A stretch of DNA of 64,000 bases, from contig MKSR01000019.1 of NCBI GenBank assembly GCA_001898145.1, positions 372,001 through 436,000 of the forward strand, written 5' to 3'. This stretch comes from Dyadobacter sp. 50-39. Its GTDB lineage: Bacteria; Bacteroidota; Bacteroidia; Cytophagales; Spirosomataceae. Shown one piece after another: positions 1 through 64,000 of this stretch (the stretch's first letter is position 1; each line of letters begins with the position of its first letter). Position numbers and translations under genes: made by a program. The notes under the pieces were generated by a model. That model did not search any database, was not told the DNA's origin, and was given only the letters and a program-made list of their open reading frames with translations.

Positions 1-687
1 ATGCCCAATCTTTTACTCGTTGAAGACGACGCCAACCTCGGAATGCTTCTTCAGGAATACCTGACCGATAAAGGCTTTCCCACCGACCTTGCTACTGACG
101 GGCAAAAGGGCTGGCAGCATTTTGTGGACAAAGCATACGATTTGTGCATTTTCGATGTGATGATGCCCAAAAAAGATGGCTTTTCGCTGGCTAAGGAGGT
201 CCGGATGAGTGGGCGTGATGTGCCTATTATTTTTCTAACGGCAAAGTCGATGAAAGAGGATACGATGCAGGGATTCCGGGTGGGTGCAGACGATTACGTT
301 ACCAAGCCTTTCGATCGGGAGGAGCTCCTCATGCGGATCCAGGCCATTCTCAGGCGCTACAACCGGCAAGCCGACCAGCAGGAAGAAGTGAAGGTGTTCC
401 GGATTGGCCAGTATACATTTGACTACAATCATCAGCAGTTAGCGATCGGCGACAATTCAGCCCGCCTGACGAGCAAAGAATCGGAACTGCTCCGTTTGTT
501 TTGCCAGAATCTCAACCAGCCTATCAGCCGTAGCTTTGCCCTGAAGACCATCTGGGGCGATGATTCCTACTTCAATGCCCGCAGCATGGATGTTTACATT
601 ACGAAGCTCCGCAAATACCTCCGAGAAGACCCGTCGATCCAGATCATGAATTTGCACGGTGAGGGTTTCAAGCTTATGGTTGGATAG
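1..687 (+). CDS. OmpR-family response regulator (RprY-like)
   Basis: A two-component DNA-binding response regulator of 228 residues. The N-terminal receiver domain (about 1-120) has the acidic pair EDD at residues 8-10, the phospho-acceptor Asp in CIFDVMMPKKDG near residue 52, a switch Thr in FLTAKS and the conserved Lys in TKPF. The C-terminal half (about 130-226) is an OmpR/PhoB winged helix, with LTSKESELLRLF and a recognition helix ending in MDVYITKLRKYL. The ATG is the first base of the window, so upstream context, including a likely partner histidine kinase, is not visible. The next gene, hemB, is 141 bases downstream and functionally unrelated. The family assignment is firm; the regulon is unknown. 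Confidence 0.93.
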   Translation: MPNLLLVEDDANLGMLLQEYLTDKGFPTDLATDGQKGWQHFVDKAYDLCIFDVMMPKKDGFSLAKEVRMSGRDVPIIFLTAKSMKEDTMQGFRVGADDYVTKPFDREELLMRIQAILRRYNRQADQQEEVKVFRIGQYTFDYNHQQLAIGDNSARLTSKESELLRLFCQNLNQPISRSFALKTIWGDDSYFNARSMDVYITKLRKYLREDPSIQIMNLHGEGFKLMVG

Positions 688-733
688 ATTCAGGAGGGAT
701 AGAGGGAGGAAAGGTCTGCGAAAAAGGGGACTG

Positions 734-772
734 TTAAGGAAACTCTGCGTTTCTTTGTGTCGTTTTCCTTAA
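734..772. repeat. Imperfect inverted repeat between the response regulator and hemB
   Basis: TTAAGGAAAC (734-743) pairs with GTTTTCCTTAA (762-772), with one bulged base and an 18-base loop containing CTCTGCGTTTCTTTGTGTC-like sequence. It could act as a weak terminator for the response regulator, but there is no clear T-run. The composition is unlike the neighbouring genes and resembles a dispersed intergenic repeat; this is inferred, and no second copy was found in the window. Confidence 0.45.
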
Positions 773-798
773 TGTATTTCCAAAAGCTTCTATAAATG

Positions 799-822
799 CC
801 GACGGCCGATCGCCGACAGCCC
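799..822. repeat. GCCGAYN heptad array, copy A
   Basis: Three heptamers read on the plus strand, GCCGACG, GCCGATC and GCCGACA, followed by GCC. The array sits directly before hemB and is the only source of the extra in-frame codons upstream of the hemB start. Related arrays occur at 23512-23615 and on both sides of the four-helix-bundle gene at 24274-24633. Confidence 0.7.
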
Positions 823-828
823 AATATC

Positions 829-1812
829 ATGATCCAATTATCCCGTCGCCCACGACGCAATAGAAAATCCGCAGGTGTCCGTGACCTGGTGCAGGAAACC
901 AATTTGCAGGTATCCGATTTCATTTTCCCCATGTTTGTCGTAGATGGAACCGGGCAGAAGTCTGAGGTGAAGTCGATGCCGGGCATTTACCGCTATTCGC
1001 TCGACAACCTGCTCGAAGAGCTCAAAGAAGTGACCGACCTTGGCATCAGGGCCATCGACCTATTCCCCAATTACCCGGAAAGCAAAAAAGACCGGTTTGC
1101 GTCGGAAAGCTATCATGAGGACACCTTTTACCTTAGAGCCATTACGGCCGTAAAAGAGCGGTTTCCCGAACTTGTGATCATGACAGACGTGGCCATGGAC
1201 CCGTACAGCTCCGACGGGCACGACGGGCTTGTGGAAGATGGGAAGATACTGAACGATGCGACGCTGGAAATTTTGGCCAACATGTCGCTGGCGCAAGCCA
1301 AGGCCGGTGCCGACATTCTCGGCCCGAGCGATATGATGGATGGCCGCGTAGGCCACATCCGCCGTCACCTCGATGTGCACGGATTTACCGATGTGAGCAT
1401 TATGTCGTATTCTGCCAAATATGCCAGCGCTTTCTACGGCCCTTTCCGCGATGCATTGGAGTCGGCGCCGAAGTTTGGGGATAAAAAGACCTACCAAATG
1501 AACCCTGCTAACAAGCGGGAGGCATTACTTGAAGCGCAGCAGGATTTCGAAGAAGGGGCCGACATGCTCATGGTCAAACCCGCATTGTCGTACCTCGACA
1601 TTATCCGCCTGCTCGACGAAAACTTCGACATTCCAATAGCTGCCTACAACGTTTCAGGCGAATATGCGATGGTGAAAGCCGCTGCACAAAACGGCTGGCT
1701 CGACGGCGAACGCGCAATGATGGAAGTCCTGACAAGCATCCGTCGTGCCGGTGCCAAATGCATTCTTACCTATTTCGCGAAGGAAGCAGCCGTGCTCTTG
1801 AATAAACGGTAG
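829..1812 (+). CDS. hemB: Porphobilinogen synthase (delta-aminolevulinate dehydratase)
   Basis: Condenses two 5-aminolevulinate molecules to porphobilinogen in cytosolic tetrapyrrole synthesis. The two active-site lysines are visible in SYSAKYASAFYGPFRDA (about residue 196) and MLMVKPALSYLD (about residue 250). The metal loop reads DVAMDPYSSDGHDG: aspartates replace the cysteines of zinc enzymes, as in the Mg-dependent type known from Pseudomonas. An in-frame ATG at 796 exists, but its 11 extra codons come from the repeat array at 799-822, and family members begin near MIQLSRRPRRNR, so 829 is chosen (327 aa, normal length). A strong hairpin terminator follows at 1838-1880. It appears to be monocistronic. 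Confidence 0.95.
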   Translation: MIQLSRRPRRNRKSAGVRDLVQETNLQVSDFIFPMFVVDGTGQKSEVKSMPGIYRYSLDNLLEELKEVTDLGIRAIDLFPNYPESKKDRFASESYHEDTFYLRAITAVKERFPELVIMTDVAMDPYSSDGHDGLVEDGKILNDATLEILANMSLAQAKAGADILGPSDMMDGRVGHIRRHLDVHGFTDVSIMSYSAKYASAFYGPFRDALESAPKFGDKKTYQMNPANKREALLEAQQDFEEGADMLMVKPALSYLDIIRLLDENFDIPIAAYNVSGEYAMVKAAAQNGWLDGERAMMEVLTSIRRAGAKCILTYFAKEAAVLLNKR

Positions 1813-1837
1813 CGAATTCCGATTACCGCAACATACG

Positions 1838-1880
1838 AATGTGAAGATGTCTGATTAACTTACATCTTCACATTTTCTTT
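1838..1880 (+). terminator. Rho-independent terminator of hemB
   Basis: A 13-bp perfect stem, AATGTGAAGATGT (1838-1850) against ACATCTTCACATT (1862-1874), with an 11-base loop and a T-rich tail (TTCTTTT). It begins 26 bases after the hemB stop. Confidence 0.8.
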
Positions 1881-1901
1881 TGGAAACCATTTAAAACAGT
1901 C

Positions 1902-3422
1902 ATGAAACTATCATTACTACTGTTACCCCTCGGTCTGGCCCTCACCCTTCCGGCCATTGCTCAGAAAAAAACGTCTTCATTACCTGAATTTCATGTAAAA
2001 AAATCGGAAACCGAAGCACATATCCGCTTCCTGGCCGGCGACGAGCTCATGGGCCGGCGTACCGGAGAGCAGGGTAACTTCGTGGCCGCCCGCTACATTG
2101 CCGAGCAGTTCCGCAAATTTGGCGTTGTACCCGTGCCAGGCAATGCCGAAACGGGTACCTCAGGCTATTTCCAGCGCGTTCCATTCGAAAAAATGGGTGC
2201 TAACGGCACGGGGGAGATCGCAGCTGATGCGGAAATTATGAAAAGCGGTACCGACTGGATCTTAATGGCCGGCGGTGCGGCAGATTTGAAAGCGCCGATC
2301 GTGTATGCCAGCTACGGGCTGGAAAATGCGGCCAAAAGCTGGGACGATTACAAGGGGCTGGACGTGAAAGGTAAAATTGTGTTGGTGGAAAGCGGCATTC
2401 CTGAAACCCAAACGACCTCCGAGCTATTCGCTACTTCCGCCGAAAAGCGCAAAATCGCACAGGACAAAGGCGCCATTGCCGTCATCGAACTGTTCAATGC
2501 GGCTGTGCCCTGGAACGTGGTGAGCAAGTTTTTCGCAGGCGAAAAAATAGCGCTGGCGGAAGGCGATGTAGCGCAATCCATCCCACATGCCTGGGTGAAT
2601 GGCAAGGAAGCCAAATTTGCGCGAGCGTTACGCGCGGTGAAGGAAGTGACGTTTAAGACGTCTGGTCGCGCCGCGAAACCCATTTACAGCTACAATGTGG
2701 CAGGGTACATTCCTGGCACCGACGCAAAATTAAAAGAAGAATACGTCTTGCTTTCGGCGCATTACGACCACGTAGGGGTAGGGAAGCAGGGCGGTCAGGC
2801 TTATACGCCCGAGGATAGCATCTTCAACGGCGCGCGCGACAATGCATTTGGCGTAACTGCACTGCTCACAGCAGCGGAAGCTCTGGCTAAGAACCCTCCT
2901 AAACGCTCGATCGTTCTGGTGGCGCTGACCGGCGAGGAAGTGGGCTTGCTGGGGAGTAAATATTATGCTTCCCACCCGATCATGCCTTTGAACAAATGCA
3001 TTTTCAATATGAATTCAGATGGTGCGGGTTATAATGACACGACCATCGTTTCGGTGATGGGCCTCGACCGCACCGGCGCACGTGCGGAAATCGAAGCGGC
3101 TTGCAAGGCATTCGGTCTCGGTGTTTATGCCGATCCATCGCCGGAGCAGGGACTTTTCGATCGTTCGGATAATGTGAGTTTTGCCAAGGAAGGCGTCCCC
3201 GCCCCGACTTTTACACCCGGCTTCAAGGAATTTAATGGGGATATCATGAAAAACTACCACCAGGTGACCGACCATCCTGAAACAGTAGACTTCAATTACC
3301 TGCTCCAATTCAGCCAGGCCTACACTTATGCGACACGCCTGATCGCCGACCGGAAAGCGGCACCGCAATGGAGCGCCGGCGATAAATACGAACCCGCAGC
3401 GAAGAAATTATACGGGAAGTAA
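1902..3422 (+). CDS. Secreted M28-family zinc aminopeptidase
   Basis: A 506-residue exported peptidase with signal peptide MKLSLLLLPLGLALTLPAIA. A PA-like insert lies around residues 110-250. The M28 domain follows with all metal and catalytic positions: His in LSAHYDHVGVG (about 286), Asp in NGARDNAFG (about 311), the Glu pair in ALTGEEVGLLG (about 344), Asp in NMNSDGAGYND (about 371) and a late His in NYHQVTDHPETVD (about 455). It probably releases N-terminal amino acids from peptides in the periplasm or outside the cell. It stands alone between two terminators; substrate preference cannot be read from the sequence. Confidence 0.9.
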   Translation: MKLSLLLLPLGLALTLPAIAQKKTSSLPEFHVKKSETEAHIRFLAGDELMGRRTGEQGNFVAARYIAEQFRKFGVVPVPGNAETGTSGYFQRVPFEKMGANGTGEIAADAEIMKSGTDWILMAGGAADLKAPIVYASYGLENAAKSWDDYKGLDVKGKIVLVESGIPETQTTSELFATSAEKRKIAQDKGAIAVIELFNAAVPWNVVSKFFAGEKIALAEGDVAQSIPHAWVNGKEAKFARALRAVKEVTFKTSGRAAKPIYSYNVAGYIPGTDAKLKEEYVLLSAHYDHVGVGKQGGQAYTPEDSIFNGARDNAFGVTALLTAAEALAKNPPKRSIVLVALTGEEVGLLGSKYYASHPIMPLNKCIFNMNSDGAGYNDTTIVSVMGLDRTGARAEIEAACKAFGLGVYADPSPEQGLFDRSDNVSFAKEGVPAPTFTPGFKEFNGDIMKNYHQVTDHPETVDFNYLLQFSQAYTYATRLIADRKAAPQWSAGDKYEPAAKKLYGK

Positions 3423-3440
3423 TTGTTTGCTTTATCAAGA

Positions 3441-3474
3441 AAACGCCCTCCAGATGATCCGGAGGGCGTTTTTC
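3441..3474. terminator. Bidirectional terminator
   Basis: Stem AAACGCCCTCC (3441-3451) against GGAGGGCGTTT (3461-3471), then T-run. It lies between the convergent M28 peptidase gene and the small secreted protein gene; A-rich and T-rich flanks allow function in both directions. Confidence 0.85.
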
Positions 3475-4217
3475 TATTTGGAATTATAGTATTGAACGAG
3501 ACCAGCCACCTGAGCTTCGTCACTCAGGTCCGGCTTATTCTCCTTTAAATATTGCTCGACCTCCTGCTTCTTATCGCTCATCGAAGCCAGGAGGCTCTTT
3601 TTGTTCAGACTAACCTTCTGGACGCCTGAACCTGAAAGCAGGTAGTAATCCGTCGCAAGCCTGACCACCGTATTCTTTTCGCCGGTACCAAATCCAGGGT
3701 TGTAATTCGGTTTGGTAATCTTCGTTTTATATGCCTTCACAAATGTAAGCTTACCTGAGGCAAGCACCGCTCCGAAGCCTTTTGATTCACCCTTGGGATC
3801 GTAAGCGACAAGGTTCACATATTCTCCATTTCCAGGGCCGCTGTTTGTCTTAAAACTCTTCAACTGGCTCCCTCTGATCACCCGGACATCCTTTTTCGAT
3901 TTGTCGGCCAGTACTTCCAGTTCGTCGTTCAGCACATTGTAACGGATCTCTATGCCCGCAATCGTGTCGGATTCCAGTCCGCCGATCTGCGCAACCGGCT
4001 TCATCAATTTAACATTGCCTTCCCGCCAAAGTGAGTCGATATAAAAATCACCAACCAACCCCGCCTGCGACGTAGGTGAAGTCCAGAAAATGCCTGATCT
4101 CGGAACATTCAATCCCGTACCGGTATTAATCCCAACCTTCGTACCCTCACTTACCTGTGCGAGGCAGCCCAGCGGCAGCAAAGCCGCCAGGCCGAAGACG
4201 CATATAATCTTTTTCAT
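3474..4217 (-). CDS. Secreted protein of unknown function, coupled to a DPP-IV peptidase gene
   Basis: 247 residues with a signal peptide (MKKIICVFGLAALLPLGCLA, then QVSEG). The mature part is beta-rich, with no domain I recognise; it contains a segment on target surfaces and rates of the type GIEIRYNVLNDELEV and ends in a charged helical tail (SDKKQEVEQYLKENKPDLS). Its ATG shares one base with the stop of the upstream S9 peptidase gene (TAATG arrangement), so the two are almost certainly co-translated. This suggests a periplasmic or surface role linked to the peptidase, but no function can be assigned. Confidence 0.75.
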   Translation of the reverse strand: MKKIICVFGLAALLPLGCLAQVSEGTKVGINTGTGLNVPRSGIFWTSPTSQAGLVGDFYIDSLWREGNVKLMKPVAQIGGLESDTIAGIEIRYNVLNDELEVLADKSKKDVRVIRGSQLKSFKTNSGPGNGEYVNLVAYDPKGESKGFGAVLASGKLTFVKAYKTKITKPNYNPGFGTGEKNTVVRLATDYYLLSGSGVQKVSLNKKSLLASMSDKKQEVEQYLKENKPDLSDEAQVAGLVQYYNSK

Positions 4218-6397
4218 TATTTTGCTCCCGGAGGGCAGTTTTTTCTCAAATAATCCGTAAACAGCGAGCGCAAATGCTGCGTAGTGCCTTCGCCTTCCGA
4301 GATGCTGTGCGAGCGGTTGGGATACGGCATAAACTGGAACACCTTGTTCGCCTTGATCAGCTCATTCACAAGCATTTCTGCATTCTGGTAATGCACATTA
4401 TCATCACCGGTTCCGTGAATATAGAGCAGGTTACCACGCAGGTTTTTAGCATAGGTAATGGGTGATCCATTCACAAAATCTTCGCGGTTTTCCTGCGGAA
4501 TGCCCATATAGCGCTCCTGGTAAATGTTGTCGTAAGTGAGCTGGTTCGCCACCGCGGCTACGGCAATGCCCGTTTTGAAATGCTGGGGATATTGGAACAG
4601 CAAATTCAAAGTCGATGAGCCGCCACCACTCCATCCGTGCACTGCTACTCGGCTGGTATCAATGAATGCGAACTGTTTGAACATCGCGGTCGCAGCGCCG
4701 TCCATGTCTTTGATATTGATGCGGCCGATATTGCGGTAGATCGCCTTGCGCCACTTCGCGCCTTTGGGTGATGGTGTGCCGCGGTTGTCCATCGACGCGT
4801 AGATGTAACCATCGTCAGCCATGCTTCCCGCGTACAAACGGTTCCTTCCTGTTCCCCATACGTCTTTCACGGTGCTCCCAGCGGCTTCGCCGTATACCAT
4901 AAATACAATCGGGTATTTCTTGCTTGCATCGAAATTGGTAGGCTTCACCATCCATGCATCCACTTCTACTCCTTCATCGGTTTTTACTTTGAAGAACTCG
5001 ATATTCGCTTTGGAAGCGTTGATCTTGTCTTTCGACTGCGCGATGGAGTTGTTAGGATCGATGGAAACGTGTTTCGGAAATGAAATCCATTCTACCAAGG
5101 GCGATGTTTTGGCATTCGAGAACTGATGACGGCCGAATTTGCCCAGCGGCGAAATGTCGTAAGCGTGCGTTCCCGCCTGATCGGCCGGGGTAATGCGCAC
5201 AGGTGTGCCCTTTCCGTCCAGCGAAGTTTTATACAAATAGCTTTGCGTAGCATTATCCGGCGAGGCCATGAAGTAATAGGTATTGTTCTTCTCATCAATG
5301 CGGACAGGGCTGATCATGTCAAAATTACCCGCAGTAATGATCGTTTCCTTCTTACCGTCGCGGCTCACGCGATAGGTATGGCGCCAGCCGTCCTTCTCGC
5401 TTACCCATAAAAATTCCTTCCCGCCATTGATCCAGTCCCATCCCATAGGGTCATTTTCCCAGCGGCTCTTGATATCGATCCATGCCTGGTCCTTTTCATG
5501 ATAAAAAGGCTTTGCGCTACCGTCTGTGGTATTGATGTAAAACAATGTGCTCTCGTTTTGCTTGCGGTTCAGCTGCTGGATTACGAGCTCGTTCGGCATA
5601 CCCGACCATTCCATACGCGGAACGTAAGTATTCTGCGGGTCGCCGGGGATATTCATCCATTTTGTTTGGGCCGAAGCAATGTCCACCACCCCGATTTTGT
5701 ATGGCGATGGCGTTTCGCCCACTTTGGGATACTCCACCGGCACATTGAAAGAGTAAATGGAATCCGTGGTATTGATCATCAAAAAGTTACGGATCTTCCG
5801 GGCGTCCAGCTGCCAATAGGCGATCGACTTGCTGTCGTCGCTCCAGCGGAAGCCGTCGCGGCAGTCGAACTCTTCTTCATAGACCCAGTCAAATGTACCA
5901 TTGATCACCCTGTCTGTACCGTCCGCGGTGACTTGCTTTACCGCGTTGGTCGCGAGGTCTTCCACATACACATTATGCTTGCTCACGTATGCGACTTTTT
6001 TACCATCCGGCGAAAACTTCGCAAACATCAGCGACGACTCCGGTAAGCCTTTTCCTAACTGTTTCAAAGACTTCGCCGTCATGTCGTACACCCAGTAATC
6101 GCCCCGGGTATCGTACCGCCAAACGCGCTTCGTATTGGTATAAACCAAAACTTTGTCGCCCGCTTTGCTGATGGAATAGCTCCTGATTGTCAGCGGCGAG
6201 CCGCCTTGCGGTGTGAGCTGCGCGGATGAAACAATGATTTTTTCCTGATTGGCAGGCAATGTCACCTCCACAATCTGGCCATCTCCGGCATCGCGGTAGC
6301 CGCTGCCGTCGGGCAACCATTGAAATGTGTCGGGAATCTGCGCAAAAAGCTGAAAGGAAAGGATTGTTAATGAAAGTGTCCTGAATAATTGCTTCAT
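4217..6397 (-). CDS. S9-family prolyl peptidase, DPP-IV type
   Basis: 726 residues, exported (signal peptide MKQLFRTLSLTILSFQLFAQ). Residues from about 60 to 460 form the DPP-IV beta-propeller (repeated short blades such as SPDGKKVAYVSKHNVYVEDL, and the EEEF motif in WVYEEEFDCRDG that binds substrate N-termini). The alpha/beta hydrolase domain carries Ser in GWSGGGSS (about 589), Asp in GTGDDNVHYQNAE (about 664) and His in NRSHSISEG (about 697). It should cleave X-Pro or X-Ala dipeptides from peptide N-termini in the periplasm. It is first in a two-gene unit with the small secreted protein at 3474-4217. Confidence 0.94.
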   Translation of the reverse strand: MKQLFRTLSLTILSFQLFAQIPDTFQWLPDGSGYRDAGDGQIVEVTLPANQEKIIVSSAQLTPQGGSPLTIRSYSISKAGDKVLVYTNTKRVWRYDTRGDYWVYDMTAKSLKQLGKGLPESSLMFAKFSPDGKKVAYVSKHNVYVEDLATNAVKQVTADGTDRVINGTFDWVYEEEFDCRDGFRWSDDSKSIAYWQLDARKIRNFLMINTTDSIYSFNVPVEYPKVGETPSPYKIGVVDIASAQTKWMNIPGDPQNTYVPRMEWSGMPNELVIQQLNRKQNESTLFYINTTDGSAKPFYHEKDQAWIDIKSRWENDPMGWDWINGGKEFLWVSEKDGWRHTYRVSRDGKKETIITAGNFDMISPVRIDEKNNTYYFMASPDNATQSYLYKTSLDGKGTPVRITPADQAGTHAYDISPLGKFGRHQFSNAKTSPLVEWISFPKHVSIDPNNSIAQSKDKINASKANIEFFKVKTDEGVEVDAWMVKPTNFDASKKYPIVFMVYGEAAGSTVKDVWGTGRNRLYAGSMADDGYIYASMDNRGTPSPKGAKWRKAIYRNIGRINIKDMDGAATAMFKQFAFIDTSRVAVHGWSGGGSSTLNLLFQYPQHFKTGIAVAAVANQLTYDNIYQERYMGIPQENREDFVNGSPITYAKNLRGNLLYIHGTGDDNVHYQNAEMLVNELIKANKVFQFMPYPNRSHSISEGEGTTQHLRSLFTDYLRKNCPPGAK

Positions 6398-6452
6398 CTG
6401 AGCTTTAAAAAATTAGTACGACAACTATATAAGTGCAATTTTAACATTTTAA

Positions 6453-6635
6453 TTAATCTTTTGCACCCTCGCCACCGCTTCCCTTTGATTTTGAGCGCTT
6501 TTGTTTTTTCAATGCTTCACTCAGCAAAAACTCGATCTGCCCGTTCAAACTGCGGAAATCCTGCTGTGCCCAGGTTTCAAGCTCCCTAAGCATATCAGGA
6601 TTGATCCGCAAAACAAATGCTTTTTTCTCCGCCAT
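6453..6635 (-). CDS. Arc-type ribbon-helix-helix protein
   Basis: 60 residues. The pattern [20 protein letters not shown], then [16 protein letters not shown], matches the beta strand and two helices of an Arc/MetJ DNA-binding fold, followed by a basic, disordered tail ([13 protein letters not shown]). The start is one base after the stop of the SPFH gene, so the two are one transcript. A ribbon-helix-helix partner beside an SPFH protein is an arrangement I recall in Bacteroidota. It may repress its own operon through the inverted repeat at 7511-7546 (inference). Confidence 0.8.
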
Positions 6636-6636
6636 A

Positions 6637-7500
6637 TCATGGATACAAGGTACCGGCGTTCAGGATTGGTGTCGCCGCTTTCTCACCGCACAAAACTACC
6701 AACAAATTACTCACCATCGCCGCTTTACGCTCCTCGTCGAGCTCCACGATCTGCTTGTCAGAAAGCATAGCCAGTGCCATATCCACCATTCCCACAGCTC
6801 CGTTGACGATCTGGCGCCGCGCTGCCACTACCGCCGAGGCCTGCTGGCGCTGCAGCATCGCACCCGCAATCTCGGGGGCATAGGCGAGGTGGCTGATCCG
6901 CGCTTCCAGCACATCGATACCCGCCCGGCTCAGGCGTTCGGTTAGCTCGGCTTCGAGCATTTCATTGATCTTTCCGCTACCGTCGCGCAAGGTTACCTCT
7001 TGGGTGCTTGCCTCCTCATCTTCCATCGAGTCGTAGGCGTAGATACCCGCTAAATGCCGAACTGCTGCCTCCGACTGGATTTCGACATATTTTACATAAT
7101 CGTCGACTTCAAAAGAAGCCTTCGCAGTATCCCCCACCCGCCATACCACCACAGCGGCGATCTCGATCGGGTTACCCAGCTTGTCATTTACCTTCAACTT
7201 CTGGCCATTGAGGTTGCGGGCGCGGAGGCTGATCTTTTTTCGGCGGAAAAGCGGATTCACCCAGCGCAAGCCATTTTGCTTCATCGTACCCATGTAATCA
7301 CCGAAAAACGTAGTCACAACCGCCTCGTTGGGGTTGATGACCGTAAGCCCGATGAGAATGATGAATCCGGTGATGGCAATGATAATCCCGGTAACCGGAG
7401 TGCCATCGTTTACAACGTACACAAAGCCGCCGAAAAGCAGCGCCAGGCCAATCACAAACAGCAGATAACCCGACATGGAACGTAATTCTTTTTCGATCAT
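6637..7500 (-). CDS. SPFH-domain (band 7) membrane protein
   Basis: 287 residues. Two hydrophobic segments at about 10-28 and 36-55 anchor the N-terminus in the inner membrane. The band-7 domain follows, with [20 protein letters not shown], the [17 protein letters not shown] stretch and the helical part ending in [22 protein letters not shown] typical of the family. SPFH proteins form membrane microdomain scaffolds and often control proteases; no specific partner is seen here apart from the small ribbon-helix-helix gene directly downstream. Length is normal for the prokaryotic short type. Confidence 0.88.
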
Positions 7501-7510
7501 AGTTGGTTTA

Positions 7511-7546
7511 GTTTGATATTAAATTGATATCACAATATTATCAAAC
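7511..7546. promoter_or_regulatory. Inverted repeat upstream of the SPFH gene, possible operator
   Basis: GTTTGATA (7511-7518) is perfectly repeated in inverse as TATCAAAC (7539-7546), and two further TGATAT boxes lie between them. The element starts 11 bases before the SPFH start codon. Ribbon-helix-helix repressors bind such short paired boxes, and the operon encodes one, so autoregulation is plausible. No experimental evidence. Confidence 0.45.
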
Positions 7547-7573
7547 TCCATACAACTTCCAAGTGCATTTGGG

Positions 7574-7610
7574 ACAAAAAAATTCCCGGAGCCTGTGACC
7601 GGCTCCGGGG
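7574..7610 (-). terminator. Terminator of the TonB-family gene
   Basis: On the minus strand CCCCGGAGCC pairs with GGCTCCGGG (7584-7610) and is followed by AATTTTTTTG, a clear U-run. It lies 24 bases after the stop of the 7634-9109 gene. Confidence 0.85.
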
Positions 7611-7633
7611 AGTGATGAATGGCTGGCCATTCG

Positions 7634-9109
7634 TCAGTATCTGTTCATAATTACCTGGGTGTGAGTCTCCAACTGAAAATTGATTGGTAAGTTATATTTA
7701 ACCCGCACTTTCTGCCCTCGCAGCACGCCAGGCTCCCACTTGCCGTTCATTAATTTAACCACCCGCAGCGCCTCTTCGTCGATACCATAACCTACCCGGT
7801 TCTCCACTTTGTACTCGCACATCGACCCATCTTCGCAAACCACAAACGACAGCATCACTCGTCCGGCGACACCTCTGCTGGCTGCATCGGGCGGGTAACG
7901 CATATTCATCCCGAGAAATTTATAGAATTCTTTCATTCCTCCTTTGAATTCAGGCTGGATCTGAGGTTTTTCATAAGACATTTTTGTTCCATTCACCCAC
8001 GAAACGCCCGATTTGAACTGGCCCAAATCATATGTTTCCTCATAATACAATGTACTGTCGGCCAGCTTTCCAATCCACTTCCCGTCCTTAATCCCTTCTG
8101 TAACCTTGCCTTGTTCGAAGAGCCATTTACCATTCGGCGTTTCTCCGGCAGCCATCCAGTAACCTTCCCCGTTTTTCGCAGATTGCGTACCATCCGGCCC
8201 CCATGCATTCATTAAGAGCGGTTCTTCTTTTACCCCCATTTTGTTGACGGGAAAATCCCGGTGCGCCCTGATTTGCCCGTTGGAGTCCCAGGAAACGTCG
8301 GTCACCAGCGAATCGGTCAGCAATTGTTGCCGCCTTACCATGCCATTCAGGTCATAATCCTTGATCACAGATGCTTTGCCATCCACGCCATATTCGACAT
8401 AGGACAGCATGCGTCCCTCGGAATCGAATGTTGCTTCGGTTGCATGGCTGGCTTCATTGTAGTCGCGTGCGGCAATGCGGTAAGCAGGTATCGAGTCTGT
8501 ACCCGGATTCACGAAGGGCGATTTGTAGCGGACCGGAGTTTTGGCAAATTTGGCCGCGCCCAGCTTTTTCCATTTTTTACCTTTTGATTCCTCATAAGTT
8601 ACATCACCTGCCACGAACCCAAGCTCATCAATCGGTGTCGTCCGCCGGTATTTCGCATGCAATGAATCTACCGGAACGAACGAATCATTAAAAAAGTCGA
8701 CAAATGCATGGCTCGCCGCATTGTAGGTGGGTTTCGCCTCGGCTTTGAATGTCACCGGAAAAAAGACCGCCTGCCGCACCTGTTGGCCTCCCAGCATGGC
8801 CGGTTTCCAGGCTTTGTACATTCCGAGCACACGCATGGCAGCCGCATTACATAATGTGTCAATGCCGCGCGTCACTTCGATATTGCTCATACTGCCATCC
8901 GGCTGTACCACACCTTTGAGATAAACCCGCGCATTTACGCCTTTTACTGAGTTTGGAAGCGGGATCTGGAGATTTGAGCTGATAAACTGGTTGAGTACTG
9001 TCAGCCCGCCGGCCGGCTCCGCCTGTTTCTCCACCTCGTGAGGCAAATACACTTGCTGAGCGAATGTCTGCACAGCTGAAAACAACAGTAGAGTGAGTAG
9101 TTTCTTCAT
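7634..9109 (-). CDS. TonB-family protein with two TonB C-terminal domains
   Basis: 491 residues with a signal peptide (MKKLLTLLLFSAVQTFAQ). A TonB_C-like domain occurs near the N-terminus (about 45-125, with GVVQPDGSMSNIEVTRGID and AWKPAMLGGQQV) and a second at the C-terminus (about 405-485, with YPPDAASRGVAGRVMLSFVV and WEPGVLRGQKVRVKYNLPI). Between them are YwqK/MORN-like segments such as GTQSAKNGEGYWMAAGETPN and FDSEGRMLSYVEYG. It lacks the classic N-terminal membrane anchor and Pro-rich spacer of a true TonB, so it may act in the periplasm rather than as an energy transducer. Monocistronic, with its own terminator. Confidence 0.82.
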   Translation of the reverse strand: MKKLLTLLLFSAVQTFAQQVYLPHEVEKQAEPAGGLTVLNQFISSNLQIPLPNSVKGVNARVYLKGVVQPDGSMSNIEVTRGIDTLCNAAAMRVLGMYKAWKPAMLGGQQVRQAVFFPVTFKAEAKPTYNAASHAFVDFFNDSFVPVDSLHAKYRRTTPIDELGFVAGDVTYEESKGKKWKKLGAAKFAKTPVRYKSPFVNPGTDSIPAYRIAARDYNEASHATEATFDSEGRMLSYVEYGVDGKASVIKDYDLNGMVRRQQLLTDSLVTDVSWDSNGQIRAHRDFPVNKMGVKEEPLLMNAWGPDGTQSAKNGEGYWMAAGETPNGKWLFEQGKVTEGIKDGKWIGKLADSTLYYEETYDLGQFKSGVSWVNGTKMSYEKPQIQPEFKGGMKEFYKFLGMNMRYPPDAASRGVAGRVMLSFVVCEDGSMCEYKVENRVGYGIDEEALRVVKLMNGKWEPGVLRGQKVRVKYNLPINFQLETHTQVIMNRY

Positions 9110-9282
9110 TAGGGCTGATGAGTTATGCTAACAGTAAAAATGAAGTTTTTCTTTTAAATAAACTTATAGTTACTCTGTAAATATTTCAAAATCGTTTTGT
9201 AGAAGTAGTTTTGGCCGCAAACTTAACCTACTGATAACCTGCGAATAATATCCAGGTAATATAAAATGAGAAAATTTGTATC

Positions 9283-10149
9283 ATGGGAGATACAACTCAC
9301 TTTCGGACTATCATCATTTCTGACGTTCACCTCGGAGCAGGAGGGTCGAAGGCAGAAGAAGTCACCAATTTTCTAAAAAGCTACACTTGCAAGAAGCTTA
9401 TCCTGAACGGCGACATCATCGACGCGTGGCAATTGAAAAAGTACGGTGTATGGAAACGCAAGCATACGCTTTTCTTCAAGCGCGTCCTGAAAATGATAGA
9501 AGACAATAAAACGAAAGTGGTTTACATCCGCGGCAACCACGACGATTTCCTCGACCAGATCATCCCGCTGCGCCTCGGCAAGCATTTCCAGATCCGCAAG
9601 GACTACATTCTCACTTCGGGTACCCAGCGGTTTTATGTCACGCACGGCGATGTTTTCGATTCCATTACCACGCATTTGAAATGGCTCGCCTACCTCGGCG
9701 ATATCGGCTATACGTTTCTTTTGTGGGTTAATAAGTTTTACAATAAATACCGTGCATGGCGCGGCCTCTCCTATTACTCCTTATCGCAGCGGGTGAAACA
9801 GTCGGTGAAAATGGCTGTCAACTACATGACGGATTTTGAAGAAAAGCTGACCGAGCTGGCACGCTCGCGCAGCTGCGACGGCGTGATCTGCGGGCATATT
9901 CACCACCCCGCGATTCGGGAGATAGATGGTATCAAGTATATGAATTCCGGTGACTGGGTCGAGACCCTGAGCGCATTGGTGGAGGATTTCGACGGCAACT
10001 GGAGCCTGCTGTATTACGACCAGCAAGAGGCCATTGAAAAGCCTTTAAAAAAAACGAGTACCAAAAAAGTCGTTGAGAATTTCCCGGGCATGGAGAAGCA
10101 AGTGGCATTCACCGGTTTTCTGACGGGGCGGAATCAGCGCTATCTATAA
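9283..10149 (+). CDS. LpxH-like metallophosphoesterase (UDP-2,3-diacylglucosamine diphosphatase family)
   Basis: 288 residues, cytosolic. The calcineurin-like metal motifs are intact: ISDVHLGAG (residues 11-19), NGDIIDAW (about 45), RGNHDDF (about 85), THGDVFD (about 122) and CGHIHHP (about 205). It belongs to the LpxH-related family, which removes UMP from UDP-diacylglucosamine in lipid A synthesis, but many paralogues act on other substrates. Its stop is two bases from the start of a glycosyltransferase gene, pointing to a joint role in a glycolipid or lipid pathway. Substrate is inferred only. Confidence 0.85.
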   Translation: MGDTTHFRTIIISDVHLGAGGSKAEEVTNFLKSYTCKKLILNGDIIDAWQLKKYGVWKRKHTLFFKRVLKMIEDNKTKVVYIRGNHDDFLDQIIPLRLGKHFQIRKDYILTSGTQRFYVTHGDVFDSITTHLKWLAYLGDIGYTFLLWVNKFYNKYRAWRGLSYYSLSQRVKQSVKMAVNYMTDFEEKLTELARSRSCDGVICGHIHHPAIREIDGIKYMNSGDWVETLSALVEDFDGNWSLLYYDQQEAIEKPLKKTSTKKVVENFPGMEKQVAFTGFLTGRNQRYL

Positions 10150-10151
10150 TT

Positions 10152-11273
10152 ATGAGAATCCTTTTTCTGGTTCAGGGAGAGGGCCGGGGGCACCTGACGC
10201 AAGCCATTTCACTCGGCCAGATCCTGCGTAGCGCGGGACACAAGGTGGTGGGTGCGATGGTGGGGACATCTCCGGGCCGGAATATTCCTTCATTTTTTCA
10301 GGAACAGATCTTCGCTCCGGTGCATCATTTCGCCGCGCCTAACATCATTTACAAAGCACAGGGCGGCGGCATGAATGTCGGCCGGACAATTGCCACACAC
10401 CTCGGGCATTTGCCTAAATACCTCAAAAGCCTTCATCGCATTCATGACACGGTGAAACAGATCAACCCGGACCTGATCGTGAGCTTTTATGACACCTACG
10501 GCGGGCTATACAACATGATCTACCGATCGGGCATACCGATGGTTTGCATTGCACACCAATACCTTTTGCTTCATCCCAAGTTCATATTTCCTGAAAAAAG
10601 CCGGGTCAGTCAGTTTCTGATTAACCTGAACTCAAAGTCGACTTCTTGGCTTGCTGCGAATCGGCTGGCATTGTCGTTCAGGGAAATACCCTCTGCTCCC
10701 GAGCTGAAAATTACCGTAATGCCTCCTCTGCTCCGCAAGGAAGTGACACGGCTTGTTCCCCAAAAGGGCTCGTTCATACTCGTGTACATGACGCACCACA
10801 GCCTCAGCTCACAGGTTATCGACTGGCATTTGAAACACAAGGACGTACAGCTGCATTGTTTTTGGGATAATGCCGACGCTGCGGAAGAATTTGTTTTCGA
10901 TGAGACGCTTACTTTCCACCAGATCAACAGCGAAAAGTACCTGCGAATGCTCGCTAACTGCCGTGCTTTGGTGACAACCGCCGGCTTTGAATCGGTTTGC
11001 GAGGCAATGTACCTGGGCAAACCGGTGATGATGGTGCCCGTACCAAACCATTTCGAACAGGAATGCAATGCGATCGATGGTGTGATATCAGGCGCAGGGG
11101 TGATGTCCAGGTCATTCGACCTATCGGTGATTATTGATTACCTGCCGAAACACGTCGACCAATCGGAGAAATTCAGGAGCTGGTACCATCGTGGGCACCA
11201 GCTATTTATACGGGAGATTTCGGAATTCGAAAAATCGATTGATATCCGGCGAAAAATGCAGTCCGAGCTGTAA
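10152..11273 (+). CDS. MurG-like glycosyltransferase
   Basis: 373 residues with a GT-B organisation. The N-terminal glycine-rich loop (LVQGEGRGHLTQAISLGQIL) and the C-terminal donor-binding region (ALVTTAGFESVCEAMYLGKP, about 275-300, then MVPVPNHFEQECNA) match UDP-glycosyltransferases related to MurG and GT1. It probably transfers a sugar to a lipid or surface acceptor at the cytosolic face of the inner membrane. It is co-transcribed with the phosphoesterase gene two bases upstream. Acceptor and donor are unknown. Confidence 0.82.
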   Translation: MRILFLVQGEGRGHLTQAISLGQILRSAGHKVVGAMVGTSPGRNIPSFFQEQIFAPVHHFAAPNIIYKAQGGGMNVGRTIATHLGHLPKYLKSLHRIHDTVKQINPDLIVSFYDTYGGLYNMIYRSGIPMVCIAHQYLLLHPKFIFPEKSRVSQFLINLNSKSTSWLAANRLALSFREIPSAPELKITVMPPLLRKEVTRLVPQKGSFILVYMTHHSLSSQVIDWHLKHKDVQLHCFWDNADAAEEFVFDETLTFHQINSEKYLRMLANCRALVTTAGFESVCEAMYLGKPVMMVPVPNHFEQECNAIDGVISGAGVMSRSFDLSVIIDYLPKHVDQSEKFRSWYHRGHQLFIREISEFEKSIDIRRKMQSEL

Positions 11274-11294
11274 TGCGCTCAGCCCGAAGCCTAT

Positions 11295-11768
11295 TTATTT
11301 GTCCTTCTTGAAAACCAGTTGCTCAGGATTCTGATCGAATTTCAGGATCAGTTTGTTCGACTGTATGTGGTAGCTCCCCTTCCCACCCGTTGAATCGGAG
11401 GGTAGCCAGGCTTTACGGCTCCATTCCGGCTCACCCACCTTACTTCCACCGAAGCTGGTGATTTTGAAAGTACAGTTCCCACCAAGCGTATATGCACCGC
11501 TGACCGTGTTTACGAAGGTATTTCCGGAAATTGTACCTTTCTTCTGATCATCCGAAAAGGTAAAGACCACACTTTTGCCGCTGATTTCAGGATCTGTGTC
11601 TATTGCGCCCGTGGCGGTGTTCTGGAAGTAGTCTAGGCGCCAAGTGCCGCTAAGGGAAGCAATTTCCGAACACGGCGGCATAGCGCAACAGTCCTTGCCA
11701 TTGTCGCATTCAAACGCGCTTAATGCAACGAACAGGAGAAAAAAAATCGAATAGGCAATCCTTTTCAT
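11295..11768 (-). CDS. Exported META/lipocalin-like small protein
   Basis: 157 residues. A hydrophobic N-terminus (IAYSIFFLLFVALSAF) is followed by Cys (ECDNGKDCC), so export is clear, but the lipobox is not canonical. The mature part (LSGTWRLDYFQN, then KGTISGNTFVNTVSGAYTLG and LILKFDQNPEQLVF) has the pattern of a lipocalin-like or META domain. It is the last gene of a three-gene unit (13649 to 11295) with gaps of 1 and 11 bases. Function unknown. Confidence 0.7.
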   Translation of the reverse strand: MKRIAYSIFFLLFVALSAFECDNGKDCCAMPPCSEIASLSGTWRLDYFQNTATGAIDTDPEISGKSVVFTFSDDQKKGTISGNTFVNTVSGAYTLGGNCTFKITSFGGSKVGEPEWSRKAWLPSDSTGGKGSYHIQSNKLILKFDQNPEQLVFKKDK

Positions 11769-11779
11769 AGCTTATCTAT

Positions 11780-12358
11780 TTAAAAACTGATTCCCAACCG
11801 CAATGCGAGCCTGTTGTAGACCCGATCTTCATATCGTTCCTTTTGATCCCACAAAGGAACTTTGGTGATATGCGCCTCCTGCCTCTTGTAGGTTAAAGTA
11901 ATTGTGAATGCAGCCACACCAGGTTTTCCCACTCTCATTCCGACACCCGGATTTACCATTATTCCACCTTTGGTATCAGCGCCATCGGCGTCATCGTGAA
12001 ACCACGTGAACGCGTAACCGGCATCTACTGTCCCAAACAGCTTCACGTTTTTCTCCGCTACGAAATCATACCGGATTCCACCCGCTATCGGGTTCAGTAA
12101 TGCGGTTTTATACCAGTCCATGCCCAATGTGACACCGGTGGATAATTTGTCATGAATCTGGATTCCATTGAATGTCTGTATAGTCAGGCTTGTTTTACTA
12201 TCCACCTGATTCGCATTACCCGCGTAAGGATTCTCGTATTTCACCCTTCCAAACAGTCCGCCAAACTCGGTATGGTTGACGAACCGTACGTTTTTTGCCT
12301 TTTGCGCATATCCGGAACCGGCCAGAAACAGCAATAATATGAATGTTAGCTTCTTCAT
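11780..12358 (-). CDS. Outer-membrane beta-barrel-like protein
   Basis: 192 residues with a signal peptide (MKKLTFILLLFLAGSGYAQ). Alternating amphipathic strands (LSTGVTLGMDWYKTALLNPI, VKLFGTVDAGYAFTWFHDD) and a C-terminal strand ending in LALRLGISF, with terminal Phe, indicate a small outer-membrane barrel. The start is one base from the stop of the LVIVD lipoprotein gene, so the products probably work together at the surface. Confidence 0.72.
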   Translation of the reverse strand: MKKLTFILLLFLAGSGYAQKAKNVRFVNHTEFGGLFGRVKYENPYAGNANQVDSKTSLTIQTFNGIQIHDKLSTGVTLGMDWYKTALLNPIAGGIRYDFVAEKNVKLFGTVDAGYAFTWFHDDADGADTKGGIMVNPGVGMRVGKPGVAAFTITLTYKRQEAHITKVPLWDQKERYEDRVYNRLALRLGISF

Positions 12359-12359
12359 A

Positions 12360-13649
12360 TCAGATCGCCTTTCCTACCGGGATTTTGCTCAGCATTTTCA
12401 AGTCTTTTGGGTTAGAGGCATCGTATTGGTAAAACCCGTCTTCTCCGATCAGCAGCAAAGTTTTGCCCAGTGAAATCACGTCGTAGGCGTGCATATCCTT
12501 GAAATGCGCTAACTGGTTGCGATCTACTGAAAACTTGTCGGCTACATCGAATACCTTTAAACCGTGCTCTCCCTCGCAAAGAAAAAGCGTCGGGAAATTG
12601 ATGCTTAGGCCGTGCGGGTTTTCCATCTGATAGCTTTTGATGAGTTGCGGAGCGGCGGGGTTGCTTACATCTACGAGGTCGAGTTGGTTCTGGCTTCCCG
12701 CACACGCGGTACCTGTGCGTAACGTAACATATGCAATGTCCTCATGCACCACCACGGGGTCGCAAGCACGGCCGTGCTGAAAGTTCGAGAGCTGTTTAGG
12801 CTCCGCCGGATTGGTATTGTCATAGATAAACATTCCCGTCGATGAGCCGATGAACAGCTTGTTATCGTACGGAAAAATGGTTTCGATGCCCCAGCCCATA
12901 TTAATAGTGGTAAAATCGACCGGCTGGGCAGGTTTATCGATTTTGAAGAGATGCATTTGAGACTGGCTGACAGCGTATAGAAAATTACGGTCCAGCGCAA
13001 AGCGTGCCATCGAACCGGCCTGGCCGTTGCTGCCCCCCGATGATTGTGGAGAAGCCGACGAACTACTGAACGATGCCCTGTCAGCCAGCATCCAAATGAC
13101 CCCGCCCCACCAGGTTGTCGGAGGAACGTTGTCTTCACAATTGACAGTGACCGTTTCCGTCACCCACTCCACATTCTGGTCATTGATTGCACCAACCGAC
13201 TCATTGAGCGACCAACCTCCTCCGTCGAAGAGGCCGGTTTTGAACACATTGTCAACCCTGCCTACTTCCTTGGGTGCTGTGGGATTCGTGATGTCTATCG
13301 ATACCAGGTCGCAAAAGCTATCGGCATAGAGAATATTGTCGCGGACTGCAATGTCCCCATTTCCAGGGATATTGATGAAAGTCACGAATTTCGGACTGGC
13401 CGGGTTTCCATTGTCGATGATATGAATACCTTTCTTGATTTCATTCACATACAAATATTTCCCTTTCACATACATTTTTCCAGGCTGCTCCAACGTGCGG
13501 GGCGACTCGGCTTTCACCTGTGTCCTGAGTTCCATCAGGGAATACGTAGCATTGCTGAAGCGGCGGACAACACGGGTTTCCTTACATTGATCGTTGCAGG
13601 ACCAACACAGCCATGCCACGACACACAACAGTAAAAGTTTAGGTTTCAT
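12360..13649 (-). CDS. LVIVD-repeat surface lipoprotein
   Basis: 429 residues. Lipoprotein signal MKPKLLLLCVVAWLCWSC places the lipid Cys at residue 18. The rest is a beta-propeller built from LVIVD-type repeats, for example GIHIIDNGNPASPKFV, LVSIDITNPTAPKEVG, MFIYDNTNPAEPKQLS, LDLVDVSNPAAPQLIK and LKVFDVADKF. Such repeats occur in bacterial and archaeal surface proteins of poorly known role. It is first in a tight three-gene unit with an outer-membrane barrel protein and a small exported protein. Confidence 0.85.
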   Translation of the reverse strand: MKPKLLLLCVVAWLCWSCNDQCKETRVVRRFSNATYSLMELRTQVKAESPRTLEQPGKMYVKGKYLYVNEIKKGIHIIDNGNPASPKFVTFINIPGNGDIAVRDNILYADSFCDLVSIDITNPTAPKEVGRVDNVFKTGLFDGGGWSLNESVGAINDQNVEWVTETVTVNCEDNVPPTTWWGGVIWMLADRASFSSSSASPQSSGGSNGQAGSMARFALDRNFLYAVSQSQMHLFKIDKPAQPVDFTTINMGWGIETIFPYDNKLFIGSSTGMFIYDNTNPAEPKQLSNFQHGRACDPVVVHEDIAYVTLRTGTACAGSQNQLDLVDVSNPAAPQLIKSYQMENPHGLSINFPTLFLCEGEHGLKVFDVADKFSVDRNQLAHFKDMHAYDVISLGKTLLLIGEDGFYQYDASNPKDLKMLSKIPVGKAI

Positions 13650-13741
13650 ACGTTAGGTTTTAGAGGCTAGCAAAAATGATATTTCAACTTGGACAAATGC
13701 AGGACAATACCTTTTTGTAATTGGTTGGAATACAAAACAAA

Positions 13742-13807
13742 ATCGTCCGAAAGCAAGGCCTTCGGACGATAACGCACCCCGAAAATACCGGCGAACCGGT
13801 ATTTTTT
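13742..13807. terminator. Two tandem hairpins, the second a bidirectional terminator
   Basis: The first hairpin is ATCGTCCGAA (13742-13751) with TTCGGACGAT (13761-13770). The second is AAAATACCGG (13782-13791), loop CGAA, CCGGTATTTT (13796-13805) with flanking A and T runs. The second ends the serpin transcript on the minus strand. The first could be part of the leader of the LVIVD operon, since that operon starts about 90 bases further on. Confidence 0.75.
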
Positions 13808-13839
13808 ATCTTTAATATTTTAAATGCTATCCCGCATTC

Positions 13840-15072
13840 TTATTTCGATTCCGGATTCTTAATCCTGCCCATAAAAAGGATGGTATTGGAAGTATTTTCG
13901 CTGATAATTAATCCGAAAGGCCGGTCGCAAATGTATCTTGACGCTTCGGGCCCGGCGGAAGTCGTTCCCACGGCGACTGTCGTTACAGCCGCCGCTTCGG
14001 TACCTTGCTCATCGACGCCCAGATAAGCATCCTGTTTCACAAAGTCCACCATCAGCTTTTCAACTTTATTGATCTTGCCGAGTTGCGCACTTGTTTCAAA
14101 CATTCTTTCTATACCAAGCGCTTGCAAAGTCTTCTTTAATTGCGCAGAATATTCGAGTGTGAATTTGGGCAGACCAACTGTAATGCCGCGCTTCGTCATT
14201 CTCACCGAGTTCAACTGGGCCCATTCATCACCCGTAATTCCTTTAAGTACCTGATCTATCGACGCAGAGCCCATTGGAATAAGCAAGGTCATGCTAAACT
14301 GGCCATTCCCATACGGAAGACGAACAGCTCTGTAATCAAGTCCGCCACCCACCTCGAAATCAGAGTCAGCATACATCATTTTGACGTTCTTGTACTGCCC
14401 GTTTTCTAGATTGAATGCTGCATCCTGCGTTTTCTTGGAATCGAACCGTGTTTTCCAATCGCCTTTGAAATACAATGCATTCAACAGAAACATTACGTGG
14501 TTGGGCTTGATCTCGTCGATCACTTGTTTGATCTTTCCGTTCGTCTTATCGCTTGCCCATTTGTTAATGCGATCTTTTGCGGCATTGTCAAACGGCAAAC
14601 CCGTTACTTCCGATTCAAACGAATTTTTTAAAACAGATTGGAAATCATTTTCAACTGAAAAATCATTTCTATACCAAACCGAATTCGATAAACCCAGGCT
14701 TACTTTGGAGTCGGCAACCGGCAAATCGTTTACTAACCTTTTATATGCCTCATTCAAATCAGCCAATGCGACCGCATCCATTTTCAATGCTTTCTGAATT
14801 TCAACGGCTGTTTCTTTTTCCGCTCCATTTAAAACCATACCCAAGGCCATGTGCAGGCTAAGCGGTGACACGAAGAAGTTTTCGTCAGCGGGTTGTGCTT
14901 TCTGTAGTGCATGAATAAAGTCGAACGCAAATGAAGAAGTTCCATTAGAAACCGAGGCCGGTATTTCCACCGGATTTACCTCGTTTCCTGGACCGACATT
15001 ATCGTTTGTGCAGCCAAACAGCATTGCTGCTGCCAGCACCGGGATAGTGATCGATTTTTTAAAAGATTTCAT
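13840..15072 (-). CDS. Lipoprotein serpin (serine protease inhibitor)
   Basis: 410 residues. The chosen start (MKSFKKSITIPVLAAAMLFGC) gives a good lipobox, LFGC; an ATG five codons upstream adds nothing conserved. The whole serpin fold is present: NFFVSPLSLHMALGMVLNGA near the N-terminus, NALYFKGDWKTRFD, and the reactive-centre hinge EQGTEAAAVTTVAV (about residue 355) followed by FGLIISENTSNTILFMGRI. The hinge has the small residues required for loop insertion, so the protein is predicted to be inhibitory. Counting from the hinge puts the scissile bond near Thr-Ser, suggesting an elastase-like target (inference). Monocistronic. Confidence 0.92.
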   Translation of the reverse strand: MKSFKKSITIPVLAAAMLFGCTNDNVGPGNEVNPVEIPASVSNGTSSFAFDFIHALQKAQPADENFFVSPLSLHMALGMVLNGAEKETAVEIQKALKMDAVALADLNEAYKRLVNDLPVADSKVSLGLSNSVWYRNDFSVENDFQSVLKNSFESEVTGLPFDNAAKDRINKWASDKTNGKIKQVIDEIKPNHVMFLLNALYFKGDWKTRFDSKKTQDAAFNLENGQYKNVKMMYADSDFEVGGGLDYRAVRLPYGNGQFSMTLLIPMGSASIDQVLKGITGDEWAQLNSVRMTKRGITVGLPKFTLEYSAQLKKTLQALGIERMFETSAQLGKINKVEKLMVDFVKQDAYLGVDEQGTEAAAVTTVAVGTTSAGPEASRYICDRPFGLIISENTSNTILFMGRIKNPESK

Positions 15073-15170
15073 GGCTAACAGATGCAAAGAACATTTCCTT
15101 CTCCACTTTCAACCCACAAATCGATAGATTCAATTCAACCGGCAATGGTTGGAAAGTTTCTAGAATTATC

Positions 15171-16655
15171 TCAAAAAGAATAGCGAACAGACCACGAGAC
15201 CCCGTACAAATAGGGATGTGAATCCAGGCTTTGGTTAGATCTGAAACCAGACGAAACAGCCCTTTGATAGGACCCCGTCAGGTTCGCACCCCAATTGGAA
15301 GACAATTTGTAATTCAATCGCAATCCGGTTGTCGCCGCCCAGTTCATACTGCGGTATATATCATCATTCGCAGTAGTCCGGATGATATCCCCCGAAGCAG
15401 ATTCCAGCTCATTGACCAAAAAGAAATTGGCCATCATACCACCCAATACCGAATAGCTGAATTTCTTATCCGGATTTAATGTAAACCCGGCCTGAACCGG
15501 CAATTGGAGATACTGATAGTTATTGCTCACTTTTTTGGCAACATCTATATATAATGCACCATTATTAAAACCGGCCGCTTTATCGGCAGCAGGACTATTC
15601 GCGGAACTGTTCAAGCCTGCCAAAGCATTTTCCAACACATTAGAGGAAAGGTTACTGTAAGCATTCAACACATAACCCCCGCCTTCATAAGCGGAGTTGC
15701 CGCGGAGATAACTAATGCCCGTCTCGACCGACCAATGTTTTGACAAACGAACCCCGCCCTGCGTTTGCACGGCGTAGGAAGCACGCGCCTCACTTGATCC
15801 CGTAGTAGCACGGCGTTGGCTTACCGATTGGGTTGAAAAAGCCATCGGAGCTTCTTTCAATTGAACATCCGGATTAAACGATGCCGGCATCACACCCAGG
15901 CCAGCGTAATATTCCTTCGGCTTTTTCTCTTTCACCGGCTCTTCAATCCGGATTTCTGGCCGGAAGAAAACATGGCGCTTTTGTACGTAAACATCAAGGT
16001 CGCTATAAGGCAGAGACGCCAGCAACTGAGCGGATATTGCTTGGTTTTCTACCGTTGGCGCAGCCGCATCGCCATTACCGGCCACTTTTGCCGCAGCAAT
16101 TTCGACAGGCTGGGTGTTATCAAGAGATTGATCCTGCGCCGTATTTTTGGTTTCGGCAAAAGCATTTTCGTGCTTTACATCGGCAGCATTTACGTGATCT
16201 GTTGCGGCAATCTCAACTTTCGACTCCGCAACCGCAGGTGCTTTTGATTTTGAAGATGCTGTCTTCGATTCGCGAACAACATTGGATTCTCCGGTAGTTG
16301 CCAGCTTTTCAGTAGTCGGGCTCTCAGCGGCGAGTGGTAGACTTTCCTGAGCATTACTTCTTTTGCCTTCGGATTTTAGGATCGATTCGGTGCTTACAGC
16401 CACCTGCGGCTTACCTCCGCCATTATTACCGGACAACCAGAATCCCGCGCCCACGAGCAACAGGGCCGCGATTGACGCAGCTGCATACCAGATTTTAGGC
16501 GACTGCCACCAAAGCGGTATTACCTTCTCCTGCTCTCCGTTAAGACGCGCCTCAATGCCCTCCCACACAGACGGCGGGGGTGTTTCGGACGCCTCCTGGA
16601 AGGCCTTTTTCCACTGATCCTCAAAATTGTTTATGTTGGACGGATCCATCATCAA
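15171..16655 (-). CDS. Anti-sigma-like membrane-anchored protein with C-terminal beta-barrel
   Basis: 494 residues. The first 50 (NFEDQWKKAFQEASETPPPSVWEGIEARL) resemble the cytosolic part of ECF anti-sigma factors. One membrane span follows at about 55-73 (AAASIAALLLVGAGFWL), then a long low-complexity stretch (about 75-210) rich in Ala, Ser, Glu and Lys. From about 245 to the end the pattern is an outer-membrane barrel (HWSVETGISYLRG, YSVLGGMMANFFLV, PYLYGVSWSVRYSF with terminal Phe). The gene overlaps the upstream sigma factor gene by 35 bases, so the two are co-translated. It probably controls that sigma factor. Confidence 0.78.
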   Translation of the reverse strand: MMMDPSNINNFEDQWKKAFQEASETPPPSVWEGIEARLNGEQEKVIPLWWQSPKIWYAAASIAALLLVGAGFWLSGNNGGGKPQVAVSTESILKSEGKRSNAQESLPLAAESPTTEKLATTGESNVVRESKTASSKSKAPAVAESKVEIAATDHVNAADVKHENAFAETKNTAQDQSLDNTQPVEIAAAKVAGNGDAAAPTVENQAISAQLLASLPYSDLDVYVQKRHVFFRPEIRIEEPVKEKKPKEYYAGLGVMPASFNPDVQLKEAPMAFSTQSVSQRRATTGSSEARASYAVQTQGGVRLSKHWSVETGISYLRGNSAYEGGGYVLNAYSNLSSNVLENALAGLNSSANSPAADKAAGFNNGALYIDVAKKVSNNYQYLQLPVQAGFTLNPDKKFSYSVLGGMMANFFLVNELESASGDIIRTTANDDIYRSMNWAATTGLRLNYKLSSNWGANLTGSYQRAVSSGFRSNQSLDSHPYLYGVSWSVRYSF

Positions 16656-17190
16656 ATCTTTTTTCTTTGTTCAATTTTTGTTGAAGTAATGTCCTGGCCC
16701 GCGAATACTGCGACTTGGACGTTCCTTCAGAGATACCCAACATCTGAGCAATCTCATTGTGCTGGTAACCTTCAATCGCATAAAGATTGAAGATCGTCTG
16801 ACAACCCGGCGGCAATTCCCTGATCATTTCCATAAGCTGCTGAAGCTGAAAATTCCCCAATGTAAATTCCCTGTCCGACAGACCATTGTGGTGCACATCT
16901 ATGTCATCGAGCTCTTTCAGGTATTTCTGCTGCCTCAGGTGGTTCAGGGCAGTATTCACCACCACCGACCGGAGCCAGTATTCCAGCGGACTATCGGCCC
17001 TGAAAGAATCTATATTCTCATAAATCTTGATGAAAGCATCCTGCAACACATCTTCCGCATCTGCCCGGTTTTTCGTGTAACGCAGGCATATAGCGAACAA
17101 CTTACCCCCAAAAACATCATACAGTTGTTTCTGGGCGATGCGGTTGCGCTGCTTGCAGCCTTTCACCAGTTCCTGTTCGTTAAAGGTCAT
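16621..17190 (-). CDS. ECF RNA polymerase sigma factor
   Basis: 189 residues. Region 2 (YDVFGGKLFAICLRYTKNRA, DAEDVLQDAFIKIYENIDSF) and region 4 (LPPGCQTIFNLYAIEGYQHNEIAQMLGISEGTSKSQYSRARTLL, quoted in parts: the helix-turn-helix begins at HNEIAQML) are intact, while region 3 is absent as in the ECF class. It overlaps the gene for a membrane-anchored anti-sigma-like beta-barrel protein, which is the usual arrangement for envelope stress or surface signal control. The target promoters cannot be deduced. Confidence 0.93.
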   Translation of the reverse strand: MTFNEQELVKGCKQRNRIAQKQLYDVFGGKLFAICLRYTKNRADAEDVLQDAFIKIYENIDSFRADSPLEYWLRSVVVNTALNHLRQQKYLKELDDIDVHHNGLSDREFTLGNFQLQQLMEMIRELPPGCQTIFNLYAIEGYQHNEIAQMLGISEGTSKSQYSRARTLLQQKLNKEKRFDDGSVQHKQF

Positions 17191-17341
17191 CCGAAGGTTA
17201 GGGGTGCTTCGTTCGGTTGGTAAATAAATTCAGCACCTCTACCCATAAGATAGCCGATTACTGTTGCGTTATGATCCGACGCGCACTTTCGCGTTCGTCG
17301 TAAATTGTCAGACACCCTCATTATCAAATTGGTTGGAACAC

Positions 17342-17374
17342 TTTGAAAAACTATCACAAATGTTGGGTACTTTG
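17342..17374 (+). promoter_or_regulatory. Possible promoter of the muconolactone-isomerase-like gene
   Basis: TTTG (17342-17345), 21 bases, then GTACTTTG (17367-17374), resembling the Bacteroidota -33 TTTG and -7 TAnnTTTG elements. It lies 61 bases before the start codon at 17436. Weak match, no further support. Confidence 0.35.
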
Positions 17375-17435
17375 AAGCAAGGAACTATTCAGTGGCGCAT
17401 ATCCTTTAATAAGCACAACCTAAAATCTATCACCC

Positions 17436-17732
17436 ATGAGCCAATATATGGTTGAAATCCAGCTACCGGCAGTCATGTCGGAAGATTTCACAGCAAAAAT
17501 ACCTGCTCAGAGAAAAAAGATTAATGAACTGATGGAGCAAGGAAGGCTTATGTCTTATGCTTTGTCCGATGATTACTCCCGGCTCTGGTGTGTGGTAAGA
17601 GCAGAAACTGAATTTGAAGTAATGTCTCTCGTCTCGGAGTTTCCGCTGATCGATTATATGGATCCCAAAATCACCAAGCTGATGTTCAATAACGTGGTTG
17701 CATTACGCCTGCCCATGTTCTCATTGAACTGA
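17436..17732 (+). CDS. Muconolactone-isomerase-like small protein
   Basis: 98 residues, cytosolic. The ferredoxin-like pattern (MVEIQLPAVMSEDF, then KKINELMEQGRLMSYALSDD, and FPLIDYMDPKITKL) resembles the muconolactone delta-isomerase family of dimeric alpha/beta-barrel proteins, including the LPLFPYMD-like signature. No aromatic-degradation genes are near, so a catabolic role is doubtful. It is followed by a strong terminator and stands alone. Confidence 0.7.
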   Translation: MSQYMVEIQLPAVMSEDFTAKIPAQRKKINELMEQGRLMSYALSDDYSRLWCVVRAETEFEVMSLVSEFPLIDYMDPKITKLMFNNVVALRLPMFSLN

Positions 17733-17754
17733 CACCAATTTGAAACTTTTTGTG

Positions 17755-17785
17755 GCCTCGCATAGCAGTTATGCGAGGCTTTTTT
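17755..17785 (+). terminator. Rho-independent terminator
   Basis: Perfect 10-bp stem GCCTCGCATA (17755-17764) and TATGCGAGGC (17770-17779) with a five-base loop and TTTTTT tail. It ends the muconolactone-isomerase-like gene, 22 bases after its stop. Confidence 0.92.
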
Positions 17786-17793
17786 ATGAATCG

Positions 17794-18279
17794 TCAGAGC
17801 TTTTTCGTGATCAGCGCCGCGATTTTCTCCAACTCTTCCTGATCCGCTTGACTAAAATCGTCGAGTTGGTCGCTGTCCACGTCCAGGACCATTGCCACAG
17901 TGCCGTTTCTATGAAAAATCGGGACTACAATCTCTGAGCGCGATGTGGAACTGCATGCAATATGGCCGGGAAACTGTTCCACGTCGGGAACAATGATGGT
18001 CTCGGCACGCGTATAGCAGGCGCCGCAAACGCCTTTGTGAAATGGTATTCTCGTACAGGCAATTGGCCCCTGGAATGGGCCGAGAACAAGCTGCCCTTCT
18101 TTAACCATATAAAACCCTACCCAGAAGAAACCGAAAGCTTCTTTTAAAACTGCAGTTATATTCGCGAGGTTAGCCGTAAGATCGCTTTCATCAACTATAA
18201 GTGCTTCTATTTGTGGTAAAAGCGCCTGATAAATGTTCTTTCTATCCGTATCAGTTGGTATAAATAATGTCTCTGCCAT
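17794..18279 (-). CDS. Free methionine-(R)-sulfoxide reductase (GAF domain)
   Basis: 161 residues forming one GAF domain. It reduces free methionine-R-sulfoxide in the cytosol. The three conserved cysteines are seen in GPIACTRIPF (about 84), GVCGACY (about 94) and GHIACSSTSRSEIVVP (about 118), the last with the SRSEIVVPI signature of fRMsr enzymes. Length is typical. It is convergent with the gene at 17436-17732 and monocistronic. Confident family call. Confidence 0.9.
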   Translation of the reverse strand: MAETLFIPTDTDRKNIYQALLPQIEALIVDESDLTANLANITAVLKEAFGFFWVGFYMVKEGQLVLGPFQGPIACTRIPFHKGVCGACYTRAETIIVPDVEQFPGHIACSSTSRSEIVVPIFHRNGTVAMVLDVDSDQLDDFSQADQEELEKIAALITKKL

Positions 18280-18427
18280 AAATATAAAAAACTGCCCTGT
18301 TTCGGGTTAACAAAGATGTCTTTTGAATAGTTACAAATAATATCAAAATGCACTCTGATTGAACCGTTAATAGCGCGGCTTCTGTCGTATATTTGAGGTT
18401 CGATAAGTTCTTACAAGCAAACCCTTC

Positions 18428-19261
18428 ATGAGTCAACGACATATCTTGTTAATGGACGGCCCCGATCACAAGGGATTGATCTACCATGTTACCCGCATTC
18501 TTTTTGCCCACAATCAGAATATCATCAGTAACGACGAATATGTAAGTCCCTCGCGCTATTTCTTTATGCGTACGGAGTTCGAAGGTGATACCGATATTCC
18601 CGAATTGCTTAAAGCACTTCAATCCGAGCTACCGGCGGGGTTGAACCTGCGTATTAATCCCAAAAAGGACAAGGATATTGTGCTCATGGTCACCAAGGAA
18701 CATCATTGCCTGGGTGAATTGCTGATCCGATACGCATTCAATGAGCTGGATGCGACCATTTTGGCCGTGGTGAGCAATTACAATACGTTACAACCGCTTG
18801 TAAGTAAGTTTGGGATACCATTCCATTTTATTTCTCATGAAAATAAAACCCGCGAGGAACATGAGGAAGCGATACTCAGGACGCTGGATATTTACCGGCC
18901 GGATTACGTGGTACTGGCCAAATACATGCGCATTATCACGCCGCAGTTTGTCGAGCGCTTCCCTAATCGCATCGTAAATATCCACCATTCATTTCTGCCT
19001 GCATTCATCGGGGCAAACCCTTACCGGCAGGCTTATGAACGCGGCGTCAAAATCATCGGCGCGACGGCACATTTTGTAAATAACGACCTGGATGAGGGGC
19101 CAATCATCGCTCAGGATGTGAAGGAGGTCGATCACAAACTGACTGCTTCGGATATGGCTACACTGGGAAAAGATACGGAAAAGGCCGTGTTGTCGAAGGC
19201 GCTGAAACTGGTTTTTAACGATCGTGTTTTCATTCACCACAATCGCACCATTATCCTGTAA
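18428..19261 (+). CDS. purU: Formyltetrahydrofolate deformylase
   Basis: 277 residues. An N-terminal ACT domain (about 5-80, ILLMDGPDHKGLIYHVTRIL) is followed by the formyltransferase-like catalytic domain with NIHHSFLPAFIGANPYRQA, GATAHFVNNDLDEGPII and the catalytic His and Asp therein. It hydrolyses 10-formyl-THF to formate and THF, supplying formate and balancing one-carbon units. The start ATG at 18428 is the only good one. A terminator follows eight bases after the stop. Confidence 0.95.
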   Translation: MSQRHILLMDGPDHKGLIYHVTRILFAHNQNIISNDEYVSPSRYFFMRTEFEGDTDIPELLKALQSELPAGLNLRINPKKDKDIVLMVTKEHHCLGELLIRYAFNELDATILAVVSNYNTLQPLVSKFGIPFHFISHENKTREEHEEAILRTLDIYRPDYVVLAKYMRIITPQFVERFPNRIVNIHHSFLPAFIGANPYRQAYERGVKIIGATAHFVNNDLDEGPIIAQDVKEVDHKLTASDMATLGKDTEKAVLSKALKLVFNDRVFIHHNRTIIL

Positions 19262-19268
19262 AACAAAG

Positions 19269-19303
19269 AAAAAGCCCTTAGTCAGAATCACCGAGGGCTT
19301 TTT
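19269..19303. terminator. Bidirectional terminator between purU and leuA
   Basis: AAAAAGCCCT (19269-19278) pairs with AGGGCTTTTT (19294-19303). It ends purU on the plus strand and can also end the leucine genes that run towards it on the minus strand. Confidence 0.88.
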
Positions 19304-19402
19304 GCAATCTGATGGATGTTATTGAATATGTAATCTTACAAAAAATTCTTTAAAACATCAAATTCAGATTCAAGCTGTTAACTAATTCTAAGGATATTCT
19401 AA

Positions 19403-20557
19403 TTAAACTGCTTCCGCTGTCTTAACCAGTTCAACCAGATCTCCGTCGTTTACTTCCTTCTTCACATCGGCTACTTCCAGGAAGCGCGTGTAAAGCTCAT
19501 CCAATACGGGTTTTTCGAAGGAGAAGCCCAGCAATTCCAGGCGATGCTTCAATGCGTGGCGTCCGCTGCGGGCCGTCAGAACAATATCCGATTTATCCAC
19601 GCCCACATCCTGCGGGTTCATGATTTCGTAATTCAGGTTGTTTTTCAGGAAGCCGTCCTGGTGAATACCCGACGAATGCGCGAATGCATTCCGGCCCACG
19701 ATCGCCTTGTTCGCCTGCACAGGCATGCGCATCATTTTCGACACCAACTGACTGGTCGGGTAAATGTGCTGGGTATTAATGCCCGTTTCAAGGCCCAATT
19801 CCTGATGCACTTTCAATGCCATTACCACTTCTTCCAGCGATGTGTTACCGGCGCGCTCGCCGATACCATTGATCGTCACCTCCACCTGGCGTGCGCCGGC
19901 ATTGATACCCGCTATGGAGTTGGCAGTGGCCAAACCGAGGTCATTGTGGCAGTGGATGGAGATAGTAGCCTTATGGATGTTCGAAACGTGTTCGAAAATG
20001 TATTTGATTTTGTTGCCGTATTCGTCCGGCAGGCAGTATCCTGTTGTGTCAGGAATATTTACCACCGTGGCGCCAGCGCCGATCACTGCTTCTACCAGTT
20101 GTGAAAGGAAAACGAGGTCCGCACGGCCTGCATCTTCGCAATAAAACTCCACATCCTCTACTTTACTTTTAGCATATTTCGTAGCCGCAATCGCTCTTTC
20201 GATGATTTTTTCACGGGTGGTATTGAATTTATGCTGGATGTGTATGTCGGAAGAACCGATTCCTGTATGAATACGTGCCCGGTTGGCATATTGCAACGCC
20301 TCCGCTGCTGCATCAATATCGCCTTGCACGGCACGTGAAAGCGCACAAATGATCGGCTCGCGTACCGCTTTGGAGATTTCTACCACAGAACGGAAATCTC
20401 CGGGACTTGAAACCGGGAAACCGGCTTCGATAATATCTACCCCCAGTTTTTCGAGTTGTGTAGCAACCACGATTTTTTCTTCTGTGGTCAATTGGCTGCC
20501 AGGAACCTGCTCGCCGTCTCGTAAAGTAGTGTCGAAGATCTGAACTCGATTACTCAT
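19403..20557 (-). CDS. leuA: 2-isopropylmalate synthase, short form without regulatory domain
   Basis: 384 residues. It condenses acetyl-CoA and 2-oxoisovalerate, the committed step to leucine. The catalytic barrel is intact: [16 protein letters not shown] at the N-terminus, the metal motif [11 protein letters not shown] (about 205) and [18 protein letters not shown]. It stops after the linker helices and lacks the C-terminal leucine-binding domain (usual full length about 510), so feedback inhibition by that route is not expected. Control may rest on the leader attenuator directly upstream (20612-20721). It is the last gene of the leucine cluster. Confidence 0.93.
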
Positions 20558-20611
20558 TGGTGGGTATTAATTTTTTTATGGGACACGAATTTAACAATAT
20601 TTCAGGCAATA

Positions 20612-20708
20612 TAAAACCCTTTCCTTGTCACGGGAAAGGGTCTGTAACTTATCAAAACATAACCTTTCCCGCCTCACGGTAGTTGTTGGAGATTGAGAAT
20701 GAGGTTAT
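20612..20708 (-). promoter_or_regulatory. Leucine attenuator (leader RNA with alternative hairpins)
   Basis: On the minus strand four segments are visible. Segment 1 ATAACCT (20708-20702, inside the leader peptide) pairs with segment 2 AGGTTAT (20665-20659). Segment 2 CGGGAAAGG (20671-20663) pairs perfectly with segment 3 CCTTTCCCG (20639-20631) as antiterminator. Segment 3 ACCCTTTCC (20641-20633) pairs with segment 4 GGAAAGGGT (20624-20616), followed by TTTTATATT, as terminator. Ribosome stalling at the Leu codons of the leader would free segment 2 and allow leuA transcription. Confidence 0.85.
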
Positions 20709-20721
20709 CTTGTTGGCTCAT
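20674..20721 (-). CDS. leuL: Leucine leader peptide
   Basis: A 15-codon reading frame, MSQQDNLILNLQQLP, with four Leu codons (CTC, CTC, CTC, CTA) and one Ile, ending in TGA two bases before the antiterminator strand. It lies 117 bases upstream of leuA, 41 bases after a plausible promoter, and overlaps the first pairing segment of the attenuator. Size, composition and position match known amino-acid leader peptides. It acts through its translation, not as a protein. Confidence 0.82.
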   Translation of the reverse strand: MSQQDNLILNLQQLP

Positions 20722-20730
20722 ATCTTAGTT

Positions 20731-20742
20731 GCGAAATTTCGC
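20731..20742. promoter_or_regulatory. Palindrome GCGAAATTTCGC upstream of the leucine leader
   Basis: A perfect 12-base palindrome, 9 bases before the leader ATG and 19 bases after the predicted -7 element. The same palindrome, preceded by the same CA on the minus strand, lies at 35065-35076 at the identical distance from the ilv promoter. A dimeric regulator binding just after the transcription start is a reasonable guess; a short RNA stem is also possible. Confidence 0.65.
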
Positions 20743-20761
20743 TGGCTGCGATTTTCTTCTG

Positions 20762-20792
20762 CAAAGAAAGCACAAGTTTTGAATGCAACAAA
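20762..20792 (-). promoter_or_regulatory. Promoter of the leader-leuA transcript
   Basis: On the minus strand TTTG (20792-20789), 19 bases, then TTTCTTTG (20769-20762), matching the Bacteroidota -33 TTTG and -7 TAnnTTTG elements with one mismatch. Start of transcription would be near 20755, about 35 bases before the leader peptide. It lies in the gap between leuB and leuA, giving leuA its own control. Confidence 0.6.
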
Positions 20793-20819
20793 TATTGTTT
20801 GGCAAAACTTTGAAATTTT

Positions 20820-21893
20820 TTAGATTCTTTTCAAAAGCTCCTCACCGGCCTGCTGCGTGTTCAGGATCTTGTCAGCAGGAGTGGTTACATCGGCGATGTC
20901 ACGAGTCCTGAAACCATCTTTTAGCAACTTGTCAACGGCCGAAATAATCGCTTCCGATTCCTCTTTCAGGCCAAATGAAATATCGAGGAGCAATGCAGCC
21001 GAAAGCACTGATGCCAAGGGATTTGCAACGCCTTTGCCTGTAATGTCGTGCGCCGAGCCGTGGATCGGTTCGTAAACGCCCGTGCTGTCTCCGACAGACG
21101 CCGAAGCGAGCATTCCCATCGATCCGGCGATCTGGCTAGCTTCGTCCGTAAGAATATCTCCGAACAAATTGGCGGTCACCACCACGTCGAAACGCTTAGG
21201 ATCTTTGATGAGCATCATCGCCGCTGCATCGACGAATTGATGCTCCACTGTTACATCAGGATATTCAGGAGCCAACGCCTGAACTACTTCACGCCACAGA
21301 CGGCTGGTTTCAAGTACGTTTGCCTTATCCACCGAGCAGAGGCGCTTACCGCGTGTACGAGCCGCTTCAAATGCCTTGCGGGCAATGCGCTCCACTTCGT
21401 AACGGCTGTATTCGGCAATATCGAAAGCGGTATTATTGTCATTTTTGCGGCCTTTCTCTCCGAAATAAATGTCGCCTGTCAGTTCACGGAAGAAAAGAAT
21501 ATCCGAGCCTTTCAGGATTTCAGGACGAATGGAAGAAGCCCCCAGCAGCTCGTCGAACAATTTGATCGGACGAAGGTTGGCATACAAACCCAGTTCTTTG
21601 CGCATTTTCAGCAAGCCTTGCTCGGGGCGAACTTTGGCAGTCGGGTCGTTATCATATTTCGGGTGACCAACGGCGCCGAAAAGGATCGCATCGGAATTAC
21701 GCATTTTTTCCAACGTCTCGTCCGGAAGCGGGTTGCCCGTTGCTTCGATGGCCACATGGCCCATCAATGCCTCGTCGTAAGTGAACTCATGACCGAATTT
21801 CTCGGCGATTTTCACCAACACTGCCTTTCCTACCTCTGTAACTTCTTGTCCGATTCCGTCGCCCGGAACGATAAGGATATGCTTTTTCATCAA
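20820..21893 (-). CDS. leuB: 3-isopropylmalate dehydrogenase
   Basis: 357 residues, cytosolic. It oxidises and decarboxylates 3-isopropylmalate with NAD. Family motifs are LIVPGDGIGQEVTEVG at the N-terminus, RPEQGLLKMRKELGLYANLRP, the substrate-binding RELTGDIYFGEKG (about 135-150), and the C-terminal GVYEPIHGSAHDITGKGVANP with the NAD-binding loop. The start is either of two adjacent ATGs. It lies between the citramalate/isopropylmalate synthase gene and leuA, on the same strand. Confidence 0.96.
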   Translation of the reverse strand: MMKKHILIVPGDGIGQEVTEVGKAVLVKIAEKFGHEFTYDEALMGHVAIEATGNPLPDETLEKMRNSDAILFGAVGHPKYDNDPTAKVRPEQGLLKMRKELGLYANLRPIKLFDELLGASSIRPEILKGSDILFFRELTGDIYFGEKGRKNDNNTAFDIAEYSRYEVERIARKAFEAARTRGKRLCSVDKANVLETSRLWREVVQALAPEYPDVTVEHQFVDAAAMMLIKDPKRFDVVVTANLFGDILTDEASQIAGSMGMLASASVGDSTGVYEPIHGSAHDITGKGVANPLASVLSAALLLDISFGLKEESEAIISAVDKLLKDGFRTRDIADVTTPADKILNTQQAGEELLKRI

Positions 21894-21941
21894 GTGGTTT
21901 AATTGATAATCAATAAATTATAAATAAATGAATGCATTACG

Positions 21942-23510
21942 TTACGACAATGCATCAGCTAATGGTTCGGGGGTAATCTTGCTTTCGGGAACGCCGATCA
22001 GGTTGAGCATTTTCTGGGTAGCCTTGATCGCAGCGAACGTCTGGTCCGAATCCAGACCACGCGTTTTGACCTCCTTGCCATTGATTTCCCAGGTAATGAT
22101 GGTTTCACATAATGCATCGGTTTTTCCACCCGGCGGAATGCGCACGGTATAGTCCGTCAGCATCGGCAATTCGATCTCCTTCTTTGCGTAAATCTTTTTC
22201 AACGCATTCATAAATGCATCGTACTGGCCGTCGCCCTGCGCATTTTCTTCAAAAACCTCTTCGCCGAAGCAGATTTGCAACGTCGCGGAGGGTTTCAGGT
22301 TTTTGGAATGCGTCAGTACATAGTTCGTAATCACCACCTTTTCCTCAACCGCATTGCTGTCGAGAATGTCGGAGATAATGTAGGGCAGATCCTCCGGCGT
22401 CACCACTTCCTTCTTGTCGCCGAGCTCGATAATGCGCTGCGTTACCTTCTTCAAATCCGCGTCCGAAAGCGAAATGCCGAGGTCACGCAGGTTGTTTTCA
22501 ATGTTCGCCTTTCCGGAAGTTTTACCCAATGCATACAAGCGCTGACGACCGAAACGCTCCGGCATCAGTTTGCTGAAATATAGGTTGTTTTTCTTGTCTC
22601 CATCTGCGTGAATACCAGCCGTTTGCGTAAAAACGCTTTCTCCTACAATAGGTTTATTGGCAGGAATGCGTATACCCGAAAACGTCTCCACCAGCTTGCT
22701 GATCGAGTACAGCGACTTCTCATTGACCGCCGTGGTGCATTCCGGCATCAGGTCGTTGATCACCGCGATCGTACTCGCGAGCGGCGCATTACCCGTGCGC
22801 TCTCCCATGCCGTTCACGGTCAGGTGCAGGCCCTGGACGCCCGCACGAAGCGCTTCCATCGCGTTTGCCACGCCCAGGTCATAATCATTATGGCCGTGGA
22901 ATTCGAAATGTTGGTTCGGATACCGTTCTACGATTTCCTTAATGAATGTGTAGGATTCAAATGGCGTCAAAATGCCCAATGTGTCAGGTAGCAAAATGCG
23001 CTTAACCGGCAAAGTGCTCAGAAAATCAAGCGATTGGAAAACATATTCTTTCGAATTCCGCATCCCATTGCTCCAATCTTCCAGATACACGTTGCATTGA
23101 ATGCCTTTCGTTTCAGCGAGCTCGACTACATTGCGAATGTCCTCAAAATGCGCCTCCGGCGATTTTTTGAGCTGGTGGGTCAAATGGTTCAGCGACCCTT
23201 TGGTGAGGAGGTTCATCACCTTCGCGCCGGCCTGCACCATCCAATTAATGGACGCATCGCCGTCGACGAACGTGAGTACTTCTATTTTATCCAGAAAACC
23301 ATTCGCACCCGCCCAATCCGTGATTTTCTTAACCGCCTGAAATTCACCTTCCGACACGCGTGCCGAGGCTACTTCAATGCGGTCGACCTTCACTTCCTGC
23401 AACAGGATCTGGGCGATGGTCAGTTTTTCTGATGCGGAAAACGACACCCCGCTGGTTTGTTCACCATCGCGGAGTGTCGTGTCCATTATTTCTATGTAGC
23501 GACTACTCAT
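21942..23510 (-). CDS. Citramalate/2-isopropylmalate synthase with LeuA regulatory domain
   Basis: 522 residues. An HMGL-like barrel ([20 protein letters not shown], then EFHGHNDYDLGVANAMEAL and VNGMGERTGNAPL) is followed by linker helices and a C-terminal LeuA dimer-type regulatory domain (about 385-510, with YTVRIPPGGKTDALCETI). The sequence differs clearly from the LeuA at 19403-20557 and resembles CimA-type enzymes ([31 protein letters not shown]), which make citramalate from pyruvate and acetyl-CoA for isoleucine. An alternative is a second isopropylmalate synthase. With ilvA also present, two routes to 2-oxobutyrate would exist. Confidence 0.82.
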   Translation of the reverse strand: MSSRYIEIMDTTLRDGEQTSGVSFSASEKLTIAQILLQEVKVDRIEVASARVSEGEFQAVKKITDWAGANGFLDKIEVLTFVDGDASINWMVQAGAKVMNLLTKGSLNHLTHQLKKSPEAHFEDIRNVVELAETKGIQCNVYLEDWSNGMRNSKEYVFQSLDFLSTLPVKRILLPDTLGILTPFESYTFIKEIVERYPNQHFEFHGHNDYDLGVANAMEALRAGVQGLHLTVNGMGERTGNAPLASTIAVINDLMPECTTAVNEKSLYSISKLVETFSGIRIPANKPIVGESVFTQTAGIHADGDKKNNLYFSKLMPERFGRQRLYALGKTSGKANIENNLRDLGISLSDADLKKVTQRIIELGDKKEVVTPEDLPYIISDILDSNAVEEKVVITNYVLTHSKNLKPSATLQICFGEEVFEENAQGDGQYDAFMNALKKIYAKKEIELPMLTDYTVRIPPGGKTDALCETIITWEINGKEVKTRGLDSDQTFAAIKATQKMLNLIGVPESKITPEPLADALS

Positions 23511-23511
23511 A

Positions 23512-23615
23512 TGCGGCTGTCGACTATCGGCCGTCGGCCGTCGGCTGTCGTACTTCGGCTATCACAAAAGTCTGATAATCGAAAGCCGACAGCCGATAGC
23601 CGATAGCCGATGGCC
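23512..23615. repeat. Paired heptad arrays B and C between leuD and the synthase gene
   Basis: Two arrays of the degenerate heptamer GCCGAYN in opposite orientation. On the plus strand 23513-23550 reads as the reverse form (CGGCTGT, CGGCCGT and relatives), and 23585-23615 as GCCGACA, GCCGATA, GCCGATA, GCCGATG, GCCG. The 34-base spacer holds no gene. The pair can fold into a long imperfect hairpin. Layout matches the arrays D and E that bracket the four-helix-bundle gene. Confidence 0.72.
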
Positions 23616-23616
23616 G

Positions 23617-24213
23617 TTAAAATATTCTTTCTGCTTCAAATTCCTTGATCTCTCCCTTCATAGCTTGCAGATAATCGATATCATCGAAGCCGTTCATCAG
23701 GTTATGTTTTTTATAACCGTTGATGTCGAAAGATTCGCTTTCGCCGGTTGCAAGGATCGTGATTTTCTGCTCAGGCAGGTTCACTTCCAGTTCCGCATTA
23801 GGATCAGCCTCGATCGCTTCGAAGATTTTATTCAAAAACTCAGCGCTCACCTGCACCGGCAAAATGCCGATGTTCAAGGAGTTACCTTTGAAAATATCTG
23901 CAAAGAAGCTGGAAACAACGCAACGGAACCCGTAGTCGTAGATCGCCCACGCAGCGTGCTCGCGGCTGGAACCGCTACCAAAGTTGTGGCCTCCCACAAG
24001 GATTTTGCCGGAGTAAATCGGATTGTTCAGTACGAAATCCTGCTTCGGGGTGTCGTCGCCATTATAGCGCCAGTCGCGGAAGAGGTTGTCGCCAAATCCT
24101 TCGCGTTTGGTCGCTTTCAGGAAGCGCGCAGGGATGATCTGGTCGGTATCGACGTTTTCGATCGGCAAAGGCACTGCCGAGCTTTTCAGTATGGTGAATT
24201 TATCGTAAGCCAT
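23617..24213 (-). CDS. leuD: 3-isopropylmalate dehydratase small subunit
   Basis: 198 residues. Together with LeuC it isomerises 2-isopropylmalate to 3-isopropylmalate. Motifs: [20 protein letters not shown] near the N-terminus, [13 protein letters not shown] (about 80-92) and [15 protein letters not shown]. Length is typical for the bacterial small subunit. Its usual immediate neighbour, leuC, is separated from it by a four-helix-bundle gene and repeat arrays. Confidence 0.95.
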
Positions 24214-24222
24214 TGTTTTTAT

Positions 24223-24256
24223 TGGCTGTCGGCTTTCGGCTGTTGGCTGTCGGCTT
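24223..24256. repeat. GCCGAYN heptad array, copy D
   Basis: Reverse-oriented heptads on the plus strand (on the minus strand GCCGACA, GCCAACA, GCCGAAA, GCCGACA, GCC). It fills the space between the stop of the four-helix-bundle gene (18 bases away) and the leuD start (10 bases away), and is the inverse of array E on the other side of the gene. Confidence 0.72.
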
Positions 24257-24273
24257 TTCGCCTAGCCTTTTCC

Positions 24274-24633
24274 TTAACTTTCAGCGTTTAGTTTTTTAAT
24301 CAAATGATACAGTTGCTTCTTGATTGAGGTGATTTCCGACTGGACTAAATCGTATGAAAGAACATCCAGAAATCCCAGGTCTTTTGATAGCAAGGTCAGA
24401 TATTCCACTTCTTGACAAGAACCAAAAGAAATCCCCAGAAATCTGGCAAAATCCCTTTCACTAGTTTTCCCGCAACCCTCGCAGATATTCGTTGGAACAG
24501 AAACTACTGCCCGGCGTATCTGAGAAACAAGGCCAAACTTCTCTTCTGTGGGAAACTCCTTGGTTAATCTGTAAAGTTCTAGAACCAGCTTATGGCTTTG
24601 TTCCCAAACCCCATACTTTCTGAAATCCCTCAT
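24274..24633 (-). CDS. Four-helix-bundle protein (S23/IVP-like family)
   Basis: 119 residues, all helical: MRDFRKYGVWEQSHKLVLEL, LVSQIRRAVVSVPTNICEGC, ERDFARFLGISFGSCQEVEY and a last helix ending LYHLIKKLNAES. The pattern W..SH.L...IY..T..FP..E..GL..QIRRA..S...NI.EG matches the family named four helix bundle or 23S-rRNA intervening-sequence protein, related to Avd of diversity-generating retroelements. The start at MRDFRK is preferred; 19 upstream codons derive from repeat E. It separates leuC from leuD, is bracketed by inverted heptad arrays, and has no link to leucine synthesis. Function of the family is unknown. Confidence 0.88.
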   Translation of the reverse strand: MRDFRKYGVWEQSHKLVLELYRLTKEFPTEEKFGLVSQIRRAVVSVPTNICEGCGKTSERDFARFLGISFGSCQEVEYLTLLSKDLGFLDVLSYDLVQSEITSIKKQLYHLIKKLNAES

Positions 24634-24660
24634 GATAGTGTGCAAGATTAAAAGTTCGAC

Positions 24661-24680
24661 TGCCGATGGCCGACAGCCGA
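24661..24680. repeat. GCCGAYN heptad array, copy E
   Basis: Forward heptads GCCGATG and GCCGACA followed by GCCGAA, starting at 24662. It lies 7 bases beyond the leuC stop and 27 bases before the four-helix-bundle start, inversely oriented to array D. Together D and E take up nearly all non-coding sequence in the leuC-leuD gap. Confidence 0.7.
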
Positions 24681-24686
24681 AGTACA

Positions 24687-26090
24687 TCAAAGCAACGTCC
24701 GCGGATCCGTAACCACGCCCGTTACTGCTGCCGCAGCTGCTACAAGCGGGCTGGCGAGCAATGTACGTGCGCCTGGGCCCTGGCGACCTTCGAAGTTACG
24801 GTTAGAGGTACTTACTGCATATTTGCCGGCAGGGATCTTGTCGTCGTTCATTGCCAGACAAGCCGAGCATCCAGGCTGACGAAGCTCGAAACCAGCGTCA
24901 GTCAGAATATCCAGGATACCTTCTTCTTTAATTTGCGCTTCCACGATGTGCGAGCCCGGAACGATCCACGCCGTTACATTATCAGCCTTTTTACGGCCTT
25001 TCACGATCGACGCGAATGCACGGAAGTCCTCGATGCGGCCATTGGTACAGCTACCGATGAAAACGTAGTCGATTTGCTTTCCGAGCATATTTTCGTTCTC
25101 GTGGAAGCCCATGTAATTCAGCGACTTGTCGTAAGTAGCTTTACCGCCTTCCACCTGGTCCGAAGTAGGGATTGCTTTCGTGATACCCTGCCCCATTCCC
25201 GGGTTGGTACCATAAGTGATCATCGGCTCGATGTCGGCTGCATCGAAGTTATATTCTTTGTCGAAAGCAGCGCCTTCGTCTGTTTTCAAAGTTTTCCAGT
25301 AAGCCAATGCTTTGTCCCACTTCTCACCTTTCGGAGCTTGCTCGCGGCCGTTGATGTAGGCAAATGTAGTCTCGTCGGGAGCGATCATACCACCACGGGC
25401 ACCCATTTCGATGCTCATGTTGCAGACCGTCATACGACCTTCCATTGACATATTTTCGAACACATCTCCCGCATATTCAACGAAATAACCCGTTGCACCG
25501 GCAGTAGTCAGTTTCGAAATGATATAAAGCGTTACGTCTTTCGGCGTCACACCTTTGCCCAGCTGGCCATTTACGTTTACACGCATTTTCTTAGGCTTAG
25601 GCTGCATAATGCATTGCGAAGAAAGCACCATTTCCACCTCCGAAGTACCGATACCGAACGCGATCGCGCCGAATGCACCGTGGGTAGAGGTGTGCGAGTC
25701 ACCGCAAACGATGGTCATACCCGGAAGCGTGATACCATTTTCTGGTCCAACCACGTGAACGATACCATTACGAGCATGGCCCAGTCCCCAGTGTGAAATG
25801 CCGTATTTCGCAGCATTCGATTCGAGGGCTTTCAGCTGGTTAGCGGAAAGCGGGTCGGCTACCGGAAGGTGTTGGTTGATCGTCGGAGTGTTGTGATCCG
25901 CCGTTGCGAATGTGCGCTCGGGGTACATCACGCCAATGCCTCTGGTTTCGAGACCCAGGAATGCAACAGGGCTTGTTACTTCGTGGATAAAGTGACGGTC
26001 GATGAAGAAAACATCTGGCCCGTCCTCGATTTTACGGACAACGTGGGCATCCCACACTTTGTCGAAAAGGGTACTCGCTTGATTACTCAT
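24687..26090 (-). CDS. leuC: 3-isopropylmalate dehydratase large subunit
   Basis: 467 residues, aconitase family with a 4Fe-4S cluster. Cluster cysteines are visible in [15 protein letters not shown] (about 345) and [12 protein letters not shown] (about 405-410). Other motifs: [13 protein letters not shown] near the N-terminus and [19 protein letters not shown] (about 130). An upstream in-frame ATG at 26132 adds 14 residues not seen in the family, so the start is set at [13 protein letters not shown]. It is first in the order leuC, four-helix gene, leuD, synthase, leuB, leuA. Confidence 0.95.
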
Positions 26091-26121
26091 TTTGATTAAA
26101 ATTAGAATTTCGCCTCGTCGT

Positions 26122-26178
26122 TCAGGCTTCAAAGAAAGAGCTGATAATCAACGCCTTTCTCAGAAGGATAACCGACAT
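26122..26178 (-). CDS. Possible upstream leader ORF of leuC
   Basis: An 18-codon frame, [18 protein letters not shown], rich in Val, Ile and Leu codons, ending 31 bases before leuC. By analogy with the two clear leaders in this window it may sense branched-chain amino acids. Unlike them, no good terminator follows (only a 4-bp GCCT/AGGC stem without a strong U-run), and a promoter is not clear. It could also be chance. Confidence 0.3.
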
Positions 26179-26271
26179 TACAAATTACCGCATATTTAAA
26201 CGAATATGTATAACGGTAATGGGTCAAAAAATAGTGATTTTGGTTTGGGGAAGCAGTTTGAGCGGAAATCT

Positions 26272-26574
26272 TTATCCCAATGACTCAGGCTCCAGTGGAT
26301 CTTGTCTGTTGTCCCAAAAGAAAAGTACGTGTATTTGATCACCTACTATTTCGTAGAAAAATGAGCAGTTCTTGTGAATCAACCCTTTCCGAACGTTTGA
26401 ATTTTGGCGGGTGGCTTTGAAGATGAAAGGAGTGAGACTTATCGTGTGTAGGATGTGAATTACCCTTCGATTGAATTGCTTCGCAACATTTATTCCAAAT
26501 CTTAATGCAATTTGGTCATAAATGGCATCGAATGTCTCGACCGCCTTAGGCGCCAAGATCACCTCATAAGTCAC
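26272..26574 (-). CDS. RelE/ParE-type toxin
   Basis: 100 residues with the RelE/ParE fold: MTYEVILAPKAVETFDAIYD, the helix containing RFGINVAKQFNRRVIH, and the strand pair RKGLIHKNCSFFYEIVGDQIHVLFFWDNRQDP. Members either cleave mRNA on the ribosome or inhibit gyrase; which applies is not readable. Its start overlaps the end of the preceding small gene by 11 bases, a classic antitoxin-toxin order. Confidence 0.85.
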   Translation of the reverse strand: MTYEVILAPKAVETFDAIYDQIALRFGINVAKQFNRRVIHILHTISLTPFIFKATRQNSNVRKGLIHKNCSFFYEIVGDQIHVLFFWDNRQDPLEPESLG

Positions 26575-26770
26575 CAGGCCGTTTTCTGTTTATAAATTCT
26601 TCCAATGTCATGTAAAGACCTTCCCGAATCTCCTCCCGCCCGGTCTCAATCCCCTTCAGCACATATTCGGGTAGCTCTTCGTGTTTGTCAAATTGCACTT
26701 GCATCGCTTCCAAAAAAGCAATTACTGCTTCTTCCTGATCTTTGGTCGGATAAACATGTATTGCTTCCAT
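26564..26770 (-). CDS. Antitoxin partner of the RelE/ParE toxin
   Basis: 68 residues, acidic and helical: MEAIHVYPTKDQEEAVIAFL, then FDKHEELPEYVLKGIETGRE and MTLEEFINRK. No DNA-binding fold is obvious, as in other Bacteroidota antitoxins of this type. It precedes and overlaps the toxin gene by 11 bases, which is the main reason for the assignment. Confidence 0.75.
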   Translation of the reverse strand: MEAIHVYPTKDQEEAVIAFLEAMQVQFDKHEELPEYVLKGIETGREEIREGLYMTLEEFINRKRPGDL

Positions 26771-26831
26771 CTGCTGATTCTGCTTTTAGTGTAAACAAAT
26801 ATAGCGATTTAACTCCATTAGCACAGCCACA

Positions 26832-27680
26832 TTACCCTTGCCGCTTAGGCGTCGTCCCGTATTTCTCTTTGTAAGTCTTTATAAAATGCGAAACGCTTTC
26901 GTAGCCGATTTCCGTACTAATCTCCGAAACGTTCTTCGTACTATTCCTCAAAAGGAAATCCGCATAATCCAGCCGCTTGTTTTTCAGCCATAATGCCGGT
27001 GAAGTGTTGAACTCATCCTGAAAATCCCTTTTGAATGCCGATAGCGAGCGGCCGGAAAGTCGCGCCAGCTCATTTAACGTCAGCGGTTTCAGATAGTAGC
27101 TGTTCATCAAAAACGAAAGATCGACCTTTTCACCTTTATACAAGCTGTATAAAATACCCCGCAGCTGACTGGAATTATCCAGCTCCATCAAATGCAGGAG
27201 CAGTTCCTGGAATTTCAACCGGAGGAAATGATTCTTCAACTCCGTTCGTGATCGGAAGTAGGGGAAAACGGATTGGATGAATTTCTCAAAATTATCATCC
27301 GACTTCAAAAGCAAAATGGGGTATTCGACCGCTTCCGCATCTTTTTGCGCGTCGAAAAGCTCGGGATGCAAGCCAACGAACTCTTTCAATAGTTTTTCGT
27401 CAAAGAAGAAAACCAGACTTTTGTAAGCCTCATGAATGGATTCCGACATCAGGTAGAATCCCCGCTGAATAAACAGAATATCCCCTTTTTCCACATGCAC
27501 CTCCTGCGTCGGGCTGGTAAATTTCTTCTCCCCTTCCAGCACTACAATCACCGCATGCTCTTCGAAAAACACGTCGTATTTGGAAGGATATACCTCGTTC
27601 CGATAGGCCACGAAGGTCATATCCTGAATTTTTAGGGACTCAAATTCCTGGGAGCTGATGTCGGACGGTACGCGGAGCAT
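26832..27680 (-). CDS. AraC-family transcriptional regulator
   Basis: 282 residues. The N-terminal half (about 1-160) looks like a cupin sensor domain (VVLEGEKKFTSPTQEVHVEK, GDILFIQRGFYLM). The C-terminal AraC domain has two helix-turn-helices: LNELARLSGRSLSAFKRDFQ and VSEISTEIGYESVSHFIKTY, followed by KEKYGTTPKRQG. Its ligand and targets are unknown. It sits between two toxin-antitoxin modules, all on the same strand. Confidence 0.9.
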   Translation of the reverse strand: MLRVPSDISSQEFESLKIQDMTFVAYRNEVYPSKYDVFFEEHAVIVVLEGEKKFTSPTQEVHVEKGDILFIQRGFYLMSESIHEAYKSLVFFFDEKLLKEFVGLHPELFDAQKDAEAVEYPILLLKSDDNFEKFIQSVFPYFRSRTELKNHFLRLKFQELLLHLMELDNSSQLRGILYSLYKGEKVDLSFLMNSYYLKPLTLNELARLSGRSLSAFKRDFQDEFNTSPALWLKNKRLDYADFLLRNSTKNVSEISTEIGYESVSHFIKTYKEKYGTTPKRQG

Positions 27681-27694
27681 GATAAATAAGAGAG

Positions 27695-28036
27695 CTACTG
27701 CTCTCTTTCGATAATAAGAGAAATCCAGATGCGGTTGAACGGGACTTCATTTTTGATCGCGTCCCACAAGATTTGATAATCGATTCCCCAGTAGTGATGG
27801 ATCATTCTGTCTCGCAGTCCGGCAAAACCTTTCCAATCGAACAAGGGATATTTCGTTCGGATCTCGTCCGGGATGCGTTTGCAAGCCTCACCGATGATCT
27901 CAAAACTTCTGACGATGGCTTTTGATAATGTTTCGTCACCGACAAAGTCGTCATAATCCAGATTGGCAGTTTTGTCCTCAACATAGCGCAATTCGGATTC
28001 GATGTGCCGCAGAAAGTCAATCAGCAAAGGAGACAT
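27695..28036 (-). CDS. HepT-type ribonuclease/toxin
   Basis: 113 residues, helical, of the HepT (DUF86) family. The catalytic RX4HXY motif is visible as RDRMIHHY (about 91-98). HepT acts as the toxin of HepT/MntA modules, where the partner nucleotidyltransferase silences it by adding AMP to the motif's Tyr. It overlaps the MntA gene by 20 bases. Complete, with no sign of decay. Confidence 0.88.
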   Translation of the reverse strand: MSPLLIDFLRHIESELRYVEDKTANLDYDDFVGDETLSKAIVRSFEIIGEACKRIPDEIRTKYPLFDWKGFAGLRDRMIHHYWGIDYQILWDAIKNEVPFNRIWISLIIEREQ

Positions 28037-28325
28037 ATTCGATTTCTTCTTTCACATTTCGCTGAACAAAAGATGCGAGAGATTCCCACGTAACCAGCTC
28101 TACTTTACGGTTTAGCAGGGCTTCCAGGTATTCCGCCAGATTCAGATAGTTACGAAATGTCTTTTTTCCCTCTTCAAATTCTACAACGATGTCTACATCG
28201 CTGCCCTCCTTCTGTTCGCCACGGACGAAAGAGCCAAAAATTCCAAGCCGCTCCGCACCGAAGCGCTGGATGGAGGATTGGTGACTCTTTATAATGTCGT
28301 GAACTTCTTGCTTATCCTGTACCAT
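28017..28325 (-). CDS. MntA-type nucleotidyltransferase antitoxin
   Basis: 102 residues. The minimal nucleotidyltransferase motif GSX10DXD is intact (GSFVRGEQKEGSDVD, about 32-46), with a third Asp/Glu position in DIVVEFEEGK. In HepT/MntA modules this enzyme AMPylates the toxin. It is first in the pair and overlaps hepT by 20 bases. Confidence 0.88.
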   Translation of the reverse strand: MVQDKQEVHDIIKSHQSSIQRFGAERLGIFGSFVRGEQKEGSDVDIVVEFEEGKKTFRNYLNLAEYLEALLNRKVELVTWESLASFVQRNVKEEIEYVSFAD

Positions 28326-28397
28326 AGTGCTACATCTTGTGTATGTACAATATTACTTCATTGCCCGCTCACATCAAACAGCTATAACGACTGACAG

Positions 28398-29654
28398 CTA
28401 AACCATAAACTGAAACAAATCCGGCTGGTCATTCAGATACTCATAAACTACCCGATTAGCATCCATCCGCTCGATGAGCGGTGCAAAATCTTCCCGGCTT
28501 TTCAATTCAATACCGACCAATGCAGGGCCCTGTTCGCGGTTGGTCTTCTTCACATACTCGAAACGCGCGATGTCGTCGTTCGGGCCGAGGACATTTAGAA
28601 ACTCCCGGAATGCGCCGGAGCGCTGCGGGAAGCGGATAATGAAGTAATGTTTTAAGCCTTCATAGAGGAGTGAGCGCTCTTTGATTTCTTCGGTGCGGGT
28701 AATGTCGTTATTGCCGCCGCTGATCAGCACGACCACGTTTTTACCCTTAATGTCTTCCTTGATCAAATCCAATGCAGCGACGGTCAATGCGCCCGCAGGC
28801 TCGGCGACAATGGCTTCTTCATTATATAACTGCAAGATCGAAGAACATACTTTGCCTTCTGGTACGAGCAGGATTTGATTTAAACTTTTGCTGCAAATGT
28901 CGAAAGTAATGTCGCCAGCGCGCTTCACAGCCGCGCCGTCTACGAACTTGTCAATGTTATCCAACGTCACCACATGCCCTTCCTGAATGGATTTATGCAT
29001 GGTAGGCGAGCCTTCCGGTTCTACGCCTATGAGCTGGGTTTTGGGGGAAAGTTGTTTAAAAACGGTGGAAATGCCCGACGCTAATCCGCCGCCTCCAATG
29101 GCCATCAGCAAGTAATCTATTTTGAAATCGGCATCTTTAAAGATTTCCAGACCCACGGTTCCCTGGCCTTCGATCACCTGCAAATCATCGAATGGGTGCA
29201 CAAAAACGGCGTTCGTACTGTCGCGGTAAGCCATCGAAGCGTGGTAAGCATCATCATAAGTGTCGCCAACCAAATGGATTTCAATCCATTCCTGACCGAA
29301 CAGCCTTACCTGCTTCACTTTCTGCGCCGGCGTGGTGGTTGGCATGAAAATCGCCCCTTTTACCTGCATTTTCCGGCACGCGTACGCTACGCCCTGCGCG
29401 TGGTTGCCCGCGCTCGCACACACAACCCCGCCTGCGAGGGCTTCGGGCGTGAGGCTGGCCATTTTGTTGTAGGCTCCGCGGATTTTGTAGGAACGGACCG
29501 TCTGCAAATCTTCCCGTTTGAGGTAAATATTGGCCCCATACTGCTCAGAAAGATGTGCATTAAAGAATATTGGTGTGTGGTTAATGACCCCGCGCAGGCG
29601 TTCGGCAGCGAGGAAGATGTTATCGAGAGTCGGAAGTTGATGGGCAGTGCTCAT
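28398..29654 (-). CDS. ilvA: Threonine ammonia-lyase (threonine deaminase)
   Basis: 418 residues. PLP enzyme that makes 2-oxobutyrate from threonine for isoleucine. The PLP Lys is in VRSYKIRGAYNKMAS (about 53), phosphate loop in AIGGGGLASGIS (about 185). The C-terminal part (about 330-418) is one ACT-like regulatory domain (HYFIIRFPQRSGAFREFLNV). The ORF could extend 14 codons upstream, but those codons lie within a hairpin (29670-29692), and the family begins at MSTAHQLPTL. It is last in the ilvDBNCA order, 100 bases after ilvC. Confidence 0.95.
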   Translation of the reverse strand: MSTAHQLPTLDNIFLAAERLRGVINHTPIFFNAHLSEQYGANIYLKREDLQTVRSYKIRGAYNKMASLTPEALAGGVVCASAGNHAQGVAYACRKMQVKGAIFMPTTTPAQKVKQVRLFGQEWIEIHLVGDTYDDAYHASMAYRDSTNAVFVHPFDDLQVIEGQGTVGLEIFKDADFKIDYLLMAIGGGGLASGISTVFKQLSPKTQLIGVEPEGSPTMHKSIQEGHVVTLDNIDKFVDGAAVKRAGDITFDICSKSLNQILLVPEGKVCSSILQLYNEEAIVAEPAGALTVAALDLIKEDIKGKNVVVLISGGNNDITRTEEIKERSLLYEGLKHYFIIRFPQRSGAFREFLNVLGPNDDIARFEYVKKTNREQGPALVGIELKSREDFAPLIERMDANRVVYEYLNDQPDLFQFMV

Positions 29655-29669
29655 AGCAATCAATGAAAA

Positions 29670-29730
29670 GAGCTTTGCAAAACAGCAAAGCTCCATTTTC
29701 TATCTTATTGCCGTTGACTTAAGTCAACGG
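29670..29730 (-). promoter_or_regulatory. Two hairpins in the ilvC-ilvA gap
   Basis: On the minus strand GAGCTTTGC, six-base loop, GCAAAGCTC (29692-29670) is followed by TTTTC, resembling a weak terminator just before ilvA. Upstream is the perfect 20-base palindrome CCGTTGACTTAAGTCAACGG (29711-29730), related to the palindromes at 56592-56691. They may reduce ilvA expression relative to ilvC, or end part of the transcripts. Confidence 0.55.
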
Positions 29731-29753
29731 CAAAGGGTTATTTTTTGAAACAA

Positions 29754-30800
29754 TTAGTTTCTTTCTGGGCGAAGGCCGCGAACAGTTGAACCCGCCTGCC
29801 ACATTTCTGATTCGCGCAATTCTGCCAGTTCTTCTTCCAGCTTCACGCGGTAGTCAGGTTGTGAGTTGCGGGTGATTGAGATAGTAGCTTGCTCGCCTGA
29901 TTTTACAGAGTTGTAAAGCTGCTCGAAAACAGGCTTGGTAGCGTCACGGAAAGGCTTCCACCAGTCCAAAGCACCGCGCTGGGCAGTTGTAGAGCAGTTA
30001 GCGTACATCCAGTCCATACCGTTTTCAGCTACTAATGGCATCAGCGATTGAGTAAGCTCTTCAACAGTTTCGTTGAACGCTTCTGACGGCGTGTGGCCGT
30101 TTGAACGCAGCACTTCATATTGTGCAGCGAAAATACCCTGGATAGCACCCATCAAAGTACCACGCTCGCCGGTAAGGTCAGACGTTACTTCGCGGTAGAA
30201 ATCAGTTTCGAACAGGTAACCTGAACCTACACCGATACCCATTGCGATACATTTCTCACGCGCTTTGCCAGTAGCATCCTGGAATACCGCGAAAGAAGAG
30301 TTCAAGCCTTTTCCTTCTACGAACAGGCGGCGCAGTGAAGTTCCCGATCCTTTTGGAGCAACGAGGTACACGTCCACGTCAGCAGGAGGAACAATGCCAG
30401 TCTGATCTTTATAAGTAACACCGAAACCGTGTGAGAAATACAGTGATTTACCAGCAGTAAGGTGTTTTTTAACAGTCGGCCAAAGTTCGATCTGAGCAGC
30501 GTCAGAAAGCAAGTAGCAAATGATGGTTCCTTTTGCAAGCGCCTCTTCGATGTCGAAAAGGGTTTCGCCTGGCACCCATCCGTCAGCAACGGCTTTGTCC
30601 CAAGACTTACCACCTTTACGCTGACCAACGATTACATTGAAACCGTTGTCACGCATGTTCAAGCTTTGGCCTGGGCCTTGTACGCCGTAACCAATTACAG
30701 CGATAGTTTCAGTAGAAAGTACTTCACGTGCTTTTTCAAGTGGAAATTCTTCACGGGTTACTACTTCTTCTTCGACCCCGCCGAAATTTAATTTTGCCAT
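29754..30800 (-). CDS. ilvC: Ketol-acid reductoisomerase
   Basis: 348 residues. Converts acetolactate and acetohydroxybutyrate to dihydroxy acids with NADPH and Mg. The nucleotide motif is IAVIGYGVQGPGQSLNMRDNG (about 33-53, quoted in part), with the cofactor loop QRKGGKSWDKA; metal-binding residues are in the FETDFYREVTSDLTGERG stretch (about 195-215). Length fits the short class. It follows ilvN in the operon after a 64-base gap. Confidence 0.96.
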   Translation of the reverse strand: MAKLNFGGVEEEVVTREEFPLEKAREVLSTETIAVIGYGVQGPGQSLNMRDNGFNVIVGQRKGGKSWDKAVADGWVPGETLFDIEEALAKGTIICYLLSDAAQIELWPTVKKHLTAGKSLYFSHGFGVTYKDQTGIVPPADVDVYLVAPKGSGTSLRRLFVEGKGLNSSFAVFQDATGKAREKCIAMGIGVGSGYLFETDFYREVTSDLTGERGTLMGAIQGIFAAQYEVLRSNGHTPSEAFNETVEELTQSLMPLVAENGMDWMYANCSTTAQRGALDWWKPFRDATKPVFEQLYNSVKSGEQATISITRNSQPDYRVKLEEELAELRESEMWQAGSTVRGLRPERN

Positions 30801-30864
30801 TGATTATTGATTGGATTATTGATTTACTACGAATTAAAAAGCAATACTACTAAAAGTTGACCGA

Positions 30865-31398
30865 CTATTGGTAATACTCCCACTCAGCTTCCGGCAGATA
30901 ATCTACCAGTGTCTGAGGCGATTTGCTCACCGCCACACGCCCCGAGCGAACGAATTCAAGGATTTCGTGCGGTTTGATATAGTCGAAAAATTCAAAGATC
31001 TCTTCTTCGGTACCGGTCTTCTGGATGATCACATAGGTGAGGTGCCAGTATACGACCCAAGCCTTGTAAGTCTTGTTAATCGTCTCGATATCGAGCGGTT
31101 TGGCGCCGATCGGCGTCGAAACTTTGAACAATGCGATCTCATTGTACGCGATGTCCTCATTGAGATACCCGAAAACGGCGAGTACTTCGATGATCTTACG
31201 GATCTGGCGGACCAGCTTCTCCACCGCATCGCGCGACTCATGACGGATGACGATCGTGAAGCGGGAAATACCCTTACGCTCAGTTTCCGAAACGGTTAAG
31301 CTTTCGATATTGATCCGTCTCCGCGTAAAGATGGTCGTGATCTTGTTAAGAATGCCGATCGTGTTCTCGGTGAAAACACAAATGGTGTATGATGTCAT
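30865..31398 (-). CDS. ilvN: Acetolactate synthase small (regulatory) subunit
   Basis: 177 residues. An ACT domain (YTICVFTENTIGILNKITTI, then RRRINIESLTVSETERKGIS) followed by the C-terminal ALS small-subunit domain (YIKPHEILEFVRSGRVAVSK). It confers valine feedback on the large subunit. It starts 20 bases after ilvB, as expected for a complex partner. Confidence 0.94.
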   Translation of the reverse strand: MTSYTICVFTENTIGILNKITTIFTRRRINIESLTVSETERKGISRFTIVIRHESRDAVEKLVRQIRKIIEVLAVFGYLNEDIAYNEIALFKVSTPIGAKPLDIETINKTYKAWVVYWHLTYVIIQKTGTEEEIFEFFDYIKPHEILEFVRSGRVAVSKSPQTLVDYLPEAEWEYYQ

Positions 31399-31417
31399 GA
31401 TTTCTTCCTCTTTTATA

Positions 31418-33178
31418 TTATTCCAAACGGATATCGGCTACGCAGGCACCCGTTGGCACCATCGGGAACACGTTTTCTTCTTTCTCTACCAATACTTCCA
31501 GCAGGTAAGGCTTGTCGGAAGCCAGCATGGTGTCCAGCGACGCATGCAAATCCTCCCGTTTCGCGCAGGTATGGCCATTAATACCAAAACCTTTGGCAAT
31601 GGTGATGAAATCAGGATTTTGCAGCTCCACGAACGAATATCGTTTCTGATGGAAAAGCTGCTGCCACTGACGTACCATCCCGAGGAAGTTGTTGTTCAGA
31701 ATGATAATTTTCACGGGCAGACCGCTTTGCGCAATGGTACCGAGCTCCTGAATGGTCATCTGGAAACAACCGTCGCCGATCATGGCTACCACTTCACGGT
31801 CCGGCGCACCCACTTTCGCCCCGAATGAGGCCGGCAATGCATAACCCATTGTTCCAAGGCCGCCCGAAGTAATGAAAGAGCTTGGCTTTTTGAACTGGTA
31901 ATAACGGGCAGTCATCATCTGGTGCTGACCAACGTCCGCCACGATCACCGCTTCGCCTTTGGTTTTATCCGAAAGCGTACGGATCACTTCCGCCATTTTG
32001 ATTTTCTCCGTAGTTGGAGCAAGTTCCGGCTGCGTGATTTTCTCGTCTTCGATCAAATCGTACTTCTTGAATTCCGCTTTCCATGCTTCGTGATTGTTCT
32101 CATTCACCAATGGAAGCAGCATTTCCAATGCAATTTTGGCATCGCCTACTACCGGCGCATCCGCTTTCACGATCTTGTCGATCTCCGCTGGATCAATTTC
32201 AATGTGAACCACTTTCGCCTGTTTCGCATAACGGCTCAAATCGCCGGTTACGCGGTCGTCGAAACGCATTCCGACGGCGATAATGAGGTCGCATTGGTTC
32301 GTCAGAACATTGGTACCGTAGTTCCCGTGCATTCCCAGCCAGCCCATATAGTTAGGATGGTCGACTGACATCGAAGAAAGGCCCAGCAATGTAGAAGCCG
32401 CAGGAATATCCGTTTTTTCAATGAATTTGATCAACTCCTGCTCCGCGCCGGCGATTTGCACGCCGTGGCCAACGAACAGGAACGGGCGTTTCGCCTGGTT
32501 GATCAGCTTTGCAGCCGCAGCCAGTTGCTCTTCTTTCGGCGACAGGCGCGGATGGTAGCTCAGCAACTTCTCCGTCTTTTTATGTACGAAAGGCTTCGTC
32601 ATCAGCTTCTGCTGCGCATCCTTCGTGATATCGATCAAAACAGGTCCCGGACGGCCTGATTTGGCTATATAAAATGCTTTTGCAATGATTTCAGGGATCT
32701 CATCCGCATTGGTGATCTGGTAGTTCCATTTCGTAATCGGAATGGTGATCCCCATTACATCCGTTTCCTGGAACGCATCGGTACCGAGCAAATGCGAAGC
32801 TACCTGACCGATAATGCACACCATCGGCGTAGAATCGATGATCGCGTCGGCAATACCGGTGACCAGGTTGGTTGCTCCCGGACCTGAGGTAACAAGGCAA
32901 ACGCCTACCTCACCCGTAATGCGCGCAAAACCTTCCGCTGCGTGCGCAGCACCCTGCTCGTGGCGCACGAGAATGTGGTTGACCTGATCCTGATAGTCAT
33001 AGATCGCATCATAAACCGGCATAATCGCACCGCCCGGATAGCCGAAAATGGTTTTCACCCCTTCCGCAATCAGCGACTGGATCACCGCATGCGAGCCATT
33101 AATCAGCTCCGGCTTCGCTACCGAAACCACCGGCTCCGAGCCCTGAATTGTTGCAGTTTGATTTTCATTAAATCCCAT
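31418..33178 (-). CDS. ilvB: Acetolactate synthase large (catalytic) subunit
   Basis: 586 residues, TPP-dependent. The catalytic Glu is in VRHEQGAAHAAEGFAR (about 72), the FAD/structural middle domain spans about 215-355, and the TPP-Mg motif GDGCFQMTIQELGTIAQSGL ends in IIILNNNF (about 465-495). It forms acetolactate or acetohydroxybutyrate, the first shared step of Ile/Val synthesis. It sits between ilvD and ilvN. Confidence 0.96.
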   Translation of the reverse strand: MGFNENQTATIQGSEPVVSVAKPELINGSHAVIQSLIAEGVKTIFGYPGGAIMPVYDAIYDYQDQVNHILVRHEQGAAHAAEGFARITGEVGVCLVTSGPGATNLVTGIADAIIDSTPMVCIIGQVASHLLGTDAFQETDVMGITIPITKWNYQITNADEIPEIIAKAFYIAKSGRPGPVLIDITKDAQQKLMTKPFVHKKTEKLLSYHPRLSPKEEQLAAAAKLINQAKRPFLFVGHGVQIAGAEQELIKFIEKTDIPAASTLLGLSSMSVDHPNYMGWLGMHGNYGTNVLTNQCDLIIAVGMRFDDRVTGDLSRYAKQAKVVHIEIDPAEIDKIVKADAPVVGDAKIALEMLLPLVNENNHEAWKAEFKKYDLIEDEKITQPELAPTTEKIKMAEVIRTLSDKTKGEAVIVADVGQHQMMTARYYQFKKPSSFITSGGLGTMGYALPASFGAKVGAPDREVVAMIGDGCFQMTIQELGTIAQSGLPVKIIILNNNFLGMVRQWQQLFHQKRYSFVELQNPDFITIAKGFGINGHTCAKREDLHASLDTMLASDKPYLLEVLVEKEENVFPMVPTGACVADIRLE

Positions 33179-33224
33179 GACTTTCTATTATTTAGTCGGA
33201 TGAATTCCTTTCCTTAATCTTCAC

Positions 33225-34910
33225 TTACGCTTCGTCCGTCACGCAGCCTTCGCTGGCCGACTTCACGGTTCTGATATATCTTCCCAGCATACCTTTTGTA
33301 AACTTTGGTGCGGGTTGTACCCAGGCTGCTTTGCGGGCCGCCATTTCTTCGTCCGAAATGTCCAGGGTCAGTACGCGGGTGTTGGCGTCGATACTGATGC
33401 GGTCGCCATCTTTGACGAGGGCAATCGGGCCGCCGTCGAATGCTTCCGGGGTAATGTGGCCTACTACGAAACCGTGTGTACCGCCTGAGAAACGACCGTC
33501 GGTGATCAATGCGATCTTGTCGCCCAATCCTGCTCCCATTACGGCAGAGGTTGGTTTCAGCATTTCCGACATACCCGGACCGCCTTTCGGACCTGCATTA
33601 CGGATTACGACCACATGACCCGCCTTGATTTCACCTTTGGCAAGCATATCGATGATCTCCGATTCGTGCTCGCACACTTTCGCTTCGCCGTCGAACGTCA
33701 GACCTTCTTTTCCGGTGATCTTCGCAACCGCGCCCTCAGGAGCCAGGTTACCGTAAAGCACCTGAATGTGGCCTGTCTTTTTGATAGGCGTTTCGATCGG
33801 GAACACCATTTTCTGTGTTTCAAAATTCAGATCAGGAGCCTCCGCGAGGTTTTCAGCAACCGTTTTACCGGTTACGGTAATGCAATCGCCATGGATCAAA
33901 CCTACCGAATACAAATATTTGGTAACGGCCGGAACACCACCGATTTCGAGGATATCCTCCATGAAATATTTACCGCTAGGCTTCAAATCCGCGATGAATG
34001 GTGTGCGGTCTGAAATCGCCTGAATGTCATCCAATGTCAACGGAATGCCTGCCGCGCGGGCAATCGCCAGGTAGTGCAATGCCGCATTGGTAGAACCACC
34101 CAGCGCCATGACCACCGTCAATGCATTTTCGAGCGACTTTTTAGTGATAATGTCTTTCGGCGTAATGTTCAGTTCGAGCAGATTCTTCATGGCTGCACCG
34201 ATTTTCTTGCACTCTTCCTGCTTGCCTTCGTGCGTAGCCGGGTAAGAGCTGCTGAATGGCAGGCTCAATCCCATTGCCTCTATAGACGACGCCATTGTGT
34301 TAGCAGTATACATCCCACCGCAAGCGCCCTGTCCAGGAATTGAATTTTGAATTACACCTTTATAATCTTCGTCAGAAATGTTGTTCGCGAACTTCTTACC
34401 CAGCGCTTCGAATGCCGAAACGATGTCCAGTTTCTGTCCTTTATAATGTCCTGAACGGATCGTTCCGCCGTACACCATAATAGCTGGACGGTCGAGACGC
34501 GCCATCGCCATAATGGCTCCCGGCATGTTCTTATCGCAACCCACCACTGCAATCACACCGTCGTACCATTGCGCAGCCACAACCGTTTCAATGGAATCGG
34601 CGATAATGTCACGGCTGGGGAGCGAGTAGCGCATTCCGTCGTTACCGTTGGTCATACCATCCGAAACACCGATCGTGTTGAAGATGAGGCCGACCATGTC
34701 GTTCGCAGTCACGCCCTGCTTCACGTACACCGACAGACCGTTCAGGTGCATATTGCAAGGGTTACCTTCATAACCTGTGCTGGCAATCCCGATCTGGGGT
34801 TTCACAAAGTCTTCTTCTTTCAAGCCAATCCCGTAAAGCATTGCTTGCGCAGCTGGATTGGTCACTTCCTGGGTAAGGGTCTTCGAAAATCTGTTTAATT
34901 CTGTCGCCAT
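33225..34910 (-). CDS. ilvD: Dihydroxy-acid dehydratase
   Basis: 561 residues with an Fe-S cluster. Cluster cysteines occur in [17 protein letters not shown] (about 121) and [15 protein letters not shown] (about 193), and a further one near EGNPCNMHL (about 48). It makes the 2-oxo acids for Val and Ile. An upstream in-frame ATG at 34946 lies inside the terminator hairpin of the attenuator, so the start is set at [12 protein letters not shown]. It is the first structural gene of ilvDBNCA and is preceded by a leader-peptide attenuator. Confidence 0.96.
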
Positions 34911-34933
34911 TGGTGAATGATTGTATTTAAAAT

Positions 34934-35005
34934 AAAAACACCCCACTCGTTTGGGTGAGTGAGGTGCCAGTTATATGCTATCATCCCACTCACGCTATTG
35001 CGTGA
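34934..35005 (-). promoter_or_regulatory. Isoleucine/valine/leucine attenuator (leader RNA)
   Basis: On the minus strand TCACGC-AATA-GCGTGA forms the 1:2 hairpin (35005-34990) over the end of the leader peptide. GTGAGTG (34993-34987) pairs with CACTCAC (34961-34955) as antiterminator. CACCTCACTC (34966-34957) pairs with GAGTGGGGTG (34948-34939, one G-T pair), followed by TTTTT, as terminator. The last two pairings exclude each other. Stalling at Leu, Ile or Val codons of the leader would favour read-through into ilvD. Confidence 0.87.
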
Positions 35006-35042
35006 CGATAAGTAGGACCGGGACGATAAGAGTCAGTTTCAT
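34995..35042 (-). CDS. ilvL: ilv leader peptide
   Basis: A 15-codon frame, MKLTLIVPVLLIVTQ, containing four Leu, two Ile and three Val, which is 9 of 15 residues that the operon makes. It ends in TAG within the loop of the first attenuator hairpin, 84 bases before ilvD. Composition and position are those of classical ilv leader peptides. It works by its translation only. Confidence 0.87.
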   Translation of the reverse strand: MKLTLIVPVLLIVTQ

Positions 35043-35064
35043 TTTAGCGGAACATTTAAGTCTA

Positions 35065-35076
35065 GCGAAATTTCGC
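35065..35076. promoter_or_regulatory. Palindrome GCGAAATTTCGC upstream of the ilv leader
   Basis: Identical to the element at 20731-20742, extended here to AGCGAAATTTCGCT (35064-35077). It lies 19 bases after the predicted -7 element and 22 bases before the leader ATG. Shared position in both branched-chain leaders suggests a common regulator. Confidence 0.65.
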
Positions 35077-35095
35077 TGATTTTGACTTGGTGATA

Positions 35096-35127
35096 CAAAT
35101 TAGAACCCATTCTTTTTATTTTCCAAA
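35096..35127 (-). promoter_or_regulatory. Promoter of the ilv operon
   Basis: On the minus strand TTTG (35127-35124), 20 bases, then CTAATTTG (35103-35096), similar to Bacteroidota -33 and -7 elements. Transcription would begin near 35089, about 50 bases before the leader peptide. The match at -7 is imperfect; the equal spacing to the palindrome in both operons adds support. Confidence 0.52.
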
Positions 35128-35237
35128 CATTCAAAGCTTTTTTTGTTATTAATCTATGATAAATACCAAATTTCTTCCCGGTGCAACTTCGTTATCGGAA
35201 AACATTTAATTTTGAATTCCAAACAACACGAACCGCA

Positions 35238-36041
35238 ATGCTGACAACCGAATCGTCTTCGAACTATAATGACCTCGAAAAAATGAGCGTCCACGATATT
35301 CTGACTTCTATCAACCAGGAGGACCAGACCGTGCCCCACGCCGTTCAGAAGTCTATTCCGCAGATCGAAGCATTGGTAGAGCAAATCGTTCCCAGAATGC
35401 AGGAGGGTGGCCGTCTGTTCTATATCGGCGCCGGAACCAGCGGACGGCTCGGTGTAGTGGATGCCTCGGAGTGCCCCCCGACGTTCGGTGTACCATTCGA
35501 TTTGGTGGTAGGAATTATTGCCGGCGGCGACACGGCCATTCGCAGAGCTGTGGAAAATGCCGAAGACGATTGGAACCAGGCCTGGAAAGACCTTGCAGTG
35601 TATGAGCCCAATGCAAACGATACATTAATAGGTATAGCAGCCTCCGGCCGCACTCCCTATGTGATCGGTGGCCTCAACGAGGCTCGTAGTGCAGGATTAC
35701 TGACAGGCTGTGTGGTGTGTAACGACGGCTCTGCGGTAGCCGAAGCTTGTGAGTATCCGGTGGAAATCGTGGTAGGGCCGGAATTTCTGACCGGAAGCAC
35801 CAGAATGAAATCAGGTACCGCCCAAAAACTGGCGTTGAATATGATCTCGACTTCGGTGATGATCCGCCTCGGCAAAGTGAAGGGAAATAAAATGGTTGAT
35901 ATGCAGCTCACCAACGAAAAACTGGTCAATAGGGCGTTGCGTATGATCATTGATGAGCTGAATATCTCGCCCGATGAGGCGCAGTCATTGCTCGACGAGC
36001 ACGGAAGCGTCCGCGCAGCCATCGAGGCAGTGAGGAAATAA
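35238..36041 (+). CDS. murQ: N-acetylmuramic acid 6-phosphate etherase
   Basis: 267 residues, SIS-domain enzyme of cell-wall recycling that cleaves the lactyl ether of MurNAc-6-phosphate. Motifs: GAGTSGRLGVVDASECPPTF (about 60-80) with the catalytic Glu, GIAASGRTPYVIGGL (about 135) and GSTRMKSGTAQKLALNMIST (about 190-210). The start is set at MLTTESSSNYNDLEKMSVHDIL (quoted to residue 20), since the 19 upstream codons are not family-like. It ends two bases from the convergent oxidoreductase gene. Confidence 0.94.
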   Translation: MLTTESSSNYNDLEKMSVHDILTSINQEDQTVPHAVQKSIPQIEALVEQIVPRMQEGGRLFYIGAGTSGRLGVVDASECPPTFGVPFDLVVGIIAGGDTAIRRAVENAEDDWNQAWKDLAVYEPNANDTLIGIAASGRTPYVIGGLNEARSAGLLTGCVVCNDGSAVAEACEYPVEIVVGPEFLTGSTRMKSGTAQKLALNMISTSVMIRLGKVKGNKMVDMQLTNEKLVNRALRMIIDELNISPDEAQSLLDEHGSVRAAIEAVRK

Positions 36042-36043
36042 GG

Positions 36044-37054
36044 TCAGACAGAAAGCACAATCTTGCCGAACTGCTGCCCGGAATCCATGTAGCGAAGCGC
36101 TTGCTCAGCCTCCTCCAGCGGAAACACCTTGTCAATAATGGGCGAAATCTGCTTTTCGCCCACGAATTGCACCATATCCGCAAACTCCTGCTCCGTCCCC
36201 ATCGTGCTGCCGTAAATATTGAGCTGTTTGAAAAATACCTTCGCGGGAACAATGTCGGTAATGTTGCCCGTTCCGCCGCCGTAGAAACAAATGCGGGCGC
36301 CCGGCGCAGCGATATCGATCAGTTTCGCAAAACCTGGACCACCGGCGCTATCAATAATTACATTGAAATAACCCGTCTTAGGCCCGCGTGCTTTCACAAG
36401 CAAATCGCGGAACCAGGTTGGATTTTTATAATTGATCCCCCCCTTAGCGCCCATTTCGATCGCCTTCTGTAATTTCTGGTCCGAACCGGAAGTCACCCAC
36501 ACCTCCGCACCTGCGGCGATGGCAAACTGTACGGCAAAAAGCGCCACGCCCCCACCCGCGCCTGTTACGAGCACACGATCTCCTTCTGTAAACCGGCAGC
36601 GTGTCACGAGCGAGCGCCAGGCAGTAAGTCCGCCCATCGGCAATGCGGCAGCTTCCTCAAACGACAAATGCGCCGGCTTTTCAACCAGGTATCGTGCTTC
36701 GGTTTTCACATACTGCGCAAATGTGCCGTTATCCGGGAGCCCAAGGATTTTGTGATCTGCGCCGTAAAAATCGGGATTATCACCCCAGTTCTGCGACGGG
36801 TTAATGATTACCTCTTTTCCAATCCAGCTTTTGGCCACACCGTCGCCCACTTCTGTAACAATGCCGGCACCGTCAGAACCCGGAATAATGGGCGTCGTAA
36901 TGCGGGGGTAAAGTCCTTTTTGTATCCAAACATCGCGGTGGTTGAGCGACGCAGCTTTTACTTCGACAAGCGCTTCTCCCGGGCCGGGATTGGGCTTTTG
37001 CGTTTCTTCAATCACCAGCGGCTCATGAAGATTTTTTAAAATAGCGGCTTTCAT
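36044..37054 (-). CDS. Zinc-type MDR oxidoreductase (quinone reductase-like)
   Basis: 336 residues. The alcohol-dehydrogenase-like fold is clear: NHRDVWIQKGLYP and PGSDGAGIVTEVGDGV near the N-terminus, and the NADPH motif VTGAGGGVALFAVQFAIAAG (about 165). The zinc-binding cysteines and His of true alcohol dehydrogenases are not all present, so it is more like a quinone or enoyl reductase. Substrate is unknown. It is monocistronic; a terminator for the next gene upstream lies between them. Confidence 0.85.
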   Translation of the reverse strand: MKAAILKNLHEPLVIEETQKPNPGPGEALVEVKAASLNHRDVWIQKGLYPRITTPIIPGSDGAGIVTEVGDGVAKSWIGKEVIINPSQNWGDNPDFYGADHKILGLPDNGTFAQYVKTEARYLVEKPAHLSFEEAAALPMGGLTAWRSLVTRCRFTEGDRVLVTGAGGGVALFAVQFAIAAGAEVWVTSGSDQKLQKAIEMGAKGGINYKNPTWFRDLLVKARGPKTGYFNVIIDSAGGPGFAKLIDIAAPGARICFYGGGTGNITDIVPAKVFFKQLNIYGSTMGTEQEFADMVQFVGEKQISPIIDKVFPLEEAEQALRYMDSGQQFGKIVLSV

Positions 37055-37071
37055 ATGTTGGGTTTTTAAAC

Positions 37072-37124
37072 AAAAAATGATGAACCGGCCAGTCCGAAAC
37101 GGTACCTGCCCAGGTCCATCATTT
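37072..37124 (-). terminator. Terminator of the NIPSNAP gene
   Basis: On the minus strand AAATGATGGACC pairs with GGTTCATCATTT (one G-T pair and a long internal loop), followed by TTTTG. It starts 28 bases after the stop of the 37152-37940 gene. Confidence 0.6.
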
Positions 37125-37151
37125 CAAAATGATTGGGAACCGTTTCAGATG

Positions 37152-37940
37152 CTAAATATCCGAATATTCGGTGGGATACAAGAAGAAGCTGGTGTTTTTT
37201 GAAACGTTATTCTGATACTCGGGATTTACTTTCAGCTTGTTCCATTCGGCGTCCTCGGTAAAGGATTTCCAATGCGCATCGCGTGAAGCCTTGTTCTCGA
37301 AAGTAGTCATGTACATCAGGTTGGGCATGTGGCTTCCTACAACCACTTCTCCGTAAAACACCGCGTTGAACCCGAGGCGTTTGAACAGCGGCACTTCGCC
37401 TCCGGCATTGAACATCTTCACCTTGTTCTGGTAAATCTTCTCGGTATGGCCTTCATAACTACGCAGTTCATACACCCTTTCGCTCTTTGGACCTGTAAGC
37501 TCAGGCTTCATAAGAACGGGAGCGTCCGTGAAGGCTTGCAGCACAATCGACTCGAAACGCGCATACGGCGGATTCTTGTAGTTTGCTTCAATGTAGTCCT
37601 TTCCTGCCGACGCATAGGCTGCATCCTTATCCAAGGTTTTGGGCAAAGTCAGCAGTTGGTCAAGCGATTTAATGGGAGTAAGTACGTAGATCAACTTTCC
37701 AGCCATGGTATCGGTAGCAACAGGCTTGAAAACGCCTACATTTTTGATGCCGGCGCGGTGGGCGGCGGGAACGTATGCGTCTTTCAGGAAAGCCTCTACG
37801 CGCACCTCCTGATCGGCATTCTTTAGATGATAGATTTTGATTTCGTAAAATTCACGCTTGGGAGGCGCCGCTACGGCGCTCAATGCGACCACGAAAAGCA
37901 GGAGGGTAAAAAATGAACTAAGGTTTCGGTAGTTAAACAT
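37152..37940 (-). CDS. Exported NIPSNAP-family protein
   Basis: 262 residues with a signal peptide (LSSFFTLLLFVVALSAVAA). Two NIPSNAP-like halves: REFYEIKIYHLKNADQEVRV and VYELRSYEGHTEKIYQNKVK, followed by VFYGEVVVGSHMPNLMYMTT. These ferredoxin-like domains appear in many Bacteroidota secreted proteins, but their role is not established. Monocistronic, with a 100-base upstream gap before the PorP gene. Confidence 0.85.
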   Translation of the reverse strand: MFNYRNLSSFFTLLLFVVALSAVAAPPKREFYEIKIYHLKNADQEVRVEAFLKDAYVPAAHRAGIKNVGVFKPVATDTMAGKLIYVLTPIKSLDQLLTLPKTLDKDAAYASAGKDYIEANYKNPPYARFESIVLQAFTDAPVLMKPELTGPKSERVYELRSYEGHTEKIYQNKVKMFNAGGEVPLFKRLGFNAVFYGEVVVGSHMPNLMYMTTFENKASRDAHWKSFTEDAEWNKLKVNPEYQNNVSKNTSFFLYPTEYSDI

Positions 37941-38040
37941 GATATTAAAACGTCTTTTTTGAAGTGGACAACCACTTGAAAAGACCTTGCCAAACCAAGT
38001 TTACCCTATCCCAGTTCGCACTAATTTTTTTCGAAGTCCT

Positions 38041-39072
38041 TCAGAATTTCGGGCAGGAAAGTTGCCGCTTACGGGTTTTCGGACGCTTCGGTTTGGAATC
38101 GAGCGGAGCGAAAACGTAGGAAAGTGAAATCTCGTGTGCACCGCCGCTGCCTGCGCCCAGGGTAGAGATGGTGAGATCGTAACTGTAACCGATCGAGAAT
38201 TTATCCTGGCGGTAACCGGCCAGGAATATCAGTGATTCGTGGTTATTGATATTCTGCTCGTACTTTTTGAATGGAATCCCGCGGTACCATGCGCCGATCA
38301 CCAGTGGCTCTATCGTCACGTACATACCGGCATCGAACTGGTCATATTTGCCTTGCTTTTTGTACATGATGGCAGGTGAAATCGTCTTTTCCTTGTCAAT
38401 TTCGTCCCCCAAAAACGTGTAGCCAGCAAATGGGATGCGCAAACCGGCTTGCAGACTGGCCTTCACGGGCAAGCGCGCCTCGGTAAGCTCGGAGAATGCC
38501 TGGTTAGGCCGGTTCAAATGATGAGCGGATACGCCGGCCCAGTACCAGTCGGAATAGAGCATAGCACCCGCACCGAAATCTGCATAAAATACATTAGGTC
38601 CCCCTTTGGCGAAAGGATCTTCCGAAGGCTGGCCGGTAAGACCGCCATTGTTGTACTGGTCGCCGAATGTCAATCCGAAATAGTCGAGCGTGCGAGAAGC
38701 GAAACCACCCTGAATGCCCAGACGCAGCGAAGTAAGCTCGTTGAACTGGATCTGATAAGAATATTGTAATGCTGCTTCGGTCGATTTAAGATTTCCGAGC
38801 CCCTGGCTGTCCATCGTAACAAGTACACCCAGTCCGCTATTGAAATTAGGCAGGAACACATCGGCCCCGATGGAAGTAGTCACGAAATTGGCCGACAAAG
38901 AAGGCCACTGGTTGCGGTAATTGATCGTTGCACGCGGCGCAAGCGCCCCTCCCGCCAACGCCGGGTTCAGGTATAAAGGGTTCGCGTAGAACTGCGAAAA
39001 TTGCGGATCCTGGCTCCAACCTTTCAGGCAAAGCAGTGTCAGTAGAAAGAGAGGAAGTAAACGCTTGATCAT
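38041..39072 (-). CDS. Type IX secretion PorP/SprF-family outer-membrane protein
   Basis: 343 residues with a signal peptide (MIKRLLPLFLLTLLCLKGWSQ). The family signature is the N-terminal DPQFSQFYANPLYLNPALAG, followed by a beta-barrel with repeated strands such as GAGAMLYSDWYWAGVSAHHL and FSIGYSYDLTISTLGAGSGG. PorP/SprF proteins are needed for surface display of gliding and T9SS type B cargo. It is divergent from the T9SS cargo gene at 39297, a common pairing; the two may form a dedicated secretion pair. Confidence 0.92.
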   Translation of the reverse strand: MIKRLLPLFLLTLLCLKGWSQDPQFSQFYANPLYLNPALAGGALAPRATINYRNQWPSLSANFVTTSIGADVFLPNFNSGLGVLVTMDSQGLGNLKSTEAALQYSYQIQFNELTSLRLGIQGGFASRTLDYFGLTFGDQYNNGGLTGQPSEDPFAKGGPNVFYADFGAGAMLYSDWYWAGVSAHHLNRPNQAFSELTEARLPVKASLQAGLRIPFAGYTFLGDEIDKEKTISPAIMYKKQGKYDQFDAGMYVTIEPLVIGAWYRGIPFKKYEQNINNHESLIFLAGYRQDKFSIGYSYDLTISTLGAGSGGAHEISLSYVFAPLDSKPKRPKTRKRQLSCPKF

Positions 39073-39296
39073 AGATGTGTTGGCTTGCCGCTTACCTAAA
39101 AACGGCCCCTTTCCGGGCTCGAAAAAATTACCTGATTAAATTCACAAATTATCGTCAAATTGCGTACTGATATTCAAATTAGAGTGGTTTTTACGACATT
39201 ACCGCACAAAATTTTAAGATTTTATTTTCGTTAGTAATGTCGGGTAACTTGAATATTCTATGAGACGGCTAGGGGTGTTTGAACAAGTAACGAAAC

Positions 39297-42170
39297 ATGG
39301 GGCGATTTTATAACAGATACCACCGAATTTTTTATGTCCTTAGCCTGCTCATGCTCCTCGTCGGTGCAAGTGCCATGGCGCAGACGCCCTTTCTGGTACA
39401 AGGACAATGCATGCAAAACCCCGATTGCGAGGCCGATTCGACTTCATTCAGGGATACGCTCAGCACCGCCACCAAATGGCAATGGAGCTTTGGTGAAGCC
39501 GGTGCGACCGATACGCGACGTAATCCTCAGCACTCCTACATGTCGCCCGGCACCTACACCGTTACGCTGGTCAGGACATTAAAAAGCGGTGCCACCGAAA
39601 CAGTTACAAAAGCGGTAACGATTGGCGAGCTTCCCCCGGAATTCCAGCAATGGAAAATAGATACCACGATCTGCAAAGGCGACACGCTCATTCTCGATCC
39701 TTATCCCAACGGTGCCCCCGATGGCGCAAAATATATCTGGTACCCCAAGGGCGACACCACCCAGACGTTAAAAGTCGACAGCTCAGGATGTTATTCTGTG
39801 GAAGTGATTATGCCTAACGGCTGCAAAATCCAGAACCGGATCAATGTCAAAATCTGTATGGAGCCCCAGGCCCAGGAAGGATCAAAATGGTACTTCGGCG
39901 GCAATGCGGGCCTCGATTTTTCCAATACGCCTCCAACTCCGTTGACTGATGGAAAGCTGAATACGCCCGAAGGAACCTCTTCCATTGCCAACTCGAAAGG
40001 TCAGCTGCTGTTTTATTCGGATGGTATTAAGATATGGAACAAGAATGGGGACGAGATGACGTGTACTTTCGGGGCGTGCGCGCCCATGAAGGGTAGTCCC
40101 AACTCCACGCAATCCGTGCTGATAGTACCGCAGCCTACTTGCCGCGGATGTGAGTACTTATATAATGTATTCACGACGTCGGATATCAATGGTGAAAAGC
40201 TCCTGACGGTAAGCGTGGTGGATATGCGCCGCAACAATGGATTGGGCCAGATTATCGAACAAAATACGACGCTTCAAACGCCCACCACGGAGCGCATCGC
40301 ATCCGTACGTAACGACCGCGACAGCACTTATTGGGTAGTTTCTCACGATTACGGCACCAATAAATTCCGCATTTTTCATGCCACCACAGGCGGACTGGTG
40401 GAAGTAGCGGCCCCCGAATTGGGTATGGCGCACGATAGCACCAACAAGGCCGAGGGTTACATGAAATTCTCAGCACCCGATAGTACCACAGGCGAACGCC
40501 AGCTGGCCGTGGTGATCCCGGGACCCGCCCGCAACTATGTGGAATTGTTCAGTTTCAACGATTCGACGGGCACATTGACCTACAAAAAAACGATGGACCT
40601 CGGCCCCGCACCACCGATTGCGTATGGGATCGAGTTCTCGCCGACCGGCGAAAAGATGTACGTTTCATTCCAGGGTGAAAACGGTACGAAGTCCTATTTG
40701 AAACAATACGACCTCACATTACCCGATAGTCTCGTCACGGAAACAGCCATCACCATCGACAGTTCCGCCACGCAGAAATTCGGGGCATTGCAGTTCGGTC
40801 CCGACGGGCGCATTTACATGGCCATTGAGGGGAGCGAATATCTGGCGGTAATCGGCGAGCCGGAAGGGAATTCCCTGACGGGGGTCGATTATGAGCGGGA
40901 TGGGGTCAATCTGGGAGGAAAAAAAAGCCAGTTGGGTCTGCCTAATATGGTTCAGGACTTCACGCAGGAATCGCAGGGGCCAGGATTCGAGGCCAATGGG
41001 TTTTGTACGAACGAACCCACAACCTTTCAGGCCAGTCCCATGTGCGACCCGATCGAGGATAGTTACTCGTGGGATTTCCTGGGGAACGGGCAGTTTACCG
41101 CACCTTCAAAGCAGCAGCAAGCCACCTACACATACACCAAGCCCGGTACCTACATGGTTGCCATGCGGGCTACCAACAAATGCACGGATACGACGATTGT
41201 ACAGGAGGTTACCATTTATGAAACACCTTCCAACATCGATCTGGGGCCGGACAAAGATACCTGCGGCGCCTACGTGCCTTTGGATATGAAAGTGAATGCG
41301 GAAGTATACGCGTGGGTTAACCGCGGGCGGGTCGTAGGCCGCGGCCGCACTTATAACGCCACTTCCTCGGGCCGTTACATTGCCATTGCATTCAACGGCC
41401 CCCAGGGCGATTGCTATGCCGCAGATACCATTGAAATCACATTGCGCAAACCGCCTGCATTCTCCATTGGCCCGGATACCACATTATGCCGAGACAGCTC
41501 GATTGTCCTTCGTGTACAAAGTGACCGCTGGATCGAGTACAAATGGAGCACCGGCGAAGATACCCGCGAAGTGACCATCGCCCAGCCCGGCCAATATACC
41601 GTGGTGGTGAAAGACCGTAACGACTGCTACAATTCGGATACGCTCAAGGTTGGCGAACTGCCCTCCCCGATTCTTGGGCTGGCTCCGGAAAATTTCATCT
41701 GTATACCGGACGGGCAATCTGTCATACTCGATGCCAATGGACGAGAGCCTTACGAATATCTCTGGCCACATTCGGGAGCGACAACGCAGACCATTACCGT
41801 GAACCAGGAAGGGAAATATACCGTTCGGGCGACTAACAAGGAGGGCTGCGTAACCGAGCAAACCACCGAGGTAACCGACAAATGCGAGCCGCGGTTCTTT
41901 ATTCCTGATGCATTTACACCGGACGGGGAAGGGCACAATGAGATTCTCGAAATATTCGGAGCCTACTATACCAACTTCTCTATGCGTATTTACAACCGCT
42001 GGGGCGAAGTGATTTTCGCAACTACCAATATCGAAGCACGTTGGGACGGGACTTACAAAGGACTCAAAGTACAGCCCGGAAGTTATCCTTATATTATTTC
42101 CTACGAGGCGCTCTATTATCCCGAACGCGCACCGATTACCAAGCGCGGCTCGGTGATGGTGATCCGCTAG
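39297..42170 (+). CDS. T9SS cargo: PKD-domain surface protein with gliding-type C-terminal domain
   Basis: 957 residues. Signal peptide ends at ASAMAQ. A PKD domain spans about 45-115 (WQWSFGEAGATDTRRNPQHS, YMSPGTYTVTLVRT), a propeller-like region about 200-550 (KIWNKNGDEM, GPDGRIYMAIEGSEYLAVIG), a second PKD at about 585-650 (SYSWDFLGNGQF, KPGTYMVAMRAT), then several short Ig-like repeats (SDRWIEYKWSTGEDTREVTI). The end is the type B sorting domain (FFIPDAFTPDGEGHNEILEI, IYNRWGEVIF). It is secreted through the outer membrane and held on the surface. Ligand unknown. Confidence 0.93.
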   Translation: MGRFYNRYHRIFYVLSLLMLLVGASAMAQTPFLVQGQCMQNPDCEADSTSFRDTLSTATKWQWSFGEAGATDTRRNPQHSYMSPGTYTVTLVRTLKSGATETVTKAVTIGELPPEFQQWKIDTTICKGDTLILDPYPNGAPDGAKYIWYPKGDTTQTLKVDSSGCYSVEVIMPNGCKIQNRINVKICMEPQAQEGSKWYFGGNAGLDFSNTPPTPLTDGKLNTPEGTSSIANSKGQLLFYSDGIKIWNKNGDEMTCTFGACAPMKGSPNSTQSVLIVPQPTCRGCEYLYNVFTTSDINGEKLLTVSVVDMRRNNGLGQIIEQNTTLQTPTTERIASVRNDRDSTYWVVSHDYGTNKFRIFHATTGGLVEVAAPELGMAHDSTNKAEGYMKFSAPDSTTGERQLAVVIPGPARNYVELFSFNDSTGTLTYKKTMDLGPAPPIAYGIEFSPTGEKMYVSFQGENGTKSYLKQYDLTLPDSLVTETAITIDSSATQKFGALQFGPDGRIYMAIEGSEYLAVIGEPEGNSLTGVDYERDGVNLGGKKSQLGLPNMVQDFTQESQGPGFEANGFCTNEPTTFQASPMCDPIEDSYSWDFLGNGQFTAPSKQQQATYTYTKPGTYMVAMRATNKCTDTTIVQEVTIYETPSNIDLGPDKDTCGAYVPLDMKVNAEVYAWVNRGRVVGRGRTYNATSSGRYIAIAFNGPQGDCYAADTIEITLRKPPAFSIGPDTTLCRDSSIVLRVQSDRWIEYKWSTGEDTREVTIAQPGQYTVVVKDRNDCYNSDTLKVGELPSPILGLAPENFICIPDGQSVILDANGREPYEYLWPHSGATTQTITVNQEGKYTVRATNKEGCVTEQTTEVTDKCEPRFFIPDAFTPDGEGHNEILEIFGAYYTNFSMRIYNRWGEVIFATTNIEARWDGTYKGLKVQPGSYPYIISYEALYYPERAPITKRGSVMVIR

Positions 42171-42217
42171 GCTTTCCTTTTGCAGATTAAAACAATTATT
42201 TTTGATTAAATAATATC

Positions 42218-42251
42218 AAACCAGCCGCCATTGAACCGGACGGCTGGTTTT
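42218..42251 (+). terminator. Terminator of the T9SS cargo gene
   Basis: AAACCAGCCG (42218-42227) pairs with CGGCTGGTTT (42241-42250), then TT. It lies 48 bases after the stop and 21 bases before ruvB. Confidence 0.82.
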
Positions 42252-42271
42252 CACTATTTGTTCAACCGACT

Positions 42272-43297
42272 ATGCGCCAGGATTATCTGTCCGGAGATAA
42301 AGACAACCTTTCAAATACCGACAAAGACATCGAGCGCGCTTTGCGGCCGCTGTCTTTCGAGGATTTTACCGGACAGGACAAGATTCTTGAAAACCTGAGA
42401 ATATTCGTGCAGGCTGCCCGGCAGCGCGGCGATGCGCTCGACCACGTGCTGCTGCACGGCCCTCCGGGTTTGGGTAAAACCACATTGTCGAATATCATTG
42501 CCAATGAGCTCGGGTCAGGGATCAAAATCACGTCTGGCCCTGTGCTGGACAAACCCAGCGACCTGGCCGGCCTGCTCACCAATTTGCAGGAGCATGACGT
42601 CCTTTTCATCGATGAAATCCATCGTCTCAATCCTATCGTCGAGGAATACCTTTACTCCGCCATGGAGGATTATAAGATCGATATCATGCTGGACAGCGGC
42701 CCGAATGCCCGCAGCATTCAGATAGGCCTTAACCCGTTTACGCTCATTGGCGCTACCACACGCGCCGGTATGCTCACATCCCCTTTGCGCGCGAGGTTCG
42801 GGATCAATGCGAGGCTGGAATATTATGATGCACAGCTGCTATCGTCCATTCTCAAACGCTCGGCATCCATCCTGGGAACACCTCTGGAAGAGGATGCTGC
42901 TTATGAAATTGCACGCCGCAGCCGGGGGACTCCCCGTATCGCCAACAACCTTTTGCGCAGGACACGCGATTTTGCCCAGGTAAAAGGCAATGGACGCATT
43001 ACCGTCGCCATTGCCGAAATGGCATTGCAAGCGTTGGATGTGGACCAGAACGGACTGGATGAAATGGATAACCGCATTTTGAGCACTATTGTCCAGAAGT
43101 TCAAAGGCGGACCGGTTGGCTTATCCACCATTGCGACAGCCTGTGGCGAGGAAGCGGATACCATCGAAGAAGTGTACGAGCCGTTCCTTATCCAGGAAGG
43201 TTATATCAAACGTACGTCCCGTGGACGTGAAGTGACCGAAAAAGCGTTCAAGCATCTGGGTATTTTGCCGCGCCATCGATCCGGCGAACTGTTCTGA
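42272..43297 (+). CDS. ruvB: Holliday-junction branch-migration ATPase
   Basis: 341 residues. AAA+ motor: Walker [12 protein letters not shown] (about 65), Walker [21 protein letters not shown] (about 112), sensor I in [20 protein letters not shown] (arginine finger region, about 160-175), and the C-terminal winged helix ending [17 protein letters not shown]. It drives RuvA-bound junctions during recombination repair. It stands alone in this window; ruvA and ruvC are not nearby. Confidence 0.97.
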
Positions 43298-43385
43298 GCG
43301 TTAAGTTTTTAAGAAGTTTTAACAATAAGATACAACATAAACCTGAAAATTGTACTTTTGCGGTGAATTAGCGTAACCGCCTCCT

Positions 43386-43811
43386 ATGATCGAAGTACTG
43401 GTTTCCGAAAAGTTGGTAGTGAGAGTGCCCTGTGCTGTGATTGAACGTGATGGAAAAGTACTCGCCGGGCAGCGAAGCGCGGCTTTGTCCTTCCCCCTCC
43501 AATGGGAATTCCCCGGGGGAAAGCTTGAAAAAGGCGAAACTGACGAACAAGCCCTCTTCCGTGAGATCATGGAAGAACTTAACGTGGCCGTCGAGATCAT
43601 AGACAAACTTCCTGAAACATCCAAAGACCAGGGCTGGCGCGAAATCGTGCTGGTACCATTCATTTGCAAGGTCGATACCACCGATTTTATCCTGACAGAG
43701 CACGAGCAAATCCTCTGGCTGGATCCCGAAGACCTGCCCACGCTCGACTGGACGGAGGCAGATCTGAATGTGATCCGGAATTACTATAACTACCTAGCGG
43801 CTAAAAGCTAA
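43386..43811 (+). CDS. Nudix hydrolase (MutT-like)
   Basis: 141 residues. Nudix box GKLEKGETDEQALFREIMEE (about 40-60) is nearly canonical, with Asn in place of the last Gly (LNV). An N-terminal strand (VVRVPCAVIERDGKVLAGQR) is typical of 8-oxo-dGTP or (deoxy)nucleoside triphosphate pyrophosphatases of the MutT type. The exact substrate is uncertain. Its end overlaps the convergent dihydroorotase gene by 18 bases. Confidence 0.88.
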   Translation: MIEVLVSEKLVVRVPCAVIERDGKVLAGQRSAALSFPLQWEFPGGKLEKGETDEQALFREIMEELNVAVEIIDKLPETSKDQGWREIVLVPFICKVDTTDFILTEHEQILWLDPEDLPTLDWTEADLNVIRNYYNYLAAKS

Positions 43812-45155
43812 CCGCTTTCCTTTTACCGTTTCATCAAACCGGCCATTCTCATATACGAGGTGCCCAGATACGAATGTGTGGGTAATGCGTGAATGGAACT
43901 CGGTGCCTTCAAACGGCGACCAGCCGCATTTCGAATAGATATTGGATTTTTCAACCTGCGTGGTGGCATTCGTGTCCACAAGGATCAAATCCGCCCAGTA
44001 ACCTTCCCTTATGTAACCGCGGCCCTGAATATCGAAAAGATCCGCTACGGCATGGCTCATTTTCTCCGCCACACGATCGATCGAAATCTTTCCCGCCTTA
44101 CTCAATTCTAGCATGACATTCAATGTGTGCTGCACCAATGGCAAGCCTGATGGCGCCTGCCAGTAATGCTGTGCTTTCTCCTCGATGGTATGCGGCGCGT
44201 GGTCTGTTGCGATTACATCAATGCGGTTGTCCAGCACGGCTTGTAAAATCTGTTCCTTATGATGCGGGGCTTTGATCGCCGGGTTACATTTTATGTCGTT
44301 GCCCAGCCTTCGGTAATCTTCCGCATCGAACCATAAGTGATGCACACATGCCTCGGCCGTTACCAATTTCGGCTGACCGTTTGCCAGCAGGATCTTACCG
44401 TTGCTGCGGTTCCCGACTTCAAACAAATGTACTTCATCGCCAGTCGAAATGTGCAGGATATGCAGGCGCGTGCCGTGCTTGTGCGCAAGCGAGCTCGCGA
44501 AGGTGGACGATTTGAGACAAGCCTCTTCATTTCTGATCAAAGCATGAATATCATACGGCACGTTATCGCCATACTTCTCCTTGAAATAGGCCATGCGGGC
44601 CTTCACGGTCGGTTCATCTTCACAATGCGTCGCAATAATGCAGGGAGCGTTGGCGAATAGCCTTTCGAGCACCTCCGGCGCGTCCACGAGCATGTTACCC
44701 GTGGACGATCCCATGAATATCTTGATACCGCAAACCTGAGTCGGGTCGGTGCGCATTACCTCGTCGTAATTGTCGTTCGATGCGCCCATGAAGAAGGAGT
44801 AGTTGGCCAGGGAGGTATTTGCACCGATCTGGTATTTGTCTTCCAACAACTCCTGCGTCAGCGTATTGGGAACGGTGTTCGGCATTTCCATGAATGACGT
44901 CACACCCCCGGCAACAGCCGCCTTCGATTCCGTGTAAATACTGGCCTTGTGTGTAAGACCCGGCTCGCGGAAATGCACCTGGTCGTCGATGACCCCGGGC
45001 ATGAGGAAGAGCCCCTTTGCATCAATCACCCTGTCCGCTTGCACATGCTGCAAATCCCGTTCGATTTTTTTAATGTGACCATTTTCAATTATTACGTCTA
45101 AATACTGAACCTGGTTTTCATTTACGACCTGGGCATTTAAGATCAGCGTTGTCAT
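43794..45155 (-). CDS. pyrC: Dihydroorotase
   Basis: 453 residues, amidohydrolase fold, pyrimidine synthesis. Metal-site residues: carboxylated Lys in CGIKIFMGSSTGN (about 155), His in IATHCEDE (about 180), His in LHILHISTGD (about 230) and Asp in VIATDHAPHT (about 305). The first motif reads DDQVHFREPG instead of the usual HxH form, so one His ligand is Gln; I recall this in Bacteroidota homologues, which are still annotated as dihydroorotases. The start is set at MTTLILNAQVVN; ten upstream codons are not conserved. Confidence 0.88.
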   Translation of the reverse strand: MTTLILNAQVVNENQVQYLDVIIENGHIKKIERDLQHVQADRVIDAKGLFLMPGVIDDQVHFREPGLTHKASIYTESKAAVAGGVTSFMEMPNTVPNTLTQELLEDKYQIGANTSLANYSFFMGASNDNYDEVMRTDPTQVCGIKIFMGSSTGNMLVDAPEVLERLFANAPCIIATHCEDEPTVKARMAYFKEKYGDNVPYDIHALIRNEEACLKSSTFASSLAHKHGTRLHILHISTGDEVHLFEVGNRSNGKILLANGQPKLVTAEACVHHLWFDAEDYRRLGNDIKCNPAIKAPHHKEQILQAVLDNRIDVIATDHAPHTIEEKAQHYWQAPSGLPLVQHTLNVMLELSKAGKISIDRVAEKMSHAVADLFDIQGRGYIREGYWADLILVDTNATTQVEKSNIYSKCGWSPFEGTEFHSRITHTFVSGHLVYENGRFDETVKGKRLAFSR

Positions 45156-45229
45156 GAGCGGCGGCGATGGTTTGATGTCGTGCAAAGGTATTCACACAGC
45201 TTGAAATTCACTCATTACAACACACAAAA

Positions 45230-45922
45230 ATGAACCTGAAACAACTCCTCCGTGATTTCGCCGACCTGCTGTTTCCGCGTTGCTGCGAAGCCTGCGACCG
45301 GGTGCTGCAAGGCAACGAAGTCGCAATGTGCACACTTTGCCGCATTACGCTGCCACGCGTCGGTCCAGATGGCCTTCACAGCGAATCGCTCCAATTCAAG
45401 TTCGTCAACCTTCCTGAGGTGCTTTCCGTGCATTCATTTTTGCTTTTTACAAAAAGAAGTAAGGTGCAAAAGCTGCTGCACGCATTGAAATACAAGGGAA
45501 ACAAGGAGCTGGGAATATTGCTGGGAGAAATGTTCGGTCAGGAGTTGAATGCGTCGGGGCGGTTACCCGTTGCCGAAATCATCCTCAGCATCCCGCTTCA
45601 TCCCAAAAAGCGAAAGCAGCGGGGATATAATCAGAGCGATCTGCTGGCCGAAGGATTTTCACGGGCGACAAATATTCCATGGTCCGGAACAATGCTGGAA
45701 AGGGTCCGGTATACGGCTACTCAAACCGGCAAAACCAAAATGGAGAGAAGGGACAATGTCCATGGCGTGTTCGCGGTCAAACAAGGCTTTTGCCCCGAAA
45801 GCGTCATCCTCATTGATGACGTACTGACCACCGGTGCCACATTGGAAGAATGCGCCAGAACGCTTCTTGCTACCGGATGCCGTCGTTTTCACATCCTGAC
45901 CATCGCATTGGCGCAGCATTAA
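45230..45922 (+). CDS. ComF-family phosphoribosyltransferase-like protein
   Basis: 230 residues. An N-terminal zinc-finger-like segment (FPRCCEACDRVL, MCTLCRITLP) precedes a PRTase fold with the PRPP-binding loop VILIDDVLTTGATLEECART (about 187-206). ComF proteins support DNA uptake in naturally competent bacteria, but the family is wider. It is divergent from the dihydroorotase gene by 74 bases and is followed by a terminator. Confidence 0.9.
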   Translation: MNLKQLLRDFADLLFPRCCEACDRVLQGNEVAMCTLCRITLPRVGPDGLHSESLQFKFVNLPEVLSVHSFLLFTKRSKVQKLLHALKYKGNKELGILLGEMFGQELNASGRLPVAEIILSIPLHPKKRKQRGYNQSDLLAEGFSRATNIPWSGTMLERVRYTATQTGKTKMERRDNVHGVFAVKQGFCPESVILIDDVLTTGATLEECARTLLATGCRRFHILTIALAQH

Positions 45923-45929
45923 AATGAAA

Positions 45930-45957
45930 AAGCCGCCATTCTTTCGAATGGCGGCTT
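45930..45957. terminator. Bidirectional terminator between comF and gldJ
   Basis: AAGCCGCCATT (45930-45940), loop CTTTCG, AATGGCGGCTT (45947-45957), with an A-run before it and modest T content after. It serves both convergent genes. Confidence 0.85.
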
Positions 45958-45976
45958 CTATTAGTATTATTTGATC

Positions 45977-47248
45977 TTACTCTTTATGTGTTCCGGTTGC
46001 GATCATCGCGCAACGGAAGCCTACCATCGCAGTAGCAGAATCCTGATCCATGTAACGGCGTGTACCTGGCGACAACCAGTAAGCTACGTCAGCCCATGAA
46101 CCACCTTTGTAAACCCGAAGCTTATCGTCCACCATCGAGTTGCTGTTCTTGGTATCGTAGTTTTTGGCTTCATCCTGATAGCCGTCGCGACGGAATGAGT
46201 TCAGGTCATTAACATCGGAATTGGAAAGCGGGCGATAAACGTCGTATACCCATTCGCTCACATTACCTGCCATGTCGTAAAGCCCATTGTCGTTCGCCGG
46301 ATACGACCGGATCTCCTGTGTAATGATCGCTCCGTCGTTTGATTTACCTGCGATACCTGCGTAGTCACCAGGACCACGTTTGAAGTTAGCGAGCATTGTT
46401 CCCTGCTTGCGGCCCCGAGGCTGGCGCATAGTAGAACCATCCCATGGATAGATTCTTGAATTCGCCTGGTTCTCGTCTGAATATTGTGTTCCGATCATCG
46501 CCATTGCTGCATATTCAAACTCAGCTTCTGTCGGAAGTCGGTATGGAGGCATTACGTAGCCGCTCTCGATGCGCAGCTGTGGTGCAGGTGCGTCAGTAGC
46601 AGCAACTGCTTCGGCTTCTGCTTTCTTCTTCTTGCCGAACGAGAATCCCTTTTTCTTTTTACCTCCTGCTGCGGCGGCAGCACCTTTCTGATTGTTGGCC
46701 TGGCTCACAGCAGCGGTACGCCACGCACAGTAATCATTAGCCTGAACCCAGGATACACCTACCACAGGATACAAGCGGAAGCCAGGGTGGCGAAGGTACA
46801 TAGTTACGTAAGAGTCATTGAATGACAGTTCGTTATACCAAACACTTGTATCAGGAAGTGCTTTGCTGTAAAACTCTTCCGAAGAATCTTTCTGGATCGC
46901 ATTCAGGTATTCGAGGTAGTGAACGTTGGCCACTTCCGTCTGGTCCATGTAAAACGACTGGATACTGACCGTCCGTTTCGGATTATCCCGGCGTGTCATC
47001 ACATCCTCTTCCAGCGAACCCATCGTAAAACGGCCACCTTCAATGTAGACAAGGTCAGGACCGGCAGGCAAAGCTTTGTATTGCTTTACTTCAAACCCGT
47101 CTTTGCCATTGTAAGCCAAGCCTGTTTTGGAACTGGTCTTGCCAGGTTTCAAGCTGGTTGGCTTCTTTTTACTACACGCAGTTGCCGCTAATAACACAAT
47201 CAGAATCAGCGCGATCGACCGGGTACCCATCTTTTGCATGCAAATCAT
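45977..47248 (-). CDS. gldJ: Gliding-motility lipoprotein GldJ
   Basis: 423 residues. Lipoprotein signal ends LLAATAC. The SUMF1/formylglycine-like fold follows: YIEGGRFTMGSLEEDVM (about 75), FYMDQTEVANVHYLEYLN, ALPDTSVWYN, YLRHPGFRLYPVVGVSWVQA (about 150) and GLYDMAGNVSEWVYDVYRPL (about 320), ending VGFRCAMIATG. These phrases match GldJ better than GldK, and no gldLMN genes are adjacent, which also favours GldJ. An Ala/Lys-rich insertion (about 190-225, KKKKGFSFGKKKK) interrupts the fold. GldJ is a periplasmic lipoprotein that supports the type IX secretion/gliding machinery. Confidence 0.87.
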   Translation of the reverse strand: MICMQKMGTRSIALILIVLLAATACSKKKPTSLKPGKTSSKTGLAYNGKDGFEVKQYKALPAGPDLVYIEGGRFTMGSLEEDVMTRRDNPKRTVSIQSFYMDQTEVANVHYLEYLNAIQKDSSEEFYSKALPDTSVWYNELSFNDSYVTMYLRHPGFRLYPVVGVSWVQANDYCAWRTAAVSQANNQKGAAAAAGGKKKKGFSFGKKKKAEAEAVAATDAPAPQLRIESGYVMPPYRLPTEAEFEYAAMAMIGTQYSDENQANSRIYPWDGSTMRQPRGRKQGTMLANFKRGPGDYAGIAGKSNDGAIITQEIRSYPANDNGLYDMAGNVSEWVYDVYRPLSNSDVNDLNSFRRDGYQDEAKNYDTKNSNSMVDDKLRVYKGGSWADVAYWLSPGTRRYMDQDSATAMVGFRCAMIATGTHKE

Positions 47249-47361
47249 TGCTTTAAAGTGACTTAAGTGTTTGGTATTTTATAGTATGCGAAACCGCAAA
47301 TGTATGAAATCAATCGATATTATTTTTAAAAATCAATTATCAGGTAAAGGCGCCCGTTTTG

Positions 47362-50300
47362 CTAGCGGGTCATTTCCATGAGTACCTGGCGTGCCTGATC
47401 AATGCTCTTAATGTCCTCGCAAATCAGTATCAGCTTGCCTTTCTGATCTTTAAGCGAAATTTGTTTCGGGTGCTTTTTAATGTAATCGATCACCTGCCCG
47501 AACTTCGCCGATTGAAAGAATTCGTCATTCTGCGAAGTAACGAAGTAGCCTTTCATCGTATTGCTTTTCAAAGTCAGTTTTTCAAACTGCAAAGCCTCTG
47601 CTTCCCAGCGCAAACGGACCGTTTTCAAAAGATCCTGCACTTCATGCGGCACCGGACCGAAACGGTCGAGGATTTCCTTCTCAAACTTACCCAGTTCATC
47701 CTCTGTCGCAATATTATCGAGGCGGGTATATAACGACAGCCTCTCCGAAATATTTTTAACATAATCGTCCGGTATCAATGTCGCGAAATCAGTCTCGATC
47801 TGCGTGTCCGGCACCAGGTTTTTCGGCAAGCTGAACATCCCTTCGAACAGGTCCTTGAATTCATTGCTTTTCAACTCCTGAACGGCCTCGTCGAGCATTT
47901 TGTGGTATAGTTCATATCCCAGGTCATTCACGAAACCACTCTGCTCGGCGCCTAACAGATTGCCCGCACCGCGAATGTCGAGGTCGCGCATGGCCACTTT
48001 GAAACCGTCGCCCAGGTCGGAAAACTCTTCCAACGTCTGTAAACGTTTTCGAGAATCGCTCGCCAACGTGGATACCGATGGCGTAAGCAGGTAGCAGAAA
48101 GCTTTCCGGTTCGAACGCCCCACTCGGCCACGCATCTGGTGCAGGTCCGATAGCCCGAACATATGTGCGGAATTGATGATAATCGTATTCGCATTGGCAA
48201 TGTCAATCCCGGACTCGATGATATTCGTCGAAACAAGCACGTCGTACTCGCCGTCGATGAAGTTCATCATCACTTTTTCCAGCTTATCGCCGTCCATCTG
48301 CCCGTGCGCCACGCCTATGCGCACGTCGGGCACGAGGCGGAGGATGATATTGGCAATGGATTCGATATCATTTACGCGGTTGTGGACAAAGAAAACCTGC
48401 CCGCCGCGCTGCACCTCGAAACTGATGGCATCGCGGATAAACTCTTCACTGAATGTATGTACCTCCGTGGTAACCGGTTGGCGGTTCGGTGGTGGGGTCG
48501 CAATCACAGAAAGGTCGCGCGCGCCCATGAGTGAGAAATGCAATGTACGCGGGATCGGAGTGGCAGTCAGTGTGAGCACGTCCACATTCACGCGCATTTC
48601 TTTCAGGCGGTCTTTGGCTTTTACCCCAAACTTCTGTTCTTCGTCTACTATCAGCAAACCAAGGTCCTTGAATTTCACATCTTTATTCAAAATACGGTGG
48701 GTACCGATCAGAATATCGATTTTGCCTTCTTCGGCCTGTTTCAGTGTTTCCTTGATTTCTTTGGTTGACTTGAAACGGTTGATATAACCCACCCGCGCCG
48801 GGAAATCGGCCAGGCGCTCGCTGAATGTCTTGAAATGCTGCATAGCCAGGATGGTAGTAGGTACCAGTACCGCCACTTGCTTACTGTCGCAAACGGCCTT
48901 GAAAGCCGCGCGGATAGCGATTTCAGTTTTACCAAAGCCCACATCGCCGCATACCAACCTGTCCATCGGGTGGCCTTTCTCCATATCGTCCTTCACATTG
49001 GCGGTTGCCGTGGCCTGGTCGGGGGTGTCTTCATATATAAAGGAAGATTCGAGCTCCACTTGCAGGTAATTGTCCTTCGAAAACGGGAAACCCGGCGCCT
49101 GCCGGCGTTTGGCATACAGCGCAATCAGCTCATGCGCAATATCTTTCAGCTGCTTTTTGACCTTCGACTTTTTAGCCTCCCATTCACCGGAGCCCAGCTT
49201 GCTCATCGCGGGCGGCGTGCCTTCCTTGCCGGTATATTTGGCGATTTTGTGGAGGTTATGCACGCTCACATACAGCAAATCGTTGTCGCGGTAAATGAGG
49301 CGCACGGCTTCCTGCTCCTTGCCATTCACGTCCTTCCGTTCCATGCCGGCAAACCGGCCGATCCCGTAATCGACGTGCGTTACGAAGTCGCCTACCTGCA
49401 GGGATTTCAGCTCTTTCAAGGTCATGGCCTTCGATTTGCTGAATTTTTCCTTCAAACGGTATTTATGAAAACGGGCGAAAATCTGGTGATCGGTGTAGCA
49501 AGCCACTTTCATATTGTCGTCTACAAAGCCTTCCCGGAGCGAAATGTGCATTGGCCGGAACTTCACGAACGGATCAAGGTCTTCGAAAATCCTTTCCAGG
49601 CGGTCGAGCTGCTTGGGCTGCTCGGCGACGATGATATTGACGTAGCCTTTGTTCTGATTGTCAGACAAATCATCCAAAAGCCTTTTGAAATCCTTATTAA
49701 ATGAAGGCTGGGGTTTCGAAGAATAGGGCAGCTTCATTTCGGTTTTGAAATAAGACTTCTTGCCAAATTCGACGGTCTTAAATTTCTTCACCTGGTTCAG
49801 AAACCCGCGCCGTGTTTCAAAAAGCTCCTGCGGGTTCGATACGATCTGTACTCCGCCGCCCGTCACTTCTTCCAGCGCTTTTTCAGCCCTTTCAAAACAT
49901 TTCTCAATCATTTCCAATGTCAGCTCCGCGTCTTTGAACCAGATTGCGGTTTCATCGGTAAAAAAGCTGAGGAAAGAATCACGCGTTTCGTGCGAGAGCT
50001 TTTGCTGAATGTCGGGCACGATATTGATCTGCTTCGCGCTCTCGATAGAAAGCTGCGTATCCGGGTCAAACGAGCGGATACTCTCCACCTCATCCCCGAA
50101 AAGCTCGATACGGAACGGATGCTCGTTGGCAAAAGAAAAAACATCGAGGATACCCCCACGCACCGAAAACTGCCCCGCTTCGAAGACGAAGTCGGTGATT
50201 TCGAAACCATAGCTGTTCAGGAACTCCGTCAGGAACGCAGGATCCAGCTTTTCACCTACCTTGACAGAAAATGTATTCGCTTTCAGCGATCGCTTGTTAA

Positions 50301-50709
50301 TCACTTTCTCAAACAATGCTTCCGGGTAAGTCACGATCTGGACCGGCGTGCTGCGACTCGCGCTGAGCTTGTTCAGGATCTCTCCGCGCATGAGCACATT
50401 GGCATTATCCACCTCCTCATAATGGTAAGGCCTTTTGTAGGAGGTAGGATAAAAAAGCACCTCGGTTGCTCCCAGCAGATTTTGCAGGTCATTCTGAAAA
50501 TAGGCCGCCTCCTCACGATCACTGAGAATGTACAATGCCAGGGTTTTCTTCTTATGCTGTACGGCCGCAGCAATGACCGCATCGAGGCTTCCTACCAACC
50601 CCTTGATTTGAACGTGCGCTGCCTCCGCGTCTCTGGAGGCGATCTGCGTGCTCAGCACGTCCAGGTAGCTGTCGCCTCCGTATAATGTCAATAAGTCTTT
50701 AACTTCCAA
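47362..50709 (-). CDS. mfd: Transcription-repair coupling factor
   Basis: 1115 residues, close to the usual length. The N-terminal UvrB-like part covers about 1-400. The RNA-polymerase-interacting domain is at about 438-500 (VGDFVTHVDYGIGRFAGMER). The translocase motor follows with Walker A VCGDVGFGKTEIAIRAAF (about 587) and LLIVDEEQKFGVKAKD (about 688), then TRG-like motifs (LDIRGAGNLLGAEQSGF, about 915) and the C-terminal regulatory domain. It removes stalled polymerase and recruits UvrA. Single gene. Confidence 0.97.
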   Translation of the reverse strand: MEVKDLLTLYGGDSYLDVLSTQIASRDAEAAHVQIKGLVGSLDAVIAAAVQHKKKTLALYILSDREEAAYFQNDLQNLLGATEVLFYPTSYKRPYHYEEVDNANVLMRGEILNKLSASRSTPVQIVTYPEALFEKVINKRSLKANTFSVKVGEKLDPAFLTEFLNSYGFEITDFVFEAGQFSVRGGILDVFSFANEHPFRIELFGDEVESIRSFDPDTQLSIESAKQINIVPDIQQKLSHETRDSFLSFFTDETAIWFKDAELTLEMIEKCFERAEKALEEVTGGGVQIVSNPQELFETRRGFLNQVKKFKTVEFGKKSYFKTEMKLPYSSKPQPSFNKDFKRLLDDLSDNQNKGYVNIIVAEQPKQLDRLERIFEDLDPFVKFRPMHISLREGFVDDNMKVACYTDHQIFARFHKYRLKEKFSKSKAMTLKELKSLQVGDFVTHVDYGIGRFAGMERKDVNGKEQEAVRLIYRDNDLLYVSVHNLHKIAKYTGKEGTPPAMSKLGSGEWEAKKSKVKKQLKDIAHELIALYAKRRQAPGFPFSKDNYLQVELESSFIYEDTPDQATATANVKDDMEKGHPMDRLVCGDVGFGKTEIAIRAAFKAVCDSKQVAVLVPTTILAMQHFKTFSERLADFPARVGYINRFKSTKEIKETLKQAEEGKIDILIGTHRILNKDVKFKDLGLLIVDEEQKFGVKAKDRLKEMRVNVDVLTLTATPIPRTLHFSLMGARDLSVIATPPPNRQPVTTEVHTFSEEFIRDAISFEVQRGGQVFFVHNRVNDIESIANIILRLVPDVRIGVAHGQMDGDKLEKVMMNFIDGEYDVLVSTNIIESGIDIANANTIIINSAHMFGLSDLHQMRGRVGRSNRKAFCYLLTPSVSTLASDSRKRLQTLEEFSDLGDGFKVAMRDLDIRGAGNLLGAEQSGFVNDLGYELYHKMLDEAVQELKSNEFKDLFEGMFSLPKNLVPDTQIETDFATLIPDDYVKNISERLSLYTRLDNIATEDELGKFEKEILDRFGPVPHEVQDLLKTVRLRWEAEALQFEKLTLKSNTMKGYFVTSQNDEFFQSAKFGQVIDYIKKHPKQISLKDQKGKLILICEDIKSIDQARQVLMEMTR

Positions 50710-50915
50710 TTATATCCTATGCTGTGCAGCCGCGGCCGCAGTGAAATGTAACGCAAAAAGCCGTTTCGGGGAGTTTCCCGACCGGCCAGAATTTATAACA
50801 ACAGTCGTACCAGTTTTGTTGCTACGCTGTTCCAATTACAAAAATAGCCGGAAATGCCCCATCGCGGAAATCCGGAATATCATTTTATTTTTACCTTTCA
50901 CACCATTGTTCCCTC

Positions 50916-51536
50916 ATGTCCGACTGGCTCAACCAACCCATTTCCCTCGCAGGCCTCCCCACCACGATACTCGAAATCCTGGGCTTCATCACCGGCGCTA
51001 TCTGCGTTTACCTCAACACACGCCAGAACGTGCTCGGATGGTTTTTCGGGATCATTAATGCGGTGCTTTACGGGGTGGTTTTCTGGCAGGTGAGGTTGTA
51101 TGCCGATATGGGATTACAGGGATATTACTTCCTGACCAGCATTTATGGCTGGTGGATGTGGAAATTCGGCGGGCAAAACCACGACGCCCTGCGCGTTACC
51201 CGCACACCCGGGAAACTCTACCCCGTTTTCGGATTGATTTTTATCGTAATAACCCTCTCCTGGGGCTTCTTACTCGGCAAGTTCACCGACGCCAGCCTTA
51301 CCTACGCCGATTCGGCGCTGACAATCGCCAGCCTGATCGGCCAATGGATGATGGCCCGCAAATACCTCGAAAACTGGATCATCTGGATCGTCGCGGACGC
51401 GGCATATGTGGTCGTGTATTTTTACAAAGACCTGCATTTGACGGCCATTTTGTACGCGGTGTTCCTGGTACTGGCCGTCATGGGGTATGTTCAGTGGCGA
51501 AGGGATATTGTCAAGTATGGTCAGGAATGGTCATAA
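50916..51536 (+). CDS. pnuC: Nicotinamide riboside transporter PnuC
   Basis: 206 residues with about seven membrane spans. PnuC signatures: LEILGFITGAICVYLNTRQN, INAVLYGVVFWQVRLYADMG, YGWWMWKFGG (aromatic substrate site) and WIIWIVADAAYVVVYFYKDL. It facilitates uptake of nicotinamide riboside or a related vitamin for NAD synthesis. I looked for a TPP or NAD riboswitch in the 206 bases upstream and saw neither. The last codons overlap a short repeat at 51511-51616. Confidence 0.93.
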   Translation: MSDWLNQPISLAGLPTTILEILGFITGAICVYLNTRQNVLGWFFGIINAVLYGVVFWQVRLYADMGLQGYYFLTSIYGWWMWKFGGQNHDALRVTRTPGKLYPVFGLIFIVITLSWGFLLGKFTDASLTYADSALTIASLIGQWMMARKYLENWIIWIVADAAYVVVYFYKDLHLTAILYAVFLVLAVMGYVQWRRDIVKYGQEWS

Positions 51537-51616
51537 GTTGTCAGGAATGGTCATGAATAGTTACTGAAATCTCTTCTCCTATTGTCGGCTCATGACTATA
51601 CCTGACCACGCATGAC
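51511..51616. repeat. Short direct and inverted repeats at the pnuC 3' end
   Basis: GTCAGGAATGGTCAT occurs at 51520-51534 and again at 51540-51554, 20 bases apart, with a degenerate copy just before (from 51510). A related segment in inverse (TCATGACTATACCTGACCAC, 51590-51609) follows at a distance of about 35 bases. The first copy encodes the last residues of PnuC. It may fold as a hairpin serving as terminator. Confidence 0.55.
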
Positions 51617-51659
51617 TACATCTAATCTATTTTCCGCACGTCGCGATAACGAACGTCGT

Positions 51660-52106
51660 TCAATCGAGCGTATCGAATGGAATTTCCTGATCTTCTAGCA
51701 ATGTACGGATGCGGGGCGAGTCCTGGAAAACGATTTGCAGTTCCTTTTTCGCCACGCCTTCCTCTTCCTCGTCGAGCCATTTCCAGTCTTCGGCGGTAGC
51801 GTCGAAAATGTCGATGACGGTCAGAAGTTTCTCTTCGGATTTTTCCCTTGAAAGCCACTCGCCTGAATTAGCGATGTAGATAATCACCTTCTTTTCAGCG
51901 ATCCATTCGAGATCGTTGAGCATTTCGTCGAGCGCGTCGAGGTTTTTGCCGGAATAGTCGGGGAAATGCATGGCGGCGGCGATCGCCTCGTGGAAATCTT
52001 TGATGGAGGCTGCTTTGGCCCCGTCAATATGGGCCACAAATGCGCCCAGGAACGTTTTACGCACTTCGGATTCTTCCCGGGCCAGCAGGAAGTGTGTGTT
52101 TTTCAT
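51660..52106 (-). CDS. Barstar-family protein
   Basis: 148 residues. The barstar-like core is FHEAIAAAMHFPDYSGKNLD followed by ALDEMLNDLEWI, with the acidic face expected to bind a ribonuclease. Barstars inhibit barnase-type RNases; no barnase-like gene is visible next to it, so it is an orphan immunity protein or inhibits a toxin from elsewhere. It is flanked by the pnuC-end repeat and by a sugar-isomerase gene. Monocistronic. Confidence 0.85.
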   Translation of the reverse strand: MKNTHFLLAREESEVRKTFLGAFVAHIDGAKAASIKDFHEAIAAAMHFPDYSGKNLDALDEMLNDLEWIAEKKVIIYIANSGEWLSREKSEEKLLTVIDIFDATAEDWKWLDEEEEGVAKKELQIVFQDSPRIRTLLEDQEIPFDTLD

Positions 52107-52176
52107 AGAGTCGTTGATTTAAAACACTGCAAGTTAGAGAAAAATGGACGTGCAAGTCCAGCCTTTCAGTAGTGTT

Positions 52177-53097
52177 TTATTTCAAATACCGCTTTCTTAA
52201 CAAATGCATCATATGCACATTGATTCCCCACTGATCCGAGAGCGGCTGATGCGTAAATGGTACAGTAGGCTGATAATTCGGTGGCCCGAACTCGGTTAGC
52301 ACAGTGAGGGTTTCACCGCTTTTAACCTTGTATTCGACCACTTTATCCCACCATGCCAAATGCGCCTTCACGGCAGCCTCCCACTCCGGCGCACGAGGGT
52401 CGTTCACCTGCGGGCCTTCCTCGTGCCCGACGCGCGAGTGAATATGCCCCACGCGCGAAAGTGCGAGCTGAACGGTTTCCTCCTGATCCTGTAAAAGGCT
52501 TTCATGAACATTACACCAATGCGAAATGTCCAGCGTCAGCCGTAATGCGGGGTTTTTCTCGATGAAATTCCGGGCAATATGCGCCGCGAAAAGCATGCGT
52601 CCGCGGTGGGTTTCATGGTAAATAGGAATACCGCTTTTAGCCGAGGCCTCGGTGGTATGGTCTATAAAGGCCTCGTTCTGTTCGTAAGTAAAATGGTCGC
52701 GGCCGCTGTGGCAATTAATGTAAAGCGGCTTCACAGGCCATTGGGTCGTTGCCGCGTCGATCTGCAATTTGAATGCATTCAAGTGGGTTTTATAATCCCA
52801 CTCCCCGGAGCCGCACAGGAACCCGACTTCGAGATTATGCTTTTTCAATGCTTCAAAAAGCTCCTTTTGCTTGTCTTTCGACCCCTGCCACCACATTTCA
52901 ATGCCGTCGTAACCTTCCTTTTTAACGGCTGCACAAAACTGGTCGGTAGTACCCTGGAATCCCCAGTTGGTCCCAAGCACCTTCAATGATAATTTATTTT
53001 CAAACTGCACCGCGGCTTTGTTAGCCTCGGCGATGGCTTCCAAGGAGGTCAATGCTCCTATGGCAGTGGCGGTGTTAATGAAATCCCGGCGGTTCAT
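52177..53097 (-). CDS. Exported TIM-barrel sugar isomerase/epimerase-like protein
   Basis: 306 residues. N-terminus MNRRDFINTATAIGAL carries a Tat-like twin-Arg signal. The rest is an AP-endonuclease-2/xylose-isomerase-type TIM barrel: GYDGIEMWWQGSKDKQKELF, EVGFLCGSGEW, YINCHSGRDHF, GIPIYHETHRGRMLF and LTLDISHWCNVHES, with His, Glu and Asp residues suited to a divalent metal. It probably interconverts a sugar or keto-sugar in the periplasm. It is last in the minus-strand locus with SusC/SusD, cytochrome proteins and rhamnose mutarotase. Confidence 0.85.
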   Translation of the reverse strand: MNRRDFINTATAIGALTSLEAIAEANKAAVQFENKLSLKVLGTNWGFQGTTDQFCAAVKKEGYDGIEMWWQGSKDKQKELFEALKKHNLEVGFLCGSGEWDYKTHLNAFKLQIDAATTQWPVKPLYINCHSGRDHFTYEQNEAFIDHTTEASAKSGIPIYHETHRGRMLFAAHIARNFIEKNPALRLTLDISHWCNVHESLLQDQEETVQLALSRVGHIHSRVGHEEGPQVNDPRAPEWEAAVKAHLAWWDKVVEYKVKSGETLTVLTEFGPPNYQPTVPFTHQPLSDQWGINVHMMHLLRKRYLK

Positions 53098-53145
53098 TTT
53101 AATTTTGAATGAGTGAATGAGTGAATAGGCGATGCAAACTCATGA

Positions 53146-54690
53146 CTATTTTTTCGTAGCAACCGGCTTGGTGGCCGCGGTACTGTCGCCCGCCCTCAGG
53201 AACTGCGCTACTTCCGCTTCGCTGAAACCGTTGACGATCTGCAAACCGGGGGTTTGTCTTGCGGTTTGGGCCACCACGCTATCCGTTACGCCCGATTGCC
53301 AGACATAAACCGAGCGAAGCCCTTTGATAGCCGCGATATTTTTCAATCCTGCGTCGCCGATTTTGGTGTCGATCACATTCAGGTATTCCAGGTGCGGCAG
53401 TGCTTTGATCTGCGCAATGCCCTGATCTGTTATGCCGGTATGTTCCAGGTGAAGCTTGGTGAGGTTTTTCAATTTCACAATTTCCTTCAAACCCGGATCG
53501 GTGATTTTTGTGCCGCCCAGTTTCAGCCAGGTTACCTGTTCTGCTACCGGCAAAAGCAATGCAATATCCTTGTCGCTGAATTGCGGGGCATTCACAGCAC
53601 TCACTTCCAGCAGGTTCTGATCCTGCGATAATGTATTGACGATCAATCCCGCCTTGCGCAACGCCTGAATATCAGCCTCTTTAGCCGGCGATACTTTCAG
53701 TGTCGCAATCGCCGATTCCTTTTGTTTCGCCCCGCTTGCACCGCCTTTCGCCGAGCCGCCGCCGAGCGACGCCAACGCCGGTTTAACCTGCTCAGGAACC
53801 GTCAGTTCCGACACTTTTTTGTCTGCCGGCGCCCCTTGGTCGATCCACCAGGAGAGCAATGCGATCTGCTCCGTACTTAGCTGCGGTTTGCCTTTGGGAG
53901 GCATATGGTTGTCGTCGTTCTCGTCGAGCAGACAGCGTTTGATCATATCACTTTCCGCTCCTTTACCTGCAACCAGCGCCGGGCCGTTTTCTCCGCCTTT
54001 CATAAGCAATGCAAGCTCGTCCATGCGCAAATCGCCCTTTTTCTTGCTTGCATTGTGACATTGCGTACAGCGCGCTTCCAGAATCGGCTGCACGATATCC
54101 TTGTAAACCACCGCCTGCTGCACATCCGTGATCGGTTTGATCTCCTTTGTCTTCTCTTCCATAGGCTCCATGCCGGCAAGGCTTCGGAATGGCTCGGGCG
54201 TATATTGGGTGAGGTAGCCGTCTCCGTGGGTCAGTGAGCCGCCGTCGTGGCCTGCTGTCATAGTCAACAGCACCGCCACCGCGAATGCAGGCAGGTAAAT
54301 TGCTTTCCCGAACGAAACCTTCCCTGCTATCCTGTCCGATTTGACGAGCCACGCAACCCAGGCGAATACCGCCACGCCGATGCCTTTCCACATATGCGCG
54401 CCCAGCAAATCCTCGTCATACCCGCCGCCTAATGACAACAAATAGCCCGCAATGCAGGCAAAGGTGGCGCTCACAGCCGACCAGAACAGCACAAAAACCA
54501 CCGTAGATTCACTCACCGCAATCCTTCCGGTCCTGCGACCGATCTCGATAAGCGCTGCAATCAATAAAAAACCGATGGGTAAATGCACGAGTACAGGATG
54601 GAACCGCCCGATAAAAAGTGCCCAGGGCGAGGCCTGAAGAAGAGGAATGAGCATACCGGAAATCAATATTTTGGGATTAGGATTATTCAA
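53146..54690 (-). CDS. Membrane cytochrome c-like protein with leucine-rich repeats (PSC1/DUF2231 type)
   Basis: 514 residues. The N-terminal part has four or so membrane spans (FHPVLVHLPIGFLLIAALIE, STVVFVLFWSAVSATFACIA), of DUF2231 type. Then a planctomycete-type cytochrome domain with heme motif RCTQCHNASKKKGDLRMDEL (about 206-226) and MPPKGKPQLSTEQIALLSWW. The C-terminal third (about 380-490) contains LRRs: WLKLGGTKITDPGLKEI, KLHLEHTGITDQGIAQI, YLNVIDTKIGDAGLKNI. It is anchored in the inner membrane with the heme outside. Neighbours suggest a role in sugar oxidation; its electron partner is unknown. Confidence 0.84.
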   Translation of the reverse strand: MNNPNPKILISGMLIPLLQASPWALFIGRFHPVLVHLPIGFLLIAALIEIGRRTGRIAVSESTVVFVLFWSAVSATFACIAGYLLSLGGGYDEDLLGAHMWKGIGVAVFAWVAWLVKSDRIAGKVSFGKAIYLPAFAVAVLLTMTAGHDGGSLTHGDGYLTQYTPEPFRSLAGMEPMEEKTKEIKPITDVQQAVVYKDIVQPILEARCTQCHNASKKKGDLRMDELALLMKGGENGPALVAGKGAESDMIKRCLLDENDDNHMPPKGKPQLSTEQIALLSWWIDQGAPADKKVSELTVPEQVKPALASLGGGSAKGGASGAKQKESAIATLKVSPAKEADIQALRKAGLIVNTLSQDQNLLEVSAVNAPQFSDKDIALLLPVAEQVTWLKLGGTKITDPGLKEIVKLKNLTKLHLEHTGITDQGIAQIKALPHLEYLNVIDTKIGDAGLKNIAAIKGLRSVYVWQSGVTDSVVAQTARQTPGLQIVNGFSEAEVAQFLRAGDSTAATKPVATKK

Positions 54691-54705
54691 AAAAAAATCA
54701 ATACA

Positions 54706-55026
54706 TCAGAGCCTGAAAACTTCCGGGCAGGAAATGGCCACCGGCGAATTGTCGGGATTTACTTCCATAATATCGGCCATGTGATCCCACCATTTTTTCA
54801 TGATGGGCAGCGCAGGAAGGCTGGCTGTAGTGTCGTTACTTCCCAGTTTCTGAAATGCAAAAAGGGCGAGTGTGGCCTCGTCGAGAAAAATGTAATATTC
54901 CGTAATGCCTGCCTCTTTCAAAAGCCGGCTTAGTTCGGGCCATATTTCGTCGTGCCTCTTTTTGTATTCTGCTTCAAATCCGGGTTTGAGCTGCATCCTG
55001 AATGCCTTTACGATTTCCTGCGCCAT
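54706..55026 (-). CDS. rhaM: L-rhamnose mutarotase
   Basis: 106 residues, small dimeric ferredoxin-like protein. Family motifs: FRMQLKPGFEAEYKKRHDEI with the active-site His, WPELSRLLKEAGITEYYIFL, and MKKWWDHMADIMEVNPDN. It interconverts alpha- and beta-rhamnose. It is between the DUF1501 gene (35 bases) and the membrane cytochrome gene (15 bases), so it is part of the same unit and hints that rhamnose or a similar deoxy sugar is a substrate. Confidence 0.93.
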   Translation of the reverse strand: MAQEIVKAFRMQLKPGFEAEYKKRHDEIWPELSRLLKEAGITEYYIFLDEATLALFAFQKLGSNDTTASLPALPIMKKWWDHMADIMEVNPDNSPVAISCPEVFRL

Positions 55027-55061
55027 AGTTGGGTTAAATACTACTATTGAAAAGTTGTCAT

Positions 55062-56549
55062 TTACGCGATTACCTGCTTCACGACTTTGCCTTCGGTATC
55101 CGTCAACCGGAAATTCCTGCCCTGGAAGGGATACGTGAATTTTTCGTGGTCAAAACCCATCAAATGCAGGATTGTTGCCTGTAAGTCGTGGACATGGACG
55201 CGGTCTTTCACGCCGTAGTAACCCAGCTCGTCGGTCTCGCCGTGGCTGTATCCCTGCTTCACCCCTCCACCGGCCATCCACATGGTGTAGGCTTCAAGGT
55301 GGTGGTCGCGGCCCATATAGGGCATTACTACCCCGTTACGGTTCTCCTGCATCGGTGTCCGGCCAAATTCCGCCCCGAATACGACCAGCGTCTCTTCCAG
55401 TAACCCGCGCATTTTCAAGTCTTTGATCAACGCTGCGATCGGCTTGTCGGAAATCTGGCATTTGGAACGCAACCCGCCCTCCACGTTGTCGGTGGCGTTG
55501 GTACCGTGTCCGTCCCAGCCCCAGTCGAACAGCTGCACGAAGCGCACATCATTTTCGATCAGTTTCCGGGCGAGCAGGCAGTTCATACCAAAGCTTCCTT
55601 CGCCGGCTTTTACTCCATACATATCCAGAATAAATTGCGGCTCCCTGGCCACGTCCATCACCTCCGGTACCGACATCTGCATCCGGAAGGCCATTTCATA
55701 CTGGCTGATCCGCGTCAGAATCTCCGGGTCCTGCACCTCTTCATAAGTCTGCCGGTTAATTTCGTTGATCGCCTCGATCGTCTTTTTGCGGATGTTCCGG
55801 TTCATACCGTTCGGGTCAGTCACGTACAGCACCGGGTCGCCGCCCGTTCTGCACTGCACACCCTGGTATACCGACGGCAGAAAGCCGCTTCCGTACACAC
55901 TTTTGCCCGCGTCGGGCTGCCGGCCGCCGGAAGCCAGTACGATGAAGCCCGGCAGATTGCGGTTTTCGGAACCAAGGCCATACACAGCCCATGCACCCAG
56001 GCTCGGGCGTCCAAGGCGCGGGCTGCCCGTATGCAGGAGGAGCTGCGCGGGGGCGTGGTTGAACTGGTCGGTATGCATCGCTTTCAGGAAAGTAAGCTCG
56101 TCGGCGACCGTCTGCAGGTAAGGCAGGTAGTCGGAAAGCCAGGCTCCGGATTGGCCGTACTGAGCAAATTTCCCCTGTGGCCCGAGCATTTTGGGAACGC
56201 CCTGAATGAATGCAAATTTCTTCCCTTCCAAAAACTCGGCCGGGCAATCCTTTCCGTGATACTTCACCAGCTCGGGCTTGTAATCAAACAGTTCGAGCTG
56301 CGACGGCGCACCGGCCATGTGGATATAAATGACGCGTTTCGCTTTCGGCGCAAACTGCGGGATACCGCCTGCGGCCAGCGATTCGGAATTAGCTGCTACC
56401 TCACCGGCTTTTGATGAGCCACAGGAGCCCAGCAATGAGCCCAGGCCTAATGCCCCCAGCCCAAAACCTGCCGATTGCAAAAAGTGCCTGCGCGTTTGGC
56501 GGTGCAGTTCCGCGTGCTGTAGTTCTTTCAGTAGTTTCTCCATTTGCAA
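55062..56549 (-). CDS. DUF1501 secreted protein (sulfatase-like fold)
   Basis: 495 residues. A Tat signal (RQTRRHFLQSAGFGLGALGL) leads to the DUF1501 domain: MAGAPSQLELFDYKPEL near 95, FNHAPAQLLLHTGSPRLGRP, VRFVQLFDWGWDGHGTNATD (about 345) and FGAEFGRTPMQENRNGVVMP (about 395). DUF1501 genes pair with DUF1549/DUF1553 cytochromes in planctomycetes and other polysaccharide degraders. Here they are adjacent in that same order. Catalytic role not established. Start is MQMEKLL or the Met two codons later. Confidence 0.87.
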   Translation of the reverse strand: MQMEKLLKELQHAELHRQTRRHFLQSAGFGLGALGLGSLLGSCGSSKAGEVAANSESLAAGGIPQFAPKAKRVIYIHMAGAPSQLELFDYKPELVKYHGKDCPAEFLEGKKFAFIQGVPKMLGPQGKFAQYGQSGAWLSDYLPYLQTVADELTFLKAMHTDQFNHAPAQLLLHTGSPRLGRPSLGAWAVYGLGSENRNLPGFIVLASGGRQPDAGKSVYGSGFLPSVYQGVQCRTGGDPVLYVTDPNGMNRNIRKKTIEAINEINRQTYEEVQDPEILTRISQYEMAFRMQMSVPEVMDVAREPQFILDMYGVKAGEGSFGMNCLLARKLIENDVRFVQLFDWGWDGHGTNATDNVEGGLRSKCQISDKPIAALIKDLKMRGLLEETLVVFGAEFGRTPMQENRNGVVMPYMGRDHHLEAYTMWMAGGGVKQGYSHGETDELGYYGVKDRVHVHDLQATILHLMGFDHEKFTYPFQGRNFRLTDTEGKVVKQVIA

Positions 56550-56591
56550 ACTTGGTTACCTCGCCCTGGCCCTTTTTTCTTTTTTTAAGAC

Positions 56592-56691
56592 CCGTCGACT
56601 AAAGTCGACGGCGATAGATACTTTTTTATAGCTCGCTCCGCCTGCACTCCTTACCCGACCCCAATCGATTTCCGTCGACTCTAGCCGACGG
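56592..56691. repeat. Two CCGTCGACT palindromes
   Basis: CCGTCGACTAAAGTCGACGG (56592-56611) and CCGTCGACTCTAGCCGACGG (56672-56691), 80 bases apart in the gap between the DUF1501 and DUF1553 genes. A relative, CCGTTGACTTAAGTCAACGG, lies at 29711-29730. The rest of this 170-base gap shows no feature. Confidence 0.6.
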
Positions 56692-56719
56692 GGAACGGGT
56701 GGTTAACAGGCAACGCCGC

Positions 56720-59473
56720 CTACTCCTTCGTCACGACATTATCCAGATTCAACAGCACGTTCGCCGAAACCGTCAGCGCTGCCAATTCCGGGGATTTTTC
56801 TTTCCCATACACCAAAATACTGTCCACTTCGGAAGGCTTCTGCCTGTATTCGCTGAGCGCGTCTTTGTATACTTTCATGAGCACATTCAAGCTCTTTTGC
56901 TCGATCGGCTTGAATGTGAGCAGCCGATACCCTTCTTTGAGCTGCTGTTCCGGCGTTTTACCGCGGGTCTGCATTTTGGAAGCCAGTTTTTCGGCGGCTT
57001 CCAGGTATACCGGGTCGTTCAGGGTCACCAATGCTTGTAGCGGCGTGTTGGTAATGATTCTTCTCGACTGACAAAACTCTCTGCTTGGCGCATCGAATGT
57101 GGTCATGGAAGGATACGGAGCCGTTCTTTTCCAATAAGTATACACTCCCCGGCGGTATTTGTCCTCTCCGGCGCTCACTACCCAGCTTTCTCCGCTGTAC
57201 GGCGACTGCCAGATTTTGTCGGGCTGCGGCGGCATTACGCTTGGGCCATACATTTTGTTGGAAATCAGTCCGCTGCATGCGAGCGCCTGGTCGCGTACCT
57301 GCTCGGCGCTCAGGCGTACACGCGGCCCGCGGGAGAGCCATACGTTGTAGGGATCCTTTTCCTTCCGGTGTTCATCCGAGCGGGAGTCCTGCCGGTAAGT
57401 GGCCGACATGACGATGGTTTTCAGCAACTTTTTCACGCTCCATTGATAATCTTCCATAAACGAAACCGCCAGCCAGTCGAGCAGTTCGGGGTGGGACGGT
57501 TCGGCCCCCTGTGAACCGAAATCTTCGACCGTTTCCACAATACCTCTTCCAAACAGCTGCTCCCAGAAACGGTTCACAATCACCCGGCCCGTCAATGCAT
57601 TATCGCGGCTTACGATCCATTTGGCAAGGCCGAGGCGGTCGCGGGAGGCGTCTTTCGGCATCGGTGCGAGGAGTTTGGGCACGTCGGGCTTCACTTCCGG
57701 GCCTTTCACCATCCAGTTACCACGCACAAATACATTGGTTTTCCGGGCAAAATCGCCTTTTCCCTCCCAAAGTACCGGCATACTTTCCGTCGGGCGCGTC
57801 AATGCGGTGGCATAGTCGGAGACGATCTGCTCATAACCCGGCTGACCCGCACCCGGCAGTGCTTTCTGAAATGCCGCCCAGGTAATGCGCACCCACTCTT
57901 CGGGGGCTTTGGGGCTGTGTAATGATAGGTAAATGTCATGTTTTCCGCTGGTCTTGGTAATCGGCGCCACGATTACTGTATCGCGCATCGGCACCTTGAT
58001 CGTCGAAAGAACGGGGCCATCCAGCTTGTCCAAATGCAAAGTCAAAACGGCATTTTCCGCCCTTGTACCGATATTCATCAGCACATTGTCGGCACCGGTG
58101 AGGTTCACCTGCGGAATGCGGGCATTGCCCTTGTCTTTTACCCCATAATAGGAAATCACGAGTACCGTAGACTGATCCCCTTTCACAAAGTTGTGCGCAT
58201 TGATCTTCGGCTCCACCACTTTCATGAACTGCGTTTTGGCTTCCAGCTCCGCCGGGGCATACTTTTTCACCCAATCCTTCACCCGCTCTACACGGACGGA
58301 GTCCTCGCCCTTATAGAACCGCAGTTTTGGCCATTCGTCCCACACATCCTCGTCACGCGAGTTGTTGAAGAATGCGGCATACTTATAATATTCATCGTGC
58401 GGAATGGGGTCGTACGGATGGCTGTGGCATTGAATGCAGGCAAATGTAGTCCCCTGCCAAACCTCCCAGGTTGTATTCACCCGGTCGATCAGAGCGGCGG
58501 TACGAAACTCTTCGTCATCGGTGCCACCCTCATTATTGGTCATGGTATTGCGGTGAAAACCAGTGGCTATCACATTTTGCTCCACAGGAAAGCCGTCTTT
58601 CTTTTCGGGCAGGAGGTCGCCTGCAAGCTGTTCGATCGTGAAGCGGTCGAAAGGCTTGTCTTCATTGAAAGACTTCACCACATAGTCGCGGTAGCGCCAC
58701 ATGGTACGCCCGCCGTCGCTTTCATACCCTTTGGTATCGGCATAGCGGGCAAGGTCCATCCACATCGACGTCCATTTTTCCCCATAAGCAGGAGATTTCA
58801 ACAACTTGTCCACCACCTTTTCGTAGGCGTCGGGTGATTTGTCGTTCTCAAAATCCTGTACTTCCTTTTCGGTCGGGGGCAGTCCGGTAATATCCAGGCT
58901 CACGCGCCGGAGCAATGTGGCACGATCTGCCTCCGGGGAAGTTTTCAGTCCTTCATCTTTGAGTTTTTTAGCCACGAAATGGTCGATTTCATTCCGGGCC
59001 CAGGCCTTATCTCCCGTATTCAGCAGGCCGAACAGGTTGGAAAACCCGTTCAGGGACGGCACGTCGGGCCTTTCTATTTTTTTATAAGCCCAATGCGTTT
59101 CCCATTCGGCCCCCTCGTTGATCCAGTCTTTCAGAATACCTATTTCTTTCTCATTGAGCGGCGTACCGTTCTTGGGCATCTTTTCATCCGGATCGTCCGT
59201 CAGAATGCGACGGATCATTTCGCTGGCATCGGCATCGCCGCGCACCACCGGTATCTTGCCCGATTTGCCCGGTTCCAGCATTTCGTGCTCGAAAAGGAAG
59301 CTCACGTCGCCAGCCTTTTTTACGCCGCCGTGACAGCCCATGCAATGCTTGTTGAGGATCGGCTTCACGTCGGCATTGTAATCCACCTTCTTACCCCACG
59401 GGACGCCGGCAAAGGAAAAATACATTACCGGCACTGCCACTACCACTAAGCCGATCAAAAATCTGGTCTGCAT
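56720..59473 (-). CDS. PSD1/planctomycete cytochrome C protein (DUF1549-DUF1553)
   Basis: 917 residues. Signal peptide or membrane anchor at the N-terminus (LIGLVVVAVPVMYFSFA). A cytochrome-like domain follows (ILNKHCMGCHGGVKKAGDVS, about 35-55; PDEKMPKNGTPLNEKEIGIL). DUF1549 covers about 150-350 (DITGLPPTEKEVQDFENDKS, MWMDLARYADTKGYESDGGR, IQCHSHPYDPIPHDEYYKY with a second CXXCH-like motif, IQCHSH). DUF1553 is at about 620-890 (RVIVNRFWEQLFGRGIVETV). The enzyme type is unknown, but it recurs in planctomycete and verrucomicrobial polysaccharide loci. It follows susD. Confidence 0.88.
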   Translation of the reverse strand: MQTRFLIGLVVVAVPVMYFSFAGVPWGKKVDYNADVKPILNKHCMGCHGGVKKAGDVSFLFEHEMLEPGKSGKIPVVRGDADASEMIRRILTDDPDEKMPKNGTPLNEKEIGILKDWINEGAEWETHWAYKKIERPDVPSLNGFSNLFGLLNTGDKAWARNEIDHFVAKKLKDEGLKTSPEADRATLLRRVSLDITGLPPTEKEVQDFENDKSPDAYEKVVDKLLKSPAYGEKWTSMWMDLARYADTKGYESDGGRTMWRYRDYVVKSFNEDKPFDRFTIEQLAGDLLPEKKDGFPVEQNVIATGFHRNTMTNNEGGTDDEEFRTAALIDRVNTTWEVWQGTTFACIQCHSHPYDPIPHDEYYKYAAFFNNSRDEDVWDEWPKLRFYKGEDSVRVERVKDWVKKYAPAELEAKTQFMKVVEPKINAHNFVKGDQSTVLVISYYGVKDKGNARIPQVNLTGADNVLMNIGTRAENAVLTLHLDKLDGPVLSTIKVPMRDTVIVAPITKTSGKHDIYLSLHSPKAPEEWVRITWAAFQKALPGAGQPGYEQIVSDYATALTRPTESMPVLWEGKGDFARKTNVFVRGNWMVKGPEVKPDVPKLLAPMPKDASRDRLGLAKWIVSRDNALTGRVIVNRFWEQLFGRGIVETVEDFGSQGAEPSHPELLDWLAVSFMEDYQWSVKKLLKTIVMSATYRQDSRSDEHRKEKDPYNVWLSRGPRVRLSAEQVRDQALACSGLISNKMYGPSVMPPQPDKIWQSPYSGESWVVSAGEDKYRRGVYTYWKRTAPYPSMTTFDAPSREFCQSRRIITNTPLQALVTLNDPVYLEAAEKLASKMQTRGKTPEQQLKEGYRLLTFKPIEQKSLNVLMKVYKDALSEYRQKPSEVDSILVYGKEKSPELAALTVSANVLLNLDNVVTKE

Positions 59474-59528
59474 TGGTTTTATATTAAAATATTAATGCTT
59501 CAAAACTTAACAAGATAGGCTAATGCGA

Positions 59529-59644
59529 CCTCCGTCTACCCCGGCTATTGAATCAGCGGTTAATTTGACTTAGCCTGCTGTTCTCACAGTGAAAAGACTC
59601 AATTTAACCAAAATTACCCAACAGCTCATCGTTGTAGACGGAGG
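59529..59644. repeat. Inverted repeat flanking the susD 3' end gap
   Basis: CCTCCGTCTAC (59529-59539) and its inverse GTAGACGGAGG (59634-59644) enclose 94 bases between the susD stop and the DUF1553 gene. No gene lies inside. It may form a long-loop hairpin. Confidence 0.4.
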
Positions 59645-59654
59645 CGCACTCAAC

Positions 59655-61223
59655 TTATTGCCAAATGGCGTTCTGCTTTACATTCGGGTTACCCAACAGC
59701 TCTTTTTGCGGCAATGGGAGCACATAATCCCGTTCTTTGGGAGCACGATCGAGCTTGTATTTCTCGGCAAAGTGCTTGATCTCCTTTCCCAGGTAATCCA
59801 CCGGCCCGCCCAGTTTACTTTTCCGGCGCAACTCGGGGTACATGACCTGTTCAAATACAAACTCCTGCATGCGCTCGTGAATGATCGCGTCGCGCAGGGT
59901 CGCTTGCGTCAGTCCTTTCAATGGTGCCAGGCCGGCGCGGGCACGTACCTTGTTGATCGACGCGTAGGCATCGCCCTGGCCGCTCTCGTTACAGGCTTCC
60001 GAATGCCCCAGCAGAATGTCGGCCAGGCGGATATAAATTGTGTTTTTCTCGGTAGCTGCATTGCTCTTGTCCAGCTCGACGATCTTCGCCGCCCACGCTT
60101 TTCCGAAAATCATCTGCGCCGGATCGTTCGGATTAGCATCCGACTTCACCACCCCGCCGAAGCGCGAAAGGTTATAATCTGCCTTTTCGCTCCAATGCAC
60201 GATCGGATAAGCACCGTTGATTTTTCCGAAACGGCCCGTCGGGTAGCTTTCGATGAAGGTTCCGGCAATGCGCTTGTCTTTCGGATCATAGCTGGCCCGG
60301 AATTCCTGCGTGGCACTAATCCAGCTCCATCCCGACCCGCCCAGTTCACTCGGAAAGTCCTCGGGATTGAAGTGCATCGAATGCACATTGAACTCGTTCG
60401 GGTTGGCCGAGGCCGAAACCTGGGCTTCGAAAATACGCTCGCCCTGGTTTTCGTGGCTAAGGTCAAAATTGTGGGAGAAATCAGCAAACAGCGTAATGCC
60501 GCTGTTATTGATGATATCCTCGCCCGTCGCCTTCGCTTCGGCCCATTTTTCGTCCCAAAGCTGCGTTTTCATCAGAATCGATTTTGCGGCCCATTTCGTA
60601 GCCCTGCCAATATCCGAACCGGTGTAGCTCGCAGGAAGTAAATCCGCTGCGGCTTTGGTATCCGCATAGATCTGCTCGATCACCGCCGCCTTACCACCGG
60701 TATTGGAGGGTAATTCTGAAATGTTTTGCGTTGATTTCGTTGTCAGCGGCACGTTATCAAAGTAGCTCAGCAGGCTGTAATAATAGAATGCACGCAGAAA
60801 CAGCGCTTCTCCCTTTACGCGTTTGATCAGTGCTTCGTTGGACGGATCTTTCATGGCATCGGCTGTTTCGATGATCGCATTAGCCCGGTTGATGGAACGG
60901 TAGCAGATACCCCAGTAAGCCTCGATATACTCGTCGGCCGGGTTCACATTGCCCAGGTTATATTGCAGTGGCCCTTTCTCCCATCCTACCTGGTAACCTG
61001 TCAGACATTCAAATACATAACGATCGTAGAAGTAGCCCGAGTATTGCGAGTTAAGATCGTCGTACACCGCATTCACGCCGAGCACGAGCTCTGCTGCCGT
61101 CTTATAGAAGGTATCGGGATTGATAAAGTCGGGCTTTTCCTTCAAATCCGAGCAACCTGTCACCGCGAAAAATAAAGCCGAAAGGCCCGTCAATCTGATT
61201 TTATATAAAAATGACTTTTTCAT
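59655..61223 (-). CDS. RagB/SusD-family nutrient-binding lipoprotein
   Basis: 522 residues. Lipobox TGC at residues 22-24 (LSALFFAVTGCSD) anchors it to the outer membrane. SusD TPR-like features: NPDTFYKTAAELVLGVNAVY, YWGICYRSINRANAIIETAD (about 100), GEALFLRAFYYYSLLSYFDN (about 130) and INKVRARAGLAPL near the C-terminus. It caps the SusC channel and binds glycans. It starts 25 bases after susC, forming the expected pair. Confidence 0.94.
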   Translation of the reverse strand: MKKSFLYKIRLTGLSALFFAVTGCSDLKEKPDFINPDTFYKTAAELVLGVNAVYDDLNSQYSGYFYDRYVFECLTGYQVGWEKGPLQYNLGNVNPADEYIEAYWGICYRSINRANAIIETADAMKDPSNEALIKRVKGEALFLRAFYYYSLLSYFDNVPLTTKSTQNISELPSNTGGKAAVIEQIYADTKAAADLLPASYTGSDIGRATKWAAKSILMKTQLWDEKWAEAKATGEDIINNSGITLFADFSHNFDLSHENQGERIFEAQVSASANPNEFNVHSMHFNPEDFPSELGGSGWSWISATQEFRASYDPKDKRIAGTFIESYPTGRFGKINGAYPIVHWSEKADYNLSRFGGVVKSDANPNDPAQMIFGKAWAAKIVELDKSNAATEKNTIYIRLADILLGHSEACNESGQGDAYASINKVRARAGLAPLKGLTQATLRDAIIHERMQEFVFEQVMYPELRRKSKLGGPVDYLGKEIKHFAEKYKLDRAPKERDYVLPLPQKELLGNPNVKQNAIWQ

Positions 61224-61248
61224 ACAAGCTGATTTTCAATTTGGATTA

Positions 61249-64000
61249 TTAGATACCAAGATTAACACCGACTGTGAACATGCGCGACCGTGGATAGGCA
61301 TCATAGTCATCGCCGCGGTTGAGGTTGTTCTGGCCCTGGTTGTTCACTTCCGGGTCGAAGCCCTTGTACTTGGTGATCAGGAAGAGGTTTTGCCCGCTCA
61401 CGTACACGCGTGCATTGCGGATGTAGGCGCTCTTGATCGGGAGCGTGTATCCGAGCGAGAGGTTCTGCAGGCGCACAAACGAGCCGTCCTGGATGAAGAA
61501 TGACGACCGGCGGAAAGAAATGAAATCGCGGCGGCCATCGATTACCGGGCGGGAAGCATTCGGATTTTCCGGTGTCCAGGAGTCGGTCAGGATGTTGGCG
61601 ATCTGGTTGATTTTCTGCACGCCATCGCCCATTTCGGATTGCTGGAGGTTGCGGATCTTGTTGCCATGTACGCCACGGAAGAATACGCCAAGGTCAAAGC
61701 CCTTGTATTTCAGACTAGTATTGAAACCCCAGGTCAATTTCGGGTTCGGGTCGCCGATAATCTTGAAATCGTCGGTGGTATATTTCCCGTCGCCATTCAC
61801 ATCCTCATACTTGGGATAGCCAGCCCTTGCCGAATAGCTTTTCCCTTCCTCGTCGGATTGGAACAGACCCACGTAATTGTATCCGCTCCAGACGCCGATC
61901 GGGTTGCCGGCTTGTACCCAGCTTCCGAGCACACCGAGGTGACCGCTCGTGCTATTGGAGAAGAATGGCGTGCTTTTGCCCAGATCCAGGATCTTATTGC
62001 GAAGTACCGACACGTTACCGCTCACATCCCAGGTTAATGAGCTGTTGCTGATCAGCTTATAGTTCGCAGAAAATTCGAGCCCCTTATTGCTGAGCGAGCC
62101 TGAGTTCAGCATGATGGTGCTGAAACCGGTACTTTGCGGGATCGAAACATCGAGCAGCAGGTCGGTCGTTTTGTTTTTGAATGCGTCGATAGTAAGGCTG
62201 AGCCGGTTGTTCAGTAATGCAAAATCGAGACCGACGTTGAGCATCGAAGTGCTTTCCCATTTCAAATCCGAATTTGGAATACGGTTCGGGGCGTACCCTG
62301 AAACGAGTGCAGGCACTCCGCCGAAAACGTAATTGTAAGGTATCAGCCCAGCTACCGAACGGTACACCGGAATTTGCGAGTTACCGGTAAGCCCGTAGCT
62401 CGCACGGATCTTGAAATCATCGAAAACCTTAGCTAACCCCGAATTTTTGAAAAATTCCTCATTCACAACACGCCAGCCGATCGCCGCCGATGGGAAAGTA
62501 GCCCATTTGTTATTAGGCCCGAATTTCGACGAACCATCGCGACGAAGCGTCACGGTCAGCAGGTAGCGGTCTTTCAGATTGTAATTGATCCGCCCCAGCA
62601 TCGACATCAGCTCCCATTCCACACGCCCCGAAGTCGGTACCAGCGGCCGGCTACCATTTTGCATATTCACCGCGTCGATATCGTCGGACGGCAATCCGCG
62701 CGTTGCATTCGATTCGAAATAATTGATTTCCTTTTGATAAGTGTAGCCAAGTGTAACGTCGAGGTAATGCCCTTTGGCAATCTCTTTATTGTATGTTAAA
62801 ATATTCTCATTCAGAATGTTATTGGAATTGCGGTTCGCTTTCTGCAACTCGCGGCCATTCTGGCGGCCGAGGTAGGTGAAGTTGTTGTAAAAGGTTGTGC
62901 GACGTGCATTCACAATATCGAGCCCGAGGCTGGTCCGGAATTTCAGGCCTTCCAGGATGTTCACATTCAGCGCCGTCGTACCAAAAAGGCGGTTCGTAAA
63001 ATCCTTATCATAACCTTCTGTGGCTTCGGCCAGTGGGTTGGTCATGAAACGCTGATCGTAACTCGCATACTGGTATGCGCCGTTCTGATCGTAAACCGGG
63101 CCGGTAGGGTCAAGGCCCAATGCCGTGATGACAATCCCACCGGGACCGCCGCGATCGGTAGGCACATTACTGCTTCCCGAGCGGTTGAACGACCAGCTAT
63201 TGGAAAGCGTAGCCTTGCCTTTGAGAAAATCATTGTCGAGGTTCATCCGGAAACCATAGCGGTTGAAATCCGTATTCCTGATTATCCCTTTGTTATTCAA
63301 ATAATTACCCACAAATGCATAGCGCATACCCTTGTTGCCGCCGGTGAATGAAAGCTGGTGGTTGGAAAGCCCGCCTGTGCGTGAAATGACGTCCCACCAA
63401 TCGGTACCCTTGCCGATTTGCGCGATCTGCGCGTCGGTATAACGCGGATTTCCGCCCTGGCTTCGTTCGAGCATATTAATGTAACGGGCATAGTCAGCGC
63501 CATTCAATACATCCACCTCTCGGGCAATGGTCTGGAACGAATAGGAACCGTCGTAGTCGACCCGGCTCTGGCCTTCTTTTCCGCGTTTCGTGGTGATCAG
63601 GATCACGCCATTTGCACCGCGGGAACCATAAATGGACGTCGCAGAGGCATCTTTGAGTATTTCAATGGATTCGATTTCGTTCGGGTTGATGGTCGCCATC
63701 GCATTGGTAGGCTGGCGGTTGCCGCTGGTACCCAATGCGCCGTTATCCGGATAAATTGGAAAGCCGTCGATCACGTAAAGTGGCTCGCTGCCGCTATTGA
63801 TGGAGTTCGCACCGCGTACGCGGATGGAAATACCGCCGCCCGGCGCACCCGAGGTTTGCGTTACCTGTACGCCCGGTGCCCGTGACTGGATCGCCTGGTC
63901 CACCGATGTTACCGGCATTTCGCGGATCGCATCACCTTTAATGCTCGCCACAGAACCGGTCAGATCGCTTTTACGAACCGAGCCGTAGCCGACTACCACC
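61249..64000 (-). CDS. SusC/RagA-family TonB-linked transporter (5' end outside the window)
   Basis: At least 916 residues are visible; the gene continues beyond the window edge, so the signal peptide, carboxypeptidase-like domain and TonB box may be missing. It begins at VVVGYGSVRKSDLTGSVASI, the conserved SusC linker, followed by the plug domain (IRVRGANSINSGSEPLYVID) and a 22-strand-type barrel ending MFTVGVNLGI. It imports oligosaccharides with SusD and TonB. The terminal barrel and susD behind it are intact. The downstream genes suggest the substrate is a plant or algal glycan containing rhamnose (inference). Confidence 0.95.
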   Translation of the reverse strand, partial: VVVGYGSVRKSDLTGSVASIKGDAIREMPVTSVDQAIQSRAPGVQVTQTSGAPGGGISIRVRGANSINSGSEPLYVIDGFPIYPDNGALGTSGNRQPTNAMATINPNEIESIEILKDASATSIYGSRGANGVILITTKRGKEGQSRVDYDGSYSFQTIAREVDVLNGADYARYINMLERSQGGNPRYTDAQIAQIGKGTDWWDVISRTGGLSNHQLSFTGGNKGMRYAFVGNYLNNKGIIRNTDFNRYGFRMNLDNDFLKGKATLSNSWSFNRSGSSNVPTDRGGPGGIVITALGLDPTGPVYDQNGAYQYASYDQRFMTNPLAEATEGYDKDFTNRLFGTTALNVNILEGLKFRTSLGLDIVNARRTTFYNNFTYLGRQNGRELQKANRNSNNILNENILTYNKEIAKGHYLDVTLGYTYQKEINYFESNATRGLPSDDIDAVNMQNGSRPLVPTSGRVEWELMSMLGRINYNLKDRYLLTVTLRRDGSSKFGPNNKWATFPSAAIGWRVVNEEFFKNSGLAKVFDDFKIRASYGLTGNSQIPVYRSVAGLIPYNYVFGGVPALVSGYAPNRIPNSDLKWESTSMLNVGLDFALLNNRLSLTIDAFKNKTTDLLLDVSIPQSTGFSTIMLNSGSLSNKGLEFSANYKLISNSSLTWDVSGNVSVLRNKILDLGKSTPFFSNSTSGHLGVLGSWVQAGNPIGVWSGYNYVGLFQSDEEGKSYSARAGYPKYEDVNGDGKYTTDDFKIIGDPNPKLTWGFNTSLKYKGFDLGVFFRGVHGNKIRNLQQSEMGDGVQKINQIANILTDSWTPENPNASRPVIDGRRDFISFRRSSFFIQDGSFVRLQNLSLGYTLPIKSAYIRNARVYVSGQNLFLITKYKGFDPEVNNQGQNNLNRGDDYDAYPRSRMFTVGVNLGI

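Follow-up and report, generated by a model that had tools for sequence, protein, structure and literature searches.

A probable leucine leader-peptide attenuator and a conserved palindrome upstream of leuA in Dyadobacter and other Spirosomataceae

In Dyadobacter sp. 50-39, leuA lies at the end of a minus-strand gene order of leuC, leuD, a CimA-like gene, leuB and leuA. Within the window, that is, the whole 64,000-nt stretch of DNA analysed, an attenuator-like element occupies positions 20613-20720 of the minus strand in the leuB-leuA gap, with leuB directly upstream and leuA directly downstream. The LeuA encoded here shares 98-99% identity with its counterparts in several named Dyadobacter records (family Spirosomataceae). 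An initial annotation had proposed a leucine leader-peptide attenuator before leuA, and the comparative data support this proposal: the element is very probably a classical ribosome-mediated transcription attenuator, through which leucyl-tRNA supply would set leuA transcription, behind a putative promoter of its own and a probable operator. The features of the locus are as follows.

20820..21893, minus strand: leuB, the neighbour upstream of leuA
20789..20792, minus strand: putative -33 promoter element TTTG, a role in keeping with Bacteroidota promoters
20762..20769, minus strand: putative -7 element TTTCTTTG, one mismatch to the consensus TAnnTTTG
20731..20742, no strand assigned: perfect palindrome GCGAAATTTCGC, a predicted operator at about +16 to +27 of the predicted transcript
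20673..20720, minus strand: leader peptide gene MSQQDNLILNLQQLP, 15 codons, ATG at 20720 and TGA ending at 20673
20662..20670, minus strand: segment 2, the antiterminator 5' arm CGGGAAAGG
20631..20639, minus strand: antiterminator 3' arm CCTTTCCCG, overlapping the terminator 5' arm
20616..20641, minus strand: terminator hairpin, ACCCTTTCC (20633-20641), 8-nt loop, GGAAAGGGT (20616-20624)
20613..20616, minus strand: terminator T tract TTTTATATT, short
19403..20557, minus strand: leuA, 2-isopropylmalate synthase without the LeuA_dimer domain, ATG at 20557

Direct reading confirms that the leader carries four Leu codons (CTC, CTC, CTC, CTA) and one Ile, and the annotated competition between a 9-bp antiterminator and a 9-bp terminator is likewise present in the sequence, the two helices sharing the arm at 20633-20639. 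A predicted intrinsic terminator with a short T tract thus lies between leader and gene, its end about 56 nt short of the leuA ATG; the candidate antiterminator is mutually exclusive with it. A consensus terminator scan did not list this hairpin; on the same strand it also found nothing terminator-like from the leuB stop to the palindrome, so that transcripts running from leuC to leuB would also traverse the attenuator. No match at gathering score to Leu_leader or T-box was obtained from Rfam in the window, and a search down to E 5 within 20500-20850 returned one unrelated weak match only, which argues against a known riboswitch or T-box.

From these parts we infer stalling, termination and read-through in the familiar order. 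When leucine is plentiful, the ribosome would reach the leader stop and cover segment 2, so that segments 3 and 4 would form the terminator and leuA would be off. When leucyl-tRNA is short, the ribosome would stall at Leu codons about 4-7 codons before the stop, covering segment 1 only; segment 2 would then take segment 3 as its partner while segment 4 is still to be transcribed, and the polymerase would enter leuA.

The conservation of this arrangement was examined in 80 named loci that were fetched, among which 55 leuA loci (L034-L088) form the related set. A Leu-rich leader followed by a terminator is kept before leuA in 50 of these 55 loci, and 49 of the 50 kept leaders contain at least three Leu (L065 has two). 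The peptides themselves have diverged between relatives and are still leucine-rich, as in MTHDQNINLLLLSIP, MKPIAQNLILLLLITS and MIFHYQTLRSLLLARTP. Against 300 shuffles of the spacer, the best antiterminator helix ranks above 95% or more of them in 46 of the 50 loci, in a run that took a wrong short frame as leader in L037, L051 and L053; weak antiterminators occur in four loci (L044, L048, L054 and L088). The five exceptions are of different kinds. Dyadobacter arcticus (L049, about 8840-9000) lacks the palindrome and the leader start and keeps the terminator, which is a natural deletion of the former two; in L080, L083 and L086 leuB ends, by alignment, 18-61 nt before leuA; and L081 has the palindrome without a leader. 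An apparent TAA inside leuA of five genomes was dropped as a candidate feature, being the gene end in both cases inspected (L080 = G063 and L086 = G065).

The leucine signal was assessed on two sets of leaders. A filtered set of 53 distinct leaders, from 44 of the 50 loci and nine other fetched loci, holds 225 Leu among 808 codons against 64.7 expected; the other two frames hold 73 and 43 of 861. Because this set was partly picked with Leu or Leu/Ile/Val filters and is hence partly circular, the count was redone by position only, taking the first ATG after the palindrome with no amino-acid filter. Of 51 loci, 48 have a leader with at least three Leu when it is chosen in this way, the remaining three being L065 (two Leu), L072 (a 5-residue frame) and L081 (where the first ATG is that of leuA). 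Across the 46 distinct position-only frames, Leu accounts for 185 of 692 codons against 55.4 expected, Val is depleted (9 against 50.0) and Ile stands at 75 against 53.5, the expectations for these frames being taken from ten branched-chain amino-acid (BCAA) proteins and any p values being overstated by the kinship of the leaders. The candidate leader frame is thus rich in codons of the amino acid made by the pathway. The position of the codons is also constrained: in the filtered leaders, Leu stands at codons 7, 6, 5 and 4 before the stop in 77, 70, 57 and 43%. CTA makes up 35 of the 225 leader Leu codons in the 53-leader set against 4 of 322 in ten genes, and CTG plus TTG are avoided (38 of 225 against 198 of 322 in genes); the preference for CTC and CTT may serve partly for pairing with segment 2. 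The position-only leaders are in addition enriched in Asn (100 against 29.8 expected, about 3-fold) and Gln (50 against 23.4, about 2-fold), which perhaps keeps the start of the RNA unstructured.

The comparative check on pairing that the initial annotation had suggested came out in part. In an alignment of 45 of the 50 loci (L035, L038, L040, L062 and L087 were omitted as near-identical to others), 85.6% of antiterminator cells are paired and 29 cells are changed on both sides, values reached by none of 500 shuffles in either case, and slid antiterminator partners score lower on both measures. Two other measures of covariation do not exceed the shuffles, namely the number of pairs with a two-sided change (3; 211/500) and the number of pair types (13; 397/500). 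The two outermost antiterminator pairs break in more than half of the sequences, and one inner pair holds 13 of the 29 changed cells (A-U 21, G-C 13, G-U 10). For the terminator, 97.8% of cells are paired and T follows in the 45 aligned loci, whose windows had, however, been cut at a TTTT. In a duplex-energy test against shuffles, the antiterminator falls at or below 5% in 32 of 45 loci and the protector helix between leader and segment 2 in 9 of 45; the protector helix is present in the window's own fold. That fold, for the full leader, combines the leader:segment 2 helix with the terminator (z -1.72; 16 of 200 shuffles as good), and the fold from 20690 on, with most of the leader gone, flips to the antiterminator (z -2.10; 8 of 200). 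Such single-sequence statistics are modest, and the case therefore rests on comparison with relatives.

Folding at two stages of transcription distinguishes between kinds of switch. In the finished RNA of the 45 relatives, the minimum-energy structure has the terminator in 41 loci with the full leader and in 35 with the leader masked; the terminator is thus favoured once the RNA is complete, a result that speaks against a thermodynamic switch and makes the model dependent on kinetic control. In nascent RNA that still lacks segment 4, a masked leader leads to the antiterminator in 45/45 (570/900 with shuffled spacers), masking through the stop plus 10 nt, as for a ribosome at the stop, gives it in 5/45, and it forms in 26/45 already without any masking. 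Within the limits of such modelling, this behaviour fits classical, kinetically controlled attenuation.

The initial annotation also held that leuA is controlled separately from the genes before it, and this reading gains from a conserved promoter-like element between leuB and the leader as well as from 13 of 51 loci for which a search of the 800 nt before leuA found no leuB (of one of these, L070, only 386 nt of upstream sequence is available). For the putative -33 element, the nearest TTG at 16-24 nt stands 19 nt (35 loci) or 16 nt (15 loci) before the -7 8-mer in the 50 loci where a -7 element could be placed, a spacing counted with no random control. The -7 consensus TAnnTTTG and its position at -12 to -5 are those given for Flavobacterium psychrophilum in the accessible part of PMC9723704; if the box is placed likewise here, the transcript is predicted to start near 20757. 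Of the 51 leuA loci with the palindrome, 50 have a TTTG 19 nt (46 loci) or 18 nt (4 loci) ahead of it; random positions have one at that spacing in 39 of 2750 cases.

The palindrome between promoter and leader had been missed in the initial annotation. The sequence GCGAAWWTTCGC occurs at three places in the 7.7-Mb genome itself: before leuA, before ilvD and on another contig. All 48 genus genomes searched contain the palindrome, 35 of them exactly twice; as a reversed control pattern turns up 0-4 times in each genome, the count alone is not above chance, and it is the location that is non-random. Among 32 palindrome loci (L114-L145), leuA accounts for 14 and ilvD for 13, and the remaining 5 lie at neither gene. 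Across the family, TTTG-N19-palindrome is found at 58 places in 47 of 121 genomes and 18 of 36 genera, with none for the reversed control. The 30 places with a locus returned, one per genome, lie upstream of leuA (16) or ilvD (14). In 29 of them the gene start, by extrapolation, is no more than about 195 nt away; in L227 the gene is 799 nt away, measured to the first aligned residue. Nine of the 30 (L216, L218-L225) have no leader behind the palindrome, the next ATG being either the gene start or one that begins no leader-like frame. A candidate second dyad with the sequence GCGTAATTACGC or a similar one lies 5 bp before the palindrome in several genera, with centres 17 bp apart (L206, L218, L221, L230, L231 and others).

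This fixed place relative to the putative promoters of functionally related genes suggests that the palindrome is probably an operator, and one that would act independently of the attenuator. Since it lies inside the predicted transcript, a role as RNA is possible; as an RNA hairpin it folds only weakly. Occurrences outside the family were read as chance and set aside, since 21 of 22 order-level loci (L236-L257), each of 3 kb, are free of BCAA genes and in the remaining one (L246) the site falls inside a leuA match, a reading that covers the 22 loci returned rather than every outside-family place matched. Lrp/AsnC was likewise rejected as the operator protein: none of the six paralogues in the genome itself tracks operator presence among seven operator-bearing and five operator-lacking genomes, 12 of the 24 other genomes searched.

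The second copy of the palindrome in the window marks a related arrangement before the ilv operon.

35065..35076, no strand assigned: second palindrome copy, also 19 nt after a TTTG
34995..35042, minus strand: ilv leader peptide gene MKLTLIVPVLLIVTQ
34938..34966, minus strand: ilv terminator hairpin, overlapping a possible antiterminator arm, fold z -4.31
33225..34946, minus strand: ilvD, first gene of ilvD-ilvB-ilvN-ilvC-ilvA (28398-34946)

This element (34938-35076) is probably what the initial annotation had counted as its first attenuator. The ilv leaders of the window and eight others contain 24 L, 24 I and 21 V among 135 residues, differing strongly in Val content from the leuA leaders, and the two attenuators therefore appear, from their codon content, to read different amino acids. 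Such a division would be understandable if leuC, leuD and leuB were shared with a citramalate route and leuA worked for leucine alone. The CimA-like gene has a Leptospira citramalate synthase model as its best match, at a score below the curated cut-off, and the presence of ilvA in the ilv operon counts against the certainty of this idea. Leaders are found at 8 of the 14 ilvD palindrome places in the family, the other 6 having none. In one Dyadobacter genome (L216) the gene begins about 50 nt after the ilvD palindrome with no leader, unlike in other Dyadobacter; by sequence comparison, this member of the genus has lost its ilv attenuator.

Taken together, these observations incline us, at somewhat better than even confidence, to a Spirosomataceae BCAA regulon in which a regulator would bind the palindrome just past the transcription start at leuA and ilvD, with separate, losable attenuators stacked upon it, one for Leu at leuA and one for Ile/Leu/Val at ilv. 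The palindrome would then be a roadblock-type operator, in several genera apparently formed by two dyads 17 bp apart.

Other features were seen around the two clusters. A HepT-like and nucleotidyltransferase gene pair, toxin-antitoxin-like, lies at 27695-28325 between the leu and ilv clusters and is adjoined by an AraC-family gene (26832-27680). About 20 nt before the leuC start, a half-palindrome-like sequence, GGCGAAATT(TT)AAT, is present in many Dyadobacter loci (several of L034-L059), at about 26100-26115 in the window. A candidate leader upstream of leuC (frame 26122-26178) was dropped, the frame being found in six close relatives only (L034, L037-L040, L082) and absent from the other Dyadobacter loci compared.

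Several other explanations of the leuA element were weighed. It seems improbable that the leader is translated and control is exerted other than by stalling, for example by the palindrome and its protein, with the hairpin merely ending the leuC-leuD-cimA-leuB transcript. The palindrome does occur without a leader at some leuA or ilvD genes (L216, L218-L225, L081) and is thus kept independently of the attenuator, and a precedent exists in Streptomyces, whose leuA leader with Leu codons, when mutated, is reported not to have behaved as classical attenuation (PMC1262725); Leu codons in front of leuA are thus no proof of attenuation. However, a plain terminator needs no fixed distance from Leu codons to stop, no Val depletion and no competing antiterminator, and the set of leader and terminator persists in the 13 loci described above in which no leuB was found within 800 nt.

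A control of translation, in which leader or hairpin would set ribosome access to the leuA start, is very unlikely: leader genes near the next start have been proposed to affect downstream translation, as stated in the accessible text of PMC4833913, but the terminator ends upstream of the leuA ATG, at the distance given above, and is followed by T in the aligned loci, subject to the same cut at a TTTT. The folds described above for the window cover the leader region as far as the hairpin or nearly so. As for a chance Leu-containing short frame near a terminator, the modest fold statistics of the single sequence would be in keeping with it, yet the element is kept in 50 of 55 loci although the peptides have diverged, which contradicts it and makes it scarcely credible; judged by this comparison, the candidate attenuator is more than a product of chance. 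Ribosome-mediated attenuation by leucyl-tRNA supply is accordingly the reading retained for leuA.

Whether such attenuation stands in for allosteric control is a separate matter. As the initial annotation had stated, the usual feedback domain is missing: a domain search of the 384-aa LeuA finds no LeuA_dimer (PF08502), which is present in the adjoining CimA-like protein. The further suggestion that attenuation may replace allosteric control gains no support. In 54 leuA loci of 53 non-Dyadobacter genomes, the attenuator shows no association with LeuA frame length, being adjacent in 11 of 45 short-frame leuA and in 1 of 9 with a frame of at least 500 aa (Fisher p 0.67), and a Bacteroidetes MAG (L095, 9001-10500 and upstream) has both a Leu leader, MKYTSRLLNLNFALLLLAA, and a LeuA that keeps PF08502. 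A different leader, NLIIIIRLR-V-GSD, stands before leuA in 8 of 12 Prevotella-type or Bacteroidales loci (L094, L097, L099, L102, L104, L106, L108, L110), and part of its coding sequence looks like an antiterminator arm (CGGAAGTGA, which would pair with TCACTTCCG). Marinigracilibium and Mangrovivirga (L103 and L113; about 8800-9000) have a similar block before leuA, where a filtered frame search gave no leader.

No description of the attenuator or the palindrome was found in the open literature, as far as its accessible text extends; subscription work, including a 2010 comparative survey (via PMC4833913), may cover part of it. Descriptions of how Bacteroidota control their amino-acid genes seem to be few. 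The locus provides a precise candidate for leucine attenuation, of which relatives carry many natural variants and, in L049, a natural deletion. The palindrome, in turn, points to an operator, and hence a regulator, of branched-chain amino-acid synthesis.

The mechanism proposed here is the textbook one. It resembles leuL of E. coli and Salmonella (Rfam Leu_leader), which has a leader with Leu codons, rare ones among them, mutually exclusive antiterminator and terminator helices, and leuA downstream; unlike leuL, the present element has no Rfam match, serves a leuA that appears to be its own unit inside the cluster and is preceded by a conserved palindrome. The Bacteroid-trp motif RF01692, a trp leader, is likewise a cis RNA motif from Bacteroidetes, but it is unmatched in the window and here the pathway is that of leucine. 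That motif is named in a table of PMC2864571. Leader-peptide attenuation has been proposed for amino-acid operons of F. psychrophilum (PMC9723704), and short leader-like frames occur in 5' UTRs of Bacteroides thetaiotaomicron (PMC7366714); these cases share the phylum and the proposed mechanism and belong to other families, and the accessible portions of the two papers name no leuA leader or operator. The LEU element upstream of actinobacterial leuA is likewise a leader with a run of Leu codons, described as a pseudoknot in the accessible part of PMC1262725, whereas in Dyadobacter a terminator and a competing antiterminator are present.
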